Source: an uncultured Acidobacteriota bacterium
Lineage (GTDB): Bacteria > Acidobacteriota > UBA6911 > CAINFC01
Assembly (NCBI GenBank): GCA_903847975.1
Contig: CAINFC010000009.1
Coordinates: forward strand, 1-64,000
DNA: 64,000 nucleotides
Direction: 5' to 3'
Notes under the pieces: generated by a model
Databases searched by the model: none
What the model was told of the DNA's origin: nothing
The model's input: only the letters and a program-made list of their open reading frames with translations
Made by a program: the position numbers and the translations under genes
Shown here: in pieces, positions 1 to 64,000 of the stretch
Layout: the number at the start of each line of letters is the position of its first letter
How positions within the stretch are numbered: the first letter of the stretch is position 1

Positions 1-262
1 CATCTCCGTATTTCCGTTGGGGAAAGCCCTGAAAGGGCTTCGTAACACAGCCCGGGGTAGGCGCGCGTCGCGCCTACCCCGGGTAGGAACGCCCTTAGGC
101 GTCAACCCGGAAAGGGTTGCGCAAAATCCAGCCATGGCAGGTGTTTGCGCAGCCATTTCCGGGCTGGGTTTTAAAAAAATCCGCCAGCGCGGGGTAGCGC
201 CTGTGCGGCGCAACCCCGCGCTGTGATCCGGAACCTCTTTGGGGGTTCCCGACTTTTTGCCG
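1..262. repeat. Multi-hairpin intergenic repeat cassette
   Basis: No credible gene occupies positions 1-335. The stretch is a chain of hairpins. There is a 7-bp stem around 25-40 (AAGCCCT/AGGGCTT) and a perfect 15-bp stem at 51-65 and 69-83 (CCCGGGGTAGGCGCG) with a CGT loop. Shorter stems near 90-120 (ACGCC/GGCGT and CAACCC/GGGTTG) and a CCAGCC/GGCTGG stem follow at 128-168. The last part (177-262) is shared with a second element at 5900-5978, including a 28-base identical core at 191-218. A 69-codon frame through it is a by-product of the hairpins. The left end lies outside the window. Confidence 0.75.
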
Positions 263-335
263 GGCCATCCAGTTTGATCGCCTTGGGGGATCGGAAATAG
301 ACTCCTGTCCGACTCAACCGATCGCCGGTCGGGCT

Positions 336-779
336 TCATGGCAGGTATTCCAGGTCGAGCTTGTCTTTGGTGCGGCCGGCTGCGGCCTTGTTGGCTTTCA
401 GGTGTTCCAGGCTGATCAGCCGGACCGGTACGCCATCCAGCACGATCTCGAGCCGGGAAGCGTATGCGTCTGCAAATGCAACGCCGCTGATCACATTGAT
501 AATCTCCAGGCGCAGCGGCGGAACGCCCATGCGCACAATGTTTCCAGGGAGGGTAAAGAGAGCGGCCGGCACCTGGTCCGCGGAAAAGCCGAACTGCTGA
601 AGCGCCGCTGAAACCCGTGCCGCATTGTCCTCGAGGGAGCTGATCCAGATGTCCATATCCCCGGTTGCGCGTGGGAAGCCGTAGTAGCCTACAGCATACC
701 CGCCGATGAGAAGATATTCAACCTGATGTTCGCCGAGCAGTCTCAGACACTCTTTGAAGTCGGGTGGTAAGCGGATCAT
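336..779 (-). CDS. Nucleotidyltransferase-fold protein (AbiEii/DUF6036-like)
   Basis: The 147-residue protein carries the nucleotidyltransferase signature: LLIGGYAVGYYG near the N-terminus, followed about ten residues later by DMDIW, the acidic metal-binding pair. The family includes antitoxin/toxin-type and DUF6036 nucleotidyltransferases, and the actual substrate cannot be read from sequence. I chose the ATG at 779 (MIRLPPDF) because upstream codons do not look like this family. The start lies inside the preceding small gene (718-948), a 62-base overlap that suggests translational coupling. Such two-gene units are often stress or defence modules, which is an inference here. Its 3-prime end abuts the repeat cassette at the window start. 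Confidence 0.8.
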   Translation of the reverse strand: MIRLPPDFKECLRLLGEHQVEYLLIGGYAVGYYGFPRATGDMDIWISSLEDNAARVSAALQQFGFSADQVPAALFTLPGNIVRMGVPPLRLEIINVISGVAFADAYASRLEIVLDGVPVRLISLEHLKANKAAAGRTKDKLDLEYLP

Positions 780-948
780 ACCCAAAAACCGCCTGTCGCA
801 TACATTCCAAGGCCTCCAGCCGCTCAGTGGGAGAGCAGGCCAACCAGAATTCGCGGTCTGCCTTTTCCGCTTCCGCAAAGGACCGGAAGACCTCCACATG
901 CCGGAAATGCGGTCCGGAAGCGGCGTGCGGCTTTGTCGTATCGCTCAT
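718..948 (-). CDS. Small partner protein of the nucleotidyltransferase
   Basis: A 76-residue protein beginning MSDTTKPH. It contains VEVFRSFAEAEKADREFW followed by SPTERLEALECMRQ, a pattern I associate with small conserved proteins encoded directly before nucleotidyltransferase genes. It is probably helical and cytoplasmic, and its function is unknown. The ATG at 948 is preferred because a good promoter (979-984 TTGACA and 956-961 TATCGT on this strand, 17-base spacer) ends seven bases before it. The transcript may therefore be leaderless. It overlaps the downstream nucleotidyltransferase gene by 62 bases in another frame. A toxin-antitoxin role is possible but not shown. Confidence 0.7.
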   Translation of the reverse strand: MSDTTKPHAASGPHFRHVEVFRSFAEAEKADREFWLACSPTERLEALECMRQAVFGYDPLTTRLQRVSETARRTSG

Positions 949-955
949 GAATCGG

Positions 956-984
956 ACGATACCGGGAGTCTCTCTTTTTGTCAA
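956..984 (-). promoter_or_regulatory. Sigma70-type promoter, nucleotidyltransferase module
   Basis: On the minus strand TTGACA (984-979) is followed by a 17-base spacer and TATCGT (961-956). The predicted transcription start falls at or next to the ATG at 948, which suggests a leaderless mRNA. Confidence 0.55.
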
Positions 985-1079
985 GTGCTTCCGCGGCACC
1001 GCTTCCGATGAAACCTGGAAACGAATCCGTTTGGGAGTCCTCCCTTTTATGTTCTTCCCCTGTGGGGTCGCCGACCGGC

Positions 1080-2552
1080 TCAGAGCGGGAGATGGCGGGC
1101 GCGGAGGATCAGGTCGGTCTTCATGTCGAAGAGCGATTTTTCCAGCCCCACCGGGTAGCGGTGCGGGTTGACCAGCCGCTTGATGCCGCCGTGAAACCGC
1201 TCGAGGTTCAGCCGCGTGGTATGCTGGATCTGGTCGAGGTGCGGCGTCTCATAGACCCGGCGCCCTTTGCGGAAGACGGGGACCAGCAGGTCGCTGCACC
1301 GCGTGCCGGCCGGAATCTGCCGGCGGCGGGTCATGTCCTGGGGGTCGATCATCACGCAGCCCGCCGATAAATCGGTGGGCAGGTGATAAAGAACATCGGC
1401 CATGTTCTCGTTTTCCGAGTAATAGCGGCGCACCTGGAGAATGCCCGGGTTGGACACCTTGATGGCCTGCTCGGAGAGCTTCACCCGGAACTTCCACTCC
1501 CCGCCTTCCTCGCGGATGGCCGACAGCTTGTAGACGCCGCCCAGGGCCGGGTCTTCGTAGCCGGTGATCAGCTTGGTGCCCACGCCCCAGACCGCGATCC
1601 GGGCGCCCTGCTCCTTCAGGCTGTGGATGATCTTTTCGTCCAGGTCGTTGCTGGCCACGATGAGCGCCTTGGGGAACCCGCCTTCATCCAGAATCTGCCT
1701 TGCCTCCTTGCTCAGGTAGGCCAGGTCGCCCGAATCCAGCCGGATGCCGACCATTTCATGCCCCCGGCCGCGCAGCCATTTTCCGACCGTGACCGCTTTT
1801 TTTACTCCTTCGAGGGTGTCGTAGGTATCCACCAGGAAAACGCAGTTGTTGGGCATAGCTTCGGCATAGGCCTGGAATGCTTCGAGTTCGTCGTCGAAGG
1901 ACATGACCCAGCTATGGGCGTGGGTGCCCCGCACCGGAATGCCGAAGATCTTTCCGGCCAGCAGGTTGGAGGTGGCGGAGCATCCCCCGATGTAGGCCGC
2001 CCGGCTGGCCGCCAGTCCGCCGTCGATTCCCTGGGCCCTTCGCAGCCCGAACTCCAGCACCTGCTCGCCCTGCGCGGCCAGGCAGATGCGGGCGGCCTTG
2101 GTGGCGATCAGCGTCTGGAAGTTGATGATGTTCAGCAGCACCGTTTCCAGCAGCTGGCATTGCAGGATAGGCCCCTGCACCCGGACCAGAGGTTCGTGAG
2201 GAAACACCACCGTGCCCTCCGGAATGGCGTCGATATCGCCGCTGAATTCCAGCTTTTCCAGGTAGGACAGGAACTCCGGGTCGAAGAGCGGTTCGCCGTC
2301 GTTGCCCTGCAGCGAGGCCAGGTAGCGCAGATCGCTTTCTTCGAAGCGCAGGTTCTGCACGAAATCGATCAGGTAGTTGAGGCCGCATGCCACGGTAAAT
2401 CCGCCCTGAAAGGGGTGGCGGCGGAAGACCTGGTGGAAGACGGCCTCGCGGTTGTGGATCCCCGTCTTCCAATAGCCATAGGCCATGGTCAGCTGGTAGA
2501 GATCCGTCAATAACGTCAGCGACTGGTTATAGGGAAGTGTACGGTAATGCAT
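1080..2552 (-). CDS. pncB: Nicotinate phosphoribosyltransferase
   Basis: The 490-residue cytoplasmic enzyme joins nicotinate to PRPP with ATP hydrolysis to give nicotinate mononucleotide, the salvage entry to NAD. The N-terminal segment [15 protein letters not shown] is typical of the family. [11 protein letters not shown] around residues 209-219 contains the histidine region phosphorylated during catalysis. [14 protein letters not shown] is a phosphate/PRPP-binding segment, and [11 protein letters not shown] is a conserved glycine-rich loop. Length matches full-length bacterial enzymes. No Shine-Dalgarno sequence precedes ATG 2552. A TAAAAT hexamer ends six bases before it, so leaderless expression is possible, although no matching -35 is visible. 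It stands alone between repeat-rich DNA and the secreted-enzyme cluster. Confidence 0.96.
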
Positions 2553-2653
2553 ATGGCTATTTTACCGCATCCCCGGTCAAAGCGGGTGCGTCGACGCGCC
2601 CATCAGTAAAGATCGAGGGACTGCCGCCGGGAGCCTTCGGATTCATCCCGGGT

Positions 2654-4720
2654 CTATTTCCCCTGGGGGATGGAGCACAGCGCCTCGAGGTCCGCTGCAT
2701 TCCGGGCGGGGTCGAATTCGAATGCTTTCTCGTACTGCAGCAGCGCCAGCCATTTTTTCTCCAGCTGCGGGCGGAGTCCCCGGGACCGGGCGGCCACATA
2801 CACGGCCACTTTGTGCCGGCTGTCCCGGATGCGGATCCCGTCGGGAAGAGGTTCGCTTTCCGCAGGGTGCACTCCGTCGGCATCGATCCGGAAGACTTCG
2901 GCCGGCCTGCCCAGGAACGGCGGAAGCGAAAACTCGAATACCGCGGGCCGGGGCGGACGGAACCGGAAAACCTTTTCCTGCGGATCCGGGAAATAGTCCA
3001 GATCCAGGGCAAACAGAACTGCCCCCTGCGGGGAGACCACGGAAGCGAGGTCCCAGTCCGGCTTCCCTTCGCGATGCAGGCGGCGGAACCGGTAGGCATC
3101 CCCTTCCAGGTAGAAATCCTCCAGCAGCCGGATTTCCCGCCCGACCCGGGTAATCTCTTCGAGGGTATCGGGAAATTTCAGGATCGATTTCAGGCTCAAA
3201 TTAAACCAGTAGAGCGAGGTGATCCGGCCGGCCAAGGCGTGGTAGGCCTGCAGCCGGATTTCGTCGGGGGTCGGCGAGGTCCGCCGCCGGCCGTCGAGGA
3301 CGCCCCAGCCGGCATGCGGGCCTTGCGACCAGTAGGCGGTGGGCGCCGGGCGGCTCATCTCCCGCAGCGAGCGGCACATCTCCCCGATGGTCTCCAGGGG
3401 TGCGCCCCAGCCGATGCGCACGCCCTCCCAGCGGTCGTAGGAGCGCCAGGAATCAGGGGAGGGGGCCGTGACGCGATAGGCGTCATAGTGGGGGTAATCG
3501 GAAAGTCCCATGTAGCCGCGCCACACCCGCTCCTCGCTGTTGGTCAGCGTGGTGGCCAGGCGGCTGCCGCCATAGGGCTCGAGGGCCTTCCACACCTCCT
3601 GCGGCGGGACCGGGCGGCCGCCTCCGTACTGGGGCTCGCCGAGAAACTCGACGGCGTGAATCCGGGGAAGCATGGGTTCCCGGTCATATTTTTCCAGGGG
3701 CTGCAGCTTGTGAAAAAACTTGAGCGGGTAAAGCCGGTAGAGTCCGCCGGGCCCGGTCTGATCGGTGTAGCCGGCTATTTCGGACAGATGGGCGGTGTTG
3801 ATGTGCATCCGCTTCAGGGTCTTCAGGAAGGGGATAAAATGAAGGGTATTGCCGCCGCCGGCCGGGCCGGCCACCCAGCCGCCGCTGATGTCGAATGCCT
3901 CCTTTTTGATGCGCTGGTAGGCCCGGACCGAATCGACCTTCCCGTCCCGGTCCCGGAGCTGCAGTTCGACGATTCCGTACGTCAGGGGCAAAGGTCCGGC
4001 AGCGGCCCGCAGGCCTCCTTTTTCCCCCGGCGCAATACGGCCGTCCGCGGGAAAAAGGAGCGGAGATCCGCTTCCGGAGCCGCTCCACGGAATTTCCCTT
4101 TCCGACTCCATCTGCTGCCAGGAAGTCCTCTCCTTCGGCAGATAGAGCCGGCAGCCGGTCATCTGCACCGGCCGGCCGGATTCGTTGGCCAGGTAGAGGA
4201 CCATGGTGTCGGGAACCGTTCCGGCCTGGGAGCCCAGGAAGGTCAGGGCGGAAATCCACACCTCCGGCCTGGACAAACGGAGGCGCGCCCGGAGCAGGGG
4301 CTCTTTCCCGGGCGGGCCGTATTCGATTTCTTTTTCCTCGCCGGGGTCCCAGCGGACCTGGTTCCACTGCCAGACCATTCTCGCCCCGGAGGGGACCGTT
4401 CTGGCGCCCGGGGTCCAAACCGAAGGCGTATCGTGCCAGTGCCATCCCTTGGAGGAGATCCACTCTTCCGCCGTTTTCCCGTCCACGCGCAACAGGTCGG
4501 AGGGCCCCGCACCGTCACCGGCGCGGATGAAAAGCTGGATTCGGGCCCCCATGTCCGGCGAGGCCGGCTGCCGGTAGCGCATCCCTTCGGCCCGCACGTG
4601 CGGGATCACGGCGACCCCCTCCACCTCGAAGGTACGGGCGACGGGCCGCGGAGGCGCCCCGAAGGCAACCTTCCCCAGCCCGAGCAGTAAAAAAAGTATA
4701 TAAGCCCCTGATCTTCTCAT
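2654..4720 (-). CDS. Large secreted protein, putative glycosidase-like
   Basis: I do not recognise the family with confidence. The 688-residue product starts MRRSGAYILFLLLGLGKVAF, a clear signal peptide, with AGGAGG eight bases upstream of ATG 4720. The central half reads like a TIM-barrel glycosidase: a GGWVAGPAGGGNTLHF strand, many Trp/Tyr residues, SDYPHYDAYRV, YWSQGPHAGWG and an ITSLYWFNLS strand. The C-terminal part (FRPPRPAVFEFSLPPFLGR, then VYVAARS) resembles a beta-sandwich as found at the end of GH-A enzymes. It lies 34 bases downstream of the SMP-30 gene on the same strand, so the two probably form an operon. No catalytic pair can be assigned by eye. Confidence 0.6.
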   Translation of the reverse strand: MRRSGAYILFLLLGLGKVAFGAPPRPVARTFEVEGVAVIPHVRAEGMRYRQPASPDMGARIQLFIRAGDGAGPSDLLRVDGKTAEEWISSKGWHWHDTPSVWTPGARTVPSGARMVWQWNQVRWDPGEEKEIEYGPPGKEPLLRARLRLSRPEVWISALTFLGSQAGTVPDTMVLYLANESGRPVQMTGCRLYLPKERTSWQQMESEREIPWSGSGSGSPLLFPADGRIAPGEKGGLRAAAGPLPLTYGIVELQLRDRDGKVDSVRAYQRIKKEAFDISGGWVAGPAGGGNTLHFIPFLKTLKRMHINTAHLSEIAGYTDQTGPGGLYRLYPLKFFHKLQPLEKYDREPMLPRIHAVEFLGEPQYGGGRPVPPQEVWKALEPYGGSRLATTLTNSEERVWRGYMGLSDYPHYDAYRVTAPSPDSWRSYDRWEGVRIGWGAPLETIGEMCRSLREMSRPAPTAYWSQGPHAGWGVLDGRRRTSPTPDEIRLQAYHALAGRITSLYWFNLSLKSILKFPDTLEEITRVGREIRLLEDFYLEGDAYRFRRLHREGKPDWDLASVVSPQGAVLFALDLDYFPDPQEKVFRFRPPRPAVFEFSLPPFLGRPAEVFRIDADGVHPAESEPLPDGIRIRDSRHKVAVYVAARSRGLRPQLEKKWLALLQYEKAFEFDPARNAADLEALCSIPQGK

Positions 4721-4754
4721 TCCGCAGTCCTCCTTTCTGCGTTCCAGGTTGCAG

Positions 4755-5660
4755 CTACTGGCTTCCGGCGCCTTTGACTTTGGTGCGGATCCCGTAGACA
4801 CCGGTACTGGCGGTTATAAACAGCAGCCTGCGATCCGCTCCGCCGAAGCAGATGTTGGCGGTCCACTTCTCCGGCACCTCGATCTGCTGAATTTTGGCTC
4901 CCTTCCTGTCGAATACCGTGACGCCCCTTCCGGTCAGATAGATATTTCCTTTTGCATCGACGGTCATCCCGTCGGATCCCATTTCGCAGAAGAGCTTCCG
5001 GTTGGCAAGCGAGCCGTCTTTCCGGATTTCGTAGCGGTAGGTTTTCTTGTCGCCGATATCGGCCACATACAGCAGCTTGCCGTCAGGCGTGCCGATGATT
5101 CCGTTGGGCTGCTTCAGGTCGGTGGCCACCGGCCGAAGGGTTTTGCGGTCCGCGGCCAGGAAGAAAACGTACTGGCCTTCCATCCGGGCCGCAGCATCTT
5201 TCGGCCAGTAGGGGCGCCGGTACAGCGGATCGGTGAAGTAAACGCCGCCGTCGGGCCGCACCCAGACGTCATTCGGGCCGTTGAGCAGCTTTCCCTGGTA
5301 GTTCTTGATCACCGCGTCGATCTTTTTGTTGGCGGAGACGATCCACATCTCATTTTTCTCATCGGCGCAGGCCCAGAGGTTTCCCTGCCGGTCAAAAGTC
5401 AGGCCATTGGCGCGGCCGCTGGGCTGCAGAAAGGTGCTCAGCTTGCCGTCCGCGCTCCACACCATGATCCGGTCGTTGGGCTGATCGGTGAAATAAACAT
5501 TGCCCCGGGCGTCGCAGGCCGGCCCTTCAGTGAATTTGAAATCCCCGGCGAGCTTTTCCAGTCTGGCTCCCGGAGCGGTTATCTCTTTTTTATTTTCCTG
5601 GGCGCTCAGGGCGGCACCCAGGACCAGGAAGGCAGCAGCGAGAATCAGGATCTTCTTCAT
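4755..5660 (-). CDS. SMP-30/gluconolactonase-family secreted protein
   Basis: A 301-residue beta-propeller of the SMP-30/gluconolaconase/LRE-like family, whose members hydrolyse sugar lactones using one divalent metal. Start MKKILILAAAFLVLGAALSA is a signal peptide, so the enzyme is exported. ATG 5660 has AAGGAG upstream. Candidate metal ligands are E45 (FTEGP), N130 (NGPND), N185-region KQPNG and D230 (GSDGMTVD), the usual Glu/Asn/Asp pattern. Repeated blades show as GNVYFTD, GNLWACAD and GGVYFTD. It is the first gene of a likely two-gene unit with the secreted protein at 2654-4720, which suggests extracellular sugar or lactone breakdown. The exact substrate is unknown. Confidence 0.88.
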   Translation of the reverse strand: MKKILILAAAFLVLGAALSAQENKKEITAPGARLEKLAGDFKFTEGPACDARGNVYFTDQPNDRIMVWSADGKLSTFLQPSGRANGLTFDRQGNLWACADEKNEMWIVSANKKIDAVIKNYQGKLLNGPNDVWVRPDGGVYFTDPLYRRPYWPKDAAARMEGQYVFFLAADRKTLRPVATDLKQPNGIIGTPDGKLLYVADIGDKKTYRYEIRKDGSLANRKLFCEMGSDGMTVDAKGNIYLTGRGVTVFDRKGAKIQQIEVPEKWTANICFGGADRRLLFITASTGVYGIRTKVKGAGSQ

Positions 5661-5705
5661 ACTTTCTCCTTGCGTTTCGAGTTTGAGGTCAGACCAGGCG
5701 AACAC

Positions 5706-5732
5706 ATTATAATGAATATTTTACGTAAGCAA
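5706..5732 (-). promoter_or_regulatory. Possible promoter for the SMP-30 unit
   Basis: On the minus strand TATAAT lies at 5711-5706 with TTGCTT at 5732-5727. The 15-base spacer is short, so this is a weak call. The surrounding DNA is clearly AT-rich compared with its neighbours. Confidence 0.35.
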
Positions 5733-5851
5733 TAGCCCGGCTTTTCGGTCCCGGCTCCTTCTGGATGGCTCAAGAAATATGGTCGCCGGTCCTTGGGGCG
5801 GCGCAATACGGTCCCGGGGGACTTTTGAGAAAAAGGGCGTAAAAAGTTAAG

Positions 5852-5985
5852 ATGAAGGTGCAAAAAGTCTCGGAAGCCCTGCAAGGGCTTTAAACAAATC
5901 CGCCTACCCGGGGTAGCGCCTGTGCGGCGCAACCCCGGGCTGTGATCCGGAACCCCCATGGGTTCTCGACTTTTTGCACCTTGAT
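5852..5985. mobile_element. MITE-like 134-bp element with inverted ends
   Basis: The ends are perfect 15-bp inverted repeats: AAGGTGCAAAAAGTC at 5855-5869 and its reverse complement at 5968-5982. Three further bases (GAT/ATC) outside also pair after one mismatch. Inside are an AAGCCCT/AGGGCTT hairpin (about 5874-5890) and a CCCGGGGT...ACCCCGGG stem with a GGCGC inner stem (5908-5939). The right half is nearly identical to 177-262 of the window. It carries no gene. It ends 16 bases before the start codon of the esterase gene, so it occupies that gene's upstream region. Confidence 0.7.
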
Positions 5986-6001
5986 CGAAGAAAGGAAGAC
6001 T

Positions 6002-6865
6002 ATGAAAAAAACGCTCACTTTCCTTTTGCTCCTGTCTGCTGCGCGGGCCCAGAATCTGACCTCCAACATCCCTTATGCGGATCCGCCGGCGCACGAGCGC
6101 CAGGTGCTCGACGTCTACGCGCCCGCGGGCGCCCGGAACCTTCCCGTCGTATTCTGGATTCATGGCGGCGGCTGGCAAACCGGGGATAAGACCAGCGTGC
6201 AGATCAAGCCGCGTGCTTTTGCCGAACGCGGTTTCCTTTTTGTCGCCACCAATCACCGCTTCCTTCCGCAAGTGGAAATGGGCGAATTGATTCGCGATGT
6301 CGCCCGCTCGCTCGGCTGGGTTTACAAAAACATCGAAAAGTACGGAGGCGATCCGAAGCGCATCTTCGTGATGGGGCATTCCTCCGGCGCTCAGCTGGCC
6401 GCCCTGCTCTGCATCGACGAACGCTACCTGAAAGCGGAAGGCGTCCCGCTCCGCGCACTCCGGGGCTGTGTGCCCGTGGATGGGGACACCTATGACATCC
6501 CGGCCATCATCACCACGGCGGAAATCCGTCAGACGGTGCACGGTCTGCCGCTCCCGGAGTTCGGCCACCGCGTCAAATTCGGCAACGACCCCCGGAAGCA
6601 CATCGACTTTTCCGCCGTCACCCATGTGGCCCGGGGGAAAGAAATTCCGCCGTTCCTCCTTCTTCATGTTGCCGGTCATCCCGACGTCACCGCCCAGGCG
6701 AAACGCCTGGCAGCCGTGCTCCGGGAAGCGGATATTCCCGTCACCGTGTTCGGCGCGAGCGAAACCACCCACAGCCGGATCAACGCCGATCTCGGGTTGC
6801 CGGACGACCCGGCCACCCGGGAGCTCTTCCGGTTCCTCGGCCCGCTCCTTGAACCCGTACGCTGA
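6002..6865 (+). CDS. Secreted alpha/beta-hydrolase (esterase)
   Basis: The 287-residue protein has a short signal peptide ([17 protein letters not shown]). It then shows an esterase/lipase fold: the oxyanion motif HGGG at residues 54-57 and the nucleophile elbow GHSSG with Ser127. Asp228 (HVAGHPD) and His257 (ETTHSRI) fit the rest of the triad. This is the BD-FAE/hormone-sensitive-lipase-like group acting on acylated or carboxyl ester substrates. ATG 6002 follows AAGGAAG. Eighteen bases separate it from the SGNH hydrolase gene, so both probably share a transcript, and both may deacylate polysaccharides (inference). The MITE-like element ends just upstream. Confidence 0.87.
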
Positions 6866-6883
6866 AGCAAGGAGGGTGGAATC

Positions 6884-7612
6884 ATGAAAAGAAATCGGCT
6901 TCGAACCTTGTTCGGGTGGGCGATTCTGGCGTTGAGCCTGGCAGCGGCCCGTCCCCTGTATTCCCAGGAAGCGGCAAACCCCGGTCCGTCCGTCCGCTTT
7001 GCCGCCGATATCGAGGCTTTTTTGAAGGAGGATGCCGTCCACCCGCCGCCGGAGCGAGGCATCCTTTTCGTCGGCAGCAGCATCTTCCGTCAGTGGAAGA
7101 GCCTGGCGGAGGACATGGCCCCGCTCCCGGTTTTCAACCGAGCCTTCGGCGGATCGCGCACCGAAGAGGTTCTCTACTACATGGACCGGATTGTTCTTCC
7201 CTACCGGCCGCGGATCATCGTTTATTATTGCGGCAGCAACGACATCAACGCCTCTCTGGCTCCGGAGGGGATTTTCGGACGCTTCCGCACCTTCGCCGAA
7301 CGGGTCGCCCGGGCTCTGCCGGAGACCCGCCTTTTTTACGTCTCGATCAACCGGGCGCCGCAGAAAAAGAACCGCTGGGCGCAGGTGGACCAGGTGAATG
7401 CCATGGTCCGAGAGTACTGCGAGGGGACGGACCGGGTGGACTTCATCGATGTCAACCCGGTCCTGTTTGACGGGGAGGGGAATCCGAGGATGGAGCTCTA
7501 TTTAAGCGACCGGCTTCATTTTCAGGGCCAGGCGTATCGGGAGTTTACCCGCGTCATCCGCCCGGTGCTGGAGAATTCCTGGCAGGAGCTCCGGCCGAAA
7601 GGGGATTTCTAA
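6884..7612 (+). CDS. Secreted SGNH/GDSL hydrolase
   Basis: The 242-residue protein has a signal peptide (MKRNRLRTLFGWAILALSLA) and the four SGNH blocks. These are the Ser in FVGSS (S65), a Gly in NRAFGG (residues 85-90), Asn119 in CGSND and Asp209/His212 in SDRLH. Such enzymes remove acyl groups from glycans or lipids, and the acetylxylan-esterase-like branch is a plausible guess. ATG 6884 is preceded by GGAGGG. Downstream, the stop codon overlaps the stop of the convergent gene at 7609 by four bases (CTAA). Together with the esterase upstream it forms a secreted deacylation pair. Confidence 0.88.
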   Translation: MKRNRLRTLFGWAILALSLAAARPLYSQEAANPGPSVRFAADIEAFLKEDAVHPPPERGILFVGSSIFRQWKSLAEDMAPLPVFNRAFGGSRTEEVLYYMDRIVLPYRPRIIVYYCGSNDINASLAPEGIFGRFRTFAERVARALPETRLFYVSINRAPQKKNRWAQVDQVNAMVREYCEGTDRVDFIDVNPVLFDGEGNPRMELYLSDRLHFQGQAYREFTRVIRPVLENSWQELRPKGDF

Positions 7613-8130
7613 AGCAGGGAGATGCGGATGTGCTCCTTGTCGTTCTCCACCTCGACCAGATCTCCGGCGGGCTGCCACTCCAGGCAGGACACCAGATCGC
7701 CAAGGCCGGGCCGTGGCGAGTCCAGAACCGCAATGGCCTTGTCTACGATACGCAACGGGATCCGCAGCCGGACTTTTTCCTTGTCGGAAATGACGGAAAC
7801 GTGCAGCGCATCGTTCTCCTTGTAGATGCGCACCTGCTCTTTGGCGTTGCGCACTTCCACAAAATCGGCATCCGGCTGATCCTTCAGCTGCTGCAGCAGC
7901 CTGGCGGCGGTTTCCCGGTACTTCATGACCTGGTTCCACTGCGGCTGGCGCTCCAGCTTCCAGTCGGCCAGATCCCCGGCCCAGTGCCCGAGGGCAACGG
8001 GCACGGGGATCCAGATGCGGGCCTCAGGCGTTTTCACATCCACCACGGCAATTCCCGCCTGGATAAGGTAAACGGCACCGAGGAGCAGAAAGGCCAGGAA
8101 GCCGAGGAAAATATTCTTGGCGATTAACAT
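7609..8130 (-). CDS. Exported/membrane-anchored protein, unknown family (paralogue 2)
   Basis: A 173-residue protein with one N-terminal hydrophobic segment (NIFLGFLAFLLLGAVYLIQAG), a signal peptide or anchor. The rest alternates short beta-rich units: VEVRNAKEQVRIYKENDAL, then VRLRIPLRIVDKAIAVL, then VEVENDKEHIRISLL. The same units occur in the neighbour at 8139-8696, so the two are paralogues. I chose ATG 8130 because GTGAGG lies six bases upstream. A GTG at 8142 that overlaps the neighbour's stop as GTGA is the alternative. I do not recognise a named family. The repeated VExAKExVRI unit may be a protein-interaction or sensor fold acting outside the cytoplasm. The pair is probably one operon. 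Confidence 0.65.
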   Translation of the reverse strand: MLIAKNIFLGFLAFLLLGAVYLIQAGIAVVDVKTPEARIWIPVPVALGHWAGDLADWKLERQPQWNQVMKYRETAARLLQQLKDQPDADFVEVRNAKEQVRIYKENDALHVSVISDKEKVRLRIPLRIVDKAIAVLDSPRPGLGDLVSCLEWQPAGDLVEVENDKEHIRISLL

Positions 8131-8138
8131 GGCATGCC

Positions 8139-8696
8139 TCACTCAATCCAAATTTTGACGTCGGTATTGCGGTCGTGCACCGTGAGTATTTCCCCGACGC
8201 CGCTCTGCTGCAGCGACTGCACCGCGGCGCGGAGGTTCAGCTCTTCCCCGGGCCCGGAGAAGAGGGCATCCACTACCGGCAGGGGAACCTTCAGGTCTAC
8301 TTTGCTTTCTTTCTGTCCGGTTTCGGTCACCTTAACCAGCAGGAACCCCCCGCTGCGGGCCACGCGGACATTTTCCTTGGCTTTTTCCACGGTGACGAAT
8401 TCCGCGTCGCCGGCTTTCTTCACCTCTTCCCAAAGCTTGCGCAGATCGGCTATGGTCATCTCCCCGTGCATTTTCATATGAAAATGCCCGTCCTTGAATT
8501 TCTCGTTCTTGATGACGTCCAGGGCGGTTTCCACCATGGACAGCGGCAGGTTTACCTTGACGATTTCCTGCTGATCCCGGTTTTCCTTGACTTCGACGTG
8601 GAGCCAGGGGGTTTTGGCCTGCGCGTAGGCCAGAGAGCTGGTGGCGGCAACGAAGACGGCGCTTCCGATCAGTCCAATCCATCTTTTCTTTGTCAT
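8139..8696 (-). CDS. Exported protein, unknown family (paralogue 1)
   Basis: A 185-residue product with a cleavable signal peptide ending ATSSLAYAQA. The mature part holds WLHVEVKENRDQQEIVKVNL, SMVETALDVI, then DAEFVTVEKAKENVRVARSG and VDLKVPLPVVDALF. These match in order the units of the downstream gene, so this is a duplicated family. The start has a strong ribosome site (AAGGAGG) before ATG 8696. Its end touches or overlaps the next gene, consistent with a two-gene operon. No enzyme motif, cysteine cluster or metal site is visible. A role in envelope stress or adhesion would be guesswork. Confidence 0.7.
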   Translation of the reverse strand: MTKKRWIGLIGSAVFVAATSSLAYAQAKTPWLHVEVKENRDQQEIVKVNLPLSMVETALDVIKNEKFKDGHFHMKMHGEMTIADLRKLWEEVKKAGDAEFVTVEKAKENVRVARSGGFLLVKVTETGQKESKVDLKVPLPVVDALFSGPGEELNLRAAVQSLQQSGVGEILTVHDRNTDVKIWIE

Positions 8697-8856
8697 GGGA
8701 TTTCCTCCTTTTTTATGATCCTTCTAACGGGCTGTACGAAGGGGAAATCGCAAATGTTCCGTTCCTTGGGAATTTGGGTCAGGCCAGGTATATGAATAAA
8801 CCAATCCACCGGCCCCCGGGATGGTGCCCGAGTCTCAACGGGGTGGACAGACCGGC

Positions 8857-8886
8857 TTGACAAGTCGGGGGAGGAACCCTTACAAT
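8857..8886 (+). promoter_or_regulatory. Sigma70-type promoter for the ABC-F gene
   Basis: TTGACA (8857-8862), an 18-base spacer and TACAAT (8881-8886). The transcription start near 8893 leaves a leader of about 45 bases before ATG 8939, which favours that start over ATG 8900. Confidence 0.6.
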
Positions 8887-8938
8887 CCGCACTTTTTTCA
8901 TGGTTCCGGGGCCGTGCCGCCCCGGGGGTCGAGGTTTT

Positions 8939-10570
8939 ATGATTTCTTTTTCCGGCGTCAGTAAACAATTTGGCAGGCAGGTTCTGTTTGTGGAGGCCGG
9001 TTTCCAGCTCAATCCCGGGGAGAAGGTCGGCCTGGTCGGGCCGAACGGGTCGGGAAAGTCGACCCTCTTCCGCATGATCCTGGGGGAGGAGGGCGCCGAC
9101 GACGGTGACATCACCATCCCTAAAAAGGTGTCCATCGGCTGCTTTCGGCAGGAGGTGGACGATATGGCCGGACGCTCCGTCCTGGACGAGGCCATCGCCG
9201 GCAGCGGCCGGCTGGGGGATCTGCATCATGAGCTGACGGAGATCGAACATGCCATGGCGGATCCCGACCGCAGCGGGGAGCTGGAGGAGATCCTGGACCG
9301 CTTCGGGCACGTGCAGGAGGAGTACCAGCACCTGGGCGGATATGAACTGGAGACCCGGGCGCGCGCCTGCCTTTCGGGGCTCGGTTTCGAAGAGGAACAG
9401 ATGGAGGAGGATGTCGGCACGCTTTCCGGCGGATGGAAGATGCGGGTGTCCATGGCCAAAATATTGCTCGGAAAATTCGATGTCCTGCTGCTGGACGAAC
9501 CAACCAACCACCTGGACATCGAATCCATCCTCTGGATCGAAAACTATCTCAAAACCACCGGCTCCACCCTGCTGATCACCTCCCATGATCGCGACTTCAT
9601 GAACCGGATCGTCTCCAGGATTATCGAAATCGACGGCGGCGATATCATCACCTACTCCGGCAACTACGACTTTTATCTTCGCGAGCGGGAGCTCCGCGAA
9701 GCCAACCAGGAGGCGGCCTACGCCCGCCAGCAGGCCAAGCTGGCCAAGGAGCAGCGTTTCATCGAGCGCTTTTCGGCGCATGCCGCCAAGGCCGCCCAGG
9801 TGCAGAGCCGCATCAAGGCGCTGGACAAGATCGAGCGGATCGAGCCGCCCAAGAAGAGGCGGATCGTTCGATGGACTTTCCGGGTGCCCGCCCGTTCGGG
9901 CGAGGATGTCGCCATGCTGCAGAAGGTGGATAAGAGCTTCGGAAAGAAAACCGTGTACCGGCAGTTCGATTTTCACGTCCGACGGCGCGAGCGCTGGTGC
10001 GTCATGGGCCGGAACGGAGCCGGAAAATCGACTCTGCTGAAGATGGTCGCCGGGGTCCTGCCGCCCGATCAGGGCACGGTCCGCCTGGGTGCCGGGCTGA
10101 AGCTCGGCTACTTCGCCCAGCAGTCGCTCGAGCTGCTCGACCCGGACCTCTCGGTGCTGGAGCAGCTGCAGAAGGAGTACCCGCTGGAGGGTCTCGGGGC
10201 TCTGCGCAACCTGCTGGGCGCTTTCCAGTTTTCGGGGGACGAAGTGGAGAAACGGGTCCGCTCCCTCTCCGGGGGGGAGAAGTCCCGCCTGATCATGGCC
10301 TGCATGCTGATGGATCCGCCCAACTTCCTGGTGCTCGATGAGCCCACCAACCACCTGGACCTGGCGACCAAGGAGATGCTGGTCGAAGCCCTGAAGGACT
10401 TCGAAGGAACCATGCTCTTCGTCTCCCACGACCGCACCTTCCTGCGCGGGCTGGCCGACCACGTCCTGGAGCTGGCCGGTGAGGAGCATGACGCTCCCGT
10501 GACCTACGGCGGCTCCTATTCGGAATATGTCGAGCAGACCGGCCGGGAAGCCCCCGGCGTTCACAGCTGA
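8939..10570 (+). CDS. ABC-F family ATPase (Uup/YheS/EttA-like)
   Basis: A 543-residue cytoplasmic protein with two ABC cassettes and no membrane segment, the ABC-F layout of ribosome-associated translation factors and ribosome-protection proteins. Cassette 1 has Walker A GPNGSGKST (34-42), signature LSGGWKMRVSM and Walker B VLLLDEPTNHLD. Cassette 2 has GRNGAGKST, LSGGEKSRL and FLVLDEPTNHLD. Between them lies the charged inter-domain linker (ARQQAKLAKEQRFIERF...), which reaches toward the ribosomal E site in known members. ATG 8939 (MISFSGVSKQF) has GAGG just upstream and suits the promoter. A role in translation rescue or drug resistance cannot be separated by sequence alone. Confidence 0.93.
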   Translation: MISFSGVSKQFGRQVLFVEAGFQLNPGEKVGLVGPNGSGKSTLFRMILGEEGADDGDITIPKKVSIGCFRQEVDDMAGRSVLDEAIAGSGRLGDLHHELTEIEHAMADPDRSGELEEILDRFGHVQEEYQHLGGYELETRARACLSGLGFEEEQMEEDVGTLSGGWKMRVSMAKILLGKFDVLLLDEPTNHLDIESILWIENYLKTTGSTLLITSHDRDFMNRIVSRIIEIDGGDIITYSGNYDFYLRERELREANQEAAYARQQAKLAKEQRFIERFSAHAAKAAQVQSRIKALDKIERIEPPKKRRIVRWTFRVPARSGEDVAMLQKVDKSFGKKTVYRQFDFHVRRRERWCVMGRNGAGKSTLLKMVAGVLPPDQGTVRLGAGLKLGYFAQQSLELLDPDLSVLEQLQKEYPLEGLGALRNLLGAFQFSGDEVEKRVRSLSGGEKSRLIMACMLMDPPNFLVLDEPTNHLDLATKEMLVEALKDFEGTMLFVSHDRTFLRGLADHVLELAGEEHDAPVTYGGSYSEYVEQTGREAPGVHS

Positions 10571-10612
10571 GGCGCCCGGAAGGTCCGCTCCCAACCGTAT
10601 TCAAGATGGCCT

Positions 10613-10655
10613 CGTAGAAAGTCTTTGAGGCTTTCCGCCTCCTTGGGGACTTTTT
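10613..10655 (+). terminator. Likely intrinsic terminator after the ABC-F gene
   Basis: A stem with GAGGC/GCCTC core (10627-10631 and 10637-10641) is extended by outer pairing of GTAGAAAGTC with GACTTTTTAC, and ends in TTTTT at 10651-10655. It lies between convergent genes. Confidence 0.5.
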
Positions 10656-10695
10656 ACCGGTTCATTATGCGTGGGTCGCCTGGCGGGATTCCGGG

Positions 10696-11694
10696 CTACC
10701 GGCAGCCTGCCAGGGCCAGAGCTTTTTTCAGGGCGGCGGCGGCCGCGGCGCAGGCCTCGCGGTCCTCCATATCGTTGAGCGCCTTGTTGAAGGGCTCGGC
10801 GCGGACCGGTCCGTCGTAGCCGATGCGCAGCAGGGCTCCCAGGAAGGCGGCTACCGGGATCACTCCCGTGGCGCAGGGCAGCTCCCGCTTGCCGTCCTGC
10901 TGCTGCTCCAGGGGAATGCCGGCGGGAGCGTCGTTGAGGTCCACGGAGACCACCTCCGCCGGCTGCAGGGCGGCGATGTCCGCCTCCGTCTCCCCGGCCG
11001 TCCACCAGTGCCAGCTGTCCAGCAGGAAGCCGACGTTGCCGGTTCCGATCTCGCCGATCAGTTCGCGGAGCTCGCGCATGGTGTGCAGGAAGGGGTAGCG
11101 CTGCGGCTGGCGCACGGTCGGCGTGCCGACGTATTCCAGGCCCAGCCGCAATCCGCTGTCCTTTAATATGCGGGCCACCTCGCGCAACCGGGCGGCATGC
11201 TGGCGGAAGTTTTCCAGGTAGGTGAGCTCGCGATGCCCCGGCATGATCCAGGTGCCTACCCGCCCCACCTCGGCCGCCTGCAGGGCCTGAGCCAGGCGCG
11301 GCAAGGCTTCCAGCTGGGACCGGAACCGGGCCTCGTCTCCCCGGAAGTCGACCGGCAGGCCCCCCGTGCCGAAGCGCAGTCCCTTGCTTTTCATCTCCGC
11401 CCGGAGCTCGTTTCTGGCTTCCAGGCTCAGGTCCGCCAGGAAGGCGGCGTTGGGCTCCACTCCCCCGAAGCCGAACTCCGCAGCCAGGGCGATCGATTCC
11501 TTCGGGCCGGTTTTCATGCCGATGGACCCCGGTGAAAGAGAAGAGAACATGCGGCAGGGTCCGCCTTCCGCCAGGGCCTCCGCAGGGCTTGCCGAGAGCT
11601 TCGTCGCAGCCAGTCCCGCGGCGGCAAGTCCGCCGATCATATTTCGGCGCGAGAGCGTCCCCGCGCAGGGGTCATCCTTCTTGATCCGATTCAT
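10696..11694 (-). CDS. Tat-exported sugar phosphate isomerase/epimerase-like protein
   Basis: A 332-residue TIM-barrel protein of the xylose isomerase-like/AP endonuclease 2 superfamily. The N-terminus has the twin-arginine motif SRRNMIGGLAAAGLAA, so it is probably exported folded. Barrel motifs include FGFGGVEPN, LGLEYVG (catalytic-region Glu), VGFLLDSWHWW and VVSVDLNDAP, and these Glu/Asp/His positions would hold the metal. VRAEPFN near the end is the usual final Glu strand. ATG 11694 has GGAGGAGG upstream. It is the last of four co-oriented genes (M14 peptidase, hydrolase, MFS, this), 10 bases after the MFS gene, which suggests a shared uptake and modification role. The substrate is not inferable. 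Confidence 0.86.
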   Translation of the reverse strand: MNRIKKDDPCAGTLSRRNMIGGLAAAGLAATKLSASPAEALAEGGPCRMFSSLSPGSIGMKTGPKESIALAAEFGFGGVEPNAAFLADLSLEARNELRAEMKSKGLRFGTGGLPVDFRGDEARFRSQLEALPRLAQALQAAEVGRVGTWIMPGHRELTYLENFRQHAARLREVARILKDSGLRLGLEYVGTPTVRQPQRYPFLHTMRELRELIGEIGTGNVGFLLDSWHWWTAGETEADIAALQPAEVVSVDLNDAPAGIPLEQQQDGKRELPCATGVIPVAAFLGALLRIGYDGPVRAEPFNKALNDMEDREACAAAAAALKKALALAGCR

Positions 11695-11704
11695 ATTCCT
11701 CCTC

Positions 11705-12952
11705 CTATCCGGAGACGCTCTCGTCCCGGCAAACCCGGTCGCCGGGAAAGAAGAAGCGGGCTCCGATCCAGATCAGCAGCCCGCCCAAGGCGTAAACCGG
11801 GGCCAGCAGGGACATGCCCAGGGAGAGGCTGCTGTTTTGTTTGATATAGCCCAAAATCAGGGGCGCCACGGCCCCGGTGGCATACGCAAAGGAAATCATC
11901 AGGCCCGAGGCGGAAGAGCGGTAGCGCTCCGGCACCACTTCGAACAGGGCGGCGTAAATATTGGAGTCGTATACTCCCCGGGCAAAGCCGAAGAGGGCCA
12001 GGGCGATATAGACCAGGGTGGATTCTTCCGCCGCCCCGACCAGGTACAGAAAGGGAGCGCTGAGCAGCAGTCCGCCGCTGCCCAGGTAGAGCCGGGCCAC
12101 CGGCCACCGGGGAGCCCAGAGGTCGGACAGCCACCCTCCGGCCATCACTCCGAAAAAGGCGAAAAGATAGTGCAGGAAGACCGACTGAAAGGCGGCTTCC
12201 GACAGCGGCATTTGGAACTTTTCGTAAAGCAGCGTGGGCATCCAGGTCATGAAGCCCTGGCCGCCGAAGACCATGCAGGCAAAAGCCGCGGTCAGAAGGT
12301 AAACCGTGGGCTTGCGGAGCAGGGCGCCCAGGATTTCCCCGACCTTCGGCTTGTCCGCCCGATGGCGGCCGTCTTCGGGAAGGTCCTCCCGCAGCCGGAA
12401 GACCAGCAGCACGGCCAGGAGCAATCCCAGGCCTCCGAAAGTAAAAAAGGAATAGCGCCATCCCAGCCGCTCCCCGATAAAGGCCGCGATCCAGCTGCTG
12501 CAGACCACACCCACATAAAGCGCCGTCTGGTTGATGGACATGGCCAGCCCGCGTGTCTCGCGGTGGTAGTGCCCGATGAGCGAAAGGGCGGATGGGGTGT
12601 AGAAGCTCTCCCCGGCGCCGGTGGCAATGCTGCGGAACAGGATCAGGGTGATCAGGCCGCCGCTCAGCCCGGTGCAGAGCGTGCCTAAGCTGAAGGTAAG
12701 CAGACTGCCGCAGACGATCCACTTGCGGCTGGCGCGATCGCCCAGCCAGCCGGCGATCGGAATCAGCAGTCCGAAGGCCAGCGTGAAAATGGAGGCCACC
12801 AGGCCCATCTGAACGTCGGTGGCTCCCAACCCGCTGCGGATCAGCGGCAGGATGGAGTTGAAGATCTGGCGGTCCCCCTGGTTGAGAAAGTTGGCCATCC
12901 AGCACAGGGCCAGCAGTTCCCAGGGATAGTAGCGTCTCGGTGGGCGGGTCAT
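11705..12952 (-). CDS. MFS transporter
   Basis: A 415-residue major facilitator with about twelve membrane spans. WMANFLNQGDRQIFNSILPLI is the first-helix motif of the anion:cation symporter/hexuronate group, and GWLGDRASRKWIV is the loop 2-3 signature (GxxxDRxxRR). A charged loop (RLREDLPEDGRHRADKPKVG) links the two halves. It probably carries a sugar acid or similar organic anion across the inner membrane. ATG 12952 (MTRPPRRYYPWELL) begins four bases after the stop of the upstream hydrolase gene, so the two are coupled. No strong ribosome site is visible, only GGAAA nine bases upstream. It is part of the 16.5-10.7 kb operon. Confidence 0.9.
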   Translation of the reverse strand: MTRPPRRYYPWELLALCWMANFLNQGDRQIFNSILPLIRSGLGATDVQMGLVASIFTLAFGLLIPIAGWLGDRASRKWIVCGSLLTFSLGTLCTGLSGGLITLILFRSIATGAGESFYTPSALSLIGHYHRETRGLAMSINQTALYVGVVCSSWIAAFIGERLGWRYSFFTFGGLGLLLAVLLVFRLREDLPEDGRHRADKPKVGEILGALLRKPTVYLLTAAFACMVFGGQGFMTWMPTLLYEKFQMPLSEAAFQSVFLHYLFAFFGVMAGGWLSDLWAPRWPVARLYLGSGGLLLSAPFLYLVGAAEESTLVYIALALFGFARGVYDSNIYAALFEVVPERYRSSASGLMISFAYATGAVAPLILGYIKQNSSLSLGMSLLAPVYALGGLLIWIGARFFFPGDRVCRDESVSG

Positions 12953-12956
12953 AGGT

Positions 12957-13832
12957 TTATTTCCGAAGCATCCGGACCCACTCCGGCAGGGCATGCAGCA
13001 GGTCGACGTGATCCGGAGCGGTGTTGCCGGCAAAGTTCATCAGGTGAAAATTCCCCCGCCGGGCTTCTCCGATCTGCTGGGAGCCCATAGGCCCCCAGCG
13101 CAGAACCGGCCGGCGCACCAGCTGCAGCTGGCGGAGCAGAAAATCGGCGGTCTCGGTGGTGCTGGCGAAGGTCCCTGGAAAAATTTCGGTGTGCACCAGG
13201 AGCATCCGCTTTCGGCCTTCGGCGGCATCCCGGGCAAAGCGCAGAAATATTTCCAGCGACTCCGTTTCGATCTCCGACTCGAGCGGACCGGGCTTGCCGC
13301 TGCGGTAGCCGGTGTGCAGTCCGTCGATCAGCAGCACCCGGTCCGCTCTCCGATAGTACTCCGGCACGCCGAGAATGGCCCGGATGGCGCCGTAGCCCGC
13401 GCTCCAGGCGGTCAGGGTCAGCGAGGTAAAGCGCATTCCGGAAGTCGTTTCGGCCTGGGACAGAAGGCGGCCGAAAAGCTCGGCATCCTGGAATGGCCGT
13501 GCGTAGGTTCCCGAGCCGCTGCCGAGCTGCAGGCTGATCAGCACCGCCTGCTTCTGCCCGGCGACGGCTGCCTCCGCAATCCAGGGAGCGCCGTGAAAGT
13601 GAACGAAGAGCTCCGCCTGCCGGGCCGCGCGGCTTTTCTCCGGAATGAACAGCGTTCCGGTCAAAAGGGGCTCCCGGCGCCCGGGCGCCTCCCGCGGGGC
13701 CAGGCGCGGATGGCGGCGGGTGTGCTCGACCATCGGCGAAGGGTTCTGGCTCTGCTGCCCCCGCGGCTCACCGGCCGGCAGCAGGAGGGCGGCTCCCAGG
13801 AGGAGCAGGGCGGTTCGCTGGGACACAGGCAT
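12957..13832 (-). CDS. Secreted alpha/beta-hydrolase-like protein
   Basis: A 291-residue exported protein (signal peptide MPVSQRTALLLLGAALLLPA) with a weak alpha/beta-hydrolase pattern. There is a strand plus HFHGAPW (oxyanion region), the nucleophile elbow LTAWSAGYGAI (A-x-S-x-G), LLIDGLHTGY (acid region) and a C-terminal HVDLLHALP with candidate histidines. It resembles uncharacterised secreted hydrolases rather than a named esterase. It sits between the M14 peptidase gene (gap 7) and the MFS gene (gap 4) and is clearly within one transcript. A peptide or ester substrate imported by the MFS neighbour is one reading. This is inference only. Confidence 0.68.
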   Translation of the reverse strand: MPVSQRTALLLLGAALLLPAGEPRGQQSQNPSPMVEHTRRHPRLAPREAPGRREPLLTGTLFIPEKSRAARQAELFVHFHGAPWIAEAAVAGQKQAVLISLQLGSGSGTYARPFQDAELFGRLLSQAETTSGMRFTSLTLTAWSAGYGAIRAILGVPEYYRRADRVLLIDGLHTGYRSGKPGPLESEIETESLEIFLRFARDAAEGRKRMLLVHTEIFPGTFASTTETADFLLRQLQLVRRPVLRWGPMGSQQIGEARRGNFHLMNFAGNTAPDHVDLLHALPEWVRMLRK

Positions 13833-13839
13833 GGCGACT

Positions 13840-16464
13840 TTATTCCGACCGGGCCGGTTCCGCCATTTCCGGGTAGAGCAGGGCGTTTAAAACGAACTTG
13901 TATGTGCCGTGCGCCTGGGCGCGCAGCTGGCTGTGGATGCCGATCAGGATGATGTGCCCGCTTTTAAAAGTGGTGTCGACCACTGCGGCTCTCCGCGAAA
14001 GGTATTCCTCGCCGAGAAGCCAGCCGCTGAGCAGTACGCCCTCCTTGGGAAAGCTGGCCACCACGGAGCGGTTCCAGTCCCCGGAGGGGAGCGAAGTGCT
14101 CATCGCCAGGCTGTCGGAAAAGACCGCCGCCGCTTCCCGCGGCATGCCATATCCGATCGGCCTGGTATTGTCTACCAGGATCTGCAGAATGGAGGTCGGG
14201 CAGAAAAACCTGCTCGATTCCAGGCGGCTGGTGACGTCGCGCGCCGGCACCTCGAGCTCCTTGAAGCCCAGTTCGCAGGCGCCGTTCAGCAGCACCAGGA
14301 TACCGCCCTGCTCCACGAACGACTTCAGGGCCTCGATGCCCTCCTTTTCGATGCCGCCCTCGTATTCGGGGGGCATCGGGGTGACGTAGCGCGCATATTC
14401 CGAGGATGGCGAGGGTTTCCCGGTTTTGATGATGTCGGCGCTTTCGTCGGCAAACAGAATCACGTCGTACTTTTCCTTGAGGTTGACTTTTTCGTCCTTC
14501 TTCCCCTTGATATCCGCGTTGTGCAGCGTAGTGTAGGGAATGCCGAAATCGTCCAGGAAGTACCGCGTCCAGCCCTCATCCATGTTGGCGCGCCAGGACT
14601 GGTAGAGCGCCACCCGGCGGTTCTTCAGCGGGTCCCGGGGCAGCGAACCCGCCTCATCCAGCGGGTGCACCGGCAGGCCCCATTTCCCCTGCCGCGCGAC
14701 GAGCGCCCGGGAAACCTCCGGGCTGTTCCGGAAGAGAAAGCTTCCGGCGGCGGCCTCGAAGCCTTTGCCGGAGAGCGGCTCCCGGGTGCGCCAGCCTTCC
14801 GCCCCGCCGCGGAGCAGTTCGTGGGCGGCGGCATAGGAGGCGTTGATTCGGGAATCGAGAAGCAGGTAAGGGGCCTGCGTCGGAACGGGGGCGGCGGAGG
14901 GCTCGGCTTTTACCCATTTTTCGAGGCGGGTCTCGAAGGGCTCCTTCACCGGATCGCAACCGACTCCCATCTGCAGGGGGAGCGTCCAGCCGGCGTTGTC
15001 GTAGGGGGGAATGGGCGGTCCGCCCGGAAACTGCCGCAGGTCGGGATATTTCTGGCGCTCCAGCAGCGCCCAGGCATACGGTTTGTAGGGCTGGGCCAGC
15101 AGCACCACGAAGGAGCCGGCGGGATAGGCTTTCCCTCCGGCCACGAAGTTCTCCCTGGCCTGGTGGATCTCCACCCCGCCGAACTGCAGGATTTCCAGCA
15201 TGCGCAGCAGGGTGGGGTAGTCGTGCTGGCGGGCGGAAAGGACGAAAGCGAAGGGCTGCCCCTCCTCTTTTTTAAGCACGGAGTTCCGGAACATGCGATA
15301 GGAGTTGAACAGCAGGTCCTCGCGGCGCAGCGAGGCGGCCCGGATCAGGCTCTTGGAGAGGACCAGTTCGTAGTCCACGATGTCGCGCAGGCGCCACCAG
15401 CCGCCCATCCAGGGGTCCGGAATTTCCATGCGCTTTTCCACATAGGAAGTCGGAATTTCGGTGGGCTCGATGTAGATGGGGGAAGCCACGCGCACCGAGG
15501 CGGCCTCACTGAGCAGACCAATGCTGTTGTGCAGCCAGGAGGTGTCGTCGCAGGCTCCGATCCACCAGCCGGTGAAGCTGCGGCCGTGGGTAATTCCCTT
15601 GAAGCCGTTTTGCTGCAGGTCGTAGGCCATGTGGGTGCCGAGCAAATTGACTCCCCGCCAGAGGGCGGGCTGAACGTTGGGAACCGGCGGATCCATGAAG
15701 GGGGGCACAAAAAGGCGGGCCCCGGTGGAGGACATCTGGTGCTCATCGATGTGAATCTGCGGCAGCCAGTCATGGTAAAGAACCCGGGTGACGGCCCGCG
15801 ATTCCGGCAGGTTGAACATGAACCAGTCGCGGTTGTTGTCGTGCCCGGCGTAGCGGTGGTAAAGCCAGGGCATGGAGCCGCCCTCGAATTTGGTACCGAC
15901 ATACTTGCGGTACCATTCGGTCACCATCACCTGTCCGTCCGGGTTGGAGCTGGGAACCAGCAGCACCACCACGTCCTCGAGCACCCGGGCGGCGTCGAAA
16001 GGGGTTTTCCCGGTCACCAGGTCGTAGGCCAGCTCCATCGACATCTGCGAGGCCGCAATTTCCGAGGCGTGCAGGCTGCAGGTGATCAGCACGATCGTCT
16101 TTCCTTCCCGGGCCAGCGCCCTGGCCTGGTCTTCCGGCAGGGCGCCGGCGTTGCGCAGCTTTTTGGCGATCTCCCGGAAGGTGTCTAGGCGGGCCATGTT
16201 CTGCTCGGAGGTGATGACCGCCATGATCATCGGCTTTTTCAGTGTGGAGGTGCCGATTTCCATCAGGCGCAGCCGCGGGGATTCCTGGTCCAGTTTTTCG
16301 AAATAGGCGCGGATCTGGCCGTAGTCGGCCAGCTTGCGGTCCGCCCCCACGGGGTGCCCGAGAAAAGCCTCCGGGGAGGTCTGGGCCGGAACGGCCACAC
16401 AGAGGAGGCTCCAGGCGAAAAGCAGAGCGGTTGCCGGATGGACGAAGCGCCGTTCGTGTTTCAT
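13840..16464 (-). CDS. Secreted M14-family zinc carboxypeptidase
   Basis: An 874-residue enzyme with a signal peptide ending around residue 28 (LLCVAVPAQ). The zinc site H132/E135 is in CSLHASE, and the second histidine is in the PQIHIDEHQM segment. NPDGQVMVTEWYRKY is the conserved substrate-carboxylate strand and NNRDWFMFN follows. It removes C-terminal residues from peptides outside the cytoplasm. The C-terminal third (KSFVEQGGILVLLNGACELG) resembles a class-I glutamine amidotransferase-like or ThuA-like fold, common in this large M14 subgroup. The start at 16464 has GGAGGA upstream. An upstream in-frame ATG at 16506 overlaps the promoter and is rejected. First gene of a four-gene operon. 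Confidence 0.9.
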   Translation of the reverse strand: MKHERRFVHPATALLFAWSLLCVAVPAQTSPEAFLGHPVGADRKLADYGQIRAYFEKLDQESPRLRLMEIGTSTLKKPMIMAVITSEQNMARLDTFREIAKKLRNAGALPEDQARALAREGKTIVLITCSLHASEIAASQMSMELAYDLVTGKTPFDAARVLEDVVVLLVPSSNPDGQVMVTEWYRKYVGTKFEGGSMPWLYHRYAGHDNNRDWFMFNLPESRAVTRVLYHDWLPQIHIDEHQMSSTGARLFVPPFMDPPVPNVQPALWRGVNLLGTHMAYDLQQNGFKGITHGRSFTGWWIGACDDTSWLHNSIGLLSEAASVRVASPIYIEPTEIPTSYVEKRMEIPDPWMGGWWRLRDIVDYELVLSKSLIRAASLRREDLLFNSYRMFRNSVLKKEEGQPFAFVLSARQHDYPTLLRMLEILQFGGVEIHQARENFVAGGKAYPAGSFVVLLAQPYKPYAWALLERQKYPDLRQFPGGPPIPPYDNAGWTLPLQMGVGCDPVKEPFETRLEKWVKAEPSAAPVPTQAPYLLLDSRINASYAAAHELLRGGAEGWRTREPLSGKGFEAAAGSFLFRNSPEVSRALVARQGKWGLPVHPLDEAGSLPRDPLKNRRVALYQSWRANMDEGWTRYFLDDFGIPYTTLHNADIKGKKDEKVNLKEKYDVILFADESADIIKTGKPSPSSEYARYVTPMPPEYEGGIEKEGIEALKSFVEQGGILVLLNGACELGFKELEVPARDVTSRLESSRFFCPTSILQILVDNTRPIGYGMPREAAAVFSDSLAMSTSLPSGDWNRSVVASFPKEGVLLSGWLLGEEYLSRRAAVVDTTFKSGHIILIGIHSQLRAQAHGTYKFVLNALLYPEMAEPARSE

Positions 16465-16493
16465 GATTCCTCCAGGGAAAAAGGGAAAACCCG

Positions 16494-16522
16494 TTTTTAT
16501 CATCACGCTCTGTGCCTGTCAA
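16494..16522 (-). promoter_or_regulatory. Sigma70-type promoter, M14/MFS operon
   Basis: On the minus strand TTGACA (16522-16517), a 17-base spacer and TAAAAA (16499-16494). It serves the four genes down to 10696 and shows that the M14 gene cannot start at 16506. Confidence 0.6.
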
Positions 16523-16628
16523 GTCGCACCGCCCGAGGCGATCGCCGAATCGCCGACCTCTTTCTGCATTTCCGGTAGTGAATTTTATCCCTATTTGGGG
16601 TATGTTCTCGCAGGAGGTACTACCCTTT

Positions 16629-17423
16629 ATGAATAGAAGAAATTTTGTATCAACCGCTATTGCCGCGGGTGCGGCATCCCTGCCGGCCTCGGCCCAAACG
16701 ACAGGAAAAGCTGCCGGAGCCAGGCAGGAATACCTGGAACTGCGCCTGTATCAAACCAACCTGGGAGACAAGAAAAAGCCCCTCCAGGATTACCTTTCCG
16801 GGGCTCTCATCCCGGCCGTCAACCGCCTGGGGATCAAATCCGTCGGCGCGTTCAATGTCAAGTACGGAGCCAACCGGCCTTCCCTGTATGTACTGATTCC
16901 GCATCCCACGATCGAGTCGGCGCTCACCCTGGGGGCGCGGCTCGGAAAGGATGCCGAATATGTCAAGGCGGCGGCGCCGCTGATGGAAATGCCGCTGGCG
17001 GATCCTCCGTATGTGCGCATCGAGACCACCCTGATGCTGGCGTTCAGCCACCTGCCCAAACTGGTGGTGCCGGCGCAGGCAGCGGAAAAAAAGCCACGCA
17101 TTTTCGAGCTGCGGATCTACGAAAGCCATAATGAAAAGATCGCCAAGAAAAAGATCGAGATGTTCAACGAGGGGGGCGAAATCGCCATTTTCCAGAAGTG
17201 CGGGTTGAATCCGGTCTTTTTCGGGGAAACCCTCTTCGGGCCGCTGATGCCGAACCTGCAGTACATGCTGGTGCATGACGACATGGCGGCTCTCGACAAG
17301 TCGTGGGCGGTTTTCCGCGATGCTCCGGAGTGGAAGGAGCTTTCGAAGAAGCCGGAATACGCCAATACGGTTTCCAACGTAACCGACTTCATTCTGACCC
17401 CTCTGCCCTTCAGCCAGGTTTAA
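16629..17423 (+). CDS. Tat-exported NIPSNAP-family protein
   Basis: A 264-residue protein with an N-terminal MNRRNFVSTAIAAGAASLPA twin-arginine leader. It carries two ferredoxin-like alpha+beta NIPSNAP repeats. The first begins YLELRLYQTNLGDKK (about residues 35-50). The second begins IFELRIYESHNEKIAKKKI, with the family segment MFNEGGEIAIFQKCGLNPVFFGE, and ends in MLVHDDMAALDKSW. The biochemical role of bacterial NIPSNAPs is not settled. Exported tandem versions are frequent beside sugar oxidoreductases. AGGAGG lies about 11 bases before ATG 16629. It diverges from the M14 operon and is followed by the ceramidase-like gene on the same strand. Confidence 0.88.
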   Translation: MNRRNFVSTAIAAGAASLPASAQTTGKAAGARQEYLELRLYQTNLGDKKKPLQDYLSGALIPAVNRLGIKSVGAFNVKYGANRPSLYVLIPHPTIESALTLGARLGKDAEYVKAAAPLMEMPLADPPYVRIETTLMLAFSHLPKLVVPAQAAEKKPRIFELRIYESHNEKIAKKKIEMFNEGGEIAIFQKCGLNPVFFGETLFGPLMPNLQYMLVHDDMAALDKSWAVFRDAPEWKELSKKPEYANTVSNVTDFILTPLPFSQV

Positions 17424-17429
17424 CCGGAA

Positions 17430-17476
17430 CCGGATCCGCACCCGGAGCCGGAAGGCCGGACTGCGGTGCGGATTCG
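17430..17476. repeat. Inverted repeat between the NIPSNAP and ceramidase-like genes
   Basis: GGATCCGCACC (about 17431-17441) pairs with GGTGCGGATTC (about 17465-17475) at ten of eleven positions, enclosing a second CCGG-rich inner stem. No T-tract follows, so it could be a processing or attenuation hairpin. Confidence 0.4.
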
Positions 17477-17519
17477 CTCTTCAACATCGGAATTCACATC
17501 CGGCTGCGGAGGTTTGCCC

Positions 17520-18914
17520 ATGGCGGCGTGGAAAAAGATTGGAACCAGACTGGGGGTCGGTGCCCTGATCGCGCTGTGCGCCTTTGTCGTTTTTATAGGA
17601 CCCTGGCCGACCTACGGGCCAGGCTTCCGCAACCAGGAATATTTCCGGCAATCCCTGGCGGCGCTGGATGCCGCAAACCGTGGGGCGCCGGCCGGCGCTC
17701 CCGGCCTGCTGAAAGCAGGCTGGGGGGCAGCCGACATCACCCCCCCGGCGGGCGTTCCGCTGGCCGGTTTCGGCGGGCGCAAAGGCCGGCCTTCCACCGG
17801 CGCGCACGATCCCCTGAAGGTGAAGGCCCTGGCCTTCCATGACGGACGAAATACCGTCCTCCTGTTCGGGTCGGACCTTCTCCTGGTTCCCGATCCGGTG
17901 GCCGCTGCGGTGCGCAAGGCGGTGTCGGCCGAGGCCCGCATTGCGCCCAACAGCCTGCTTTTCAGCGCCAGCCATACCCACAGCGGGCCGGGAGGTCTGG
18001 CCCCGGGCCTGGTGGCCCGGGCCTTTGCGGGCGCTTACGATCCCAGGGTGCCGGAACTCCTGATCCGCTCCTTTACCGCCGCCGCCCTGGAGGCGGTCCG
18101 CTCCCTGCGTCCGGCCAAAATGGCCGTCGGAAGCGTCGATGCAGGGGCTTTCGTCCGCAACCGGACCCGGCAGGCGGAAGTCGACCCGGATCTTCAATTT
18201 GCACGAATCGAGCAGGAGAACGGAAAAATCTGCCACCTGGTGCGTTTTTCGGCCCATCCCACCGTCCTCGGCGAAGACAACTTCCAGTTTTCCGCCGACT
18301 ATCCGGGCTATCTGCAGGCAGCCATCGAGCAGGCCACCGGCGGCATGACCATCTATATGGGCGGAGCGGTCGGCAGCATGAGCAGCCGGGGTGCCCCGGG
18401 AAGCGGTTTCGAGCGCGCCAGGGCTCTCGGCGAACAGCTGGCCCAGCTGGTCCTGGCGGGCAGCGGTCCGGGATTGCCTTTCCAGGATCGGGTTCCGGTC
18501 GATTTTATCGGCGGGAATATCCTCCTGCCTCCCTTTCAGGTACGCATCCTGAACCCGGGATGGAGGATCTCGCCGCTGCTGGGGCGTCTGCTGGGCATAC
18601 CGGGATACGCCTGGATCCAGGCGGTCCGGATCGGGGACCTGGTGCTGTTCGGGGTGCCGGGCGATTTCAGCGGTGAGATCAGCAATTCCTGGAAAAGCTG
18701 GGCCTCCCGGCGCAATATCGCTCTCTGGCCGACCAGCTTCTGCGGATCCTACGGCGGCTACATTTCGCCCGACCGCTATTACAGCGAAATGATGGATTCC
18801 AAGGGGAACATCGCCTACGAAACCGGCCTGATGTCCTGGTGCGGCCCGGACCAGGAGGCCTATTTTACCGCTCTGATGCAGCACATGGTCGAGGCGGTTA
18901 CCGGCAGAAAATAG
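17520..18914 (+). CDS. Neutral/alkaline ceramidase-like membrane-anchored hydrolase
   Basis: A 464-residue protein with one N-terminal transmembrane or signal segment (VGALIALCAFVVFIGPWPTYG). It then matches the neutral/alkaline non-lysosomal ceramidase N-terminal domain: WGAADITPPAGVPLAGFGGR, LLFGSDLLLVPD, SASHTHSGPGG (zinc-binding His pair) and FSAHPTVLGEDNFQFSADYPGY. The family cleaves amide bonds of ceramides, and many bacterial members act on unknown amides. The usual C-terminal domain is largely absent, so this is a short form. ATG 17520 follows GGAGG by eight bases. It probably shares a transcript with the NIPSNAP gene. Location is the periplasmic face. Confidence 0.85.
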   Translation: MAAWKKIGTRLGVGALIALCAFVVFIGPWPTYGPGFRNQEYFRQSLAALDAANRGAPAGAPGLLKAGWGAADITPPAGVPLAGFGGRKGRPSTGAHDPLKVKALAFHDGRNTVLLFGSDLLLVPDPVAAAVRKAVSAEARIAPNSLLFSASHTHSGPGGLAPGLVARAFAGAYDPRVPELLIRSFTAAALEAVRSLRPAKMAVGSVDAGAFVRNRTRQAEVDPDLQFARIEQENGKICHLVRFSAHPTVLGEDNFQFSADYPGYLQAAIEQATGGMTIYMGGAVGSMSSRGAPGSGFERARALGEQLAQLVLAGSGPGLPFQDRVPVDFIGGNILLPPFQVRILNPGWRISPLLGRLLGIPGYAWIQAVRIGDLVLFGVPGDFSGEISNSWKSWASRRNIALWPTSFCGSYGGYISPDRYYSEMMDSKGNIAYETGLMSWCGPDQEAYFTALMQHMVEAVTGRK

Positions 18915-19105
18915 GCAAGCGGCTTCCGGGAGGAGTTCCGGATCACGGCCTTTGCCGGGCTTTCGACAGCGACAGCAGGCCCAACTTCCTCGACCTTCCG
19001 GTGAGGGAGGATCCGACGGATGGACGGTTTTTAACCTTCCCCTACCATATTCCGGATAATTTGGATATCCTTTTGTCTCTTTTGCAGGTCGATCGAATCG
19101 GGAAT

Positions 19106-20995
19106 ATGGGAACATTGCTTGAAAATCTGGAAAGTCCTCAGGACTTGCGCAAGCTCTCCCCGGATCAGCTGAAGATGCTGGCCGAGGAAGTGCGCAAGCT
19201 GATCGTGGACACCATCTCCAAGACCGGCGGGCACCTGGCCTCCAGTCTGGGGGCCGTGGAGCTGACCATCGCCCTTCATTATGTTTTCGATACGCCCAGG
19301 GATAAAGTGGTGTGGGATGTCGGGCATCAGGCCTACGCCCACAAGATCCTCACCGGTCGCAGCCGGCAGTTTGCCACAATACGGCAGCACGGCGGGATTT
19401 CCGGCTTCCTCAAGCGCAGCGAAAGCGAATATGACGCTTTTGGCGCCGGCCACAGCAGCACCTCGATCTCCGCTGCCCTCGGCATTGCTGCCGCCCGGGA
19501 TATTGCCGGCGAGCACTTCCACGTGACCGCGGTCATCGGGGACGGATCGCTCACCGCCGGTCTGGCTTTCGAGGGGCTCAACAATGCCGGGGCCAAAAAA
19601 CGGAAATTCAACGTGGTGCTGAACGACAATGAGATGTCCATATCGCCCAACGTGGGTGCCCTGGCCGGCTATCTGAGCCAGGTGATTACCGGGGCGAGAT
19701 ACAACCGGCTGAAAGCCGAGGTGGAGCACCTGGTCCGGCCTCTTCCCCTGATCGGGGAATCGTTTTTCCGGTTCGGCAAGCGGTTGGACGAGTTCCTGAA
19801 AGGATTCCTGACCTCCGGCATGCTCTTTGAAGAGCTGGGTTTCAAGTATGTGGGACCGATCGACGGGCACAACCTTCACCAGCTGATCGAGACCCTGCAC
19901 AATGTTCGGGATAACGTCGACCGCCCGACGCTGATTCACGTGCTCACCCGTAAGGGCAAGGGATACGAGCTGGCGGAAAAGAACAAGGTGCTGTTTCACG
20001 GAACTCCGCCTTTTTGCGTGGACACCGGCGAGTGGGAAAAGCCGGACAGCAGCGCTCCCAGCTATACCCAGGTATTCGGTGACGCCCTGGTGCAGCTGGC
20101 GGAAAAGAACGACCGGATCGTGGCCCTGACCGCGGCGATGTGTTCGGGAACCGGGCTGGAGGCATTCGCCCGGCGGTTTCCCGGCCGTTTCTTCGACGTG
20201 GGTATTGCCGAGCAGCACGCGGTCACCTTCGCCGCCGGCCTGGCCACCGAAGGGTACAAGCCGGTGATCGCCATTTACTCCTCCTTCCTCCAGAGGGCCT
20301 ACGATCAGATTTTCCACGATGTATGCCTGCAGGACCTGCCGGTGGTCTTCGCCCTGGACCGCGCCGGACTGGTCGGCGACGACGGGCCGACTCATCATGG
20401 CAGCTTCGATTTTGCCTACCTGCGGCACCTGCCGGATATCGTCGTCATGGCGCCCAAGGATGAAAATGAGCTGCGGCATATGATCAAGACTGCCGTCGAA
20501 TATCCGGGGCAGATTGCGGTGCGCTACCCCCGGGGCACCGGGCAGGGGGTGGCCTTCGATGCCGAACTCCGGTCCATCGGGATCGGCAAGGCGGAAATCC
20601 TGCAGGAAGGGAACGACGTGACCCTGGTGGCCATCGGGACCATGGTCGAGCCGGCCCTGGAGGCGGCGCGCCGGCTGGCCGGGGAAGGAGCGCTGTCGGT
20701 GGAGGTGGTCAACGCCCGCTTCGTCAAGCCCCTGGATGTGGAGCTGATTTGTGCCTCGATCCGCAAAACCGGCCGGGTGCTGACTGCGGAGGAGCACAAC
20801 CTGATGGGCGGCTTCGGCAGCGCCGTTCTGGAAATGATGCAGGAGCAGGGATTGACCCCCCTAGCAGTCCGGCGGATCGGGCTGCCGGATCACTATATCG
20901 AGCACGGCAAGCAGAGTATTCTCCGCCGGAAATACGGGCTGGATGCGGACCATATCCGCGAAACCCTTTTAGCCATGATGCCCCGCGACAGCTAA
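19106..20995 (+). CDS. dxs: 1-deoxy-D-xylulose-5-phosphate synthase
   Basis: A 629-residue cytoplasmic ThDP enzyme condensing pyruvate and glyceraldehyde 3-phosphate to DXP, the first step of the MEP isoprenoid pathway and a precursor of thiamine and pyridoxal. Hallmarks are GHSSTSIS (115-122), the ThDP/Mg motif GDGSLTAG...NDN (145-147 and 173-175), and the second-domain DVGIAEQHAVTFAAGLA with catalytic Glu369. GDDGPTHHGSFD and ARFVKPLD are also diagnostic. Length is normal. ATG 19106 is weakly supported by GGGAA; in-frame codons upstream do not resemble the family. GH31 follows 30 bases later on the same strand. Confidence 0.97.
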   Translation: MGTLLENLESPQDLRKLSPDQLKMLAEEVRKLIVDTISKTGGHLASSLGAVELTIALHYVFDTPRDKVVWDVGHQAYAHKILTGRSRQFATIRQHGGISGFLKRSESEYDAFGAGHSSTSISAALGIAAARDIAGEHFHVTAVIGDGSLTAGLAFEGLNNAGAKKRKFNVVLNDNEMSISPNVGALAGYLSQVITGARYNRLKAEVEHLVRPLPLIGESFFRFGKRLDEFLKGFLTSGMLFEELGFKYVGPIDGHNLHQLIETLHNVRDNVDRPTLIHVLTRKGKGYELAEKNKVLFHGTPPFCVDTGEWEKPDSSAPSYTQVFGDALVQLAEKNDRIVALTAAMCSGTGLEAFARRFPGRFFDVGIAEQHAVTFAAGLATEGYKPVIAIYSSFLQRAYDQIFHDVCLQDLPVVFALDRAGLVGDDGPTHHGSFDFAYLRHLPDIVVMAPKDENELRHMIKTAVEYPGQIAVRYPRGTGQGVAFDAELRSIGIGKAEILQEGNDVTLVAIGTMVEPALEAARRLAGEGALSVEVVNARFVKPLDVELICASIRKTGRVLTAEEHNLMGGFGSAVLEMMQEQGLTPLAVRRIGLPDHYIEHGKQSILRRKYGLDADHIRETLLAMMPRDS

Positions 20996-21025
20996 AGCCC
21001 TCCTACGGCGGGAAGGAGAATCTAA

Positions 21026-23173
21026 ATGAACCGGGTGACGGCTCTGGTACTTTTCTTTCTGCTGATTCCGGCCCCGCTCCCGGCTGCGGCTGCGGCGCGG
21101 ACGCTCGAATGGACCCGGGTTCTGCCCGGCATCTGGTCGGCAGCGGTAGGCCGTCCGGATTCCGTCCATTTCCTCCAGACCGCCGGGGTGTCCCCCAGGC
21201 GCGAAGCTCTCGAAGCCATGGGGGATGTACCCTGTCCCCTGGAGCCCGCGCTCATCCGCGGCGAGGTCCGGGAAGGGAAAACCCTCCTGCATTTTCCTCT
21301 GGAAAAAGGGGAGCGGATTTTCGGACTGGGCCTCCATTTCAAAACGGTCGAGCAGCGCGGCCGGATCCTGCGGCTGCACATGGACCACTACGGCGGCACG
21401 GACAACGGCCGCACCCATGCCCCGGTTCCTTTTTATGTTTCCTCACGGGGCTACGGCATCTGGATCAATTCCGCACGCTATATCGATATATGGGTAGGAA
21501 CGGCGGTCCGCAAGGACAGCCGCCATCCGCCGGAGGTCCGCGACCGAAACACCGACCGGCAGTGGACCGCCAGGCCCTACTCGGACAACGTCGAGGCGGT
21601 CATCGCCGCCGAGGGGGCTGAAGTCTATCTTTTCGGCGGGCCCGGCCTGCTGGACGTCGTCCGCCGCTACAACCTTTTCCAGGGCGGAGGGTGCCTGCCG
21701 CCACGCTGGGGGCTGGGTTTCTGGCATCGGGTGCCGACGCTCTACACCGCCGACCAGGTGCGCGGCGAGGTGGAGGAGTTCGCCCGCCACGGATTTCCTC
21801 TCTCGGTGATCGGGTTGGAGCCCGGCTGGCAAAGCCGGTCCTACCCCTGCACCTACGAATGGGATCGGGGCCGCTTCCCGGACCCGGCCGGGCTGGCCGC
21901 CGATTTGAAGCGGCGCGGGATTTATCTCAACCTCTGGCTCAATCCCTACATTTCGCCGCAATCGGAGCTCTTCCAGCCCATCGAGCCCTACACCGCATCG
22001 CACACGGTCTGGGCCGGGCTGGTTCCCGACTATTCCCGGAAAGAAGTCCAGGAGCTGCTCGGCCGCCATTTCCGGAAGCACCACCTGGACCAGGGAGTCA
22101 GCGGCTACAAGATGGATGAAAATGACGGGTACGACAGCTGGCTCTGGCCCGACAGCGCCGAATTTCCCTCCGGAATTTCCGCGGAGCAGATGCGGACACT
22201 GTACGGGGTGATGATGCAGAAGCTGGCCACCTCCCTGTTCCGGGAGCGGAACCTGCGGACCTACGGGCTGGTGCGGGCCACCAACTCCGGTGCCGCCTCC
22301 TTTCCTTTCGTGGTCTACAACGATTATTACAGTCACCCGGATTTCATTACCGCCCTGGTCAACAGCTCGTTCCTCGGGGTGCTGTGGACCCCGGAAGTCC
22401 GCAGCTCGCGCACCGCGGAGGAATGGCTGCGGCGGATGCAGAGCGTCTGCTTTTCTCCGCTGGCCATGCTCAACGCCTGGTCGGACGGGACCAAGCCCTG
22501 GTCCTTCCCCGAGGTGGAGACCCAGGTGCGGGAGATCGCCCAGCTGCGCCTCCGCCTGCTCCCCTATCTTTACAACTGCTTTGCCGACTATGCCTTTTAC
22601 GGTACGCCGCCTGTCCGGGCGATGAACCTGGACCCGGGATTTGCCGCCGCCGCCGAGGAGGTAGCCGGCGCAGTGGACTCCTCCGCGAACCCCTATGGCG
22701 AGGCGATCCGCCGGGAAATCAAAGACCAGTTCCTGCTGGGGGATTCGCTGCTGGTGGCCCCGCTCTTTGCCGGCCAGAGCCAGCGGAAAGTCATTCTCCC
22801 CAAGGGGAAGTGGTATGATTTTTATACCGGCCGTCCGGCCGGCGACGGGGAGATCCTGACCGTCGCTCCCGGCCTGGACCGCATCCCGGTGTATGTGCGC
22901 GACGGCGGGATCATCCCCATGCTGGAGGAGGGCCTGCGGATTCCGGACGGCAAAGTACCTCTGGAAATCCGGCACTACGGCAGCAAGGATGCCGTCTACG
23001 AGCTGTACGACGACGACGGGTCGAGCTATGATTATGAAAAAGGAAAATTCAGCCGGATCCGCCTGGCGGTGACCGGGGGGGAATCCGGAGAGAAAAAAGG
23101 GAGCGTGGCTGTCCCCAAGGGATCCCGGCTGTGGTCGTACAGCGATTTTCGATGGGTGTTCCCATCGAATTGA
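21026..23173 (+). CDS. Secreted glycoside hydrolase family 31
   Basis: A 715-residue exported enzyme (signal peptide MNRVTALVLFFLLIPAPLPA) of the alpha-glucosidase/alpha-xylosidase family. It has an N-terminal beta-sandwich, then a barrel from about residue 225 (PPRWGLGFWHRVPTLYTADQV). The nucleophile is Asp364 in GYKMDEND. At the usual acid/base site the sequence reads GVLWTPEVRSS (E457) rather than the common WxGD, so Glu may serve. The C-terminal sandwich ends YDDDGSSYDYEKGKFSRIRL. It lies 30 bases after dxs. Its 3-prime end (23025-23170) is repeated in degraded form at 23313-23388 and 25490-25528. Confidence 0.92.
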   Translation: MNRVTALVLFFLLIPAPLPAAAAARTLEWTRVLPGIWSAAVGRPDSVHFLQTAGVSPRREALEAMGDVPCPLEPALIRGEVREGKTLLHFPLEKGERIFGLGLHFKTVEQRGRILRLHMDHYGGTDNGRTHAPVPFYVSSRGYGIWINSARYIDIWVGTAVRKDSRHPPEVRDRNTDRQWTARPYSDNVEAVIAAEGAEVYLFGGPGLLDVVRRYNLFQGGGCLPPRWGLGFWHRVPTLYTADQVRGEVEEFARHGFPLSVIGLEPGWQSRSYPCTYEWDRGRFPDPAGLAADLKRRGIYLNLWLNPYISPQSELFQPIEPYTASHTVWAGLVPDYSRKEVQELLGRHFRKHHLDQGVSGYKMDENDGYDSWLWPDSAEFPSGISAEQMRTLYGVMMQKLATSLFRERNLRTYGLVRATNSGAASFPFVVYNDYYSHPDFITALVNSSFLGVLWTPEVRSSRTAEEWLRRMQSVCFSPLAMLNAWSDGTKPWSFPEVETQVREIAQLRLRLLPYLYNCFADYAFYGTPPVRAMNLDPGFAAAAEEVAGAVDSSANPYGEAIRREIKDQFLLGDSLLVAPLFAGQSQRKVILPKGKWYDFYTGRPAGDGEILTVAPGLDRIPVYVRDGGIIPMLEEGLRIPDGKVPLEIRHYGSKDAVYELYDDDGSSYDYEKGKFSRIRLAVTGGESGEKKGSVAVPKGSRLWSYSDFRWVFPSN

Positions 23174-23193
23174 GTACACCCGCTTTTCGGGTT

Positions 23194-23273
23194 TGTGCGG
23201 AAACGGCGGATGGAACAGAGGAAAGCCGATCCGGCCCGCTGTGATCCATAAAATCCGCTGTTTCCGTGTAACC
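23194..23273. repeat. Dispersed palindromic repeat, copy A
   Basis: Left arm CGGAAACGGCGGAT (23198-23211), right arm ATCCGCTGTTTCCG (23253-23266) followed by TGTAAC. The arms pair with one G-U wobble. The interior is close to copies B and C. A pyrimidine/T-rich tract follows at 23286-23312. Confidence 0.8.
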
Positions 23274-23312
23274 CGGAAACAGGGCGTCCTTTTTTCTCTT
23301 TTTCTTCTTATT

Positions 23313-23388
23313 CTATATGATTCAAAGGAAAATCGGACCGGGTCCGGAGAGAGGAAAGGGCGCTTGGCTGTTCCCCAAGGCTCCCCTG
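23313..23388 (+). pseudogene. Degraded copy of the GH31 3-prime end (copy 2)
   Basis: This segment aligns to the end of the GH31 gene, with the part matching roughly 23056-23083 deleted. Shared blocks include AAAGGAAAAT, TCCGGAGAGA, AAAGGG, TGGCTGT and CCCCAAGG. In one frame it still reads GERKGRLAVPQGS, against GEKKGSVAVPKGS in the intact enzyme. A different frame of the same bases now supplies the first codons of the FAD oxidoreductase gene. Confidence 0.75.
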
Positions 23389-25338
23389 TCTCTCGCCGTG
23401 ATCCTGTTCTTCGGTTCGTGCCCGGCCGCGGCCGCCGCGGATCCGGGCGCCGTCGGCGCCCGGCACTACGATCTCGTGGTGGTCGGCGGCACGCCGGCCG
23501 GAATCGTGATGGCCGTGCGCGCGGCTCGCGGAGGCGCGACCGTTCTGCTTGTAAACCACAATGCCCACCTCGGCGGAATGCTTTCGAGCGGGCTCGGCGT
23601 TTGGGATACGCTGCACATGGGCCGGCGATCGCCGCTTTACGATTATGTTCGCCAGGCCATCTTCGATCACTACCGCCGAACCTACGGCGAGAATTCGCCG
23701 CAGTTTCGTCACTCCCTGCCGGCACCCGCGGGACACGCCAACGGCAAATTTGAGCCGCGCGTAGCGGAGCGGATCCTGACGGAGCTCGTCACCGCGGAAA
23801 AGAGGGTGACGCTCCTGAAGGGATATGTTCCTGTGGGGGCCGAACGGGAAGGGGCCGCCGTCCGTTCGCTCGCCTTTCGCGAAACGGATGGAACGCGCAC
23901 CGTGCGGGCGACCGGCCGGATATTCGCCGACTGCACCTACGAAGCGGATCTGCTGCCGCTGGTGAAGGTCCGGTATCGTTTCGGAAGAGAGTCGCGCTCC
24001 GAGTTCAACGAGCCGCATGCCGGCGTGGCCTATTTTCGTGTTGTCCGCGCGCCTCCCACGCCGGCGGAAAAGCGGATCGCCGAGGTGCATGCCCGGCTGA
24101 ACCTGCGCACCTTTCCCGACTGGGAGATCCTGCTGCCGGCCAGCACGGGGGAGGCCGATGCCAACGTGCAGGCGTGCAATTATCGCACCATCCTGACTTC
24201 GGACCCGGCCAACCGTGTGGCCATCGAAAAGCCCGCGAATTACGATCCCGACCTGGTGCGGGATCTGGAGATGCCGCGTTCCGGGATCGGCCCGATCCCG
24301 AATGCGAAGATCGGTCTCAACCGCCCGCAGCTGATCGGCCCGCACAACGCGTGGGTAGAAGGCGACGGGGGCATCCGGCGGGCCATCATGGACCGGTTCT
24401 GGCACGCCACGATGTCGGCCGTCTGGTTTCGGCAGCACGATCCCTCGGTGCCCGAGGAGGAAAGGCGCTACTGGCTCCAGCTCGGTTTGCCGCGGGACGA
24501 GTTTGCCGATAACGGTCATCGCCCCTATGAGTTTTATTTTCGCGAGGGCCGCCGGCTGACCGGGCGCGCCATCTACACGGAGCAGGATGTCCGGCTTCCT
24601 CCGGGGCTGCGGCGCGCGCCGGTGCATGCCGACGCGATTGCCATCACCGACTGGTACGTCGACTCCCATGCCTGCACCATGCGCACCGTGGAGGATAGCA
24701 TGCCCGAGGGGAGAATGATGCTCCACAACGAGTCCTTCCCGGGCCAGCTTCCCTACCGCACGCTCCTTCCCGAGCATATCGACAATCTGCTGGTGCCGGT
24801 GAACGTCAGTTCGACCCACGTGGCCTGGAACACCATCCGGCTCGAGGCGACCTGGATGCACATCGCGGAGTCGGCGGCCCATGCCGCCCTCCAGTCCCTG
24901 CGGGAGGGCCGGCCCCCGGCGCGGATCGAATCCGACACGCTGCTGCGCACCCTGGCGGCGAATCACATCATGCTGGCGTTTTTCAATGACCTGGACGTGT
25001 CGAGCGACGACCCGGCCGTTGCCGCCTCCCAGTATTTCGGCACCAAGGGATTCTTTGCCGACTATGACGCGCGGCTGGGCGAGCCGTTGAAGCGCAGCAC
25101 GGCCAAAGTGTGGGGCGAAGGCTTCCGCCGTCTGCGGGCCGCGCCGGTGGACGCAATGGCGCTGATGCGCGCCGTGCATGCCGGTGATCCGGCCGATGAC
25201 CCGGCTGTCCCTGCCTCGGAATTCGCCGCGCTGATTCGCGTACCCTTGCCCGAAGGCAGCTCCGGTCCGCGGAACCGGCCGTTCACGCGCGGAGAGGCCA
25301 TGCGCCTGATGTGGGAAGCAGTCGTGCGGAAACGGTAA
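23317..25338 (+). CDS. Secreted FAD-dependent oxidoreductase
   Basis: A 673-residue protein of the FAD-dependent oxidoreductase group (PF12831 type). The dinucleotide-binding fold DLVVVGGTPAGIVMAVRAARGG is near residues 52-74, followed by the acidic/Asn end of strand 2 and HLGGMLSSG. The conserved FADCTYEADLL lies around residue 207, and DNLLVPVNVSSTHVAWNTIRLE is the C-terminal FAD segment. A hydrophobic stretch LSLAVILFFGSCPAAAAAD acts as signal peptide, but its n-region (MIQRKIGPGPERGKGAW) is encoded by the degraded GH31 copy. No ribosome site precedes ATG 23317. The gene is bracketed by repeat copies A and B, a likely insertion. Substrate unknown. Confidence 0.82.
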   Translation: MIQRKIGPGPERGKGAWLFPKAPLSLAVILFFGSCPAAAAADPGAVGARHYDLVVVGGTPAGIVMAVRAARGGATVLLVNHNAHLGGMLSSGLGVWDTLHMGRRSPLYDYVRQAIFDHYRRTYGENSPQFRHSLPAPAGHANGKFEPRVAERILTELVTAEKRVTLLKGYVPVGAEREGAAVRSLAFRETDGTRTVRATGRIFADCTYEADLLPLVKVRYRFGRESRSEFNEPHAGVAYFRVVRAPPTPAEKRIAEVHARLNLRTFPDWEILLPASTGEADANVQACNYRTILTSDPANRVAIEKPANYDPDLVRDLEMPRSGIGPIPNAKIGLNRPQLIGPHNAWVEGDGGIRRAIMDRFWHATMSAVWFRQHDPSVPEEERRYWLQLGLPRDEFADNGHRPYEFYFREGRRLTGRAIYTEQDVRLPPGLRRAPVHADAIAITDWYVDSHACTMRTVEDSMPEGRMMLHNESFPGQLPYRTLLPEHIDNLLVPVNVSSTHVAWNTIRLEATWMHIAESAAHAALQSLREGRPPARIESDTLLRTLAANHIMLAFFNDLDVSSDDPAVAASQYFGTKGFFADYDARLGEPLKRSTAKVWGEGFRRLRAAPVDAMALMRAVHAGDPADDPAVPASEFAALIRVPLPEGSSGPRNRPFTRGEAMRLMWEAVVRKR

Positions 25339-25363
25339 GCAATTGGGGGGCTCCATTCCCGGT

Positions 25364-25443
25364 TGCACGGAAACGGCGGATGGAACGGAAAAAAGCCGAT
25401 CCGATCCGCGGTAATCTGCAGAATCCGCTGTTTCCGTGTAACT
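25364..25443. repeat. Dispersed palindromic repeat, copy B
   Basis: Left arm CGGAAACGGCGGAT (25368-25381), right arm ATCCGCTGTTTCCG (25423-25436) then TGTAAC. As in copy A the arms pair with one G-U. It begins shortly after the FAD gene and is followed at 25455-25467 by GTACACCCGCTTT, which also precedes copy A at 23174-23186. Confidence 0.8.
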
Positions 25444-25489
25444 TTCGGAAACCGGTACACCCGCTTTCTACGCTTTTTTTGCGGTTTGG

Positions 25490-25528
25490 GCTATGATTAT
25501 GGAAAATTTTCGATGGGCGTTCGAATGA
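25490..25528 (+). pseudogene. Degraded copy of the GH31 3-prime end (copy 3)
   Basis: GCTATGATTAT and GGAAAATT match the GH31 gene at 23025-23049. ATTTTCGATGGGCGTTC (25506-25522) matches 23145-23161 with one mismatch. The 100 or so bases between are deleted at an ATT microhomology. The frame still reads YDYGKFS, against YDYEKGKFS in the enzyme. Confidence 0.65.
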
Positions 25529-25773
25529 AGAAAATCGGGAACCCTCTGCTCTGGCTGCAGCTGATCCGCTATTACCGGGTGGTGGCCCGCGGATACCGGC
25601 TTCGCCCCTGGAAAAGCCCCTACCTCCGCTGGCGGGCGGAGACCGTCTGGGGCGTGCCTGCGGACAAGCTGAATGCCGGAAGGATGTTTTCCCTGTTGCG
25701 CGCCGATTATTCTTCCGTGATCCGCTTTGCCGCCTGGATACGGGAGATGCGGCTCTACCTGAAATCACGCTAA
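25525..25773 (+). CDS. Small conserved hypothetical protein before nth
   Basis: An 82-residue basic protein, MKKIGNPLLWLQLIRYYRVV..., with ARGYRLRPWKSPYLRWRAET as its most striking segment. It has no signal peptide or cysteines and is probably cytoplasmic. I recall similar short proteins near DNA-repair or housekeeping genes in related phyla but cannot name a family. The start could be ATG 25525 or ATG 25513. Both lie inside the GH31-tail remnant and neither has a Shine-Dalgarno sequence, so the gene's original upstream region seems to have been replaced. It ends 13 bases before nth and is probably co-transcribed with it. Confidence 0.6.
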   Translation: MKKIGNPLLWLQLIRYYRVVARGYRLRPWKSPYLRWRAETVWGVPADKLNAGRMFSLLRADYSSVIRFAAWIREMRLYLKSR

Positions 25774-25786
25774 GGAGTAAGGATCC

Positions 25787-26494
25787 ATGGCCGCGACTGC
25801 CAAAAAGAAAACCAAGGAAGGTACAGCCATCCCTGAAATTGTGCGGATCCTGGCGGAGACCTATCCGGACGCCCGCTGCGCCCTGCAGCACAGGACACCC
25901 TGGGAACTGTTGGTAGCCACCATTCTTTCCGCCCAGTGCACCGACGAGCGGGTCAACATGGTCACCCCGGTCCTGTTCCGCCGCTTTCCCACCGCCGGGT
26001 CCCTGGCCCGGGCGGAGGCGGAGGAAGTGGAGTCGATTGTCCGGTCCACCGGGTTCTTCCGGGCCAAAACCAAAAGCATTCTCGGTGCGGCCCGCCGGAT
26101 CGTGGAACAGTTCCAGGGCCGGGTGCCTTCCACCATGGAAGAGCTGCTGACCCTGCCGGGCGTGGCCCGCAAGACTGCCAACGTGGTTCTGGGGAATGCC
26201 TTCGGGATTGCTTCGGGGGTGGTGGTGGACACCCACGTCTCGCGCATCGCCCAGCGCCTGGGGTTGAGCAAGGCGGAAGACGCCGGCAGGATCGAGCAGG
26301 ACCTGATGCGCCTCCTTCCCGGCGAAGTCTGGATCGACTTTTCGCACCAGGTCATTTTTCATGGCCGCCGGATCTGCGCGGCCCGCAAGCCGCGATGCGG
26401 GGAGTGCCCGCTGGCCCGGCTCTGCCCGTTTCCCGCAACTCAGGCGGCACCGCCCGCAGCCGCCGGAAGCCGTAAGCCAAAAGCCAGGGGATGA
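25787..26494 (+). CDS. nth: Endonuclease III
   Basis: A 235-residue DNA glycosylase/AP lyase that removes oxidised pyrimidines in base excision repair. The helix-hairpin-helix LPGVARKTA has catalytic Lys129, and Asp148 lies in VVVDTHVSR. The [4Fe-4S] cluster ligands C197, C204, C207 and C213 follow the exact C-x6-C-x2-C-x5-C spacing. The early motif LLVATILSAQCTDERVN is diagnostic. A short Lys-rich N-terminus and an Ala/Pro C-terminal tail are extras. AAGGAG precedes ATG 25787. Its stop overlaps the start of the GT9 gene by four bases (ATGA), so it heads a coupled nth-GT9-permease operon. Confidence 0.96.
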   Translation: MAATAKKKTKEGTAIPEIVRILAETYPDARCALQHRTPWELLVATILSAQCTDERVNMVTPVLFRRFPTAGSLARAEAEEVESIVRSTGFFRAKTKSILGAARRIVEQFQGRVPSTMEELLTLPGVARKTANVVLGNAFGIASGVVVDTHVSRIAQRLGLSKAEDAGRIEQDLMRLLPGEVWIDFSHQVIFHGRRICAARKPRCGECPLARLCPFPATQAAPPAAAGSRKPKARG

Positions 26495-27444
26495 GCGGCG
26501 GGGCATGCGGAGCGGGGCGCGGCCTGATCCTGCGGCCCGGAGCCCTGGGGGATGTCCTGCTGGCCCTGCCTGCGGCGGAGCTGGTGAGCGGCAGTCTGCC
26601 GCTGTCTTCGATGGACTGGATCGGCTACCCGGCCTGCCTGGAATGGCTGCAGGGAACTCCGCTGGCGGACCGGATTTTTTCCATCGACCGTCCGCTCTTC
26701 TGCCACCTATTCGACGACCGGCAGGACGATGCCCTGGATACCTTTTTGGCCTCCTTTTCCTTCTGCGTGGCCTGGGCGCGCGACGGGGAAGGGCATCTTC
26801 GCCGGCGGCTGGAGCGCATTTTTCAGGAGCGCGCCTGGTGGACTCCCTCCTTTCCGGAGCCGGGAAGCGGGGTGCACGCCGCCGACCACCTCTGGCGCGG
26901 CCTTCGCGACTGGCCGTATCTGCGGGTCCACCTGCCGGCGGACCTTCCGGATGACGCCCCGCCGGCCCGCCACCCGCTCTGCCGGCAGGGGACGCGCTCC
27001 GCCTCGCGGGGCATCCTCCATCCGGGCAGCGGCGGGGCGCGCAAATGCTGGCCGCTCGAACGCTTCCAGGAAGCCGCCCTGGCCCTCGCGGAGGCCGGCT
27101 GGGAAGTGGCCTGGGTTCTGGGGCCCGCCGAGGAAAAAATCGAGCCCCGGATCGCGGATTTTGCCGGTCGGCATTCCATGCCGCTTCTGTCGCAGTGCCG
27201 CTTGCGGGAGATGGCGGGCCAGCTGCTACGGGCCCGCTGGTACCTGGGGAACGATTCCGGAATGACCCACCTGGCCGCGTTCTGCGGGGCGGAGACCTTC
27301 GCCGTGTTCGGCCCCACCGATCCGCGGGTGTGGGGGCCGCGGGGCGATCGCGTTCATATTATGTATAATGAACCGGATCCCCTGGAATGGCCGGAGAGCC
27401 GCCGGGTGGTGCAAACAATTCAATCGGTCATCGAAAAGAAATGA
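26491..27444 (+). CDS. Glycosyltransferase family 9 (heptosyltransferase-like)
   Basis: A 317-residue GT-B protein. The N-terminal ILRPGALGDVLLALPA is the GT9 start motif. SRGILHPGSGGARKCWPLERF (split loop HPGSGG) binds the nucleotide sugar, and YLGNDSGMTHLAAFCG plus VFGPTDPRVWGPRG are the C-terminal donor-site motifs. Family members move heptose or related sugars to the lipid A core or to outer glycans at the cytoplasmic face of the inner membrane, implying a Gram-negative-type envelope. Start and stop overlap both neighbours by four bases (ATGA at 26491 and 27441), so translation is coupled. The sugar donor is unproven. Confidence 0.9.
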   Translation: MSGGACGAGRGLILRPGALGDVLLALPAAELVSGSLPLSSMDWIGYPACLEWLQGTPLADRIFSIDRPLFCHLFDDRQDDALDTFLASFSFCVAWARDGEGHLRRRLERIFQERAWWTPSFPEPGSGVHAADHLWRGLRDWPYLRVHLPADLPDDAPPARHPLCRQGTRSASRGILHPGSGGARKCWPLERFQEAALALAEAGWEVAWVLGPAEEKIEPRIADFAGRHSMPLLSQCRLREMAGQLLRARWYLGNDSGMTHLAAFCGAETFAVFGPTDPRVWGPRGDRVHIMYNEPDPLEWPESRRVVQTIQSVIEKK

Positions 27445-28598
27445 GCAGCCATTCGAACCATCCTTCTTCGCCGGAACCGACGGGAGTCCGCTATTTTTCC
27501 GGCGCCTTTTTCCTGATCTGCTTTGCCCTGATCCTCTACGGCTTTTACCGGATCATCATCCCATACATGGTTCCGCTCACCTGGGCGCTGATCCTGTCCT
27601 CGGTGTTTTTTCCCCTCTACCTGCGGCTGAACCGGCGGCTCGGGGAGCGGTCCTCCTGGAGCGCCCTGCTGATGGTGGTGCTGATCTCCGTCCTGATCAT
27701 CCTGCCGATTCTGTGGATGATCCTGATGCTGGCCGGGCAGTCCATCGACGCCTACCACCGTGTGGAAACCACGCTCAAATCGGGGATCGACCTGGAGCAG
27801 TACCTGAAAAAAAGCCCGAAGCTTTCCGGGCTTTGGGAGCAGCTCAACCTGTGGGTCCGCCTCGACCAGATCGACTGGCGGGCCGCGCTGCTGCAGGGCC
27901 TGAACGCCATCAGCGCCTTCCTGGTCGACCAGAGCACCAGCCTGCTGGGGCAGCTGGCCGGTTTCATCTTCGACTTCCTGATCATGCTGACCGCCATGTA
28001 CTACTTTTTTCTGGACGGCCGGCGCATCGTGGCCTCCCTGAAGGAGCTGAGCCCCCTGCCGGACGACTACCAGGAGCAGCTGATCCGGCAGTTCCTGGAA
28101 GTCAGCCAGGCCACGCTGTACGGGAGCCTGATGACCGCCGTCTGTCAGGGCATTGCCGGCGGTCTGCTGTTTGCGCTGCTGGGAATTCCCGGGGCCCTGC
28201 TCTGGGGGGCGCTGATGGGTTTTCTTTCACTGATTCCGGCAGTGGGCTCCTTTCTGATCTGGATGCCGGCCGGCATGTACCAGTTGCTGGTCGGGGAGGC
28301 CTGGAAGGGCGCGGTGATCCTCTTTTTCGGGGTGACGGTGGTCAGCAGCCTGGATAATATCCTCAAGCCCTATTTCATCCGCGGGAAGGCCGACATGCAC
28401 GCCCTGCTGGTCTTTCTCAGCGCCTTCGGCGGCATACAGGTCTTCGGCTTCCTGGGCCTGGTTCTCGGACCTCTGGTCTGCGCCCTGTTCCTGACGTTTC
28501 TGGAGCTATACAAAATCGAATTCCAGCCCGCCCTGCGCAAGGCAGCCGATACGGAAACGCCGGCGGGAACGGATGAGGGCCGATCCGATCCGTCGTGA
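27441..28598 (+). CDS. AI-2E family (TqsA/PerM-like) permease
   Basis: A 385-residue inner-membrane protein. It has hydrophobic spans near residues 25-55 and 65-95, then a soluble region (about 100-170), then the spans FIFDFLIMLTAMYYFFLDG, GIAGGLLFALLGIPGALLWG, FLSLIPAVGSFLIWMPAG and the conserved DNILKPYFIRGKADMHALLV near the end. Family members export small molecules or act as Na+/H+ antiporters. The start overlaps the GT9 stop by four bases. The last sixteen or so codons (DTETPAGTDEGRSDPS) and the stop lie inside dispersed repeat copy C, so the repeat has replaced or extended the native C-terminus. Confidence 0.88.
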   Translation: MSSHSNHPSSPEPTGVRYFSGAFFLICFALILYGFYRIIIPYMVPLTWALILSSVFFPLYLRLNRRLGERSSWSALLMVVLISVLIILPILWMILMLAGQSIDAYHRVETTLKSGIDLEQYLKKSPKLSGLWEQLNLWVRLDQIDWRAALLQGLNAISAFLVDQSTSLLGQLAGFIFDFLIMLTAMYYFFLDGRRIVASLKELSPLPDDYQEQLIRQFLEVSQATLYGSLMTAVCQGIAGGLLFALLGIPGALLWGALMGFLSLIPAVGSFLIWMPAGMYQLLVGEAWKGAVILFFGVTVVSSLDNILKPYFIRGKADMHALLVFLSAFGGIQVFGFLGLVLGPLVCALFLTFLELYKIEFQPALRKAADTETPAGTDEGRSDPS

Positions 28599-28627
28599 TC
28601 CCTGATATCCGCTGGTTCCGCGTAACT
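28549..28627. repeat. Dispersed palindromic repeat, copy C
   Basis: The left part (from 28552, CGGAAACGCCGGCGG) is inside the permease gene, and the right arm ATCCGCTGGTTCCG (28607-28620) lies after its stop. The interior GCCGATCCGATCCG matches copy B. This copy is the most diverged in its arms. Confidence 0.7.
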
Positions 28628-28657
28628 TTCCGACCCCAACCGGAGGAATCCCACGCC

Positions 28658-29800
28658 ATGACGAAACAAACCGCTTACGATACTTTACGGGCCGACGCCC
28701 AGGCCACGGCGGTGGAGCCGGTCGCCCCGGAACGCTTCGACTATGAGGCTTTCGAGGACCGCGAAAGCGCCTGCCTCGAGCGCTGCCGGGCATTTCGTGC
28801 GGCACAGAGCGGCATTCTGGTCCACCGCAGGATGAGAGTCGGCGAGGTCTTCTCGCACCTGTGCCGCGACATGCAGTCCTCCCTGCGGCTGCAGCTCGGG
28901 GGGTTGCAGGCCGGCCTGGAATATGAGAATGACTGTGCGAACTTTCTGGAACCCTGGTACGGCATCGGCACCATAGCCGGAGCCTTCGGGGCGGAGTACT
29001 ACTGGCCGGAAGGGCAGGCGCCCATGGTTCGGCCGCTCTTTTCCTGCGCCCGGGAAGCGCTCTCCGCGCCGGTCCGCCCGGTGCGGGATACGCCCATCGG
29101 CCGCCATACTCTCGAAATGATGCGCTACTTCCTGGACTGCACCGCGGGCCGGCTGCCCATCAGCCTGACCGACACCCAGTCGCCGTTCAATACCGCCTGT
29201 CAGATCGTGGATATCAACGGGCTGCTGCTGGAGATGCTGGACGATCCGGAGCCGGTTCGGCAGCTGCTCCTGCTGATTGCCGAGCTGCTGGCCGAATTCA
29301 CCCGTGAGCAGCTTGCCCTGCTGGGCCGCACCGCGGTTTTCCCCGGCCACGGATTCGCCTCCTCCCGGGTGTTCGGGGGGGTGGGGTTCAGCGACGACAA
29401 CCTGCTGATGATTTCCGAGACGATGTACCGCCGGGTGAACCTTCCGTCCGTGGAGCGCCTGGCAGGAGCCTGGGGCGGAATTGCCTTCCACTCCTGCGGT
29501 GACTGGTCCCGGAAGCTTCGCCTGGTCGCCTCTTTCCCGGGTTTGGTCGGGGTGGATGGCGCCTTTACCGCCGAAACCGATCCCTGCCCGAATCCGACCG
29601 CCCCTTTCGCCGAAGTGCTGCCGGAAAGCGGGCTGGTGCTGAACGCCCGCCTGGTGGGCGGAGCCGAATCGGCCACGGCCGCCGCGGCGGCCCTCTGGAG
29701 ACCCGGGTTGAAGCTGATCGCGGTGACCTATTGTCCGTCTCCCCGGGAACAGGCCTTTGCCTATGAAAGAATCCATGGGCTGGCGCGGATCGGTTCATGA
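28658..29800 (+). CDS. Uroporphyrinogen decarboxylase-like protein
   Basis: A 380-residue TIM-barrel protein of the URO-D/cobalamin-methyltransferase (MtaA-like) superfamily. Support comes from the segments LPISLTDTQSPFNTACQIVD, a helix with LIAELLAEFTREQL, DDNLLMISETMYRRVNLPSV and the metal-site strand GGIAFHSCGDWSRKL (His/Cys). Heme-pathway URO-D is unlikely, because the N-terminal substrate motif is missing. Such proteins often act in methyl-group or sugar-derivative catabolism. GGAGGA lies ten bases before ATG 28658. It follows repeat copy C and has no close operon partner downstream, where a new promoter begins. Confidence 0.78.
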   Translation: MTKQTAYDTLRADAQATAVEPVAPERFDYEAFEDRESACLERCRAFRAAQSGILVHRRMRVGEVFSHLCRDMQSSLRLQLGGLQAGLEYENDCANFLEPWYGIGTIAGAFGAEYYWPEGQAPMVRPLFSCAREALSAPVRPVRDTPIGRHTLEMMRYFLDCTAGRLPISLTDTQSPFNTACQIVDINGLLLEMLDDPEPVRQLLLLIAELLAEFTREQLALLGRTAVFPGHGFASSRVFGGVGFSDDNLLMISETMYRRVNLPSVERLAGAWGGIAFHSCGDWSRKLRLVASFPGLVGVDGAFTAETDPCPNPTAPFAEVLPESGLVLNARLVGGAESATAAAAALWRPGLKLIAVTYCPSPREQAFAYERIHGLARIGS

Positions 29801-29821
29801 ATGAATGTTTCCTTGTATAAT
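29794..29821 (+). promoter_or_regulatory. Possible promoter for the phosphoesterase gene
   Basis: TATAAT (29816-29821) with TTCATG 16 bases upstream (29794-29799). The -10 is perfect but the -35 is weak. Confidence 0.4.
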
Positions 29822-29853
29822 GACTCCATCACTTTTACCGGGGAGGATTGGTC

Positions 29854-32382
<2,529 letters not shown>

Positions 32383-32423
32383 TACCGCGAGGGCCGCCGG
32401 TCTTTTTTGAAAATCCATCCGCT

Positions 32424-32451
32424 TTGTTCCGGAACGCGATGCACGTATAAT
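32424..32451 (+). promoter_or_regulatory. Sigma70-type promoter, leader of the isomerase-like gene
   Basis: TTGTTC (32424-32429), a 16-base spacer and TATAAT (32446-32451). Transcription would start near 32458, giving a leader of about 320 bases before ATG 32782. Confidence 0.55.
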
Positions 32452-32781
32452 CTCCTGCAGAAAAACAGGGAACTTTCTCCCTGTCAGGAAGGATTCATTA
32501 TGCCTGGAAAAGTCGGAAGGGAAAATCAAGGGAAGCGCTCCTGCCTTGACAGCCTGGGACGCACCGGTTATGGCCGGAAGGCGGTTTGGATATTTGCCGC
32601 GCGGATGCTGGCGGTGCCCGGCCGTTCCACGCGCCACCGTCACACTGTCGGACACGGCCTCGGATAGGAAAGAATTTACCCAAACCACAATCTTCTTCCT
32701 GACTTTCCTGCCTTCCTGTGAAAAACAGGAAGGCCCCCGAAAGCAGGGAACAGAGGGAGGAGGAAACGGAGAAATGCTCTC
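32452..32781 (+). promoter_or_regulatory. Long structured leader upstream of the isomerase-like gene
   Basis: No convincing gene lies here. An ACAGGGA...TCCCTGT hairpin near 32465-32484 sits just before AGGAAGG (32486-32492) and a 55-codon frame (32500-32667) of unknown worth. A perfect 9-bp hairpin follows (CCTTCCTGT 32711-32719, ACAGGAAGG 32725-32733, loop GAAAA). Its CCTTCCTG arm could also pair with CAGGAAGG at 32485-32492. TTGACA-N17-TATGGC at 32546-32574 is a second promoter candidate. It may be a leader-peptide or RNA-switch type control region. Confidence 0.4.
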
Positions 32782-34254
32782 ATGAAACGGAAACACAACT
32801 GTCTGTGCTGCCGGCCGGCGGGCCGGAGAGAATTTTTGCGCGATTCCTCCCTGGGGCTGGCAGGAACCTCGCTGGTCCCATGGACGGCGCTGGCGGCTCA
32901 GGATAGCAGCGGCGCGGTTCCCCCCATCCAGCCGGCCGGTCCCGCCGCCGGCTGCGTTCCCCTGGTCAAGGCCGCCTTTGTGCGCCGGAAAGAGGAATAC
33001 GGCATTCTGTGGCCCGGCGCCATATACGACGGCGAAGCGGCCCGGCGCATGTACACGGAAAAAGCCAGGGCGGCGGCGCAATCCATGAACATCCGGCTGG
33101 ATCTCCGGGAGGAGCCCCTCTACCGCCTGGAGGAGGCCGAAGCCTGGGTCCGCCAGGCGAAGGCGGAAGCGGTCGACGGATTGCTGGTACTGCTTCTCGA
33201 CCGCCAGCAGCACGCCTGGCCGAGCGCCCGTCTGGCGGCCGAAAGCGGGCTGCCCGCGGTGATATATTCCCCCCTGGGCACTTCCTTTACCACCAACACC
33301 GGCCCGCTGGCGGGCCTGCCGCGGTGCGTGATTTATTCCACCAACGATTTCCGCCAGGCGGCCTACGGACTGAAAATGATGAAGGCTTCCGCCCGCATGC
33401 GCCGCAGCCGGGCGGTGGTGATCGCCGGGGACAGGAGGGAGTCATCGGTTCTGGCCGACACCGGGATCAGCCTGCAGCACATCCCGGTCACGCGGTTCCT
33501 GGAGATGTACCAGCAGATGCCGGTCACGGCCGCGGTGACTGCGATGGCCGAGGAGTATCTTTCGAAAGCCCGGGCCCGGAAAGGGGCTACCCGCGAGGAT
33601 GTTCTCCAGGGGATCAAAAGCTACCTGGTGGCCGGGCGGATCCTGCAGGAGGAAAAAGCCGACGCCATAACCATGGATTGCCTGGGCGCCCTGGGGAAGA
33701 CCAGGGTCAGCCTGCCCTGCATCGCCTGGTCGCGGATGAATGACGTGGGCATACCGGCCGCCTGCGAGGCCGACCTGGGGGCGCTGGCCACGCACATCAT
33801 CGTTCAATACCTGTTCGACCGGCCCGGCTTTCAGCAGGATCCGGTGGCCGACACTTCCGACGATACCTTGATCGGGGCGCACTGCTCCAGTCCGACCTGC
33901 CTGCACGGATTCGGGACCGCCCCCGAGCCCTTCGACCTGGTGCATCATCACGGCGACCGCGATGCCGTGCCCCGCACGATCTGGAAAGTGGGGCAGCGGA
34001 TCACCTGCCTGGTGGTCCAGCCGGACCGCAAAGGCGGCCGGCCCTCCACATTGCTGATCTCCACGGGGTCGGTGGTCGAGAACATGGATGCGCCGCCCAG
34101 CGGCGGCTGCGTGGTGTCGGTCAAGGTGAAGATGGACGGCCAGCAGCGGGTTCTGGATTTTCCGGGCTTTCACCAGCTTTTCTTCTACGGGGACTATCGG
34201 CGCGAACTGGTCGACTTCTGCCGGCTGAACAACTTCACGCCCCAGGTGGTCTGA
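32782..34254 (+). CDS. Tat-exported L-fucose/arabinose isomerase-like protein
   Basis: A 490-residue protein. The N-terminus has a Cys-rich start (CLCC), then RREFLRDSSLGLAGTSLVPW, a twin-arginine leader. The rest resembles the FucI/AraA fold: AWVRQAKAEAVDGLLVLLLD, TFTTNTG-like loop, ADAITMDCLGAL, ACEADLGALATHIIVQYLF with the conserved Glu/Asp, and SPTCLHGF. True fucose isomerases are cytoplasmic, so an exported member is unlikely to be a standard isomerase, and the family label is structural. ATG 32782 overlaps a three-codon frame (ATGCTCTCATGA). Strong GGAGGAGG lies further up. It stands alone behind a 320-base leader. Confidence 0.78.
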   Translation: MKRKHNCLCCRPAGRREFLRDSSLGLAGTSLVPWTALAAQDSSGAVPPIQPAGPAAGCVPLVKAAFVRRKEEYGILWPGAIYDGEAARRMYTEKARAAAQSMNIRLDLREEPLYRLEEAEAWVRQAKAEAVDGLLVLLLDRQQHAWPSARLAAESGLPAVIYSPLGTSFTTNTGPLAGLPRCVIYSTNDFRQAAYGLKMMKASARMRRSRAVVIAGDRRESSVLADTGISLQHIPVTRFLEMYQQMPVTAAVTAMAEEYLSKARARKGATREDVLQGIKSYLVAGRILQEEKADAITMDCLGALGKTRVSLPCIAWSRMNDVGIPAACEADLGALATHIIVQYLFDRPGFQQDPVADTSDDTLIGAHCSSPTCLHGFGTAPEPFDLVHHHGDRDAVPRTIWKVGQRITCLVVQPDRKGGRPSTLLISTGSVVENMDAPPSGGCVVSVKVKMDGQQRVLDFPGFHQLFFYGDYRRELVDFCRLNNFTPQVV

Positions 34255-34380
34255 GGGGAAAGGCTTCCCGGCTGCGGGAGGCTGCGCCAGGCGTAAGTAC
34301 GCCGGCGTTCGTTCGTTTTTTCGTCAGGGAAAGTGATGATACGCGGAACCGTGTTTTGCTCCTCCCGCTTCCCTTTCCCC

Positions 34381-34409
34381 TTGATTGCGATTTGACTGTG
34401 CCGTATACT
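34381..34409 (+). promoter_or_regulatory. Sigma70-type promoter for the methyltransferase gene
   Basis: TTGATT (34381-34386), a 17-base spacer and TATACT (34404-34409). It has the same build and a similar pyrimidine-rich upstream flank as the promoter at 36568-36596. Confidence 0.55.
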
Positions 34410-34504
34410 CGCCTGGTTGTTCAAAATGGAGGAAAGCCATATTACGTGTGCAGGGGGGGCAACAGGCCCTCTCCGGATAAATGAGATCCACAAAGGAAAA
34501 CCCA

Positions 34505-35479
34505 ATGCTTGAAAAAATGACCTCGACGCCTCCTCCGGAAGAGGATAAAGTGATCCGGAAGTGGAGCGATCCCTCTACCGCCTATGGCAGCAAGGATTTT
34601 AAGGAATACTGGGAGCTATTAAGCCAGGTTCAAAAACACGAAGCCCTGCTAATGGCCGAGGGCCAGGACATCATTCGGTACGTTTGCCGTTTTTTCCCGC
34701 CAGGAAAGATCCTTTCGCAAATGAATTGTCTGGTGATTGGCTGCGAGTTCGGAACATCCACTTCGGCCATCGCCCTGGCGCAAACCGGCATGTTCGGTTC
34801 CATATTGATTACCGACATTGCCCCGGATTTGCTGCAGCAGCAGCAAGCGATCACCGACCAGGCCGGGATGAAGGACATCATTCATTACGCCAAATTGAAT
34901 TTGAACACCGATGAAATACCGCACCGAATCCCATGGGATTTGATCTTTACCAGCGGGACCATTCATCACATCGACCGGCTCGAGTTCCTTTTCCAGGGTA
35001 TCAACAGAGCCTTGGCCCAAGATGGCCTTTTTGTCATGAAGGAGTATGTGGGACCGGCGCGGCTGCAATTTACGCCTCGCCAGGTTAGCCTGGTAAACCG
35101 GATTCTGGATGTATTGCCCGATTCGGTCAAAACACAGAGAGACGGATCCGTGAAGAGGACATGCTTTCAACCCTCTCTCGCCGAAATTGTGGCCAACGAT
35201 CCTTCGGAAGCGATTCGCAGCCACGAGATCCTGGATTACGCCTACCGGATATTGAAAGTGCTGACCTGCAATAATACGGGCGGTACTCTTTTGCATCCGC
35301 TGCTGCATGCCATTGCCGGAAACTTCGAACAGAATGAATGTTCAGTTCATCTGCTTCAGCTTTTGATACTGATGGAGCAAATCCTGATCGAAGGGGGAGT
35401 TATACCCAGCGATTACATTTTTCTGATTGCTACCCATAGCAAGGAGCGAGAGAACCTGAGTGGGCGTGAACAGCCTTGA
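34505..35479 (+). CDS. Class I SAM-dependent methyltransferase, AT-richer gene
   Basis: A 324-residue cytoplasmic protein with SAM-binding motif I as CLVIGCEFGTSTSAIALAQTG, motif II in ILITDIAPDLLQQQQ, and FTSGTIHHIDRLEFLFQGI as the post-I/acceptor region. LAQDGLFVMKEYVGPARLQF is the motif IV-like strand. The substrate is unknown. The C-terminal 100 residues are helical and not standard. The gene is visibly poorer in G+C than its neighbours (many AAT, ATT, TTG codons), which suggests recent transfer. AAGGAAA precedes ATG 34505; ATG 34481 is an alternative. It has its own promoter and terminator, so it is a self-contained unit. Confidence 0.85.
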   Translation: MLEKMTSTPPPEEDKVIRKWSDPSTAYGSKDFKEYWELLSQVQKHEALLMAEGQDIIRYVCRFFPPGKILSQMNCLVIGCEFGTSTSAIALAQTGMFGSILITDIAPDLLQQQQAITDQAGMKDIIHYAKLNLNTDEIPHRIPWDLIFTSGTIHHIDRLEFLFQGINRALAQDGLFVMKEYVGPARLQFTPRQVSLVNRILDVLPDSVKTQRDGSVKRTCFQPSLAEIVANDPSEAIRSHEILDYAYRILKVLTCNNTGGTLLHPLLHAIAGNFEQNECSVHLLQLLILMEQILIEGGVIPSDYIFLIATHSKERENLSGREQP

Positions 35480-35513
35480 GAAAATTCCCGGGTTATCGGG
35501 AATTCTCCTTTTT
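35478..35513 (+). terminator. Intrinsic terminator after the methyltransferase gene
   Basis: GAGAAAATTCCCG (35478-35490) pairs with CGGGAATTCTC (35497-35507) with a two-base bulge, and is followed by CTTTTTC. The stem begins at the gene's stop codon. Confidence 0.75.
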
Positions 35514-35559
35514 CAGGCGACGGGAGTCAAAGTCGGAAAGGTTGCCGCCGGCTCCGCCA

Positions 35560-35694
35560 TCCTTTAGGGAGTTTTGCCAGGAAGGGGAGAAGCAGCGCCG
35601 GTTCATCGGTTCCCGCAGGAATCTGGTGGTAGTCAACGTCAACGTCGACCGCCACTGGCAGTACATTTCGGTGAACCCCCGGACCGGAGTTTAG
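35560..35694 (+). other. Short open frame, possible gene remnant
   Basis: Between the terminator and the acyltransferase gene one frame reads FREFCQEGEKQRRFIGSRRN and then VVVNVNVDRHWQYISVNP before a stop. It has no start with a ribosome site. It may be the tail of a lost gene or chance. I see nothing else in 35514-35731. Confidence 0.2.
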
Positions 35695-35731
35695 GACATC
35701 CGGCCGCGGCACCGGCGTCGGGGGAAACGTC

Positions 35732-36460
35732 TCACGGCCCGCCGGCAGGGTCCCGAATGCGGTCGAGAGCAATCCGCCGGGCAGCGGCAATCCGCCGGGT
35801 GAGTTCCTGCGTAAGGGCCTCTCTCTCCTCCCGCCTGGCCCGTTCCGGGACGGGCATCGGGGCGCCGCAGGCGATTACGAGGCGCGTGAACGGGAGAGGG
35901 AGCCAGATCCGGGACCAGCTTCGCCGGAAGACCAGGGACCTTCGTGCCGCGGCCGATACGGGCCGGAGCGCGCGGCCGGTGGCGGCCGCACAGGCCACCG
36001 CCCCCTCCCGGGCGATCCCCTCCGGTCCGACGGGGCCGTCGACGACCAGCCCGATCGGTCCGGCTCCCTCCTGGAGAGCCTGCAGTAGGCGGGCGTAGGC
36101 CGCGGCGCCGCCGCGCCGGTAGGCTCCCCGGACGGTGACGGCGCCCAGTTCCCGGAGTGCCGTTGCCGCCCAGTCCCCGTCGCGCCCATGGGCGACAAGG
36201 ACCGTAAAGCGGGCCCGGCTCAGAGTCCCGGCGAGGGCGAGGGCGTCGCGCTCGGAGAGGGCCCAGAGCTCGGGTCCGAAGCGGTACTCCCGCAGGTGAC
36301 GCACCGGGAGGTCCTCCACGACCATCTCGATTCGCAGCGTCCGGTACAGAAGGGCGTAGGCCCGGGTGAGCAGGCGGACGAGCCGCGCGGGAGGGGCGGG
36401 AGTCATGCGCCGGGCCGGCAGAAGGCGGTGCCGGGCGGACAGGTTATCGCTTTTCCTCAT
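35732..36460 (-). CDS. DUF374 lysophospholipid acyltransferase-like protein
   Basis: A 242-residue protein whose centre matches DUF374. It has VLVAHGRDGDWAATALRELG, then VRGAYRRGGAAAYARLLQAL, GLVVDGPVGPEGIAREGAVA and SWSRIWLPLPFTRLVIACG, the usual HGxDG...RGG...DGPxGP...SWDRxxxPxPFxR order. Such proteins acylate lipid A-type or lysophospholipid acceptors at the inner membrane. The HG-D pair would be catalytic. The gene is far richer in G+C than the methyltransferase next door and uses mostly G/C-ending codons, so it may be foreign. ATG 36460 and 36406 are both possible, and neither has a clear ribosome site. Confidence 0.75.
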   Translation of the reverse strand: MRKSDNLSARHRLLPARRMTPAPPARLVRLLTRAYALLYRTLRIEMVVEDLPVRHLREYRFGPELWALSERDALALAGTLSRARFTVLVAHGRDGDWAATALRELGAVTVRGAYRRGGAAAYARLLQALQEGAGPIGLVVDGPVGPEGIAREGAVACAAATGRALRPVSAAARRSLVFRRSWSRIWLPLPFTRLVIACGAPMPVPERARREEREALTQELTRRIAAARRIALDRIRDPAGGP

Positions 36461-36534
36461 TTTCTTGTCCGTTCGGCAGTATACAGCGACGATCCGCTGA
36501 GTTCAAGAGACGGATAAGCGGATAAAGGTCCGAT

Positions 36535-36550
36535 AAGGACACCCATTTTT
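36535..36550 (-). repeat. Fragment of the dispersed repeat's right flank
   Basis: The 16 bases are the exact reverse complement of AAAAATGGGTGTCCTT, which follows repeat copies E (46757-46772) and F (61912-61927). The neighbouring GGATAAGCGGATAAAGGTCC (from 36512) and GATCCGCTGA (36491) may be further remains. Confidence 0.5.
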
Positions 36551-36567
36551 CACGCTCCCTTTTCCGC

Positions 36568-36596
36568 TTGATTTCCCTGTGGCCTTGTCGTATGCT
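36568..36596 (+). promoter_or_regulatory. Sigma70-type promoter for the GH106-like gene
   Basis: TTGATT (36568-36573), a 17-base spacer and TATGCT (36591-36596). It lies across the GTG at 36579, so that codon is unlikely to be the translation start. Confidence 0.5.
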
Positions 36597-36674
36597 TGCC
36601 GGGTCGCAGGAATTGAGAGCAAAGCAACTGCCTGCTTACCTATAACGGCTGCCCATGGAGACCACCTGCCCTTG

Positions 36675-39600
36675 TTGACCCTACTTCGCTTTGTTTTGAA
36701 ATCCCGGGGTTGGGGAGTTGTTGCATCTGCCCGCAAATGCCAGTGGCTTCTTTTCTGCTGTCTTCTCTCTTCCTTCCCCGCCAGGGGGAGCGAAAGCAAC
36801 CCGGATCCAGGCCGGATTCCTTTTTCCTTGCTGAAAGAAGGGTTTCTTAACCCGCCGGCCTCGGCCCGCCCCGGCGTTTACTGGTACTTCATGGATGGGA
36901 ATCTTTCCAGGGAGGGCATTACCCGGGATCTGGAGTCGATGAAGGCGGCCGGGATAGGGCACGCTCTGTTTCTCGAGGTCAATATCGGCATTCCCCGCGG
37001 AAGCGTCGAATTTTTCAGCGAGCCCTGGCTGGATCTTTTCCGGCACGCCGTCCGGGAGTCGGAAAGGCTGGGGATACGGCTCTCGCTGGGCATGGGCCCG
37101 GGCTGGTCCGGCAGCGGCGGCCCCTGGATCCAGGCGGAACAGTCCATGCAGCAGCTGGTCTCCTCCGCCTTGGATGTAAAGGGAGGGACGAACCAGAGAA
37201 TCGTTTTGCCTGTGCCGCCTCCGAAAGCTCCTCCCCTTGGAGGGGCAGGACTGAAGCTTTCCCCCGATCTGAAAAAAAGATGGGAGGATTACTATGCCGA
37301 CGTCTGCGTCCTGGCGTTCCCGACGACGGCCCGGGGGGATTCCCTGGAATCGCTGGATAGGAAAGCCCTGTATATCCGCTATGGCCATACGGCCTGGCCC
37401 GAAAAGTCGATGCCGTGGTACCCGGCTGCGGCCGATTACCCAGGGGCGGATCCGCTTTCCTGCGTCTCCTCCGGGAGCATCCGCGATCTCAGCATGCATC
37501 TGCGGTCGGACGGGACGCTGGACTATTCCTTTCCGCCCGGAAACTGGACCGTGGTCCGTTTCGGGAAGAGAAACAACGGCGCCGTTACCCGTCCGGCCCC
37601 TCATCCTGGACTTGGGTTCGAAAGCAGCGTATTTGACCCCAAAGCCATCGAATTTCAATACAACACCTACATCGGCAGGCTCATTTCCCTGGTAGGGAAA
37701 CCGGATAAGAACAAGCCGGGCGGGTGGAAATCCGTTCATATCGACAGCTGGGAAATCGGAACCCAGAACTGGAGTGATGAATTCCGCAGGGAGTTCATCC
37801 GGGCGAGAGGATACGATTGCCTGCCTTTCCTCCCCGTCTTTTCAGGATACATTGTCGATTCCCGCGAGGTTAGCGAACGTTTTTTATGGGACGTGCGCCT
37901 TACCGCCTCGGAGCTGGTTGCGGGCAGCTATTCCCGAAAGGTAAAAGAGCTTTGTTCCCGGGACGGATTTCAGTTTTCGCTGGAACCTTATGCGGGGAAC
38001 CCTTCCGCCGACCTGGATTATGGCGAGGCGGCCGACGTTCCGATGGGCGAATTCTGGAGCAAAGGCATCGGCTATAACTCCGCATACAGCTGCACGGAAG
38101 CGGCCTCCCTGGCGCATGTTCACGGCAGAAAAGTGGCTGCCGCCGAAGCCTTCACCGCCCAGGCAGGCAAAGACGGGTGGATTCAGTACCCGGGCTCGAT
38201 GAAAGACCAGAGCGACTGGGCGTTTGCGGCCGGAATCAACCATTTTGTATTTCATACTTTTGTCCACCAGCCCTTTGACGGCAACCTGAAGCCGGGAATG
38301 ACCATGGGGCCGTTCGGGGTGCATTGGGACGGGAGGCAGACCTGGTGGCCGATGGCGGACGGTTACCACCGGTATGTTTCCCGCTGTCAGTATGTGCTTC
38401 AGCAGGGGCGGACCGTTGCCGACATCCTCTACCTTACGCCGGAAGGCGCCCCCCTGGTATTCCATCCGCCCTCATCGGCGCTGGCGGGGGAGGCCGCCCT
38501 GCCCGACCGCAGGGGATACAACTTTGACGGGTGCTCCCCGAAGGCTTTGATGAAATATGCCTCCGTCCGGGATCACCGGATCGTGTTTCCCTCCGGGGCA
38601 GCCTATCGTCTGCTGGTTCTTCCGGCCGTTCAAACCATGAGCCCCGGGCTGCTGGCCGGATTGGAATCGCTTCTCCGGGCCGGCGCTTACCTGGTCGGCA
38701 CGCCGCCGGAAAAAGCTCCCGGCCTGGAAAATTATCCGCAATGCGACCGGCAAATCAGGAAAAAGGCCGCAGAGCTGTGGGGCGGCCTGGAGGCGCCTGC
38801 CCTTGTCGCAGAGAGGAGAGTCGGCCGGGGCGCCGTATACTGGGGCGGAAGCCTTACCGATCATACGCTTCCGGAACTCTACCCGGATTACGAGGCCACC
38901 TCCGCGCTGATCCGGAAACTCGGCCTGCCGGAAGACTTTGATTGCGGCAGCAACCTGAGGTACACCCATAGAACATCCGGCGATTGGGATCTCTATTTTG
39001 TCTCCAATAAAACCGATAAGAAGGTATCCGCGGAATGTTCCTTCCGATCCGTTCAGGGAAGCCCGGAACTCTGGAACCCGGTAACCGGGGAAACCAGGAT
39101 GCTGCCGGAATATTCAATGGCGGCCGAACGCACCGTCATTCCCATGAAATTCGAGCCCTTCCAGAGTTTCCTGGTTGTTTTTTCGAAAGGCCGTCTGCGG
39201 AAAGTTCCTGCGGGCAGGAATTTTTCCGAAGAATGGACGGAGCAGATCCTGGATAAGCCGTGGTCTGTTTCCTTTGATCCGGAATGGGGCGGTCCGCCGC
39301 TGGTACATTGGGATCGCCTGGAAGACTGGACGGCAAGACCGGAAGATGGCATCCGGTACTATTCCGGCATTGCGACCTACCGAACTGCGTTCCAACTCCC
39401 GGAAAGCGTGGTGCCGGACGGGAAATCCGAGTGGTTCCTGGATCTGGGGGAGGTGAATCAACTGGCACGGGTGAGACTGAACGGCCTGGATATGGGAGCC
39501 CTCTGGACCGTTCCTTTCCGCGTCAGGATTACGGATGCCCTGCGTACCGGGAAGAATCTGCTGGAGATCGAAGTGGCCAACCTCTGGGCAAACCGGCTGA

Positions 39601-39794
39601 TCGGCGATGAGCAAAAACCGGACGACGGAATCGTGAAGGGCCAATGGCCGGACTGGTTAAGAAACGGCACGCCGAGAAGCTCGGGCAGGTTTACCTTTAC
39701 CACTTTCCGGTATTACAGCAGGGATTCCGGGCTGCGGAAATCCGGGCTGATCGGGCCGGTAAAAATCCTCATCCCCAGGAATACCGGTGAGTAA
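36675..39794 (+). CDS. Secreted GH106-like alpha-L-rhamnosidase
   Basis: About 1,040 residues, matching large GH106-type rhamnosidases of pectin and glycan degraders. Typical segments are FLNPPASARPGVYWYFMDGN followed by SREGITRDLESMKAAGIG, RLSLGMGPGWSGSGGPWI and HIDSWEIGTQNWSDEFRREF (catalytic-region Glu). Others are SLEPYAGNP, MGEFWSKG and FVFHTFVHQPF, with a C-terminal galactose-binding-like sandwich (WFLDLGEVNQLARVRLNGLD). A hydrophobic signal segment QWLLFCCLLSSFPARG occurs near residue 25. The start is uncertain: a promoter excludes GTG 36579. TTG 36675 overlaps the stop of a seven-codon frame (TTGA) and is my choice. It releases L-rhamnose outside the cytoplasm. Confidence 0.85.
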   Translation: MTLLRFVLKSRGWGVVASARKCQWLLFCCLLSSFPARGSESNPDPGRIPFSLLKEGFLNPPASARPGVYWYFMDGNLSREGITRDLESMKAAGIGHALFLEVNIGIPRGSVEFFSEPWLDLFRHAVRESERLGIRLSLGMGPGWSGSGGPWIQAEQSMQQLVSSALDVKGGTNQRIVLPVPPPKAPPLGGAGLKLSPDLKKRWEDYYADVCVLAFPTTARGDSLESLDRKALYIRYGHTAWPEKSMPWYPAAADYPGADPLSCVSSGSIRDLSMHLRSDGTLDYSFPPGNWTVVRFGKRNNGAVTRPAPHPGLGFESSVFDPKAIEFQYNTYIGRLISLVGKPDKNKPGGWKSVHIDSWEIGTQNWSDEFRREFIRARGYDCLPFLPVFSGYIVDSREVSERFLWDVRLTASELVAGSYSRKVKELCSRDGFQFSLEPYAGNPSADLDYGEAADVPMGEFWSKGIGYNSAYSCTEAASLAHVHGRKVAAAEAFTAQAGKDGWIQYPGSMKDQSDWAFAAGINHFVFHTFVHQPFDGNLKPGMTMGPFGVHWDGRQTWWPMADGYHRYVSRCQYVLQQGRTVADILYLTPEGAPLVFHPPSSALAGEAALPDRRGYNFDGCSPKALMKYASVRDHRIVFPSGAAYRLLVLPAVQTMSPGLLAGLESLLRAGAYLVGTPPEKAPGLENYPQCDRQIRKKAAELWGGLEAPALVAERRVGRGAVYWGGSLTDHTLPELYPDYEATSALIRKLGLPEDFDCGSNLRYTHRTSGDWDLYFVSNKTDKKVSAECSFRSVQGSPELWNPVTGETRMLPEYSMAAERTVIPMKFEPFQSFLVVFSKGRLRKVPAGRNFSEEWTEQILDKPWSVSFDPEWGGPPLVHWDRLEDWTARPEDGIRYYSGIATYRTAFQLPESVVPDGKSEWFLDLGEVNQLARVRLNGLDMGALWTVPFRVRITDALRTGKNLLEIEVANLWANRLIGDEQKPDDGIVKGQWPDWLRNGTPRSSGRFTFTTFRYYSRDSGLRKSGLIGPVKILIPRNTGE

Positions 39795-39821
39795 AGAATG
39801 GTTTCCGCCTGATTTCAGAAA

Positions 39822-39876
39822 GTTACACGGAAACAGCGGATGGGACGGATGAAAGCGGATGTAATCTGAGAAATCC
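39822..39876. repeat. Dispersed palindromic repeat, copy D (right arm missing)
   Basis: The left arm with outer flank, GTTACACGGAAACAGCGGAT (39822-39841), is the exact reverse complement of the right arm plus flank of copies A and B. The interior (GGGACGGATGAAAGCGGATGTAATCTG) resembles copy B, but the right arm is lost. Confidence 0.7.
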
Positions 39877-39890
39877 TTTCCTTCCTTCCC

Positions 39891-40571
39891 TTAATTCCGG
39901 GGTTCGACCGGCTTGCCGTACACTTCGAGCCAGTCCACCCGGGAGGAGGCGGGCGTGCCGCCGCCGGTCATCAGGTCGGTCCAGCCGATCTGCTCGACGC
40001 GGCTGAGGTCGGGGTGATCCACCCAGGCATCCTCCACGATGGCATCGATCCGCAGCTTGCGCCAGCGGATGTCCTGGATGCTGATTTCGCTTTCCCGCCA
40101 GTCCAGCGTCGGGCCTTCGGAGCGATCGCTGACCAGCCAGGTTCCGTCCGCCAGCTTGAGGATGAGGCGGAGGTGGCGGAAGCCGCTCTGTTTGGTCCTC
40201 CATCGTATTTTGGCCTGCCCGGTCAGGTCGACCAGCCCGTTTTTACGCTGCAGGGCGATGGCACAATTCCCCGCGCAGGTCCCGGTCCATATATAGAAAG
40301 GATCGTCGGCGGGCTTGTCGTGATGGCTTTTCTTGATCCCCTCTTTGCCGGGCCCGTAGGTAAGGAGCAGCAGATCCGGATGAGAAACGTGCTCCTGGGT
40401 GACGGGCGTGGCCGCCGGGGTTTCCTTCCAGTCTTCCCGGAAGAAAAGCCCCGGCCGGTCCTGGGCCCGAACTCCGCTGCCGGCCAGGGCCAGGAACACG
40501 GCCGCCCCGGCTGTCAGATGGTAAAAATGCTGAAAACTTCTTCCCGAAAACAGAACTCCCTCACCCTTCAT
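39891..40571 (-). CDS. Secreted protein of unknown function
   Basis: A 226-residue exported protein (hydrophobic LTAGAAVFLALAGSGVRAQ) that I cannot place in a named family. The mature part is beta-rich: FREDWKETPAATPVTQEHV, then DPFYIWTGTCAGNCAIALQR (two cysteines five residues apart), KIRWRTKQSGFRHLRLILKL and DWLEVYGKPV at the end. The layout suggests a concanavalin-like or galactose-binding-like sandwich, as in DUF1080-type sugar-binding proteins. ATG 40571 has GGAGAACG upstream. It overlaps the small GSU3473-type gene by 11 bases, so the two are coupled. It converges with the GH106 gene across repeat copy D. Confidence 0.6.
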   Translation of the reverse strand: MKGEGVLFSGRSFQHFYHLTAGAAVFLALAGSGVRAQDRPGLFFREDWKETPAATPVTQEHVSHPDLLLLTYGPGKEGIKKSHHDKPADDPFYIWTGTCAGNCAIALQRKNGLVDLTGQAKIRWRTKQSGFRHLRLILKLADGTWLVSDRSEGPTLDWRESEISIQDIRWRKLRIDAIVEDAWVDHPDLSRVEQIGWTDLMTGGGTPASSRVDWLEVYGKPVEPRN

Positions 40572-40758
40572 TCGTTCTCCGCTCCGGACCGCTGTATCCC
40601 GGTTTTTTATTGCCGGTCCGAACGGGATCCACTCCAATGGTCACCCACCCGCTGGACCGCCTGAAACGGGTGATCTGATGATCCTCAATGAGCCGGTCCA
40701 GCATGGACCCCTTGACCATATCGTACCGGTTGTCGGTGTATTGTATCCGAAGTATCAT
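40561..40758 (-). CDS. GSU3473-family small protein
   Basis: A 65-residue cytoplasmic protein, MILRIQYTDNRYDMVKGSML, followed by a helix and RFRRSSGWVTIGVDPVR, and ending in SGPERR. This is the pattern of the small GSU3473-type proteins found in Geobacter and many other bacteria. The function is unknown. A strong GGAGGAAAG site precedes ATG 40758. Its 3-prime end overlaps the next gene on the same strand by 11 bases. It is divergent from the GH36 gene. Confidence 0.82.
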   Translation of the reverse strand: MILRIQYTDNRYDMVKGSMLDRLIEDHQITRFRRSSGWVTIGVDPVRTGNKKPGYSGPERRTNEG

Positions 40759-40831
40759 ACCCCTTTCCTCCTTCCCTGACCTTATTTTACCTTTTCGGGC
40801 AGCGATTTATTCGGCGGAAAACGGAAAACGC

Positions 40832-40860
40832 TTGACCCTGCCCTCCGGACCCCATACAAT
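40832..40860 (+). promoter_or_regulatory. Sigma70-type promoter for the GH36 gene
   Basis: TTGACC (40832-40837), a 17-base spacer and TACAAT (40855-40860). Only six bases separate the -10 box from ATG 40867. Confidence 0.65.
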
Positions 40861-40866
40861 CTCCTC

Positions 40867-40953
40867 ATGTTCGGCGATGGAGGCAAGACCCCCGGCAGCG
40901 CGGTGCTGTTATCCATTTCACCTGTTTATTTCCATAACATCGCTTCTTTATGA
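40867..40953 (+). CDS. Putative leaderless 28-codon upstream ORF
   Basis: It reads MFGDGGKTPGSAVLL, then SISPVYFHNIASL, and stop. ATG 40867 lies six bases after a TACAAT -10 box, the spacing of leaderless mRNAs. Its TGA (40951-40953) overlaps the ATG of the GH36 gene (40950-40952) as ATGA, and that gene has no Shine-Dalgarno sequence. A translated coupling peptide would explain how the enzyme is initiated. It could instead be a chance frame. Confidence 0.4.
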   Translation: MFGDGGKTPGSAVLLSISPVYFHNIASL

Positions 40954-42989
40954 AAACAAAAGTTCTCCCCGTTTTTATCCTGTATTTGTTCTTCCTTGCG
41001 GAAATTTTTCTTCCTGCCGCCAGGGCCGGCGAATCCGGTCCCGATGTCGGACAGTGGATCAGCGAACAGTTCGCGGAGAAGAAGGTTCCTCCTTTTTCCT
41101 TTGTCTATGGAGGGAGGAGCTCCGATCTTTTTATTACCCGGTGGGACTACCGGAGGGAAACCGTGGAATCGGCCGATCCGGCCAGGGAGGAATCGGTCGT
41201 CACCTATTCCGACAGGGAAACGGGCCTGGCGGTCCGCTGTTTTCTGACGCGGTTCAGGGATTTCCCCGCCGTGGAGTGGGTTTTGAAATTTCAGAACCGG
41301 TCCGACCGGAATACGCCGCTGCTGGAAAAGGCGGCCGTTCTGCGCCACTCTTTTACCGGCCGGCAGAGCGGACCGTTCCTCCTGCATCGCGCCCGGGGGA
41401 GCAATGCGGAAAGGAGCGATTTTCAGCCCATCGACACGGAGCTCAAAGTCGGGGACAGCGTTTATATGACCCCTTCCGGCGGGAGATCGTCCGACACCAC
41501 CGCGTTCCCGTTTTTCAACCTGGAGCTGCCGGGGCAGCAGGGCGTGGTGGCCGCCGTGGGATGGTCCGGAAAATGGTATGCGGAAATCCAGCGCCCGGAG
41601 GAAAGCGCACTTTCGGTGAAAGCGGGCATGGAAAAGATGCAGCTGGTTCTCTATCCCCGCGAGGAAATCCGCACCCCGCGCATCGCCCTGCTTTTCTGGG
41701 AGGGTGCCGACCGGATGACCGGCCACAACCGGTTCCGGCAGTTCATTCTGGCGCATCACACCCGGAAAATCGGCGGGAAGATGGCCGAGCTTCCTTTTGC
41801 CGCCGGCCTGGGCTACGGCGGGCCGGCGCCGTGCAACGAGTACTCCTGCCTGACCGAATCCTATGCCGTCGCCCTCGTCGACCGTTTCCGCCGGTTCCGG
41901 GTGGTGCCCGAGGTTTTCTGGATCGACGCCGGCTGGTACACCGGCTGCGGAAACTGGTGGGAGCATGTCGGCAACTGGACGGTCAACCGGGAAAACTTTC
42001 CGAACGGTCTCAAGCCGGTCGCCGATGCCATCCACCGGGCGGGCGCCAAATTCATCCTCTGGTTCGAGCCGGAGCGCGTCCGCAAGGGGACGCTGATCGA
42101 GCAGCAGCACCCCGAGTGGCTGCTCGGCGTTCCGGGCTCGCCGGACCTGCTGTTTGACCTCGGGAACCGGGATGCCCTGGCCTGGCTGACCGGCACCATT
42201 TCCGATACCCTGGCCCGGGAAGGCGTGGATTACTACCGCCAGGATTTCAATTTCGATCCCTGGCGCTACTGGGAGCGGAAGGACACGGCGCAGCGGATCG
42301 GCATGGCCGAGATCCGGCACATCGAAGGCCTGTACGAATACTGGGATGCCCTCCTGGCGCGCTTTCCCAACCTGGTGATCGACAACTGCGCCAGCGGCGG
42401 CCGGCGCATCGACCTGGAGACCGTGTCCCGCAGCTCGCCGCTGTGGCGCACCGATTACCAGTACGGCGAACCCAACGGCTACCAGTGCCACACCTACGGA
42501 CTGCATTTCTACCTCCCGCTGCACGGCACGGGGAACTTCACCTTTTCCCCCTACCACTTCCGTTCCAGCCTGGGCAGCGCCCTGGTGGTGGCCTGGGATG
42601 TCAACAGCCGGGAGATGAGCCAGGCGGCCATGCAGAAGTACATCGCCGACTTCAAGCGCCTGCGCCCCTATTTCTACGAAGACTACTATCCGCTGACCCC
42701 GGTCCGCGGCAACACCGGCAACGGGGTCTGGCTGGCCTGCCAGTTCCACCGCCCGAAGGAGTCGGACGGCATCATCCTGGCGTTCCGGCGGGAGGAGAGC
42801 CAGGAGGACACCCTTCCGGTGCGGCTGCGGGGGCTCGTCGAATCGGCGGTTTACGAAATGCACTACGAAGACTACGGTCTGACGGTACGAAATACGGGCC
42901 GGGAGCTGATGGAAGGCATCCGCCTGTCCATTCCGCAGCGGCCGGCCTCCCTGCTGGCCCATTACCGGCAGGTGGAAAGCAGGCCCTGA
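40950..42989 (+). CDS. Secreted GH36 alpha-galactosidase
   Basis: A 679-residue exported enzyme (signal peptide MKTKVLPVFILYLFFLAEIF). An N-terminal beta-supersandwich (to about residue 280) precedes a barrel with FWIDAGWY (324-330) and ILWFEPERV (369-377). The nucleophile is Asp432 in YYRQDFNFD. NCASGGRRIDLE (479-490) is the GH36 signature, and Asp502 in LWRTDYQYG is the acid/base. It releases alpha-galactose (or alpha-N-acetylgalactosamine) from oligosaccharides outside the cytoplasm. ATG 40950 lacks a ribosome site and overlaps the stop of the short upstream ORF. A small SnoaL-like gene follows after 150 bases. Confidence 0.93.
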   Translation: MKTKVLPVFILYLFFLAEIFLPAARAGESGPDVGQWISEQFAEKKVPPFSFVYGGRSSDLFITRWDYRRETVESADPAREESVVTYSDRETGLAVRCFLTRFRDFPAVEWVLKFQNRSDRNTPLLEKAAVLRHSFTGRQSGPFLLHRARGSNAERSDFQPIDTELKVGDSVYMTPSGGRSSDTTAFPFFNLELPGQQGVVAAVGWSGKWYAEIQRPEESALSVKAGMEKMQLVLYPREEIRTPRIALLFWEGADRMTGHNRFRQFILAHHTRKIGGKMAELPFAAGLGYGGPAPCNEYSCLTESYAVALVDRFRRFRVVPEVFWIDAGWYTGCGNWWEHVGNWTVNRENFPNGLKPVADAIHRAGAKFILWFEPERVRKGTLIEQQHPEWLLGVPGSPDLLFDLGNRDALAWLTGTISDTLAREGVDYYRQDFNFDPWRYWERKDTAQRIGMAEIRHIEGLYEYWDALLARFPNLVIDNCASGGRRIDLETVSRSSPLWRTDYQYGEPNGYQCHTYGLHFYLPLHGTGNFTFSPYHFRSSLGSALVVAWDVNSREMSQAAMQKYIADFKRLRPYFYEDYYPLTPVRGNTGNGVWLACQFHRPKESDGIILAFRREESQEDTLPVRLRGLVESAVYEMHYEDYGLTVRNTGRELMEGIRLSIPQRPASLLAHYRQVESRP

Positions 42990-43141
42990 CGGCCGGCTAA
43001 ATTGGAAGGCCCGGAATTTTTCCCGATGCCGGAGTGTGTATCCTTGCTATCTTAGTGCCTTTGCGTGCAAAATGCTTGGCAGCGGGTTTGCCGTCGCAGG
43101 CCTTGCGCTATACCCGTTTTACTTGGAACAGGAGAAAATCG

Positions 43142-43570
43142 ATGAGAAATTTATGGCTCGGGCTGATTGTTTTCTTTTTGGTGTCGGGAAATCTTGCTGC
43201 GGCCGATCCGAAGGCCGAGGTGGAGAAGGCGGAGCGCGGCTGGGCCGACGGTATCGTCCGGGCGGACCTCGAGGCTCTGGATAAGCTGCTGGCGCCCGAC
43301 CTGGTGTATACCCACTCCAGCGGGGATCGGGACTCCAAAGCCAGCTACATGGAGCGGATCCGCACCGGGAAGCTGAAGTACAGCAAGGTGGATTACAAGG
43401 CCATCGAAGCCTACCTGCTCAAGGACGACGTGGCTTTCGTGGCCATGCGCGCCGAAGTGCATGTCCAGTCGACCGCCGCCAGCGTGATGCAGCTTTCCGT
43501 GCTCCATGTGTTCGTGCAGCGCCAGGGGCGCTGGCAGCTGGTGGCGCACCAGTCGGCGCGGCTGCCGTGA
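43142..43570 (+). CDS. Exported DUF4440/SnoaL-like protein
   Basis: A 142-residue protein with a signal peptide (MRNLWLGLIVFFLVSGNLAA) and a cone-shaped NTF2/SnoaL-like fold. VEKAERGWADGIVRADLEAL and KLLAPDLVYTHSSG form the DUF4440 start, KASYMERIRTGKLKYSKVD the middle and LHVFVQRQGRWQLVAHQSAR the final strand. The pocket may bind or hydrate a small ligand, but no activity can be stated. AGGAGA precedes ATG 43142. It lies after the GH36 gene and before the promoter of the Gfo/Idh operon, so it may belong to neither unit. Confidence 0.85.
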   Translation: MRNLWLGLIVFFLVSGNLAAADPKAEVEKAERGWADGIVRADLEALDKLLAPDLVYTHSSGDRDSKASYMERIRTGKLKYSKVDYKAIEAYLLKDDVAFVAMRAEVHVQSTAASVMQLSVLHVFVQRQGRWQLVAHQSARLP

Positions 43571-43597
43571 CCTTGGGCGGAAATTCCGCGCTTTCGT

Positions 43598-43627
43598 TTG
43601 ACAGCGGTTTTCCGGTCCGAATAACAT
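43598..43627 (+). promoter_or_regulatory. Sigma70-type promoter, oxidoreductase/DUF2157 operon
   Basis: TTGACA (43598-43603), an 18-base spacer and TAACAT (43622-43627), 38 bases before ATG 43665. Confidence 0.5.
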
Positions 43628-43664
43628 TAACGGAAATTGTTTTCAACTGGGAAAGGGACCCCCT

Positions 43665-44759
43665 ATGGATCGAAGAGACTTCCTGTCTGCCGCCGCCGCT
43701 TCCGGCCTGTCGCTGCACGCCTCGCCGGGGGCTCCGTTCCGCGGATTTCCGGAGGAGGGAAGCCCGCTGCGCGTTGCGCTGATCGGCAAGGACGGTCACA
43801 CCAACGTGGTCCTGGACGGCATGCTCGGCGTCCCGGGCGCCCGGCTGGTCGCCCTGGCCAAGGGGCGGCCGGAGGATGGCATTGCCGGGATTCAGAAGCA
43901 TAAAGCCTTTCTGCCCGACACCCGCATCTATGAGGACTACCGGCGGCTGCTGGACCAGGAAAAGCCGCACCTGGTCGGGATCTGCCTGCCCTATGCCGAA
44001 AATGCCGCGGCCGCCCGCGAGGCCGCCGAGCGCGGCATTCACGTGCTCACCGAAAAGCCGGCGGCCACGACCCTGGCCGAGCTGGACCACCTGGAGGCCG
44101 CGCTAAAAAAGAGCGGCACCGGTTTCAGCATGATGCTCACCCTGCGCTCCTCGCCCCGCTTCCAGGCGGCGCGGCAGGCCGTCCGGCAGGGGTGGGTCGG
44201 GGAGCCCATCCTGATCAGCAGCCAGAAGTCCTACAAATTCGGCCGGGAGCGGCCCTGGTTTTACAAGGATGCCCGGATCTACGGCGGAACCATCCCCTGG
44301 GTCGGGATCCATGCCATCGACTTCATGCGCTACGTCTCCGGGTGCGAATTCACCCAGGTCATGACCTTGCAGGGCAACAAAGCGCATCCGCAGTGGCCCG
44401 GCTGCGAGGACTTCGCCGGGCTGCTGTTCCGCTTGCAGAACGGGGGAACGGCGGTGTGCCATATGGATTTTCTGCGGCCGGACTCCGCCCCGACCCACGG
44501 CGATGACCGGCTGCGCATTGCCGGCAGCGAGGGGGTCCTGGAGGTGCTGGAGAGCCAGGAGCAGATCACCCTGTTTTCCTCTGCCGGCCGGCAGCTGCCC
44601 AAAGAGATGCCGCAGGCTCCGGACCTGCTGGCCAGTTTCGTGGCTTTCCTGCGTGGCAAGGGAGCCCCTCTGGTCGGCGCGGAAGATGCCCTGCGGATCA
44701 CCCGCATCTGTCTTCTGGCCCGGGATGCTGCGGGAAAAGGGAGCTGGGTGAACCTTTAG
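43665..44759 (+). CDS. Tat-exported Gfo/Idh/MocA-family oxidoreductase
   Basis: A 364-residue protein with a twin-arginine leader (MDRRDFLSAAAASGLSLHA), then a Rossmann domain (LRVALIGKDGHTNVVLDGML). HVLTEKPAATTLAEL is the conserved EKP motif with the catalytic-region Lys, and IPWVGIHAIDFMRYVSG is the G-x-x-H-x-x-D strand. The family oxidises sugars, inositols or their derivatives with NAD(P). Exported members keep bound cofactor or act on unknown substrates. It is the first gene of a three-gene run with DUF2157 (gap 15) and DUF4824 proteins. This linkage looks accidental in function but operonic in structure. Confidence 0.9.
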   Translation: MDRRDFLSAAAASGLSLHASPGAPFRGFPEEGSPLRVALIGKDGHTNVVLDGMLGVPGARLVALAKGRPEDGIAGIQKHKAFLPDTRIYEDYRRLLDQEKPHLVGICLPYAENAAAAREAAERGIHVLTEKPAATTLAELDHLEAALKKSGTGFSMMLTLRSSPRFQAARQAVRQGWVGEPILISSQKSYKFGRERPWFYKDARIYGGTIPWVGIHAIDFMRYVSGCEFTQVMTLQGNKAHPQWPGCEDFAGLLFRLQNGGTAVCHMDFLRPDSAPTHGDDRLRIAGSEGVLEVLESQEQITLFSSAGRQLPKEMPQAPDLLASFVAFLRGKGAPLVGAEDALRITRICLLARDAAGKGSWVNL

Positions 44760-44774
44760 GCGCGGGGAACAAGG

Positions 44775-45845
44775 ATGAAACCCTCCTCGAGCAAACGGGA
44801 AGCCCAGCGGCAGGCAGACCGCATCCTGGCCTTCCGGCAGCAGCTGGACGAACTGCTGCGCCAGGGGGTGCTGGAGCTGTCCGCGGAGCAGCGCAGCCGG
44901 CTTGACGGGCACCTGGAAGGGCGGCTGCGGGAGCTTGCCGAACGGTTCGACGTCGATCTCGGCGATTCCCAGAAGCGGTTCTCGCTGGGGATGCACATCC
45001 TGTCCACGCTGGGGGGGCTGGCCTTCTGCGCCGCACTGGTGCTGTTTTTCCTGCGCATCTGGGGCTCGCTGGCCACGCCGCTGCAGGTCGTGCTGCTGGT
45101 CGCCGCGCCCCTGGTGCTGCTGCCACCCATTGCCTTTCTGGCCCGTAGGGAAAAGACCGCCTATTACACCAGCCTGCTCAGCCTGGTGGCCATTGCCGCA
45201 TTTTATATGAACATGGGTGTGCTGGGTAGCCTTTTCAACATCGTTCCCACACCGGGCGCTTTTCTGGCGGGCGGCGCTTTTGCCCTGATCCTGGCCTCGG
45301 CCTACCGGCTGAGGCTCCCGCTGGTGGCCGGTATTTTCAGCCTGCTGATCTTTCTGGCCGGCGTGGCCACTTCGGCCACCGGCGCCTACTGGCAAGGATT
45401 TCTGCAGCGGCCGGAGAATGTTCTGGGCGCCAGTTTGGTGCTCCTGGCGGCCATTCCTCTCCTTGGGCGGCGGCTGCCGGCGGAGTTTGCGGACACCGGC
45501 CGCTGGATCGGGCTCACGCTCCTTTTTTTCAGCCTGCTTTCCCTGATCCATGGGGGCCGGGTCAGCTACCTTCCGCTGGATGCCGGAACCGTCTCCTCCG
45601 CCTACCGCCTGCTGGCCTTTGCGACCAGCGGGCTGACCCTGGCCCTCGGCATCCGCCGGGGGGACGCCGGGATGATGAACCTGGCCGCGGGCTTCTTCGC
45701 CCTGTTTCTTTTCGACCAGCTTTTCTCCTGGTGGTGGGACTGGATGCCCAAATACCTTTTCTGCCTGATCGTCGGGCTGATCGCCCTGGCGCTGCTCCAT
45801 GTTTTCCGCAAGCTGCGGCTGCGCACCCGGGAGGCCTCCCTGTGA
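44775..45845 (+). CDS. DUF2157-like membrane protein
   Basis: A 356-residue inner-membrane protein. The first 75 residues are soluble and charged (ILAFRQQLDELLRQGVLELS...), as in DUF2157. About eight to nine hydrophobic spans follow, beginning ILSTLGGLAFCAALVLFFLRI and including AGGAFALILASAYRL, FSLLIFLAGVATS and FALFLFDQLFSWWWDW. Members are usually encoded next to GDYxxLxY or DUF4824 proteins and have no assigned activity. It starts 15 bases after the oxidoreductase gene and ends with a GTGA overlap with the next gene, so both membrane proteins are made together. Confidence 0.82.
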   Translation: MKPSSSKREAQRQADRILAFRQQLDELLRQGVLELSAEQRSRLDGHLEGRLRELAERFDVDLGDSQKRFSLGMHILSTLGGLAFCAALVLFFLRIWGSLATPLQVVLLVAAPLVLLPPIAFLARREKTAYYTSLLSLVAIAAFYMNMGVLGSLFNIVPTPGAFLAGGAFALILASAYRLRLPLVAGIFSLLIFLAGVATSATGAYWQGFLQRPENVLGASLVLLAAIPLLGRRLPAEFADTGRWIGLTLLFFSLLSLIHGGRVSYLPLDAGTVSSAYRLLAFATSGLTLALGIRRGDAGMMNLAAGFFALFLFDQLFSWWWDWMPKYLFCLIVGLIALALLHVFRKLRLRTREASL

Positions 45846-46654
45846 AACACGCGGGATGGATTTCCGGACTGGCTCTGGTGGTGGTCACCAATGCCCTGGC
45901 CCTTTGGGGCGTGTACCAGAACCGAAGGGAAGGCCCGGTGCAAACCATCGAATTGACGGAGCGGGAGCTGCCGATAGCGATGAGGGATCCGGATGATTCC
46001 AGTATCCGGCTGCGCCTGGCCTGGAGGAAATCCTCCTGCCAGTTCTTTCCTCCCCCGGAAAACTGCGAGTATCTTTTTGACCGCGCCCGGCTGCAGGACC
46101 TGGGCTTCGACTGCTCGGCCGCTGCGGGCAGCGATCCCGGTTTCCGGTATCCGCTGCGGCGCGAGGCGTTCGTCGTGCTGGAATACGACGGCCCCCGCTG
46201 GCAGCAGCACGCCGAAAAGGGACAGAGCGGTTCCGCCGCCGCGGAAGGCGGGCGTCCGGCCCCGTCCGGCCGCGAATCGAACCGCCCCCGGGAGAGCCTG
46301 GACGGAGCGGACCCGGAAGGAAGCCGGCTCTTTGTGGCCGATGCCGGCCTCTCGGCAGAGACCCTGCGCGGCAAATATCCGGACGCCCGGCAGTACCTGA
46401 TTGTCCGGGCGCTGATCCATGCGATTCTCGAAGAGCCGGATGATTCCCGGGCGGCCGGGTCCAAACCCGCCCGCTGGGGGGGCTATGTCGCCCAGCTCCT
46501 CCCGCCGGAAATCCATGTGCCGCCGCCCTTTTCCCGGGAGCTGGCGAGCCTGGAGACCCGGCGCGGCGGGCCCCCGCGCTACCGCGTTCTCCTGCACTTC
46601 GGCTCCCGCACCGAACCCTGGATCGAATCGGTCGCACTCCTCCCCACCCGCTGA
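45842..46654 (+). CDS. DUF4824-family membrane-anchored protein
   Basis: A 270-residue protein with one N-terminal span (GWISGLALVVVTNALALWGVY) and a large outside domain. LTERELPIAMRDPDDSSIRL and FDRARLQDLGFDC match the DUF4824 pattern, in which the family also ends in a WIESV-type strand (EPWIESVALL). The GTG start at 45842 overlaps the DUF2157 stop (GTGA), a sign of translational coupling. An ATG start further upstream would lie inside the DUF2157 gene in another frame and is rejected. The function is unknown. The pair probably forms one envelope complex. Confidence 0.8.
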   Translation: MKHAGWISGLALVVVTNALALWGVYQNRREGPVQTIELTERELPIAMRDPDDSSIRLRLAWRKSSCQFFPPPENCEYLFDRARLQDLGFDCSAAAGSDPGFRYPLRREAFVVLEYDGPRWQQHAEKGQSGSAAAEGGRPAPSGRESNRPRESLDGADPEGSRLFVADAGLSAETLRGKYPDARQYLIVRALIHAILEEPDDSRAAGSKPARWGGYVAQLLPPEIHVPPPFSRELASLETRRGGPPRYRVLLHFGSRTEPWIESVALLPTR

Positions 46655-46682
46655 TTCCGCCGCCCGGCCGCCCCTCCGGTTA

Positions 46683-46754
46683 AGCGGAAACAGCGGATTT
46701 TACGGATCCCGGCGGATCGGATCGGTCTGTCCCATCCGCTGTTTCCGTGTAAAC
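46683..46754. repeat. Dispersed palindromic repeat, copy E
   Basis: Perfect 14-bp arms CGGAAACAGCGGAT (46685-46698) and ATCCGCTGTTTCCG (46734-46747). The interior is inverted relative to copies A and B. AAAAATGGGTGTCCTT follows at 46757-46772. It lies in front of the phosphatase gene. Confidence 0.85.
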
Positions 46755-46795
46755 GAAAAAATGGGTGTCCTTATTTTAATTCTACTGGAGGCTTT

Positions 46796-48970
46796 ATGTT
46801 GAAAACGGGCTGGACCTTGCGGTCCTGGAGGCAGGCTCCTCTCTGGCGCTGCGGTATCCGGCGGAAGATTCTGATTGCCATGCTGGTGATTACCTCTCTG
46901 GCGCTGCTTCTTTTCCTTCTTCTGGCCTCCTGGGGTATTCGCAGCCTGGGGGGGTACGCGCTGCAGCGAAACCTGGGCCTGGGAAGCGATGCCATCCGTA
47001 TCAGCAAAACCGCCCTGCAGGAACAGGCGGAGCGGGGTCTACTGCATTTGGCGGAGAGCCAGGCGGACCTTTGCGATGCCGATTTTTACTATCACGAATC
47101 CGATGTCCGGGTTCTGGCGGAAGCAGTGAGCCTTCTTCTGGACGGCAGAGAAAAGAGTGTGTTGCCAAGTTCCCACACCGCCCGGCAGCGGCCGGCCGAT
47201 ACGGCCAACACTTCCGTGGTGCACATTCCGCAGGGGATTCCCGCCGCGGCTCTTGACCCGGCGATGGATTGGACGTCCGGCCTGGATTCCTTGACGCAGG
47301 GCTGGCTGGAAAGCGATGCTTTTCTGGCGGAAATCATGCTGGGCTTGGATTCCGGGCTGTTTCGCCGCCTTCCCTGGACCGACCGCCTGCCTGCCGATTA
47401 CGATGCCCGCCATCGGGAATGGTACCGCCGGGCCGTCGAAACCCGAAAACCCAGCTGGAGTGGCCCCTTTATCGATGCCGAGACCGGGGACCTGCAGATT
47501 TCCTGCTCTCAGCCCGTCCTCAGGAACGATCGAGTTGTCGCCGTCGTGGGGATCAGCATGTGGGTAAAAACCATCGCCGAGCGGATTATGAAAGTGAATT
47601 CGACCGCCACGGCCCAGGCTGTTTTGGTCGACCATCAGCAACGGGTACTGGCCCGCCGGGGCATGACCGCCAGCAGTAGGCTCTGGTCGGATCCCCAGAA
47701 GCTGGAAATTTTTCGCTTCGATCGCCAGGAACAGCAAACTGCCTTGATGGGATACGTGACGGCGAGCAAACCGGGCGTGCTGCGGGGGGAGATTCATGGG
47801 AAGGATACCCTGGTATCCTGCGCACCGGTCAAATCGACCGATTGGGTGGTTCTGGTGCTGCTGCCCATGGAGGTCATTTACGCTCCCATGCTGCCGCCGG
47901 AAAAAGCCATTCAGGAGGCCACCCGGCAGGTCAGCGAGCGGATGGAAAACCGGATCCTTTTTGTCACCGTGCTGCTGACTCTTTTTTTTCTGGCGATGCT
48001 GGTTCTGGTCCTGCTTCTCTCCGGCAGAATCGCCAGCCAGATTACGGCCCCCCTGATTCAGTTGGATACGGGAGCCAAGGCCATCGGATCGGGGGCCCTG
48101 GACTATCGTATTCCCATCCCCGATTCGGGAGATGAAGTGGAAGCTCTGGCTCGAACCTTCGAAAAGATGACCGAAGACCTGCGCATTTACGTGCGCAACC
48201 TGACCGAGACAACCGCCGCCAAAGAACGCATGGAAAGCGAGCTCCACGTGGCTTACGAAGTGCAGACCAGCCTGCTGCCGAAAATCTTTCCCCCCTTTCC
48301 GGAGCGCCGGGAATTCGAGATTTATGCCCGCATGGATCCGGCCAAGGAGGTGGGCGGAGATTTTTTCGACTTTTTCCTCCTGGGGGAAAACCGTCTCTGC
48401 TTCCTGATTGCCGATGTTTCCGACAAAGGAGTTCCCGCGGCGCTTTACATGATGGTGGCCAAGATTCTTCTGAAAGCCGAAGCCGGGGAGCAGGCCGATC
48501 CGGGAGAGATTCTCGAGAAGGTCAATCGGGTACTGGCCAACAACAACGAAAACTGCATGTTCGTCACCGTCTTCTGCTGTATTCTGGATTTCCGCTCGGG
48601 CGCCGTGGAGTTTGCCAATGCCGGCCACAATCCGCCGGCGCACTACCGTCGGGGGCAGAACTTTCTCTATCTCCGCCCCAAGGTAGGATTCGTGCTGGGG
48701 CCCCTGGCCGATTCCCGATATGAAACCGAAACCCTGCAGCTGCAGCCGGGCGACTATTTGTTTCTTTATACCGACGGTGTTACGGAGGCCAGGAGCCGAG
48801 CGGAAGGCCTGTTCGGGGAGTCAAGGCTCCTGGATGCCCTGAGCCGGCAGGAACCGGAAAGCGCCGTCTCCCTGGTGCAAAGGATCCGCGCGGAGGTGGA
48901 GCGGCATTCCCATGGCGTGCCCCAGTCGGACGACATGACCCTGCTGGCCCTTAAATTCAACGGCCTATAA
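46796..48970 (+). CDS. Membrane sensor PP2C-type phosphatase (RsbU-like)
   Basis: A 724-residue inner-membrane signal protein. The first span (ILIAMLVITSLALLLFLLLA) and the second near residue 395 (ILFVTVLLTLFFLAMLVLVL) enclose a double-CACHE-type sensor with YDARHREWYRRAVETRKPSW and VVAVVGISMWV. A HAMP linker follows (LDTGAKAIGSGALDYRIPI). Then comes a coiled region and a SpoIIE/PP2C domain: MDPAKEVGGDFFDFF and LIADVSDKGVPAALYM (metal Asp), FANAGHNPP and LFLYTDGVTEARS. Such enzymes dephosphorylate STAS antagonists, and two STAS genes and a kinase gene lie in the convergent operon. GGAGG precedes ATG 46796. Confidence 0.93.
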   Translation: MLKTGWTLRSWRQAPLWRCGIRRKILIAMLVITSLALLLFLLLASWGIRSLGGYALQRNLGLGSDAIRISKTALQEQAERGLLHLAESQADLCDADFYYHESDVRVLAEAVSLLLDGREKSVLPSSHTARQRPADTANTSVVHIPQGIPAAALDPAMDWTSGLDSLTQGWLESDAFLAEIMLGLDSGLFRRLPWTDRLPADYDARHREWYRRAVETRKPSWSGPFIDAETGDLQISCSQPVLRNDRVVAVVGISMWVKTIAERIMKVNSTATAQAVLVDHQQRVLARRGMTASSRLWSDPQKLEIFRFDRQEQQTALMGYVTASKPGVLRGEIHGKDTLVSCAPVKSTDWVVLVLLPMEVIYAPMLPPEKAIQEATRQVSERMENRILFVTVLLTLFFLAMLVLVLLLSGRIASQITAPLIQLDTGAKAIGSGALDYRIPIPDSGDEVEALARTFEKMTEDLRIYVRNLTETTAAKERMESELHVAYEVQTSLLPKIFPPFPERREFEIYARMDPAKEVGGDFFDFFLLGENRLCFLIADVSDKGVPAALYMMVAKILLKAEAGEQADPGEILEKVNRVLANNNENCMFVTVFCCILDFRSGAVEFANAGHNPPAHYRRGQNFLYLRPKVGFVLGPLADSRYETETLQLQPGDYLFLYTDGVTEARSRAEGLFGESRLLDALSRQEPESAVSLVQRIRAEVERHSHGVPQSDDMTLLALKFNGL

Positions 48971-48996
48971 TCTCTTCACTCATCCGTCTACGATTC

Positions 48997-49037
48997 AGGA
49001 AATGCCGATGCGCAGCGACTTCCCGGTGTATCCGCTG
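48997..49037 (+). pseudogene. 3-prime remnant of a DUF4143-type ATPase gene
   Basis: Thirty-nine of 41 bases match 63130-63170, the end of the intact ATPase gene (protein EMxMRSDFPVYPL). Nothing upstream matches. The fragment runs straight into the right arm of the dispersed repeat at 49030-49050. Confidence 0.75.
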
Positions 49038-49050
49038 CTTGCGTGTAACC
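49030..49050 (+). repeat. Dispersed palindromic repeat, right half only (copy G)
   Basis: ATCCGCTGCTTGCGTGTAACC differs by two bases from the right arm and flank of the intact copies. It is followed by a T-rich tract like that after copies A and F. Confidence 0.55.
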
Positions 49051-49072
49051 TTTTTCTTGCTTGTTTCTCGTT

Positions 49073-50023
49073 CTACCGGCCGGCCGTGGGGACGGCCAGG
49101 CGGAAGCCGAGCCCGCTGCCCCTCTCCGCCGGGTCGTGGATCAGGCGCGCCGCCGCCCGGATTCCGAGGTAGTTGCGATTCCAGCTGCCGCCGCGGATCA
49201 CCCGGCCGGTGCCTGTCGCCGGACCCTGGGGATTGTTCTTCGGACTCTCTGCATAGTAGGTGCTGCTGTGAAAGTCGCCGGTCCACTGCCAGGCATTGCC
49301 GGTCATGTCGAACAGGCCCAGCCCGTTGGGGCGATAGCTCCCCACCGGTGCGGTGAAGGAATGGCGATCATCCTGGCTGCCGTCCTTCCAGGCGGCATTG
49401 CAGCGCACGTCGCAGAAATTGGCGTACCGCCATAGCTCCTTGGCATCGTCGAACCCGGCATAGCGCTCTTTTTTTCCGCCGCTTCGGGCGGCATATTCCC
49501 ATTCCGCCTCGGTCGGCAGGCGGTAATTTTGTCCCGTTTCCTTGTTCAGCCATTTCAAATAGGCCTGGGAATCATTCCAGCTGAGGCATACGGCCGGATG
49601 GTTATCCTCCTGCGGAAATCCCGGATTCCGCCAGGACAGCCCGGCAACACGCCCCCACCCCTGGCTGTTAAAAAAGGTGCAGCCGTCGCCCTTCTCCGCC
49701 TCGGTGCGATAGCCGGTGGAATCCGCGAACCTCCGGAAATGAGCCACGGTCAGCGGTGTGGCGCTCAGGGAAAAGCCGGGCAGGCAAACGGTGTGGACCG
49801 GTAATTCCTGCTTTTCCCCCTCGCCGAAAGTATCTCCCATTTCGAAGCAGCCTTCCGGAACGGCAACGAATTTCAGCCCCTCCAGGGGCCCGGCCGGAGC
49901 CGGCTTTTGCTTTTCCTGCGCGGATAGGTTGCAGAAGCAAAGCGGGAGAAGGGCCAGGGAGAGGCATAAAAGCCCCGACACTTTTCGGATGGAGGAAAAA
50001 AACCGGGAAAATCGGCGCATCAT
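49073..50023 (-). CDS. Secreted formylglycine-generating-enzyme-like (SUMF1) protein
   Basis: A 316-residue exported protein (signal segment VSGLLCLSLALLPLCFCNLSA) of the FGE-sulfatase family. VAVPEGCFEMGDTFGEGEKQ starts the domain and YRLPTEAEWEYAARSGG is the diagnostic motif. GLGLFDMTGNAWQWTGDF and VIRGGSWNRNYLGIRAAAR complete it. No sulfatase lies in the window, so a substrate-binding or structural role is as likely as formylglycine formation. The cysteines seen are not in the usual active pair. ATG 50023 follows AAGGAGC. It is the last gene of the minus-strand operon that carries the RsbW and STAS genes, 31 bases after the kinase gene. Confidence 0.88.
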   Translation of the reverse strand: MMRRFSRFFSSIRKVSGLLCLSLALLPLCFCNLSAQEKQKPAPAGPLEGLKFVAVPEGCFEMGDTFGEGEKQELPVHTVCLPGFSLSATPLTVAHFRRFADSTGYRTEAEKGDGCTFFNSQGWGRVAGLSWRNPGFPQEDNHPAVCLSWNDSQAYLKWLNKETGQNYRLPTEAEWEYAARSGGKKERYAGFDDAKELWRYANFCDVRCNAAWKDGSQDDRHSFTAPVGSYRPNGLGLFDMTGNAWQWTGDFHSSTYYAESPKNNPQGPATGTGRVIRGGSWNRNYLGIRAAARLIHDPAERGSGLGFRLAVPTAGR

Positions 50024-50054
50024 GGTGCTCCTTCTTTGAATTAAAATCGGGAAA

Positions 50055-50471
50055 TCATCGGCGCATGACCAGGATATTGCGATTGCGCTCCCCGGCATAT
50101 TCGTAGTCGAACCGGTCGACCCCCTCCATCACCATATAAAGCCCCAGCCCGCCGATTGCCCGCTCTTCCAGCGGCCGCTCCAGTTGATCTCTGGAAGGGA
50201 CCGCCCGACTCCGCGGGTCGAAGGGGATGCCCGAATCTTCCAGTACGATCCGCAGCTCCGAAGGGTCCACCTCCGCGGAGACGACCAGATCGCCCGAACG
50301 GCCGGCCTCCTCGTACCCGTGGGTGATGATGTTGGTGGCGATTTCGTCCACAGCCAGACGCAGCCGGTAATCCGCCTCCGGGCTGAGACCGGCCTGACGG
50401 GCCATCTCGCCGACAAATTGCCGCAATCCGGCCAGCTCATCGAGATGAGCGGCAAAGACACGCCGGGTCAT
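50055..50471 (-). CDS. RsbW-type serine kinase / anti-sigma factor
   Basis: A 138-residue cytoplasmic GHKL ATPase. The N-box is LAVDEIATNIITHGY (N47). G1 is VLEDSGIPFDP (D79), and G2 is IGGLGLYMV (about 106-114). These small HATPase_c_2 proteins phosphorylate STAS antagonists on Ser/Thr and, when free, bind a sigma factor or other target. No sigma-factor gene is in the window. It follows a STAS gene by six bases on the same strand, the classic rsbV-rsbW arrangement. The RsbU-like phosphatase across the convergent junction would reverse its action. Confidence 0.93.
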   Translation of the reverse strand: MTRRVFAAHLDELAGLRQFVGEMARQAGLSPEADYRLRLAVDEIATNIITHGYEEAGRSGDLVVSAEVDPSELRIVLEDSGIPFDPRSRAVPSRDQLERPLEERAIGGLGLYMVMEGVDRFDYEYAGERNRNILVMRR

Positions 50472-50477
50472 ATCGAC

Positions 50478-50798
50478 CTAATCGCCGTAGGAGTCCTGCA
50501 GGTAGACGCTGTGGTGGAAACCGCTCATTTCCAGGGTTCCACGGACGGGCCCCTGGCTGCCGATCACGTAAATCTGCACGCCGGCACCCATTTTCTGTTT
50601 GGCAAAGATCAGAACCCGCAGTCCGGCGCTGGCCAGAAAGGTCAGATCGTTCACGAACAGGACCAGTCTGGCCGGAGAGGAGACGGCCGCCTTTTCGATA
50701 ATCTCCTTGAACCGCGGTGCCGAAGCGGCATCCAGTTCTCCTTTCAGGGTGATCTTTGCCGTTTCCGGGGTTGTTTCCAAAGCGACTTCAAAGGCCAT
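50478..50798 (-). CDS. STAS-domain anti-sigma-factor antagonist (RsbV-like), first
   Basis: A 106-residue protein, mostly a single STAS fold: ITLKGELDAASAPRF, then LVLFVNDLTFLASAGLRVLIF with the phosphorylatable Ser57. Its phosphorylation state would decide whether it captures the RsbW-like kinase next to it. ATG 50798 has GGGAGA six bases upstream. An alternative ATG at 50819 overlaps the GlgX stop (ATGA) but has no ribosome site. It lies 17 bases after the debranching-enzyme gene. The second STAS protein at 52932 is only partly similar, so the two may serve different partners. Confidence 0.9.
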   Translation of the reverse strand: MAFEVALETTPETAKITLKGELDAASAPRFKEIIEKAAVSSPARLVLFVNDLTFLASAGLRVLIFAKQKMGAGVQIYVIGSQGPVRGTLEMSGFHHSVYLQDSYGD

Positions 50799-50815
50799 AC
50801 GATTCTCCCGTTGAC

Positions 50816-52930
50816 TCATTTGCCGATGATGAACATGGCGGATCGGGGGGACAAAAATACGCCGCTCTGATCCGAGAGGAGTACTTCTTCCCCGGGTGCA
50901 AAAATATCCTCCGGGGCGGGCATGCCGGTGTTGATGGCGACATGCCAGCATCGCGGAATCCGGGGCAGTGCGAACCAGGCTCCTTCCCAGTGGGCATTGA
51001 CCGCAAAGTAAAGAAACGCAGGAGCGTCCTGGCGGTCCCGTCCGCTCCAGAGACAGGCCAGCCGACGGCTTTCCTCGGACCAGTCCGGCTGCCAGGGGGC
51101 CTGGCCATGGAACGAAATTTCCGGATATTCCTCAAACCCGCCCCTATGGAAGCAGGGGTGCTTCTTGCTGCGGAGCAAGGGGTGCGCCTTGCGGTGCCGG
51201 AGGAGCAGCTGCACGAAGCGGAGCAGATCCCGGTTCTGTTCGGTGAGGTTCCAGTCCAGCCAGTTGGTCGGGTCATCCAGGCAGTAGGCGTTGTTGTTCC
51301 CTTCCTGGGTGCGTCCCATTTCGTCGCCCATCCACAGCATGGGCACGCCCCGGCTGGTCAGCAGAATGGAAAGGGCGGTTTTGATCATCTGCCGGCGCAG
51401 GGCCTGCACCGGGGGATCTTCGGTCGCTCCCTCCCGTCCGCAGTTCCAGCTGTGATTGTCGTTGGCCCCATCCCGGTTCTCCTCACCGTTCTTCTCGTTG
51501 TGCTTTTCGTTGTAGGAAAAGAGGTCCAACAAGGTGAAGCCGTCATGGCAGGTAAGGAAGTTGATGGAGGCCGTCGGGCCCCGGCCGTTCCAGCCGTACA
51601 GGTCGGGCGAACCCTGCAGCCGGGTGGCCAGAGCGCCGGCCAGCCCCGGATCCCCTTTGACGAACCGGCGCACATCGTCGCGGTACTTGCCGTTCCATTC
51701 CGCCCATCGTCCATAGGCCGGAAAGGTGCCCACCTGGTAGAGCCCTCCGGCGTCCCAGGCCTCGGCAATCAGCTTGCATTTGGCCAGAACCGGATCGAAG
51801 GCCAGGCTCTCCAGCAACGGGGGATTGGGGAGAGGGGCCCCCCAGGGATCCCGTCCGAGAATCGCAGCCAGGTCGAAGCGGAATCCGTCGATGTGAAACT
51901 CCGCGGCCCAGTACCGCAGGCAGTCCAGGACAATGGAGCGCACGATGGGGTGGTTGCAGTTGAGGGTGTTGCCGCACCCCGAGAAATTGAAGTAATAGCC
52001 CTCCGGGGTGAGCATGTAGTAAGTCTTGTTATCCAGCCCCCGGAAGGAAATGGTGGGGCCATGCTCGTTGCCTTCCGCGGTGTGGTTGAAAACCACATCG
52101 AGGATCACCTCGATTCCGGCTTTGTGAATCTCCTTGACGACATTCTTGAGCTCATCCACCTGCATGCCCCACCGGCCTGTGGCGGCATACCCGGCTTTGG
52201 GGGAGAAAAATCCGACGGTGCTGTAGCCCCAGTAGTTGTACAGGGTTTCCCCGGTGGTCGGGCTCTTCCGGCTGTTCTCGAATTCGTCGAACTCATAGAC
52301 CGGCATCATTTCGATGCAGTTGATCCCCAGTTCTTTCAGATAAGGGATTTTTTCCAGCAGCCCGGCAAAAGTTCCCGGGTGTTTGACCAGGGCGGAAGGG
52401 TGCCGGGTGAAGCTGCGGACGTGCATTTCGTAGATGACCAGCTCCTCCATGGGCCGCTCCAGGGGACGGTCGTCCTCCCAGTCGAAATCCTCGAACACCA
52501 GGCGGCCGCGGTGCGGGAAGGGCTGCTGCCAGTCGGGGTCCTGTCCCCAGATTTCCCTTCCGCTGACCGTTTTGGCATAGGGGTCCAGGAGGATTTTTGT
52601 CGGGTCGAACCGGTGGCCTTCCGCAGGTTCGAAGGGGCCGTCCATCCGATAGCCGTATTCCACGGACTCGCAGTCCAGATCGAAAACGACCATGCACCAG
52701 ACATTCCCGATACGGAAGGAGTCCGGAAAAGGAATTTCGACGCGGGGCAGGGGTTCTCCTTTATCGAACAGAACCAGGGTGCAGGAGGTGGCGTGGCTGG
52801 AAAAAACGGAAAAATTGACTCCGCCGGAGAGGATGGTGGCTCCGAACGGATAGGGATGGCCGGGCCTCAGATGGAATCCCTGATATTCGTGAGTCGGATA
52901 ATAATCGATTCGGCTGCTGGTATCGGGCAT
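50816..52930 (-). CDS. glgX: Glycogen debranching enzyme (GH13, GlgX-type)
   Basis: A 704-residue cytoplasmic enzyme that cleaves alpha-1,6 branches of glycogen limit dextrin or related glucans. It has an N-terminal CBM48 (HPYPFGATILSGGVNFSVFS), then a barrel with ILDVVFNHTAEGN. The nucleophile Asp353 is in IDGFRFDL, the acid/base Glu390 in LIAEAWD and Asp463 in FLTCHDG. The isoamylase/GlgX signature PMLWMGDEMGRTQ-GNNNAYC is present. Length is normal. It starts two bases before the end of the upstream STAS gene's stop and is flanked by STAS genes on both sides, so glycogen breakdown is co-expressed with a partner-switching regulator. Confidence 0.95.
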   Translation of the reverse strand: MPDTSSRIDYYPTHEYQGFHLRPGHPYPFGATILSGGVNFSVFSSHATSCTLVLFDKGEPLPRVEIPFPDSFRIGNVWCMVVFDLDCESVEYGYRMDGPFEPAEGHRFDPTKILLDPYAKTVSGREIWGQDPDWQQPFPHRGRLVFEDFDWEDDRPLERPMEELVIYEMHVRSFTRHPSALVKHPGTFAGLLEKIPYLKELGINCIEMMPVYEFDEFENSRKSPTTGETLYNYWGYSTVGFFSPKAGYAATGRWGMQVDELKNVVKEIHKAGIEVILDVVFNHTAEGNEHGPTISFRGLDNKTYYMLTPEGYYFNFSGCGNTLNCNHPIVRSIVLDCLRYWAAEFHIDGFRFDLAAILGRDPWGAPLPNPPLLESLAFDPVLAKCKLIAEAWDAGGLYQVGTFPAYGRWAEWNGKYRDDVRRFVKGDPGLAGALATRLQGSPDLYGWNGRGPTASINFLTCHDGFTLLDLFSYNEKHNEKNGEENRDGANDNHSWNCGREGATEDPPVQALRRQMIKTALSILLTSRGVPMLWMGDEMGRTQEGNNNAYCLDDPTNWLDWNLTEQNRDLLRFVQLLLRHRKAHPLLRSKKHPCFHRGGFEEYPEISFHGQAPWQPDWSEESRRLACLWSGRDRQDAPAFLYFAVNAHWEGAWFALPRIPRCWHVAINTGMPAPEDIFAPGEEVLLSDQSGVFLSPRSAMFIIGK

Positions 52931-52931
52931 T

Positions 52932-53264
52932 TCAACGCAGGGCTTCGACGGCCTGCTCCTGAGAGTCGAACAGTTGAAAACATTTGAGAAACCCGGTGAC
53001 GGACATGGTATCCCGCAGTTCGGGAACCAGCCCGGTCAGGAAGATTTTTCCCGAGCCGGAGGAGGCCGCCCGGTTCAGCAAAAAGAGAACCCGCAGCCCG
53101 GCACTCGAAAGGAAAGTGACCTTCTGCATATCCAGAACCAGCTTCCGGCCGTTTTCCGCCAGGGGCAGGAGCCTGCTTTGCACTTCGGGCGCGGTTTTGC
53201 CGTCGATTTCTCCGGTCAGGACGACAACGGTGAGACTTCCCTGGGCCTGCACTTGAATTTCCAT
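52932..53264 (-). CDS. STAS-domain anti-sigma-factor antagonist (RsbV-like), second
   Basis: A 110-residue STAS protein: TVVVLTGEIDGKTAPEVQSR, then KLVLDMQKVTFLSSAGLRVL with Ser54 as the candidate phosphoacceptor, and IFLTGLVPELRDTMSVTGF as the last helix-strand. It is closer to standard RsbV/SpoIIAA than the STAS protein at 50478. ATG 53264 has GGGAG upstream and lies two bases after the stop of the epimerase gene. It ends one base before the debranching-enzyme gene. It probably competes with the other STAS protein for the single RsbW-type kinase, or reports a different signal. Confidence 0.92.
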   Translation of the reverse strand: MEIQVQAQGSLTVVVLTGEIDGKTAPEVQSRLLPLAENGRKLVLDMQKVTFLSSAGLRVLFLLNRAASSGSGKIFLTGLVPELRDTMSVTGFLKCFQLFDSQEQAVEALR

Positions 53265-53266
53265 GG

Positions 53267-55108
53267 CTAGTCTCCCTTCCGGCAGACCGGGGTGAGGGTC
53301 ACTTTGACCCGCAGGCTCCGCTCGGAATCCGGCAGCTGTACCGTCCATCCGTCCGGATCGAAGTCCGTCCAGGGCTTGCCGTCAATTTCGACGGCGGTAA
53401 TGCGGATGCTTCCGGCCGGGAGAAGATCGGGGGCCACCCGCAGCCGGTTTTCCCGGAATCCGCGCGGTCGGGGACGGAAGTGGAAATCCATCGGCTGTCC
53501 GGTGTACAGGAAATTGATGTAGACCGCGGAAAGGTATCCCAGCTCCGTGGAGTGATATCCGCTCATGGAGTGGCTGCCTTTGAACCGCTCGTTGCCCATC
53601 AGGTAGGGGAGACCGTTGGCCAGCACGTTGAAGTAAACTCCGCCATCGTCGTGATCCAGAAAATGGGCGTTATAAAAAGCGGCTGCCTCCCGGGCCTGCT
53701 TGAGGTATTCCGGCTTCCCCAGGCACCCGTAGAGAATGTAATAGGCCAGGATGGCCTGCTCCTGCTGCCACCAGGCCTTGCGGTCGTGCCAGACGAAACG
53801 ATGGTGGGATTCTCCCGGCTCCCGCAGGCGTTCGACCACGTCGTACCAGCCGCCGCGCTGCAGGTCGCAGCCGACCAGGGGCATCCGCCGGGCGATGTTT
53901 TCCGCCAGGGCCACGTATTTTTCCTTGGGCCGCAGGCTGTTCATGCGCAGCAGGTTCCAGGCGATTTTCAGGTTGTGGCCCACTACCGCCCGGTTCTGCT
54001 GCCAGCCCCAGGTCGTGTCGTGGCGCCAGTCTTCATAAAATTTTTCCTGGACAAAAGGGCTGTTTTCGAAGTCCGGGAAATGAGCTTCGATGGTATCGAA
54101 GGTGTCTTCCAGAAAATCGGCATACTTTTTCTCGCCGGTAGCCAGGTAAAGGTTGATCAGATAGGCCGGGGCATGGTCCCCCACGGAGTTCCAGTTCTTG
54201 CGGGCCCGGTTGTTTCCCTTATCCAGCATGGGAGATCGCGGATCCAGGGTGATGGGGTCGATGTGCGAAAAATACCCGCCCTGCCGGTTGTCCTTATAGT
54301 ACTTGTCGAACAGCTCGATGGTTTTTTCTATGTCTTCCAGGATCCGGGGGTCGCCTGTAATCCGGTAGGTCTGCGTGGGGCCCGCCAGGGCATAGATCTG
54401 CTCGTACATGGGAATGGAGTCGTAATCGTCTCCGAATTCCGAGGTGAGCAGCTTCTGCTCCCGGTCGCCGGACACCTGAATGCCGTGATACCAGTAAATG
54501 ATGTCATCGTCGGCATCGTAAAACTTCATGTGTTCCCGCAGGTACTCGGTTCCGGCTTCGGCCGCTTCCAGGAACCGGTCTTCCCCGGTCAGCAGGAAGG
54601 CGGAAGCGAAGCCGTAGACCAGCCGGGAAATGGTATCGGTCTCCTGCAGGTAGTCGCCTTTCTTGCCGCCGGCCAGATGTAAAAAAGTGCGGTAGTTGTG
54701 ATATTCGATCGGTTCCTGGGGGTAGTTGAATTGCCAGCGCAGATAGCTGTCGGCGATCGATCGCACCTGCCGGGGCCACCAGTCCGATTCTTCATGGCGG
54801 TAGGAGCCGGCTTGATCTCCCGGAAAGATCAGCGATTTGGCTTCGATTCGGAATCCCTGCTCCGCGGGGTAGAAGATGCAATAGGCATAGACCGGCACTC
54901 CTTCGCTGAGCAGCTCCCCCATTTGCCCGGTGGCATCGATGTACCCTTCATCCAGGTTCTGGGACTTGCGGGCATAGGTGGTGGGAGTCAGGAATAGTCG
55001 GAATTCGCGTCCATCCGAGGTTCGCAGGGAAAAGGATCGTTCGGATCGATGAAAGGCAGCGACATACCCTGCGATCGTGTCGGAAAAAGTAAAATTGACC
55101 TCGCCCAT
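53267..55108 (-). CDS. AGE-family (N-acylglucosamine 2-epimerase-like) enzyme
   Basis: A 613-residue protein without a signal peptide. It has an N-terminal beta-rich module (about 1-115) and then an (alpha/alpha)6 barrel of the AGE/cellobiose 2-epimerase superfamily. Support: WNSVGDHAPAYLINLYLATG, WRHDTTWGWQQNRAVVGHNL (His pair), GGWYDVVERLREPGESHHR and RKAWWQQEQAILAYYIL, the conserved W-Q-x-E-x strand with a catalytic His nearby. It may epimerise or isomerise sugars in the cytosol. The extra N-terminal domain (FHRSERSFSLRTSDGREFRL) is unusual and could bind glucans. It lies between the PfpI-like and STAS genes of the operon. Confidence 0.8.
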   Translation of the reverse strand: MGEVNFTFSDTIAGYVAAFHRSERSFSLRTSDGREFRLFLTPTTYARKSQNLDEGYIDATGQMGELLSEGVPVYAYCIFYPAEQGFRIEAKSLIFPGDQAGSYRHEESDWWPRQVRSIADSYLRWQFNYPQEPIEYHNYRTFLHLAGGKKGDYLQETDTISRLVYGFASAFLLTGEDRFLEAAEAGTEYLREHMKFYDADDDIIYWYHGIQVSGDREQKLLTSEFGDDYDSIPMYEQIYALAGPTQTYRITGDPRILEDIEKTIELFDKYYKDNRQGGYFSHIDPITLDPRSPMLDKGNNRARKNWNSVGDHAPAYLINLYLATGEKKYADFLEDTFDTIEAHFPDFENSPFVQEKFYEDWRHDTTWGWQQNRAVVGHNLKIAWNLLRMNSLRPKEKYVALAENIARRMPLVGCDLQRGGWYDVVERLREPGESHHRFVWHDRKAWWQQEQAILAYYILYGCLGKPEYLKQAREAAAFYNAHFLDHDDGGVYFNVLANGLPYLMGNERFKGSHSMSGYHSTELGYLSAVYINFLYTGQPMDFHFRPRPRGFRENRLRVAPDLLPAGSIRITAVEIDGKPWTDFDPDGWTVQLPDSERSLRVKVTLTPVCRKGD

Positions 55109-55121
55109 ATTTTTTCCTTAA

Positions 55122-55742
55122 TTAGCTTCCGGACGGTTGGCTTGGTTGATTGAAACTCCAGGTGTCGGTCGCTCTGCGACGTTTCACCGCATCGACGATC
55201 GCCCGGGCAAAGAGGTGGCAGTGCCCGCCCGACCGGGCGGTAATCAGATCGTCATCGACCACTACGTCTTCATCCACATACTGCAGCCCTATATTGGCGG
55301 CGTCGCCCAGCAGGTTGTTGTGAACCACTCCGCGCCGGCCGCGCACCAGCTCCGGAGCGGGCGCCAGCAGCCAGAGGCCGTGGCAGATGATCCCTTTGAC
55401 CATCGACCGTTCGGCAAAGGCCCGCTTCAGAAAGTCCACCGCGGGGGGGAGCTTCCCGACGGTTTCCGTGTAGCGCAGCCGGTCGGCCACATAGCCGGCG
55501 GGAATAATAACCGCCCCGAATTCCCGCAGCTTTTCGTCGCTCAGAGATTCGAACGACTCTCCCACGGTCAGCGGGGCGCGAAACTCGTGCCCCAGAAAGG
55601 TGAGGCTCGGCTGGCCCCACAGCCGGGTCAGCAGATGGACTTCCCAGCCCTCTTCGGCAAAACGGCGCTGGTAATAAAAGATTTCCGGTTCGTAAAAATC
55701 GCCTTCCATCAGGATGGCAATTTTTGTGGCGGGGTTGCTCAT
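55122..55742 (-). CDS. DJ-1/PfpI-family protein (class I amidotransferase-like)
   Basis: A 206-residue cytoplasmic protein. IAILMEGDFYEPE carries the acidic residue of the DJ-1/PfpI site, FGAVIIPAG the central strand and GIICHGLWLLA the nucleophile elbow with Cys119-His120. Family members act as peptidases, glyoxalases or redox-stress chaperones. It is the first gene of the seven-gene minus-strand operon, with the epimerase gene 13 bases downstream. It is related to, but distinct from, the second DJ-1-type protein at 58729. A stress role fits the partner-switching regulators in the same operon. Confidence 0.88.
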   Translation of the reverse strand: MSNPATKIAILMEGDFYEPEIFYYQRRFAEEGWEVHLLTRLWGQPSLTFLGHEFRAPLTVGESFESLSDEKLREFGAVIIPAGYVADRLRYTETVGKLPPAVDFLKRAFAERSMVKGIICHGLWLLAPAPELVRGRRGVVHNNLLGDAANIGLQYVDEDVVVDDDLITARSGGHCHLFARAIVDAVKRRRATDTWSFNQPSQPSGS

Positions 55743-55837
55743 GGCTGTTTCAGTTCCTGATCCGATAGGCGGGACGGCAGATTCCGAGAAGCGTTCCGGG
55801 TTTTGTCATAGGGTTATTTCGTGTTGCTCCCTTGCCC

Positions 55838-55866
55838 ATTTTAGGTTCTCGGATAGGAATTGTCAA
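55838..55866 (-). promoter_or_regulatory. Strong sigma70-type promoter, partner-switching operon
   Basis: On the minus strand TTGACA (55866-55861), an exact 17-base spacer and TAAAAT (55843-55838). It lies about 90 bases upstream of the first gene and diverges from the promoter at 55903-55931. Confidence 0.7.
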
Positions 55867-55902
55867 GATGGCGAACGGCCTACTTTCGGCACGGTTCTTC
55901 TC

Positions 55903-55931
55903 TTGTTCCCTGTTTTTTTTCAATGTAAAAT
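55903..55931 (+). promoter_or_regulatory. Promoter for the ThDP enzyme gene
   Basis: TTGTTC (55903-55908), a 17-base spacer and TAAAAT (55926-55931), with an AT-rich leader to ATG 56006. Confidence 0.5.
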
Positions 55932-56005
55932 TCAGGCGTGTCGGTAAATACGGAATTTCTTTTTTATCCATATCTTCACTTTGGTTTCAGGAAAAGGACC
56001 CCATT

Positions 56006-57694
56006 ATGAATGTTGCCCAATCGATCGTTGCCATGCTTGAATCGCTCGGCGTCGATGCCGCCTTCACCGGCTCCGGCCAGGGCAGCGGCACGATGCTTTT
56101 CTCTTTCGCCGAATCGAAACAGATCCGGACCATCATGACCCGGAACGAGCAGGCGGCTTCCTTCATGGCCTACGGTTACGCCATGATATCCAAAAAGCTG
56201 GGCGTTACCAATACCCAGGGGGGGCCGGGTTCTTTCAATGTGATTTCGGGGCTCAGCATGGGCCTGAACGGGTCGTTCCCGATGATGTCCATCGCTTCCT
56301 TTGCCCCTAAAAAATGGCGCGGTATGGGGGATCTGGGCGAAGTATCCGGGCTGCACCGGACTGCCGACTCCCACGCCCTGTTCAGCGCCATAACCAAAAA
56401 GTCCTATGTGATCGAAAAGGCCTCGGAGGTCTGCGATCTGTTCGAGGATGCCGTCAACGTGGCTTACGGCGGCCGCCCGGGTCCGGTGCACATCAGCCTT
56501 CCTTACGATCTCGCGGGGCTGGAGAACCCCCGGCATCGCAACATTGAGCTGAAGGTGGCACCCATCCTGCCCAGGGAAAAGGACGTGCTGCTTTTTGCGG
56601 AATATCTGGCCCAGGCCATCCGGGGGAGGAAAAAGATGATCGCCTGGTTCGGCAACGGCTGCGTGCAGAGCAACGCCGGAGCGGAGCTGCTGGAGTTTGT
56701 GGAGCGGTTTCAAATTCCTTTTCTCACCTCCATGGACGCCAAAGGAGTCATTCGCGACAATCACCCTCTCTCGGTCGGCATGCCCGGAATCTGCGGCGAT
56801 CCCGGGGCCAAGCGGGCCTTCCGGGAGGCGGAGGTGGTTCTGGCCGTCGGAGCCTCCTTCCCGAAGTGGCAGACCTGGATGTTCCAGCGGGATCTTTTCG
56901 ACCGGAAAATCCTGATGAACATCAACCTGGATGCCGACGAGGTCGACAAGGTGTACAAAGCCGATTTCTCCATGGTTTCCGATGCCAGGCCGGCCATGAA
57001 GATGCTGACCGAAGCCCTGGCTGCGCGGGTCACGGTTACCGAAAAAGCGGCGCCGGAAATCGACCGTCACTGTTTCGGGACGATCGATTACGCGGGGCCC
57101 AAGGTGCACCCCGGTCAGCTCTCGCGCCTGCTGAGCGAGCTCCTGCCGGATCGGGCCATCGTTCTGGGCGATGCCGGATCGCATATGATCTGGATGTCCG
57201 ATTTCATGCAGCTGAACGGAGGGCAAAGCTACAAGAATCCGGGCAGCTTCGGTCCCATGGCTTCGCACACCAATGCCGCCATCGGCTTTCAGATGGCCGC
57301 TCCCGACCGCCGCGTGATTGTCGGCTGCGGCGACGGGTGTTACCAGATGGCCGGCTTCGAACTGATGACTGCCGTGGAGCACAAAATTCCCATCGTCTGG
57401 ATCGTCTACAACAACAGCGAATTCAACATCATCAAGCATTTCAACCTGCTGGTGCACGGGGAGGAGGCCATGAACCGCCTGCCGGGACCGAATTTTGCCG
57501 AGTACGCGCGGATTTGCGGAGCCAACGGCCACCGCGTCGAGCGTCTGGAACAGTTCGAACCGGCCTTCCGGGCGGCCCTGGCCAGCGACATGCCTACGGT
57601 CATCGATGTGGTCACGGATGAAAACTGCCTGGTTCCCTTCAAGCACTACAATGACCCCGACCCCCGGGATACATCCAATCCGCTGAAGATCTGA
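56006..57694 (+). CDS. Thiamine-diphosphate-dependent enzyme (acetolactate synthase-like)
   Basis: A 562-residue cytoplasmic enzyme of the ALS/pyruvate-oxidase/benzoylformate-decarboxylase group. Catalytic Glu48 lies in MTRNEQAASFMAYGYA. TQGGPGSFNVISGLSMG follows. The central nucleotide-like domain has LAVGASFPKWQT, and the ThDP/Mg motif GDG (442-444)...YNN (468-470) is in the C-terminal third. Branched-chain amino-acid synthesis is unlikely because no small subunit or ilv genes are near. Decarboxylation of an alpha-keto acid is more plausible. AAGGA precedes ATG 56006. A ferredoxin-nitroreductase gene follows three bases later, suggesting an electron partner. Confidence 0.9.
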   Translation: MNVAQSIVAMLESLGVDAAFTGSGQGSGTMLFSFAESKQIRTIMTRNEQAASFMAYGYAMISKKLGVTNTQGGPGSFNVISGLSMGLNGSFPMMSIASFAPKKWRGMGDLGEVSGLHRTADSHALFSAITKKSYVIEKASEVCDLFEDAVNVAYGGRPGPVHISLPYDLAGLENPRHRNIELKVAPILPREKDVLLFAEYLAQAIRGRKKMIAWFGNGCVQSNAGAELLEFVERFQIPFLTSMDAKGVIRDNHPLSVGMPGICGDPGAKRAFREAEVVLAVGASFPKWQTWMFQRDLFDRKILMNINLDADEVDKVYKADFSMVSDARPAMKMLTEALAARVTVTEKAAPEIDRHCFGTIDYAGPKVHPGQLSRLLSELLPDRAIVLGDAGSHMIWMSDFMQLNGGQSYKNPGSFGPMASHTNAAIGFQMAAPDRRVIVGCGDGCYQMAGFELMTAVEHKIPIVWIVYNNSEFNIIKHFNLLVHGEEAMNRLPGPNFAEYARICGANGHRVERLEQFEPAFRAALASDMPTVIDVVTDENCLVPFKHYNDPDPRDTSNPLKI

Positions 57695-57697
57695 GCC

Positions 57698-58528
57698 ATG
57701 CATGCCCTGGAAATCGATCGGGAAAAGTGCACCGGGTGCGGACTCTGTGTCGGCGACTGCTCGCCGAAGGTCCTCCTGCTGGAAGACGGACACCCGGCCT
57801 GCACCCCACGATGGTCAGCCTGGTGTATAGGGTGCCAGCACTGCCTGGCGGTTTGTCCCCGGGGGGCGCTGTCCATTCAGGGAAAGAATCCTGCGGACAG
57901 CATCCCCTTGAAAGGGCTCCAGCCGGATCCCCGGCAGATTGCCGCGCTATTGAAGGGGCGGAGGTCGATCCGCCGCTATCGCGACGAGAATCTCGATCCG
58001 GAGCTGATCCGGCAGCTGATCGAGGTGGCCAGCTATTCGCCTTCCGGGTCCAACTCCCGTAAGGTCCGGTTCACGCTGATCGACCGCAAGGAGACCATGG
58101 CCCGATTCCGGAGCGAGGCCATGGCGGGGCTGCGGCGTCTTGCCGACGGGCCGGGCTTTCCGGCGGGACTGGAGTATTTCGGCTGGTATGCCGATGTGTG
58201 GGAACAGCAACAGAGAGATATTCTGCTCCGCGGCGCTCCCCATCTGGTGATTGCCTCGGCGCCGAAGAGCTGCCAGACGCCGCTGCAGGATTCCATCATC
58301 GCCCTGGCCTGGTTCGAGTTCCATGCGCACAGCCTGGGAATCGGCACCCTCTGGGACGGGGTGGCCACCACGGCGATCGACCGGCTGGTGCCGGAGCTGA
58401 GGGAAAGGCTGGGCATCCCGCCGGACCACCTCATCGGGGAAACCATGATTTTTGGAAAGCCAGCCGTCCGGTATGCCCGGACGGTGCAGTACCCTCCGAA
58501 CGAAATCCACACCCTGCGGTACTCCTGA
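57698..58528 (+). CDS. Ferredoxin-nitroreductase fusion protein
   Basis: A 276-residue protein with two [4Fe-4S] motifs at the start: C11, C14, C17, C21 (CTGCGLCVGDC) and C43, C46, C49, C53 (CIGCQHCLAVC). A nitroreductase FMN domain follows: KGRRSIRRYRDENLDPELI (FMN phosphate contact), SYSPSGSNSRKVRFTLI and IALAWFEFHAHSLGIGTLW, ending MIFGKPAVRYARTVQYPPNEI. The iron-sulfur part would pass electrons to or from FMN. It begins three bases after the ThDP enzyme stop, so the two may form a keto-acid oxidation or decarboxylation pair (inference). The soluble location is the cytoplasm. Confidence 0.93.
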   Translation: MHALEIDREKCTGCGLCVGDCSPKVLLLEDGHPACTPRWSAWCIGCQHCLAVCPRGALSIQGKNPADSIPLKGLQPDPRQIAALLKGRRSIRRYRDENLDPELIRQLIEVASYSPSGSNSRKVRFTLIDRKETMARFRSEAMAGLRRLADGPGFPAGLEYFGWYADVWEQQQRDILLRGAPHLVIASAPKSCQTPLQDSIIALAWFEFHAHSLGIGTLWDGVATTAIDRLVPELRERLGIPPDHLIGETMIFGKPAVRYARTVQYPPNEIHTLRYS

Positions 58529-58560
58529 GCCATAGGGCGCAGCGCTTCCCGACCCGACAC

Positions 58561-58728
58561 AGGACCGTTATTCCGAGGCGAAAGTTCCGTCAGGGACGGC
58601 AGGATTGTGGCCCGGCAATTTATTGCCGGGCCGGGTCAGTGCAATGCCAAGTCCCATCGGGACGGCAGAACATATTCCTGCCAACTAATTACCGGGCCAC
58701 ATCAGCGGGGAGTTCTGTTTTTCGCCGT
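58561..58728. repeat. Hairpin-rich intergenic cassette
   Basis: A perfect 11-bp stem GGCCCGGCAAT/ATTGCCGGGCC (58609-58619 and 58622-58632) with a two-base loop, GTCCC-ATC-GGGAC near 58653-58665, and GTTCCGTCAGGGACGGCAGG around 58584-58603 sharing the GGACGGCAG word with 58662-58670. No gene. It lies between convergent genes and could act as a two-sided terminator. Confidence 0.6.
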
Positions 58729-59490
58729 TCAGCGGCTGCGGAGAACCTCGGCCAGTTTCTGCCCGTAGGCGATGGAGGATTCCACCGACAGAGCGGTTAC
58801 GAAGGGCTCGTCATAAACGACGCAGGGCTTTACCCGGTTGGCTCCTTCATCGGCCACGCATTCCCCCTGCGGGCCGACGGCATCCGTAACCACATCCTGC
58901 AGAGGAAGGAGGAACCCGGGGGTGACCACATCGGTGCCCTGGTTGTCCGGAGTGGTTCCCGCCAGGGTATAGCTGAGATCGAAGTCGAAATCCCATGCCC
59001 GTGGATGGGCGGTGGACTTTTTACCCCAAAGGACGCTTTTGAAGCCGTTGGCCGGATTTCGGGTAAAAGCGAGAGCGCCCACGGAGTAGCAAATGGCGCC
59101 GATCAGCTTGCCGGCCTGGAAGGCGTCCAGGATCAGGCGATGGACCTTGGGGTTGTTGGTGATGTCGAGACAGACCCCCGGCCCCCCGGTGAGCACCAGC
59201 GCTTCATAGTCGCTCATCTTCACGTCGGCGATTTTCGCCGGGTGATTCCACTCGGTTCCTTCCAGGATCTGCTTCACCCGGAGGCAGACCTCGGGCGGAT
59301 TGACTTTATAATGCTGCAGCGGGTCATCGAAATCGGGGTCGATGCTCAGGGCGAACGGCAGGGGCTTTTTCCCCTGCGGGGTAGCCATGGTAACGTCGAA
59401 ACCTGCCTGGTTCAGCGCATCCCACGGGGCCTGCAGCTCTTCGGCCCAGGCGCCGTAGTTGGTGGCCAATAACAGTACCTTTTTGCTCAT
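58729..59490 (-). CDS. DJ-1/PfpI-family protein (Hsp31-like)
   Basis: A 253-residue protein. KVLLLATNYGAWAEELQAPW holds the acidic residue (E17/E18), YEALVLTGGPGVCLDITNNP the conserved glycine loop, and GAICYSVGAL the elbow with nucleophile Cys134. The extended length and the GTTPDNQGTDVVTPGFLLPL insert resemble Hsp31/YhbO-type glyoxalase or deglycase members. It is cytoplasmic. AGGAGC lies before ATG 59490. It is the second gene after a cupin gene (gap 44) in a minus-strand pair with its own promoter. A carbonyl-stress role is a family-level inference. Confidence 0.87.
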   Translation of the reverse strand: MSKKVLLLATNYGAWAEELQAPWDALNQAGFDVTMATPQGKKPLPFALSIDPDFDDPLQHYKVNPPEVCLRVKQILEGTEWNHPAKIADVKMSDYEALVLTGGPGVCLDITNNPKVHRLILDAFQAGKLIGAICYSVGALAFTRNPANGFKSVLWGKKSTAHPRAWDFDFDLSYTLAGTTPDNQGTDVVTPGFLLPLQDVVTDAVGPQGECVADEGANRVKPCVVYDEPFVTALSVESSIAYGQKLAEVLRSR

Positions 59491-59534
59491 ACTTTGCTCC
59501 TAAAATTGCGTGATGATCGGATGATGAATCGAAT

Positions 59535-59864
59535 TTACTTCGGTTGAAAAACCCCCGACCGCACCGGACTGAAAATATCGATGGCTTCGCTCTCCTCGAG
59601 AGTAATGAATCCGTGCTCCACATGGGGGGGGATGATATAGCTGTCTCCGGGCCGGAGTACGGCCCGGCGGTCGCCGATGGTCACTTCCAGCGATCCCTTG
59701 ATGATGTATCCGAACTGCTCCTGCTCGTGGGAATGCGGCGGGACGACGGACCCGGGGGCCAGGTCCCAATGAAGAGTGTTCATGTTCTGCCCGGTTCCCA
59801 GCTGTTTGACGACCACCCCTTCCCTGACCGTTTCCGCATGAATTTCCGATGCGAAGCTAAACAT
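59535..59864 (-). CDS. Small cupin-domain protein
   Basis: A 109-residue single-domain cupin. Motif 1 is APGSVVPPHSHEQEQFGYIIKGSLEVTIGD with metal ligands H44, H46 and E49 or Q50, written here in the usual H-x-H-x(3,4)-E order. Motif 2 is RPGDSYIIPPHVEHGF with His81/His84. Such small cupins act as dioxygenases, isomerases or binding proteins for sugars and keto acids. GGAGGA precedes ATG 59864. The promoter at 59935-59963 drives it and the DJ-1-type gene. No specific substrate can be named. Confidence 0.9.
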   Translation of the reverse strand: MFSFASEIHAETVREGVVVKQLGTGQNMNTLHWDLAPGSVVPPHSHEQEQFGYIIKGSLEVTIGDRRAVLRPGDSYIIPPHVEHGFITLEESEAIDIFSPVRSGVFQPK

Positions 59865-59934
59865 AATTTTCCTCCTGACGGTATCAATGGTTCGGCATCC
59901 AGGAAATGGAATTTCTTTTATTTTGCCATCAGCG

Positions 59935-59963
59935 AGTTTACGGTTTTTCAGGGGCAAAATCAA
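59935..59963 (-). promoter_or_regulatory. Sigma70-type promoter, cupin/DJ-1 pair
   Basis: On the minus strand TTGATT (59963-59958), a 17-base spacer and TAAACT (59940-59935). Confidence 0.6.
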
Positions 59964-60020
59964 GAAAAACGGAAATCCCGCGGCCGCCGGTTCGCTCCAA
60001 CCGAATCGGCCGACAGGCAC

Positions 60021-60049
60021 TTGACGCCGGGCCATTCCGATTGTAAACT
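60021..60049 (+). promoter_or_regulatory. Sigma70-type promoter, DUF2878/SUMF1 unit
   Basis: TTGACG (60021-60026), a 17-base spacer and TAAACT (60044-60049). It is divergent from the promoter at 59935-59963, only 57 bases away. Confidence 0.6.
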
Positions 60050-60127
60050 CGCACCGATACGAATGGGCGATAATGCATTTGCTTTTCTGCCGGGAGGAGA
60101 TCCGGTGAGGGGGGAAACAAAAGAATC

Positions 60128-60679
60128 ATGAAACGGGAAACGGCCGACCGTCTGCTCATGCCGCTCTCGATCGTCACCATCATGGCGTGCAACTTCGGAG
60201 CCCACCACGGCATGCCTCTGCTGGGCTTCTTTTTTCTTCTCGGGGTGATCGCTTTTTCTCTTCCCTTCACCCGGCTGAAAAAGGAGCGGCTCCTCCTGAC
60301 CGCTCTGACCGGTTTCGGCGGATTTGTTGTCGATTCGATCCTGATTGCCTTTGGCGTTTACGTTCCGGCGAGCCCTTCGCGCTGGCTCATTCCGGCTCCT
60401 TTCTGCCCGGAATGGATCGTGACGCTCTGGCTGAATTGCGGTTTCATGATTTATGCCAGCTGGCAAAAACTGGCCGACAAATTCCTGTTCACCGCCGCGG
60501 TCGGCTTTGTCTTCAGCCTGATGATCATCGGCAATGCCTCTCGGATCGACCTGGTGACGGTGTCGAGCCCTCGCCCGGTGTCGTTTCTGGTCGTCGGCCT
60601 GGCCTGGTCGGTGATCACCCTTTCCGCCATCCGGATCGCACCTCATTGGTTCGGGAGCGAGGCGGCCGGCCGGCAGTAG
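60128..60679 (+). CDS. DUF2878-like integral membrane protein
   Basis: A 183-residue inner-membrane protein with about five spans: ADRLLMPLSIVTIMACNFGA, GMPLLGFFFLLGVIAFSLPF, LLLTALTGFGGFVVDSILIAF, IVTLWLNCGFMIYASW and a C-terminal VVGLAWSVITLSAI. The GFVVDSILIAFGVY...APFCPEWIVTLWLNCGFM segment matches DUF2878, whose function is unknown. Promoter 60021-60049 lies upstream. The SUMF1 gene follows after 37 bases on the same strand, so the two probably share a transcript. Confidence 0.8.
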   Translation: MKRETADRLLMPLSIVTIMACNFGAHHGMPLLGFFFLLGVIAFSLPFTRLKKERLLLTALTGFGGFVVDSILIAFGVYVPASPSRWLIPAPFCPEWIVTLWLNCGFMIYASWQKLADKFLFTAAVGFVFSLMIIGNASRIDLVTVSSPRPVSFLVVGLAWSVITLSAIRIAPHWFGSEAAGRQ

Positions 60680-60716
60680 ATTCCATCGGAAGTATCGGTT
60701 CCTTACGGAGGTTGAA

Positions 60717-61832
60717 ATGCGGACAGTGAAACATTTACTTTTATGGGGGAGCTTTTTCGCCATGGCCTCCTGGTCTGCGGCGGGAGGCGGTGCGGAATGG
60801 CAACCGGCGGAGAAGCCCGCCATCGCCAGGGAGCCGGCCATGGTGACGGTGCCCAAGGGGACTTTTGTCATGGGTTTCGACGAGCTGGGCGCCTATCCGG
60901 ACCAGACCGCTCCTTACACCGTCAGCGGCATTGTCTCCGGCCCTTCCGGGCCGGTGCGCAAGGTCACCCTCACCAGCGATTACCAGATCGGAAAGTACGA
61001 AATTACCAACGGCGAATACTGCGACATGCTCAACTATGCGCTGGCCAAGGGCTATCTGACCGGCGATTACCGCAGCAACATCACGGTAACGAACAAGGAA
61101 GGAAACCGGCAGGAGCTGCTGAATCTCGATGCGGATTACGAAGGGAAGCGGTGCGAAATCTACTTCAACGGCACCCGGTTTGCGGTCAAGGCCGGCCTGG
61201 AGAGACGGCCGGTCGTGTATGTCTCCTGGTACGGAGCGGCTTTCTACTGCAATATGCTCGGCGAATGGAAAGGGTATGCCGGCCTTTACAATCTGGCCGA
61301 CTGGTCCTGCACCTTCAACGGTACAGCGCGTTTTTACGGCGTACCCGGCTATCGGTTGCCGACCGAAGCCGAATGGGAGCACGCGGCCCGTTATGACACC
61401 AACAACATGAAATACGACCGGCGGCCTGTGCCGTGGGAAAGCTCTTTGGCGGTTTTTCGCAAGGAGAGCAATTTCAGCACCAATCTGGCTTATTTCAAGC
61501 CCTATGCCAATTACAAAACCAACGCCGGCACGGTCGACGTCGGCAGCTATGAGCAGGGCAAGAGCTATCTCGGCATTTACGATCTGGCCGGCAATGTATC
61601 CGAATGGGCGCAGGACTATTATTCGCCCTACACCTATTTTGCGCCGTACACCACCGCTTCGGCGATGAACAATCCGGTGAACGATACTTCCGGCGTCTAC
61701 CGCCAGCGTCGAGGCGGAGGCTGGCTGGTTTACGCCAATAACCTCCCCTCGACCTTCTACCATACCGACACCAACTACCCCTACACCAATTACTGCGATT
61801 TCGGGTTCCGGATCGTCCGGATTCTCCCCTAA
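60717..61832 (+). CDS. Secreted SUMF1/FGE-sulfatase-domain protein
   Basis: A 371-residue exported protein (signal segment HLLLWGSFFAMASWSAAGG). VTVPKGTFVMGFDELGAYPD and DYQIGKYEITNGEYCDMLNY open the FGE domain. YRLPTEAEWEHAARYDTNN, LGIYDLAGNVSEWAQDYYSP and RRGGGWLVYAN are diagnostic. It has no nearby sulfatase, and the active-site cysteine pair of true formylglycine-generating enzymes is not evident, so a binding or structural role is possible. The C-terminal half is rich in Asn/Tyr/Thr (TDTNYPYTNYCDFGFRIVR). CGGAGG precedes ATG 60717. It ends 20 bases before the region of repeat copy F. Confidence 0.88.
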   Translation: MRTVKHLLLWGSFFAMASWSAAGGGAEWQPAEKPAIAREPAMVTVPKGTFVMGFDELGAYPDQTAPYTVSGIVSGPSGPVRKVTLTSDYQIGKYEITNGEYCDMLNYALAKGYLTGDYRSNITVTNKEGNRQELLNLDADYEGKRCEIYFNGTRFAVKAGLERRPVVYVSWYGAAFYCNMLGEWKGYAGLYNLADWSCTFNGTARFYGVPGYRLPTEAEWEHAARYDTNNMKYDRRPVPWESSLAVFRKESNFSTNLAYFKPYANYKTNAGTVDVGSYEQGKSYLGIYDLAGNVSEWAQDYYSPYTYFAPYTTASAMNNPVNDTSGVYRQRRGGGWLVYANNLPSTFYHTDTNYPYTNYCDFGFRIVRILP

Positions 61833-61849
61833 GAACCCGTTTTCCGGTT

Positions 61850-61927
61850 GCGCGGAAACGGCGGATCGGATCGGCTGTGATCCGTAAAATCCGCCGTTTC
61901 CGTGTAACCGGAAAAATGGGTGTCCTT
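61850..61927. repeat. Dispersed palindromic repeat, copy F with right flank
   Basis: Perfect 14-bp arms CGGAAACGGCGGAT (61853-61866) and ATCCGCCGTTTCCG (61889-61902). The interior is shorter than in A and B. AAAAATGGGTGTCCTT (61912-61927) follows. Compared with copy E, both members of one pair have changed, so pairing is kept. The rest of 61928-62036 is AT-rich and probably holds the ATPase promoter. Confidence 0.85.
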
Positions 61928-62036
61928 CTTTTTGTTTCCTTCTTTTTGTTTCTGTTTTTCCTGGTAGCTTATTTCTAAAATATGTATTATGATTGTTGTA
62001 CTGGCATATTACATAACTTCATCGTAAACGGAAGAT

Positions 62037-63224
62037 ATGATTGATAGAAAGATTGAACCCGTGCTGGTGAATCTGGCCCGGCAGTATCCGGTTGTGACGA
62101 TTACCGGACCCCGGCAGAGCGGTAAGACCACGTTATGCCGAAAGGTGTTTGCCGGATTGAAGTATGTCAATCTCGAAGCGCCGGATACGCGCATGTTTGC
62201 CAGGGAAGATCCCCGCGGATTTTTGGCCGCCAACAGCGGTGGGGTCATTCTCGATGAGATCCAGCGGGCTCCTGATCTTCTTTCCTATATCCAGACCATG
62301 GTTGACCTGGACGACCGCCCCGGTCAATTCATTCTGACAGGCAGCCAGCAGTTTGAGGTCATGAACGTCATCAGCCAGTCGCTGGCCGGCAGGACGGCAC
62401 TCCTCAAGCTGCTGCCGCTTTCTTTTCCTGAGCTGAGGCAGACGCTTCCAGCCGACATGGATCGTCTGATGATTACAGGGTTTTATCCGCGGATCCACGA
62501 CCGGCAGCTGAACCCTTCGCAGGCCCTGGGAGATTATCTGGAAACATACGTGGAACGGGATCTTCGCCAGCTGGCCGTGTTGAAAGACCTGTCCCTTTTT
62601 GAAAAATTTCTGAAGCTTTGCGCCGGCCGTGTGGCCCAGCTGCTCAGCCTGCAGAGCCTCAGTAACGATGTGGGTGTATCTCATTCCACGGCGCGGGCCT
62701 GGCTGACGCTTCTGGAGGCAAGCTACATTGTCTTCCTCCTGCAACCCTGGCACGCCAGCGTCTCCAAGCGGTTGATCAAGTCGCCCAAACTGTATTTCTA
62801 CGACGTCGGCCTGGCGTCTTATCTCCTCGGGTTGACCCATGAATCGCAAATGAGTCGCGATCCGCTGCGCGGGAATCTTTTTGAAAATATGTTGATCCTT
62901 GAGGCGCTCAAACATCGCTACAATCTGGGTTTGCGAAACAACCTCTTTTTCTACCGGGAGAGCAACGGCAACGAGGTCGACCTGATCGCTGCCAGCGGAA
63001 GGGATATCCTGGCGATTGAAATCAAGTCTGCGGCAACGGTCAACCCGGACTTTTTCAAAGGCCTGCACCACTTTAAAAAAGCGGCCGGTTCCGGGCAAAA
63101 CGTCCGAGGCGCAATCGTGTATGGCGGCAAGGAAATGCAGATGCGCAGCGACTTCCCGGTGTACCCGCTGCGGCACTGCGAAGATCTGTGGAACGGGATC
63201 GATTCACCCGCAAGGAAGCCCTGA
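62037..63224 (+). CDS. AAA ATPase with DUF4143 domain
   Basis: A 395-residue protein of the AAA_14/DUF4143 group. Walker A is GPRQSGKTT (24-32), Walker B is GGVILDEIQ (D73/E74) and the sensor strand is FILTGSQQFE. The C-terminal DUF4143 part (KSPKLYFYDVGLASYLLG, then GNLFENMLILEALKH and FYRESNGNEVDLIAASG) has the restriction-endonuclease-like E-V-D-x...EIKSA core. Members often sit in defence or mobile islands, and their activity is unclear. GGAAG precedes ATG 62037. The last 41 bases of coding DNA recur as a remnant at 48997-49037. The neighbour downstream is a SNF2-type helicase. Confidence 0.93.
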   Translation: MIDRKIEPVLVNLARQYPVVTITGPRQSGKTTLCRKVFAGLKYVNLEAPDTRMFAREDPRGFLAANSGGVILDEIQRAPDLLSYIQTMVDLDDRPGQFILTGSQQFEVMNVISQSLAGRTALLKLLPLSFPELRQTLPADMDRLMITGFYPRIHDRQLNPSQALGDYLETYVERDLRQLAVLKDLSLFEKFLKLCAGRVAQLLSLQSLSNDVGVSHSTARAWLTLLEASYIVFLLQPWHASVSKRLIKSPKLYFYDVGLASYLLGLTHESQMSRDPLRGNLFENMLILEALKHRYNLGLRNNLFFYRESNGNEVDLIAASGRDILAIEIKSAATVNPDFFKGLHHFKKAAGSGQNVRGAIVYGGKEMQMRSDFPVYPLRHCEDLWNGIDSPARKP

Positions 63225-63484
63225 GGTTCGCAAAGCCGGCGAGGATATCCATTATCCGTCAGAGAAAGCTTCGGCCCTATCCGCCTGGGCAATAAGGATC
63301 GTGTCCTGCAATCCACCGTGGATTGGAAACAACGTGACCCCGGATGTCACTCTCCTATGGCATGCTTTTCGAATGGTAAAAATCCTGGTTGTCCCTATTT
63401 GTCCGTACCAAAGGGCGAGAAACTGAATTATTATTTACCGATTATTCTTGGAAAAAGCGATATTGGTATGAGGGGTAGAGTGAA
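63225..63484. other. Intergenic stretch before the helicase gene
   Basis: Somewhat AT-richer than its surroundings. Open frames here have no ribosome site or recognisable motif. GAGGGG at 63471-63476 may serve the ATG at 63485. Confidence 0.4.
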
Positions 63485-64000
63485 ATGGTTTCTTTTGCTC
63501 CAGGGATGCGGTTGTTGATTCGCGATGCCGAATGGCTTTGCCGCCGGGTGGACCTCACTGTTTCCGGGCACTGGGCTTTATCCGTGGTCGGGATTTCCGA
63601 GCTGGTGCGCAACCGGGAAGCCGTTTTTCTTTCCAATGCGGAAAAGCGCATCGAGCTTCTCGATCCGGCCAAAACCCGGCTGACGGCGGATGAGAGCGCC
63701 CAATACCTCGCTTCCCGGCTTTATCTGGAGAGCCTGCTGCGCCAGACCGCACCGACCGATACCCGGATCTACCAGGGACATCGCGCCGCCATGGACCTGC
63801 TGCCCTACCAGCTGGACGCGGCCTTGCTGGCCCTCGGTTCGCCGCGACAACGGCTGCTGATTGCCGATGCCGTCGGATTGGGCAAGACCTTGGAAGCGGG
63901 CATCCTGCTCTCCGAACTGATCGTACGCGGCAAGGCGCGCCGCATCCTGGTGGTGGCCATCAGGAGCATGCTCACCCAGTTTCAAAAAGAGATGTGGGCC
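63485..64000 (+). CDS. SNF2-family helicase, N-terminal part (runs off the window)
   Basis: The frame from ATG 63485 (MVSFAPGMRLLIRDAEWLCR) stays open for 172 codons to the window end. After an N-terminal beta-rich part (VVGISELVRNREAVFLSN), helicase motifs appear: PYQLDAALLAL, then LLIADAVGLGKTLEAGILLS (Walker A-type motif I with GKT), then ILVVAIRSMLTQFQKEMW (motif Ia). This order is that of RapA/SNF2-type ATPases, and the start resembles DISARM DrmD-like helicases as I remember them. The class needs the missing part. A DUF4143 ATPase gene lies 260 bases upstream, so this may be the edge of a defence island. Confidence 0.82.
   Translation, partial: MVSFAPGMRLLIRDAEWLCRRVDLTVSGHWALSVVGISELVRNREAVFLSNAEKRIELLDPAKTRLTADESAQYLASRLYLESLLRQTAPTDTRIYQGHRAAMDLLPYQLDAALLALGSPRQRLLIADAVGLGKTLEAGILLSELIVRGKARRILVVAIRSMLTQFQKEMWA

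Follow-up and report, generated by a model that had tools for sequence, protein, structure and literature searches.

The window, a stretch of 64,000 nucleotides from an uncultured Acidobacteriota bacterium, shows a short scar at 48997-49050, between a phosphatase gene and a SUMF1-like gene in convergent orientation. Read from the sequence, this scar appears on balance to be the 3' end left by a lost, near-identical copy of the DUF4143 ATPase gene found at 62 kb, fused to half of a dispersed repeat by two deletions. The remnant itself adds one more case to a known class, the ordinary pseudogene end. Like the pseudogene remnants of transient horizontally acquired genes, it is a short piece of a gene's 3' end in a genome that also has intact and truncated paralogues; unlike the usual remnants, it abuts a repeat arm exactly, with a microhomology at the join. 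The genes and fragments involved are:

46796-48970, + strand: dCache-HAMP-SpoIIE phosphatase gene (Pfam), left of the scar.
48997-49038, + strand: DUF4143 ATPase gene remnant (3' end), identical to 63130-63171 at 40 of 42 bases and reading EMPMRSDFPVYPL in the ATPase frame.
49030-49049, + strand: right arm of the dispersed palindrome, whose overlap with the remnant reads ATCCGCTG.
49073-50098, - strand: FGE-sulfatase (SUMF1-like) gene, right of the scar and convergent (Pfam 7e-59; open reading frame with an uncertain start, 50023 being possible).
62037-63224, + strand: intact AAA_14-DUF4143 ATPase gene of 395 aa (Pfam DUF4143 2.7e-49, AAA_14 4.4e-28).

The source segment 63130-63171 lies within the last tenth of the ATPase gene and ends 53 bp short of the end of its stop codon. 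The preliminary description gave the match as 39 of 41 bases (48997-49037 against 63130-63170) running into the right arm of the repeat; both observations hold, the match being one base longer. In a search of the 8.13-Mb genome the remnant matches its second copy with E = 3.9e-12, and neither a third copy nor anything else at E <0.1 is found, so that the 41-bp word is absent elsewhere, where its being common outside ATPase genes would have spoken against a gene remnant. With the whole ATPase gene and its flanks as query, the genome shows no gene-end piece besides the one in the scar. A chance or convergent similarity between the scar and the ATPase gene is excluded by this E value over the whole genome and has a practically negligible probability.

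The arm in the scar, ATCCGCTGCTTGCGTGTAAC, shows two mismatches to the arm consensus ATCCGCYGTTTCCGYGTAAC; the profile search of the repeat matches 49023-49052 weakly (E = 0.039), and about 0.0014 arms with up to three mismatches are expected by chance in a given 102-bp spacer. Remnant and arm have CCGCTG in common, which places the junction at a microhomology. The T in TATCCGCTG (TAT, against TAC in the gene) is a mismatch to the ATPase gene, agrees with the arm and is located inside the overlap; one of the two mismatches therefore belongs to the arm, and the part that is ATPase only is identical at 33 of 34 bases. The scar spacer does not fold in single-strand folding, and no further trace of a lost ATPase copy remains in its 102 bp. 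Two other arrangements of the scar were tried and rejected. In the first, the fragment interrupts a repeat whose left part would be TCATCCGTC in the left flank (48971-48996); this match is not significant, since at least as high a score is reached in 30 of 197 other windows behind stop codons. In the second, the remnant and its counterpart are attachment sites, 42-bp direct repeats bounding a 14-kb island; the ten genes checked between 50 and 61 kb are ordinary metabolic and signalling genes, and none of them is a recombinase.

The intact gene passes the Pfam cut-offs for AAA_14 (98.3 bits) and DUF4143 (167.4 bits), and is like the ATPases carrying PF13173 and PF13635 that PADLOC lists as candidate defence gene PDC-S01; its best PADLOC matches are the PDC-S01 profiles (E 3.1e-103), and by profile match it is a PDC-S01 candidate defence gene. 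The 49-kb scar differs from these AAA_14-DUF4143 ATPases, since only the gene tail survives, and for this reason it is taken to be without function. PDC-S01 is reported as the fourth most common defence across prokaryotes, and most PADLOC candidates of the PDC type still await experimental proof (PMC12988326). The gene probably lost at 49 kb would be of a mobile, possibly anti-viral type. Homologues of the window ATPase show a patchy distribution, with 56-79% identity in many phyla, and its closest paralogue in the genome shows 32% aa identity, i.e. there is no close one. A copy of the repeat is present only upstream of the gene, ending 121 bp before its start, close to the roughly 110 bases of the preliminary description, and none is found behind its stop codon. 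By eye, a TGCAATATGAAAGTT-n-AACTTGCAAATTGCA-like palindrome is located at 61977-62036, shortly 5' of the ATPase start, and similar palindromes precede the DUF4143 starts in many relatives (L063-L106); it is possibly an autoregulatory operator.

The dispersed repeat is a palindrome of roughly 75-90 nt with the consensus GTTACRCGGAAAC(A/G)GCGGAT ... ATCCGCYGTTTCCGYGTAAC. Genome-wide there are 110 arm sites with up to three mismatches, against one for a reversed-pattern control. Its neighbourhood was analysed in the window and 37 stretches picked for holding arms (about 0.4 Mb), which contain 82 merged elements at a profile E of 0.05 or less, about half of them two-armed. The two-armed copies form strong single-strand hairpins (z -4.8 to -10.9), and numerous copies lie 10-50 bp 3' of stop codons, often those of ordinary host genes. 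Copies in the window are:

23198-23273, no strand assigned: two-armed repeat (profile search, folding).
25359-25445, no strand assigned: two-armed repeat (profile search, folding).
28586-28629, + strand: repeat copy with one clear arm (profile search).
39819-39860, - strand: one-armed repeat copy (profile search).
46676-46756, no strand assigned: two-armed repeat directly 5' of the phosphatase gene (profile search, folding).
61840-61915, no strand assigned: two-armed copy of the palindrome, flanked by a SUMF1-like gene and the ATPase gene (single-strand DNA folding, -37.3 kcal/mol; z -10.9).

The repeat was not found in 37 other genomes of the class (up to one mismatch), and Rfam shows no matches in the window and five repeat loci. 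It is similar to REPIN/REP elements: extragenic and of high copy number, it has two short palindromic arms in inverted orientation, forms a strong hairpin and occurs with one arm or with two; for REPINs, single arms have been proposed to arise when DNA inserts into the element (PMC3116915). REPINs have a RAYT transposase, whereas no full-length RAYT gene was found in this genome, a draft from which a gene could be missing; its only Y1_Tnp match is truncated and covers positions 2-71 of 121. A copy of the repeat is found some 120 bp from this truncated Y1 (IS200-like) transposase (L220, C107:12941-13150). Near 23 kb, a 38-bp direct repeat (87%; 23084-23120 and 23343-23380) brackets the element at 23198-23273, one copy being in a gene end and the other in the start of the next gene. 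A second dispersed repeat family, CCCGGGGTAGCGCC...GGCGCAACCCCGGGCTGTGATCCGG, is present at 166-260 and 5885-5977, with matches in other stretches of those analysed.

The genome carries 23 DUF4143 matches, some of them truncated and two of them short (C22:5121-5450 and C276:8015-8266). A repeat is found no more than 250 bp from five DUF4143 genes, namely the intact one of the window, two on contig C239 and one on each of C273 and C5. Among 124 repeat-flanking genes 0.39 would be expected, assuming 7000 genes in the genome (Poisson 5e-5), whereas the excess over the other genes of the same stretches is not significant (5/124 against 2/193, p = 0.12). Contig C239 shows two different DUF4143 genes in tandem, each with a repeat 12-13 bp after its stop codon, and on C273 the repeat begins about 10 bp past the stop codon of the DUF4143 gene; the gene-then-arm order of the scar thus exists in intact form. 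A repeat on both sides, as a DUF4143 cassette would show, is not present at the window gene, and most of the 23 loci lack the repeat altogether; exceptions with two flanking copies are the second gene of C239 and the gene of C209, which sits between 42-bp direct repeats resembling the repeat core. Next to the repeat, on one side at least, lie the DUF4143 genes of C239 (twice), C273 and C5.

Two further cases show how these genes may move and be lost. Contigs C287 and C43 contain DUF4143 copies 93.7% identical to each other, with a similarity that begins about 94 bp ahead of the start and ends 7 bp past the stop codon. Contig C224 contains a second DUF4143 3'-end remnant (C224:15439-15718, L025:571-850), 280 bp long, 96% identical to the C22 gene and extending 28 bp beyond the stop codon of that gene. 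No repeat is found near the C287/C43 pair or the C224 remnant, and from these two cases the moving unit looks like a bare gene with its promoter region, and the repeat like a neighbour rather than a vehicle. The preliminary description proposed that ATPase cassettes flanked by the repeat came and went: the turnover agrees with the 23 matches, the remnants and the duplicate, while the repeat as carrier does not agree with the repeat-free pair and remnant, with the one-sided window gene or with the lack of repeats at most loci. As judged from these copies and fragments, DUF4143 genes come and go in this genome, which points to a genome where mobile ATPase genes repeatedly arrive and decay. Since the C224 remnant shows the reduction of a DUF4143 copy to its 3' end, the 49-kb scar is read as a further-decayed ATPase copy. 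DUF4143 genes (PDC-S01) belong to the most frequent candidate defence genes that prokaryotes have, and the scar suggests a fast turnover of them within a genome.

The same evidence bears on the cassettes of the preliminary description, if these are taken to have a repeat at either end and to enter and leave by recombination between repeats. This mechanism would suit the C239 tandem, where a repeat follows each gene, the core-like 42-bp direct repeats that bracket the gene of C209, and the arrays of contigs C162 and C253 with their interspersed repeats; however, such recombination takes the entire gene and leaves one whole repeat instead of a gene tail joined to half an arm. Past the stop codon of the intact window gene there is no repeat, and the duplicated unit of C287/C43 has none either, so that this mechanism is quite improbable for the scar. 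Because a clean excision from repeat to repeat removes the tail, the scar requires two deletions, both irregular, or else a copy made from the gene at a distance of 14 kb.

The arrays (L195 on contig C162, 1-9970; L203 on contig C253, 1-4360) are runs of genes that alternate with repeat arms. MNT/HEPN pairs and other genes of toxin-antitoxin type make up much of them, and their content includes a YoeB-like gene, an AAA ATPase and small genes of unknown kind. In their main runs, arms and genes are co-directed, with about 1 kb per unit. They are similar to integron cassette arrays, with short single-function genes mostly in one direction, each having a repeat behind it, at a spacing of about 1 kb. 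No integron integrase (IntI) scores over the cut-off in the genome, the best TIGR02249 match having 89.6 bits against a cut-off of 265. The attC sites of integrons have the ends RYYYAAC...GTTRRRY; by inspection, the repeat reads GTTACRC...GYGTAAC, the opposite end order. The repeat might be the recombination site of an unrecognised cassette system lacking an integron integrase, which would collect toxin-antitoxin-type and candidate defence genes (MNT/HEPN, GxxExxY, YoeB-like, PIN and DUF4143) into arrays, the scar being a broken cassette end; we regard this as improbable.

Under the reading of the scar as a decayed gene, a second, nearly identical copy of the 62-kb-type ATPase gene would have stood in + direction between the convergent phosphatase and SUMF1 genes, with its end adjoining a copy of the dispersed repeat. 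A first deletion would have removed all but the last ~95 bp of the reading frame, and a second one, across CCGCTG, the final codons together with the repeat's left part, fusing the tail to the right arm; the former full copy, both deletions and their order are what we infer from the remnant, the arm and the word they share. The ATPase gene would probably spread as a bare single-gene unit, and the repeat would mark tolerated intergenic sites and may serve as homology, rather than being a demonstrated vehicle. The fragment matches solely the intact gene, and its gene-then-arm order is that of the C239 tandem and of C273. Against this reading, a second 97% copy must be assumed, where the nearest paralogue shows 32% aa identity, and the only gene similar to it lies on the same contig at a distance of 14 kb, a position that suits local copying too. 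Among 396 genomes of the phylum, only a 38% relative of the phosphatase was found for comparison of the junction.

Local copying is possible, with a lower probability: ~35 bp of templated filler would have been copied from the ATPase gene 14 kb away during break repair at or near the repeat, or during repeat movement, and joined at CCGCTG, no full gene ever having stood there. A source-like gene is indeed nearby and is the sole match; on contig C273, 66 bp of an ordinary EamA transporter gene are found 2 bp away from an arm of the repeat and 1.6 kb from their source; and short gene pieces, among them GxxExxY-gene pieces on C162, are commoner near repeats, with 7 elements in a hand count, than at gene ends elsewhere (2/375 flanks). 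However, a random piece would seldom come from the last tenth of a gene in the orientation of the intact gene-arm pairs, and the longer 3' remnant on C224 exists without any repeat. The EamA piece (L204, contig C273, 3932-3996) is a 91% copy of an internal part of the transporter gene. We prefer the decayed gene over the filler because the piece is a gene end oriented as in the intact gene-arm pairs, an argument from position and not a proof.

As a lead, the scar suggests that DUF4143 genes move singly, leave 3' remnants and often lie between direct repeats. The literature search found no description of DUF4143 mobility or of such repeat arrays; the route of this movement thus appears undescribed in the literature searched, and the arrays on C162 and C253 would make it testable. 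This turnover and the arrays are the parts that a specialist might pursue. Strong direct repeats between the two flanks are present at 11 of 81 DUF4143 loci, from this genome and others, against 2 of 386 control windows (Fisher p 1.4e-7). In other genomes, direct repeats of 27-227 bp bracket the DUF4143 genes of L137, L088, L068, L079, L065, L131 and L082, and are possibly long target duplications; those of L137 and L088 are apparently pieces of the neighbouring gene.
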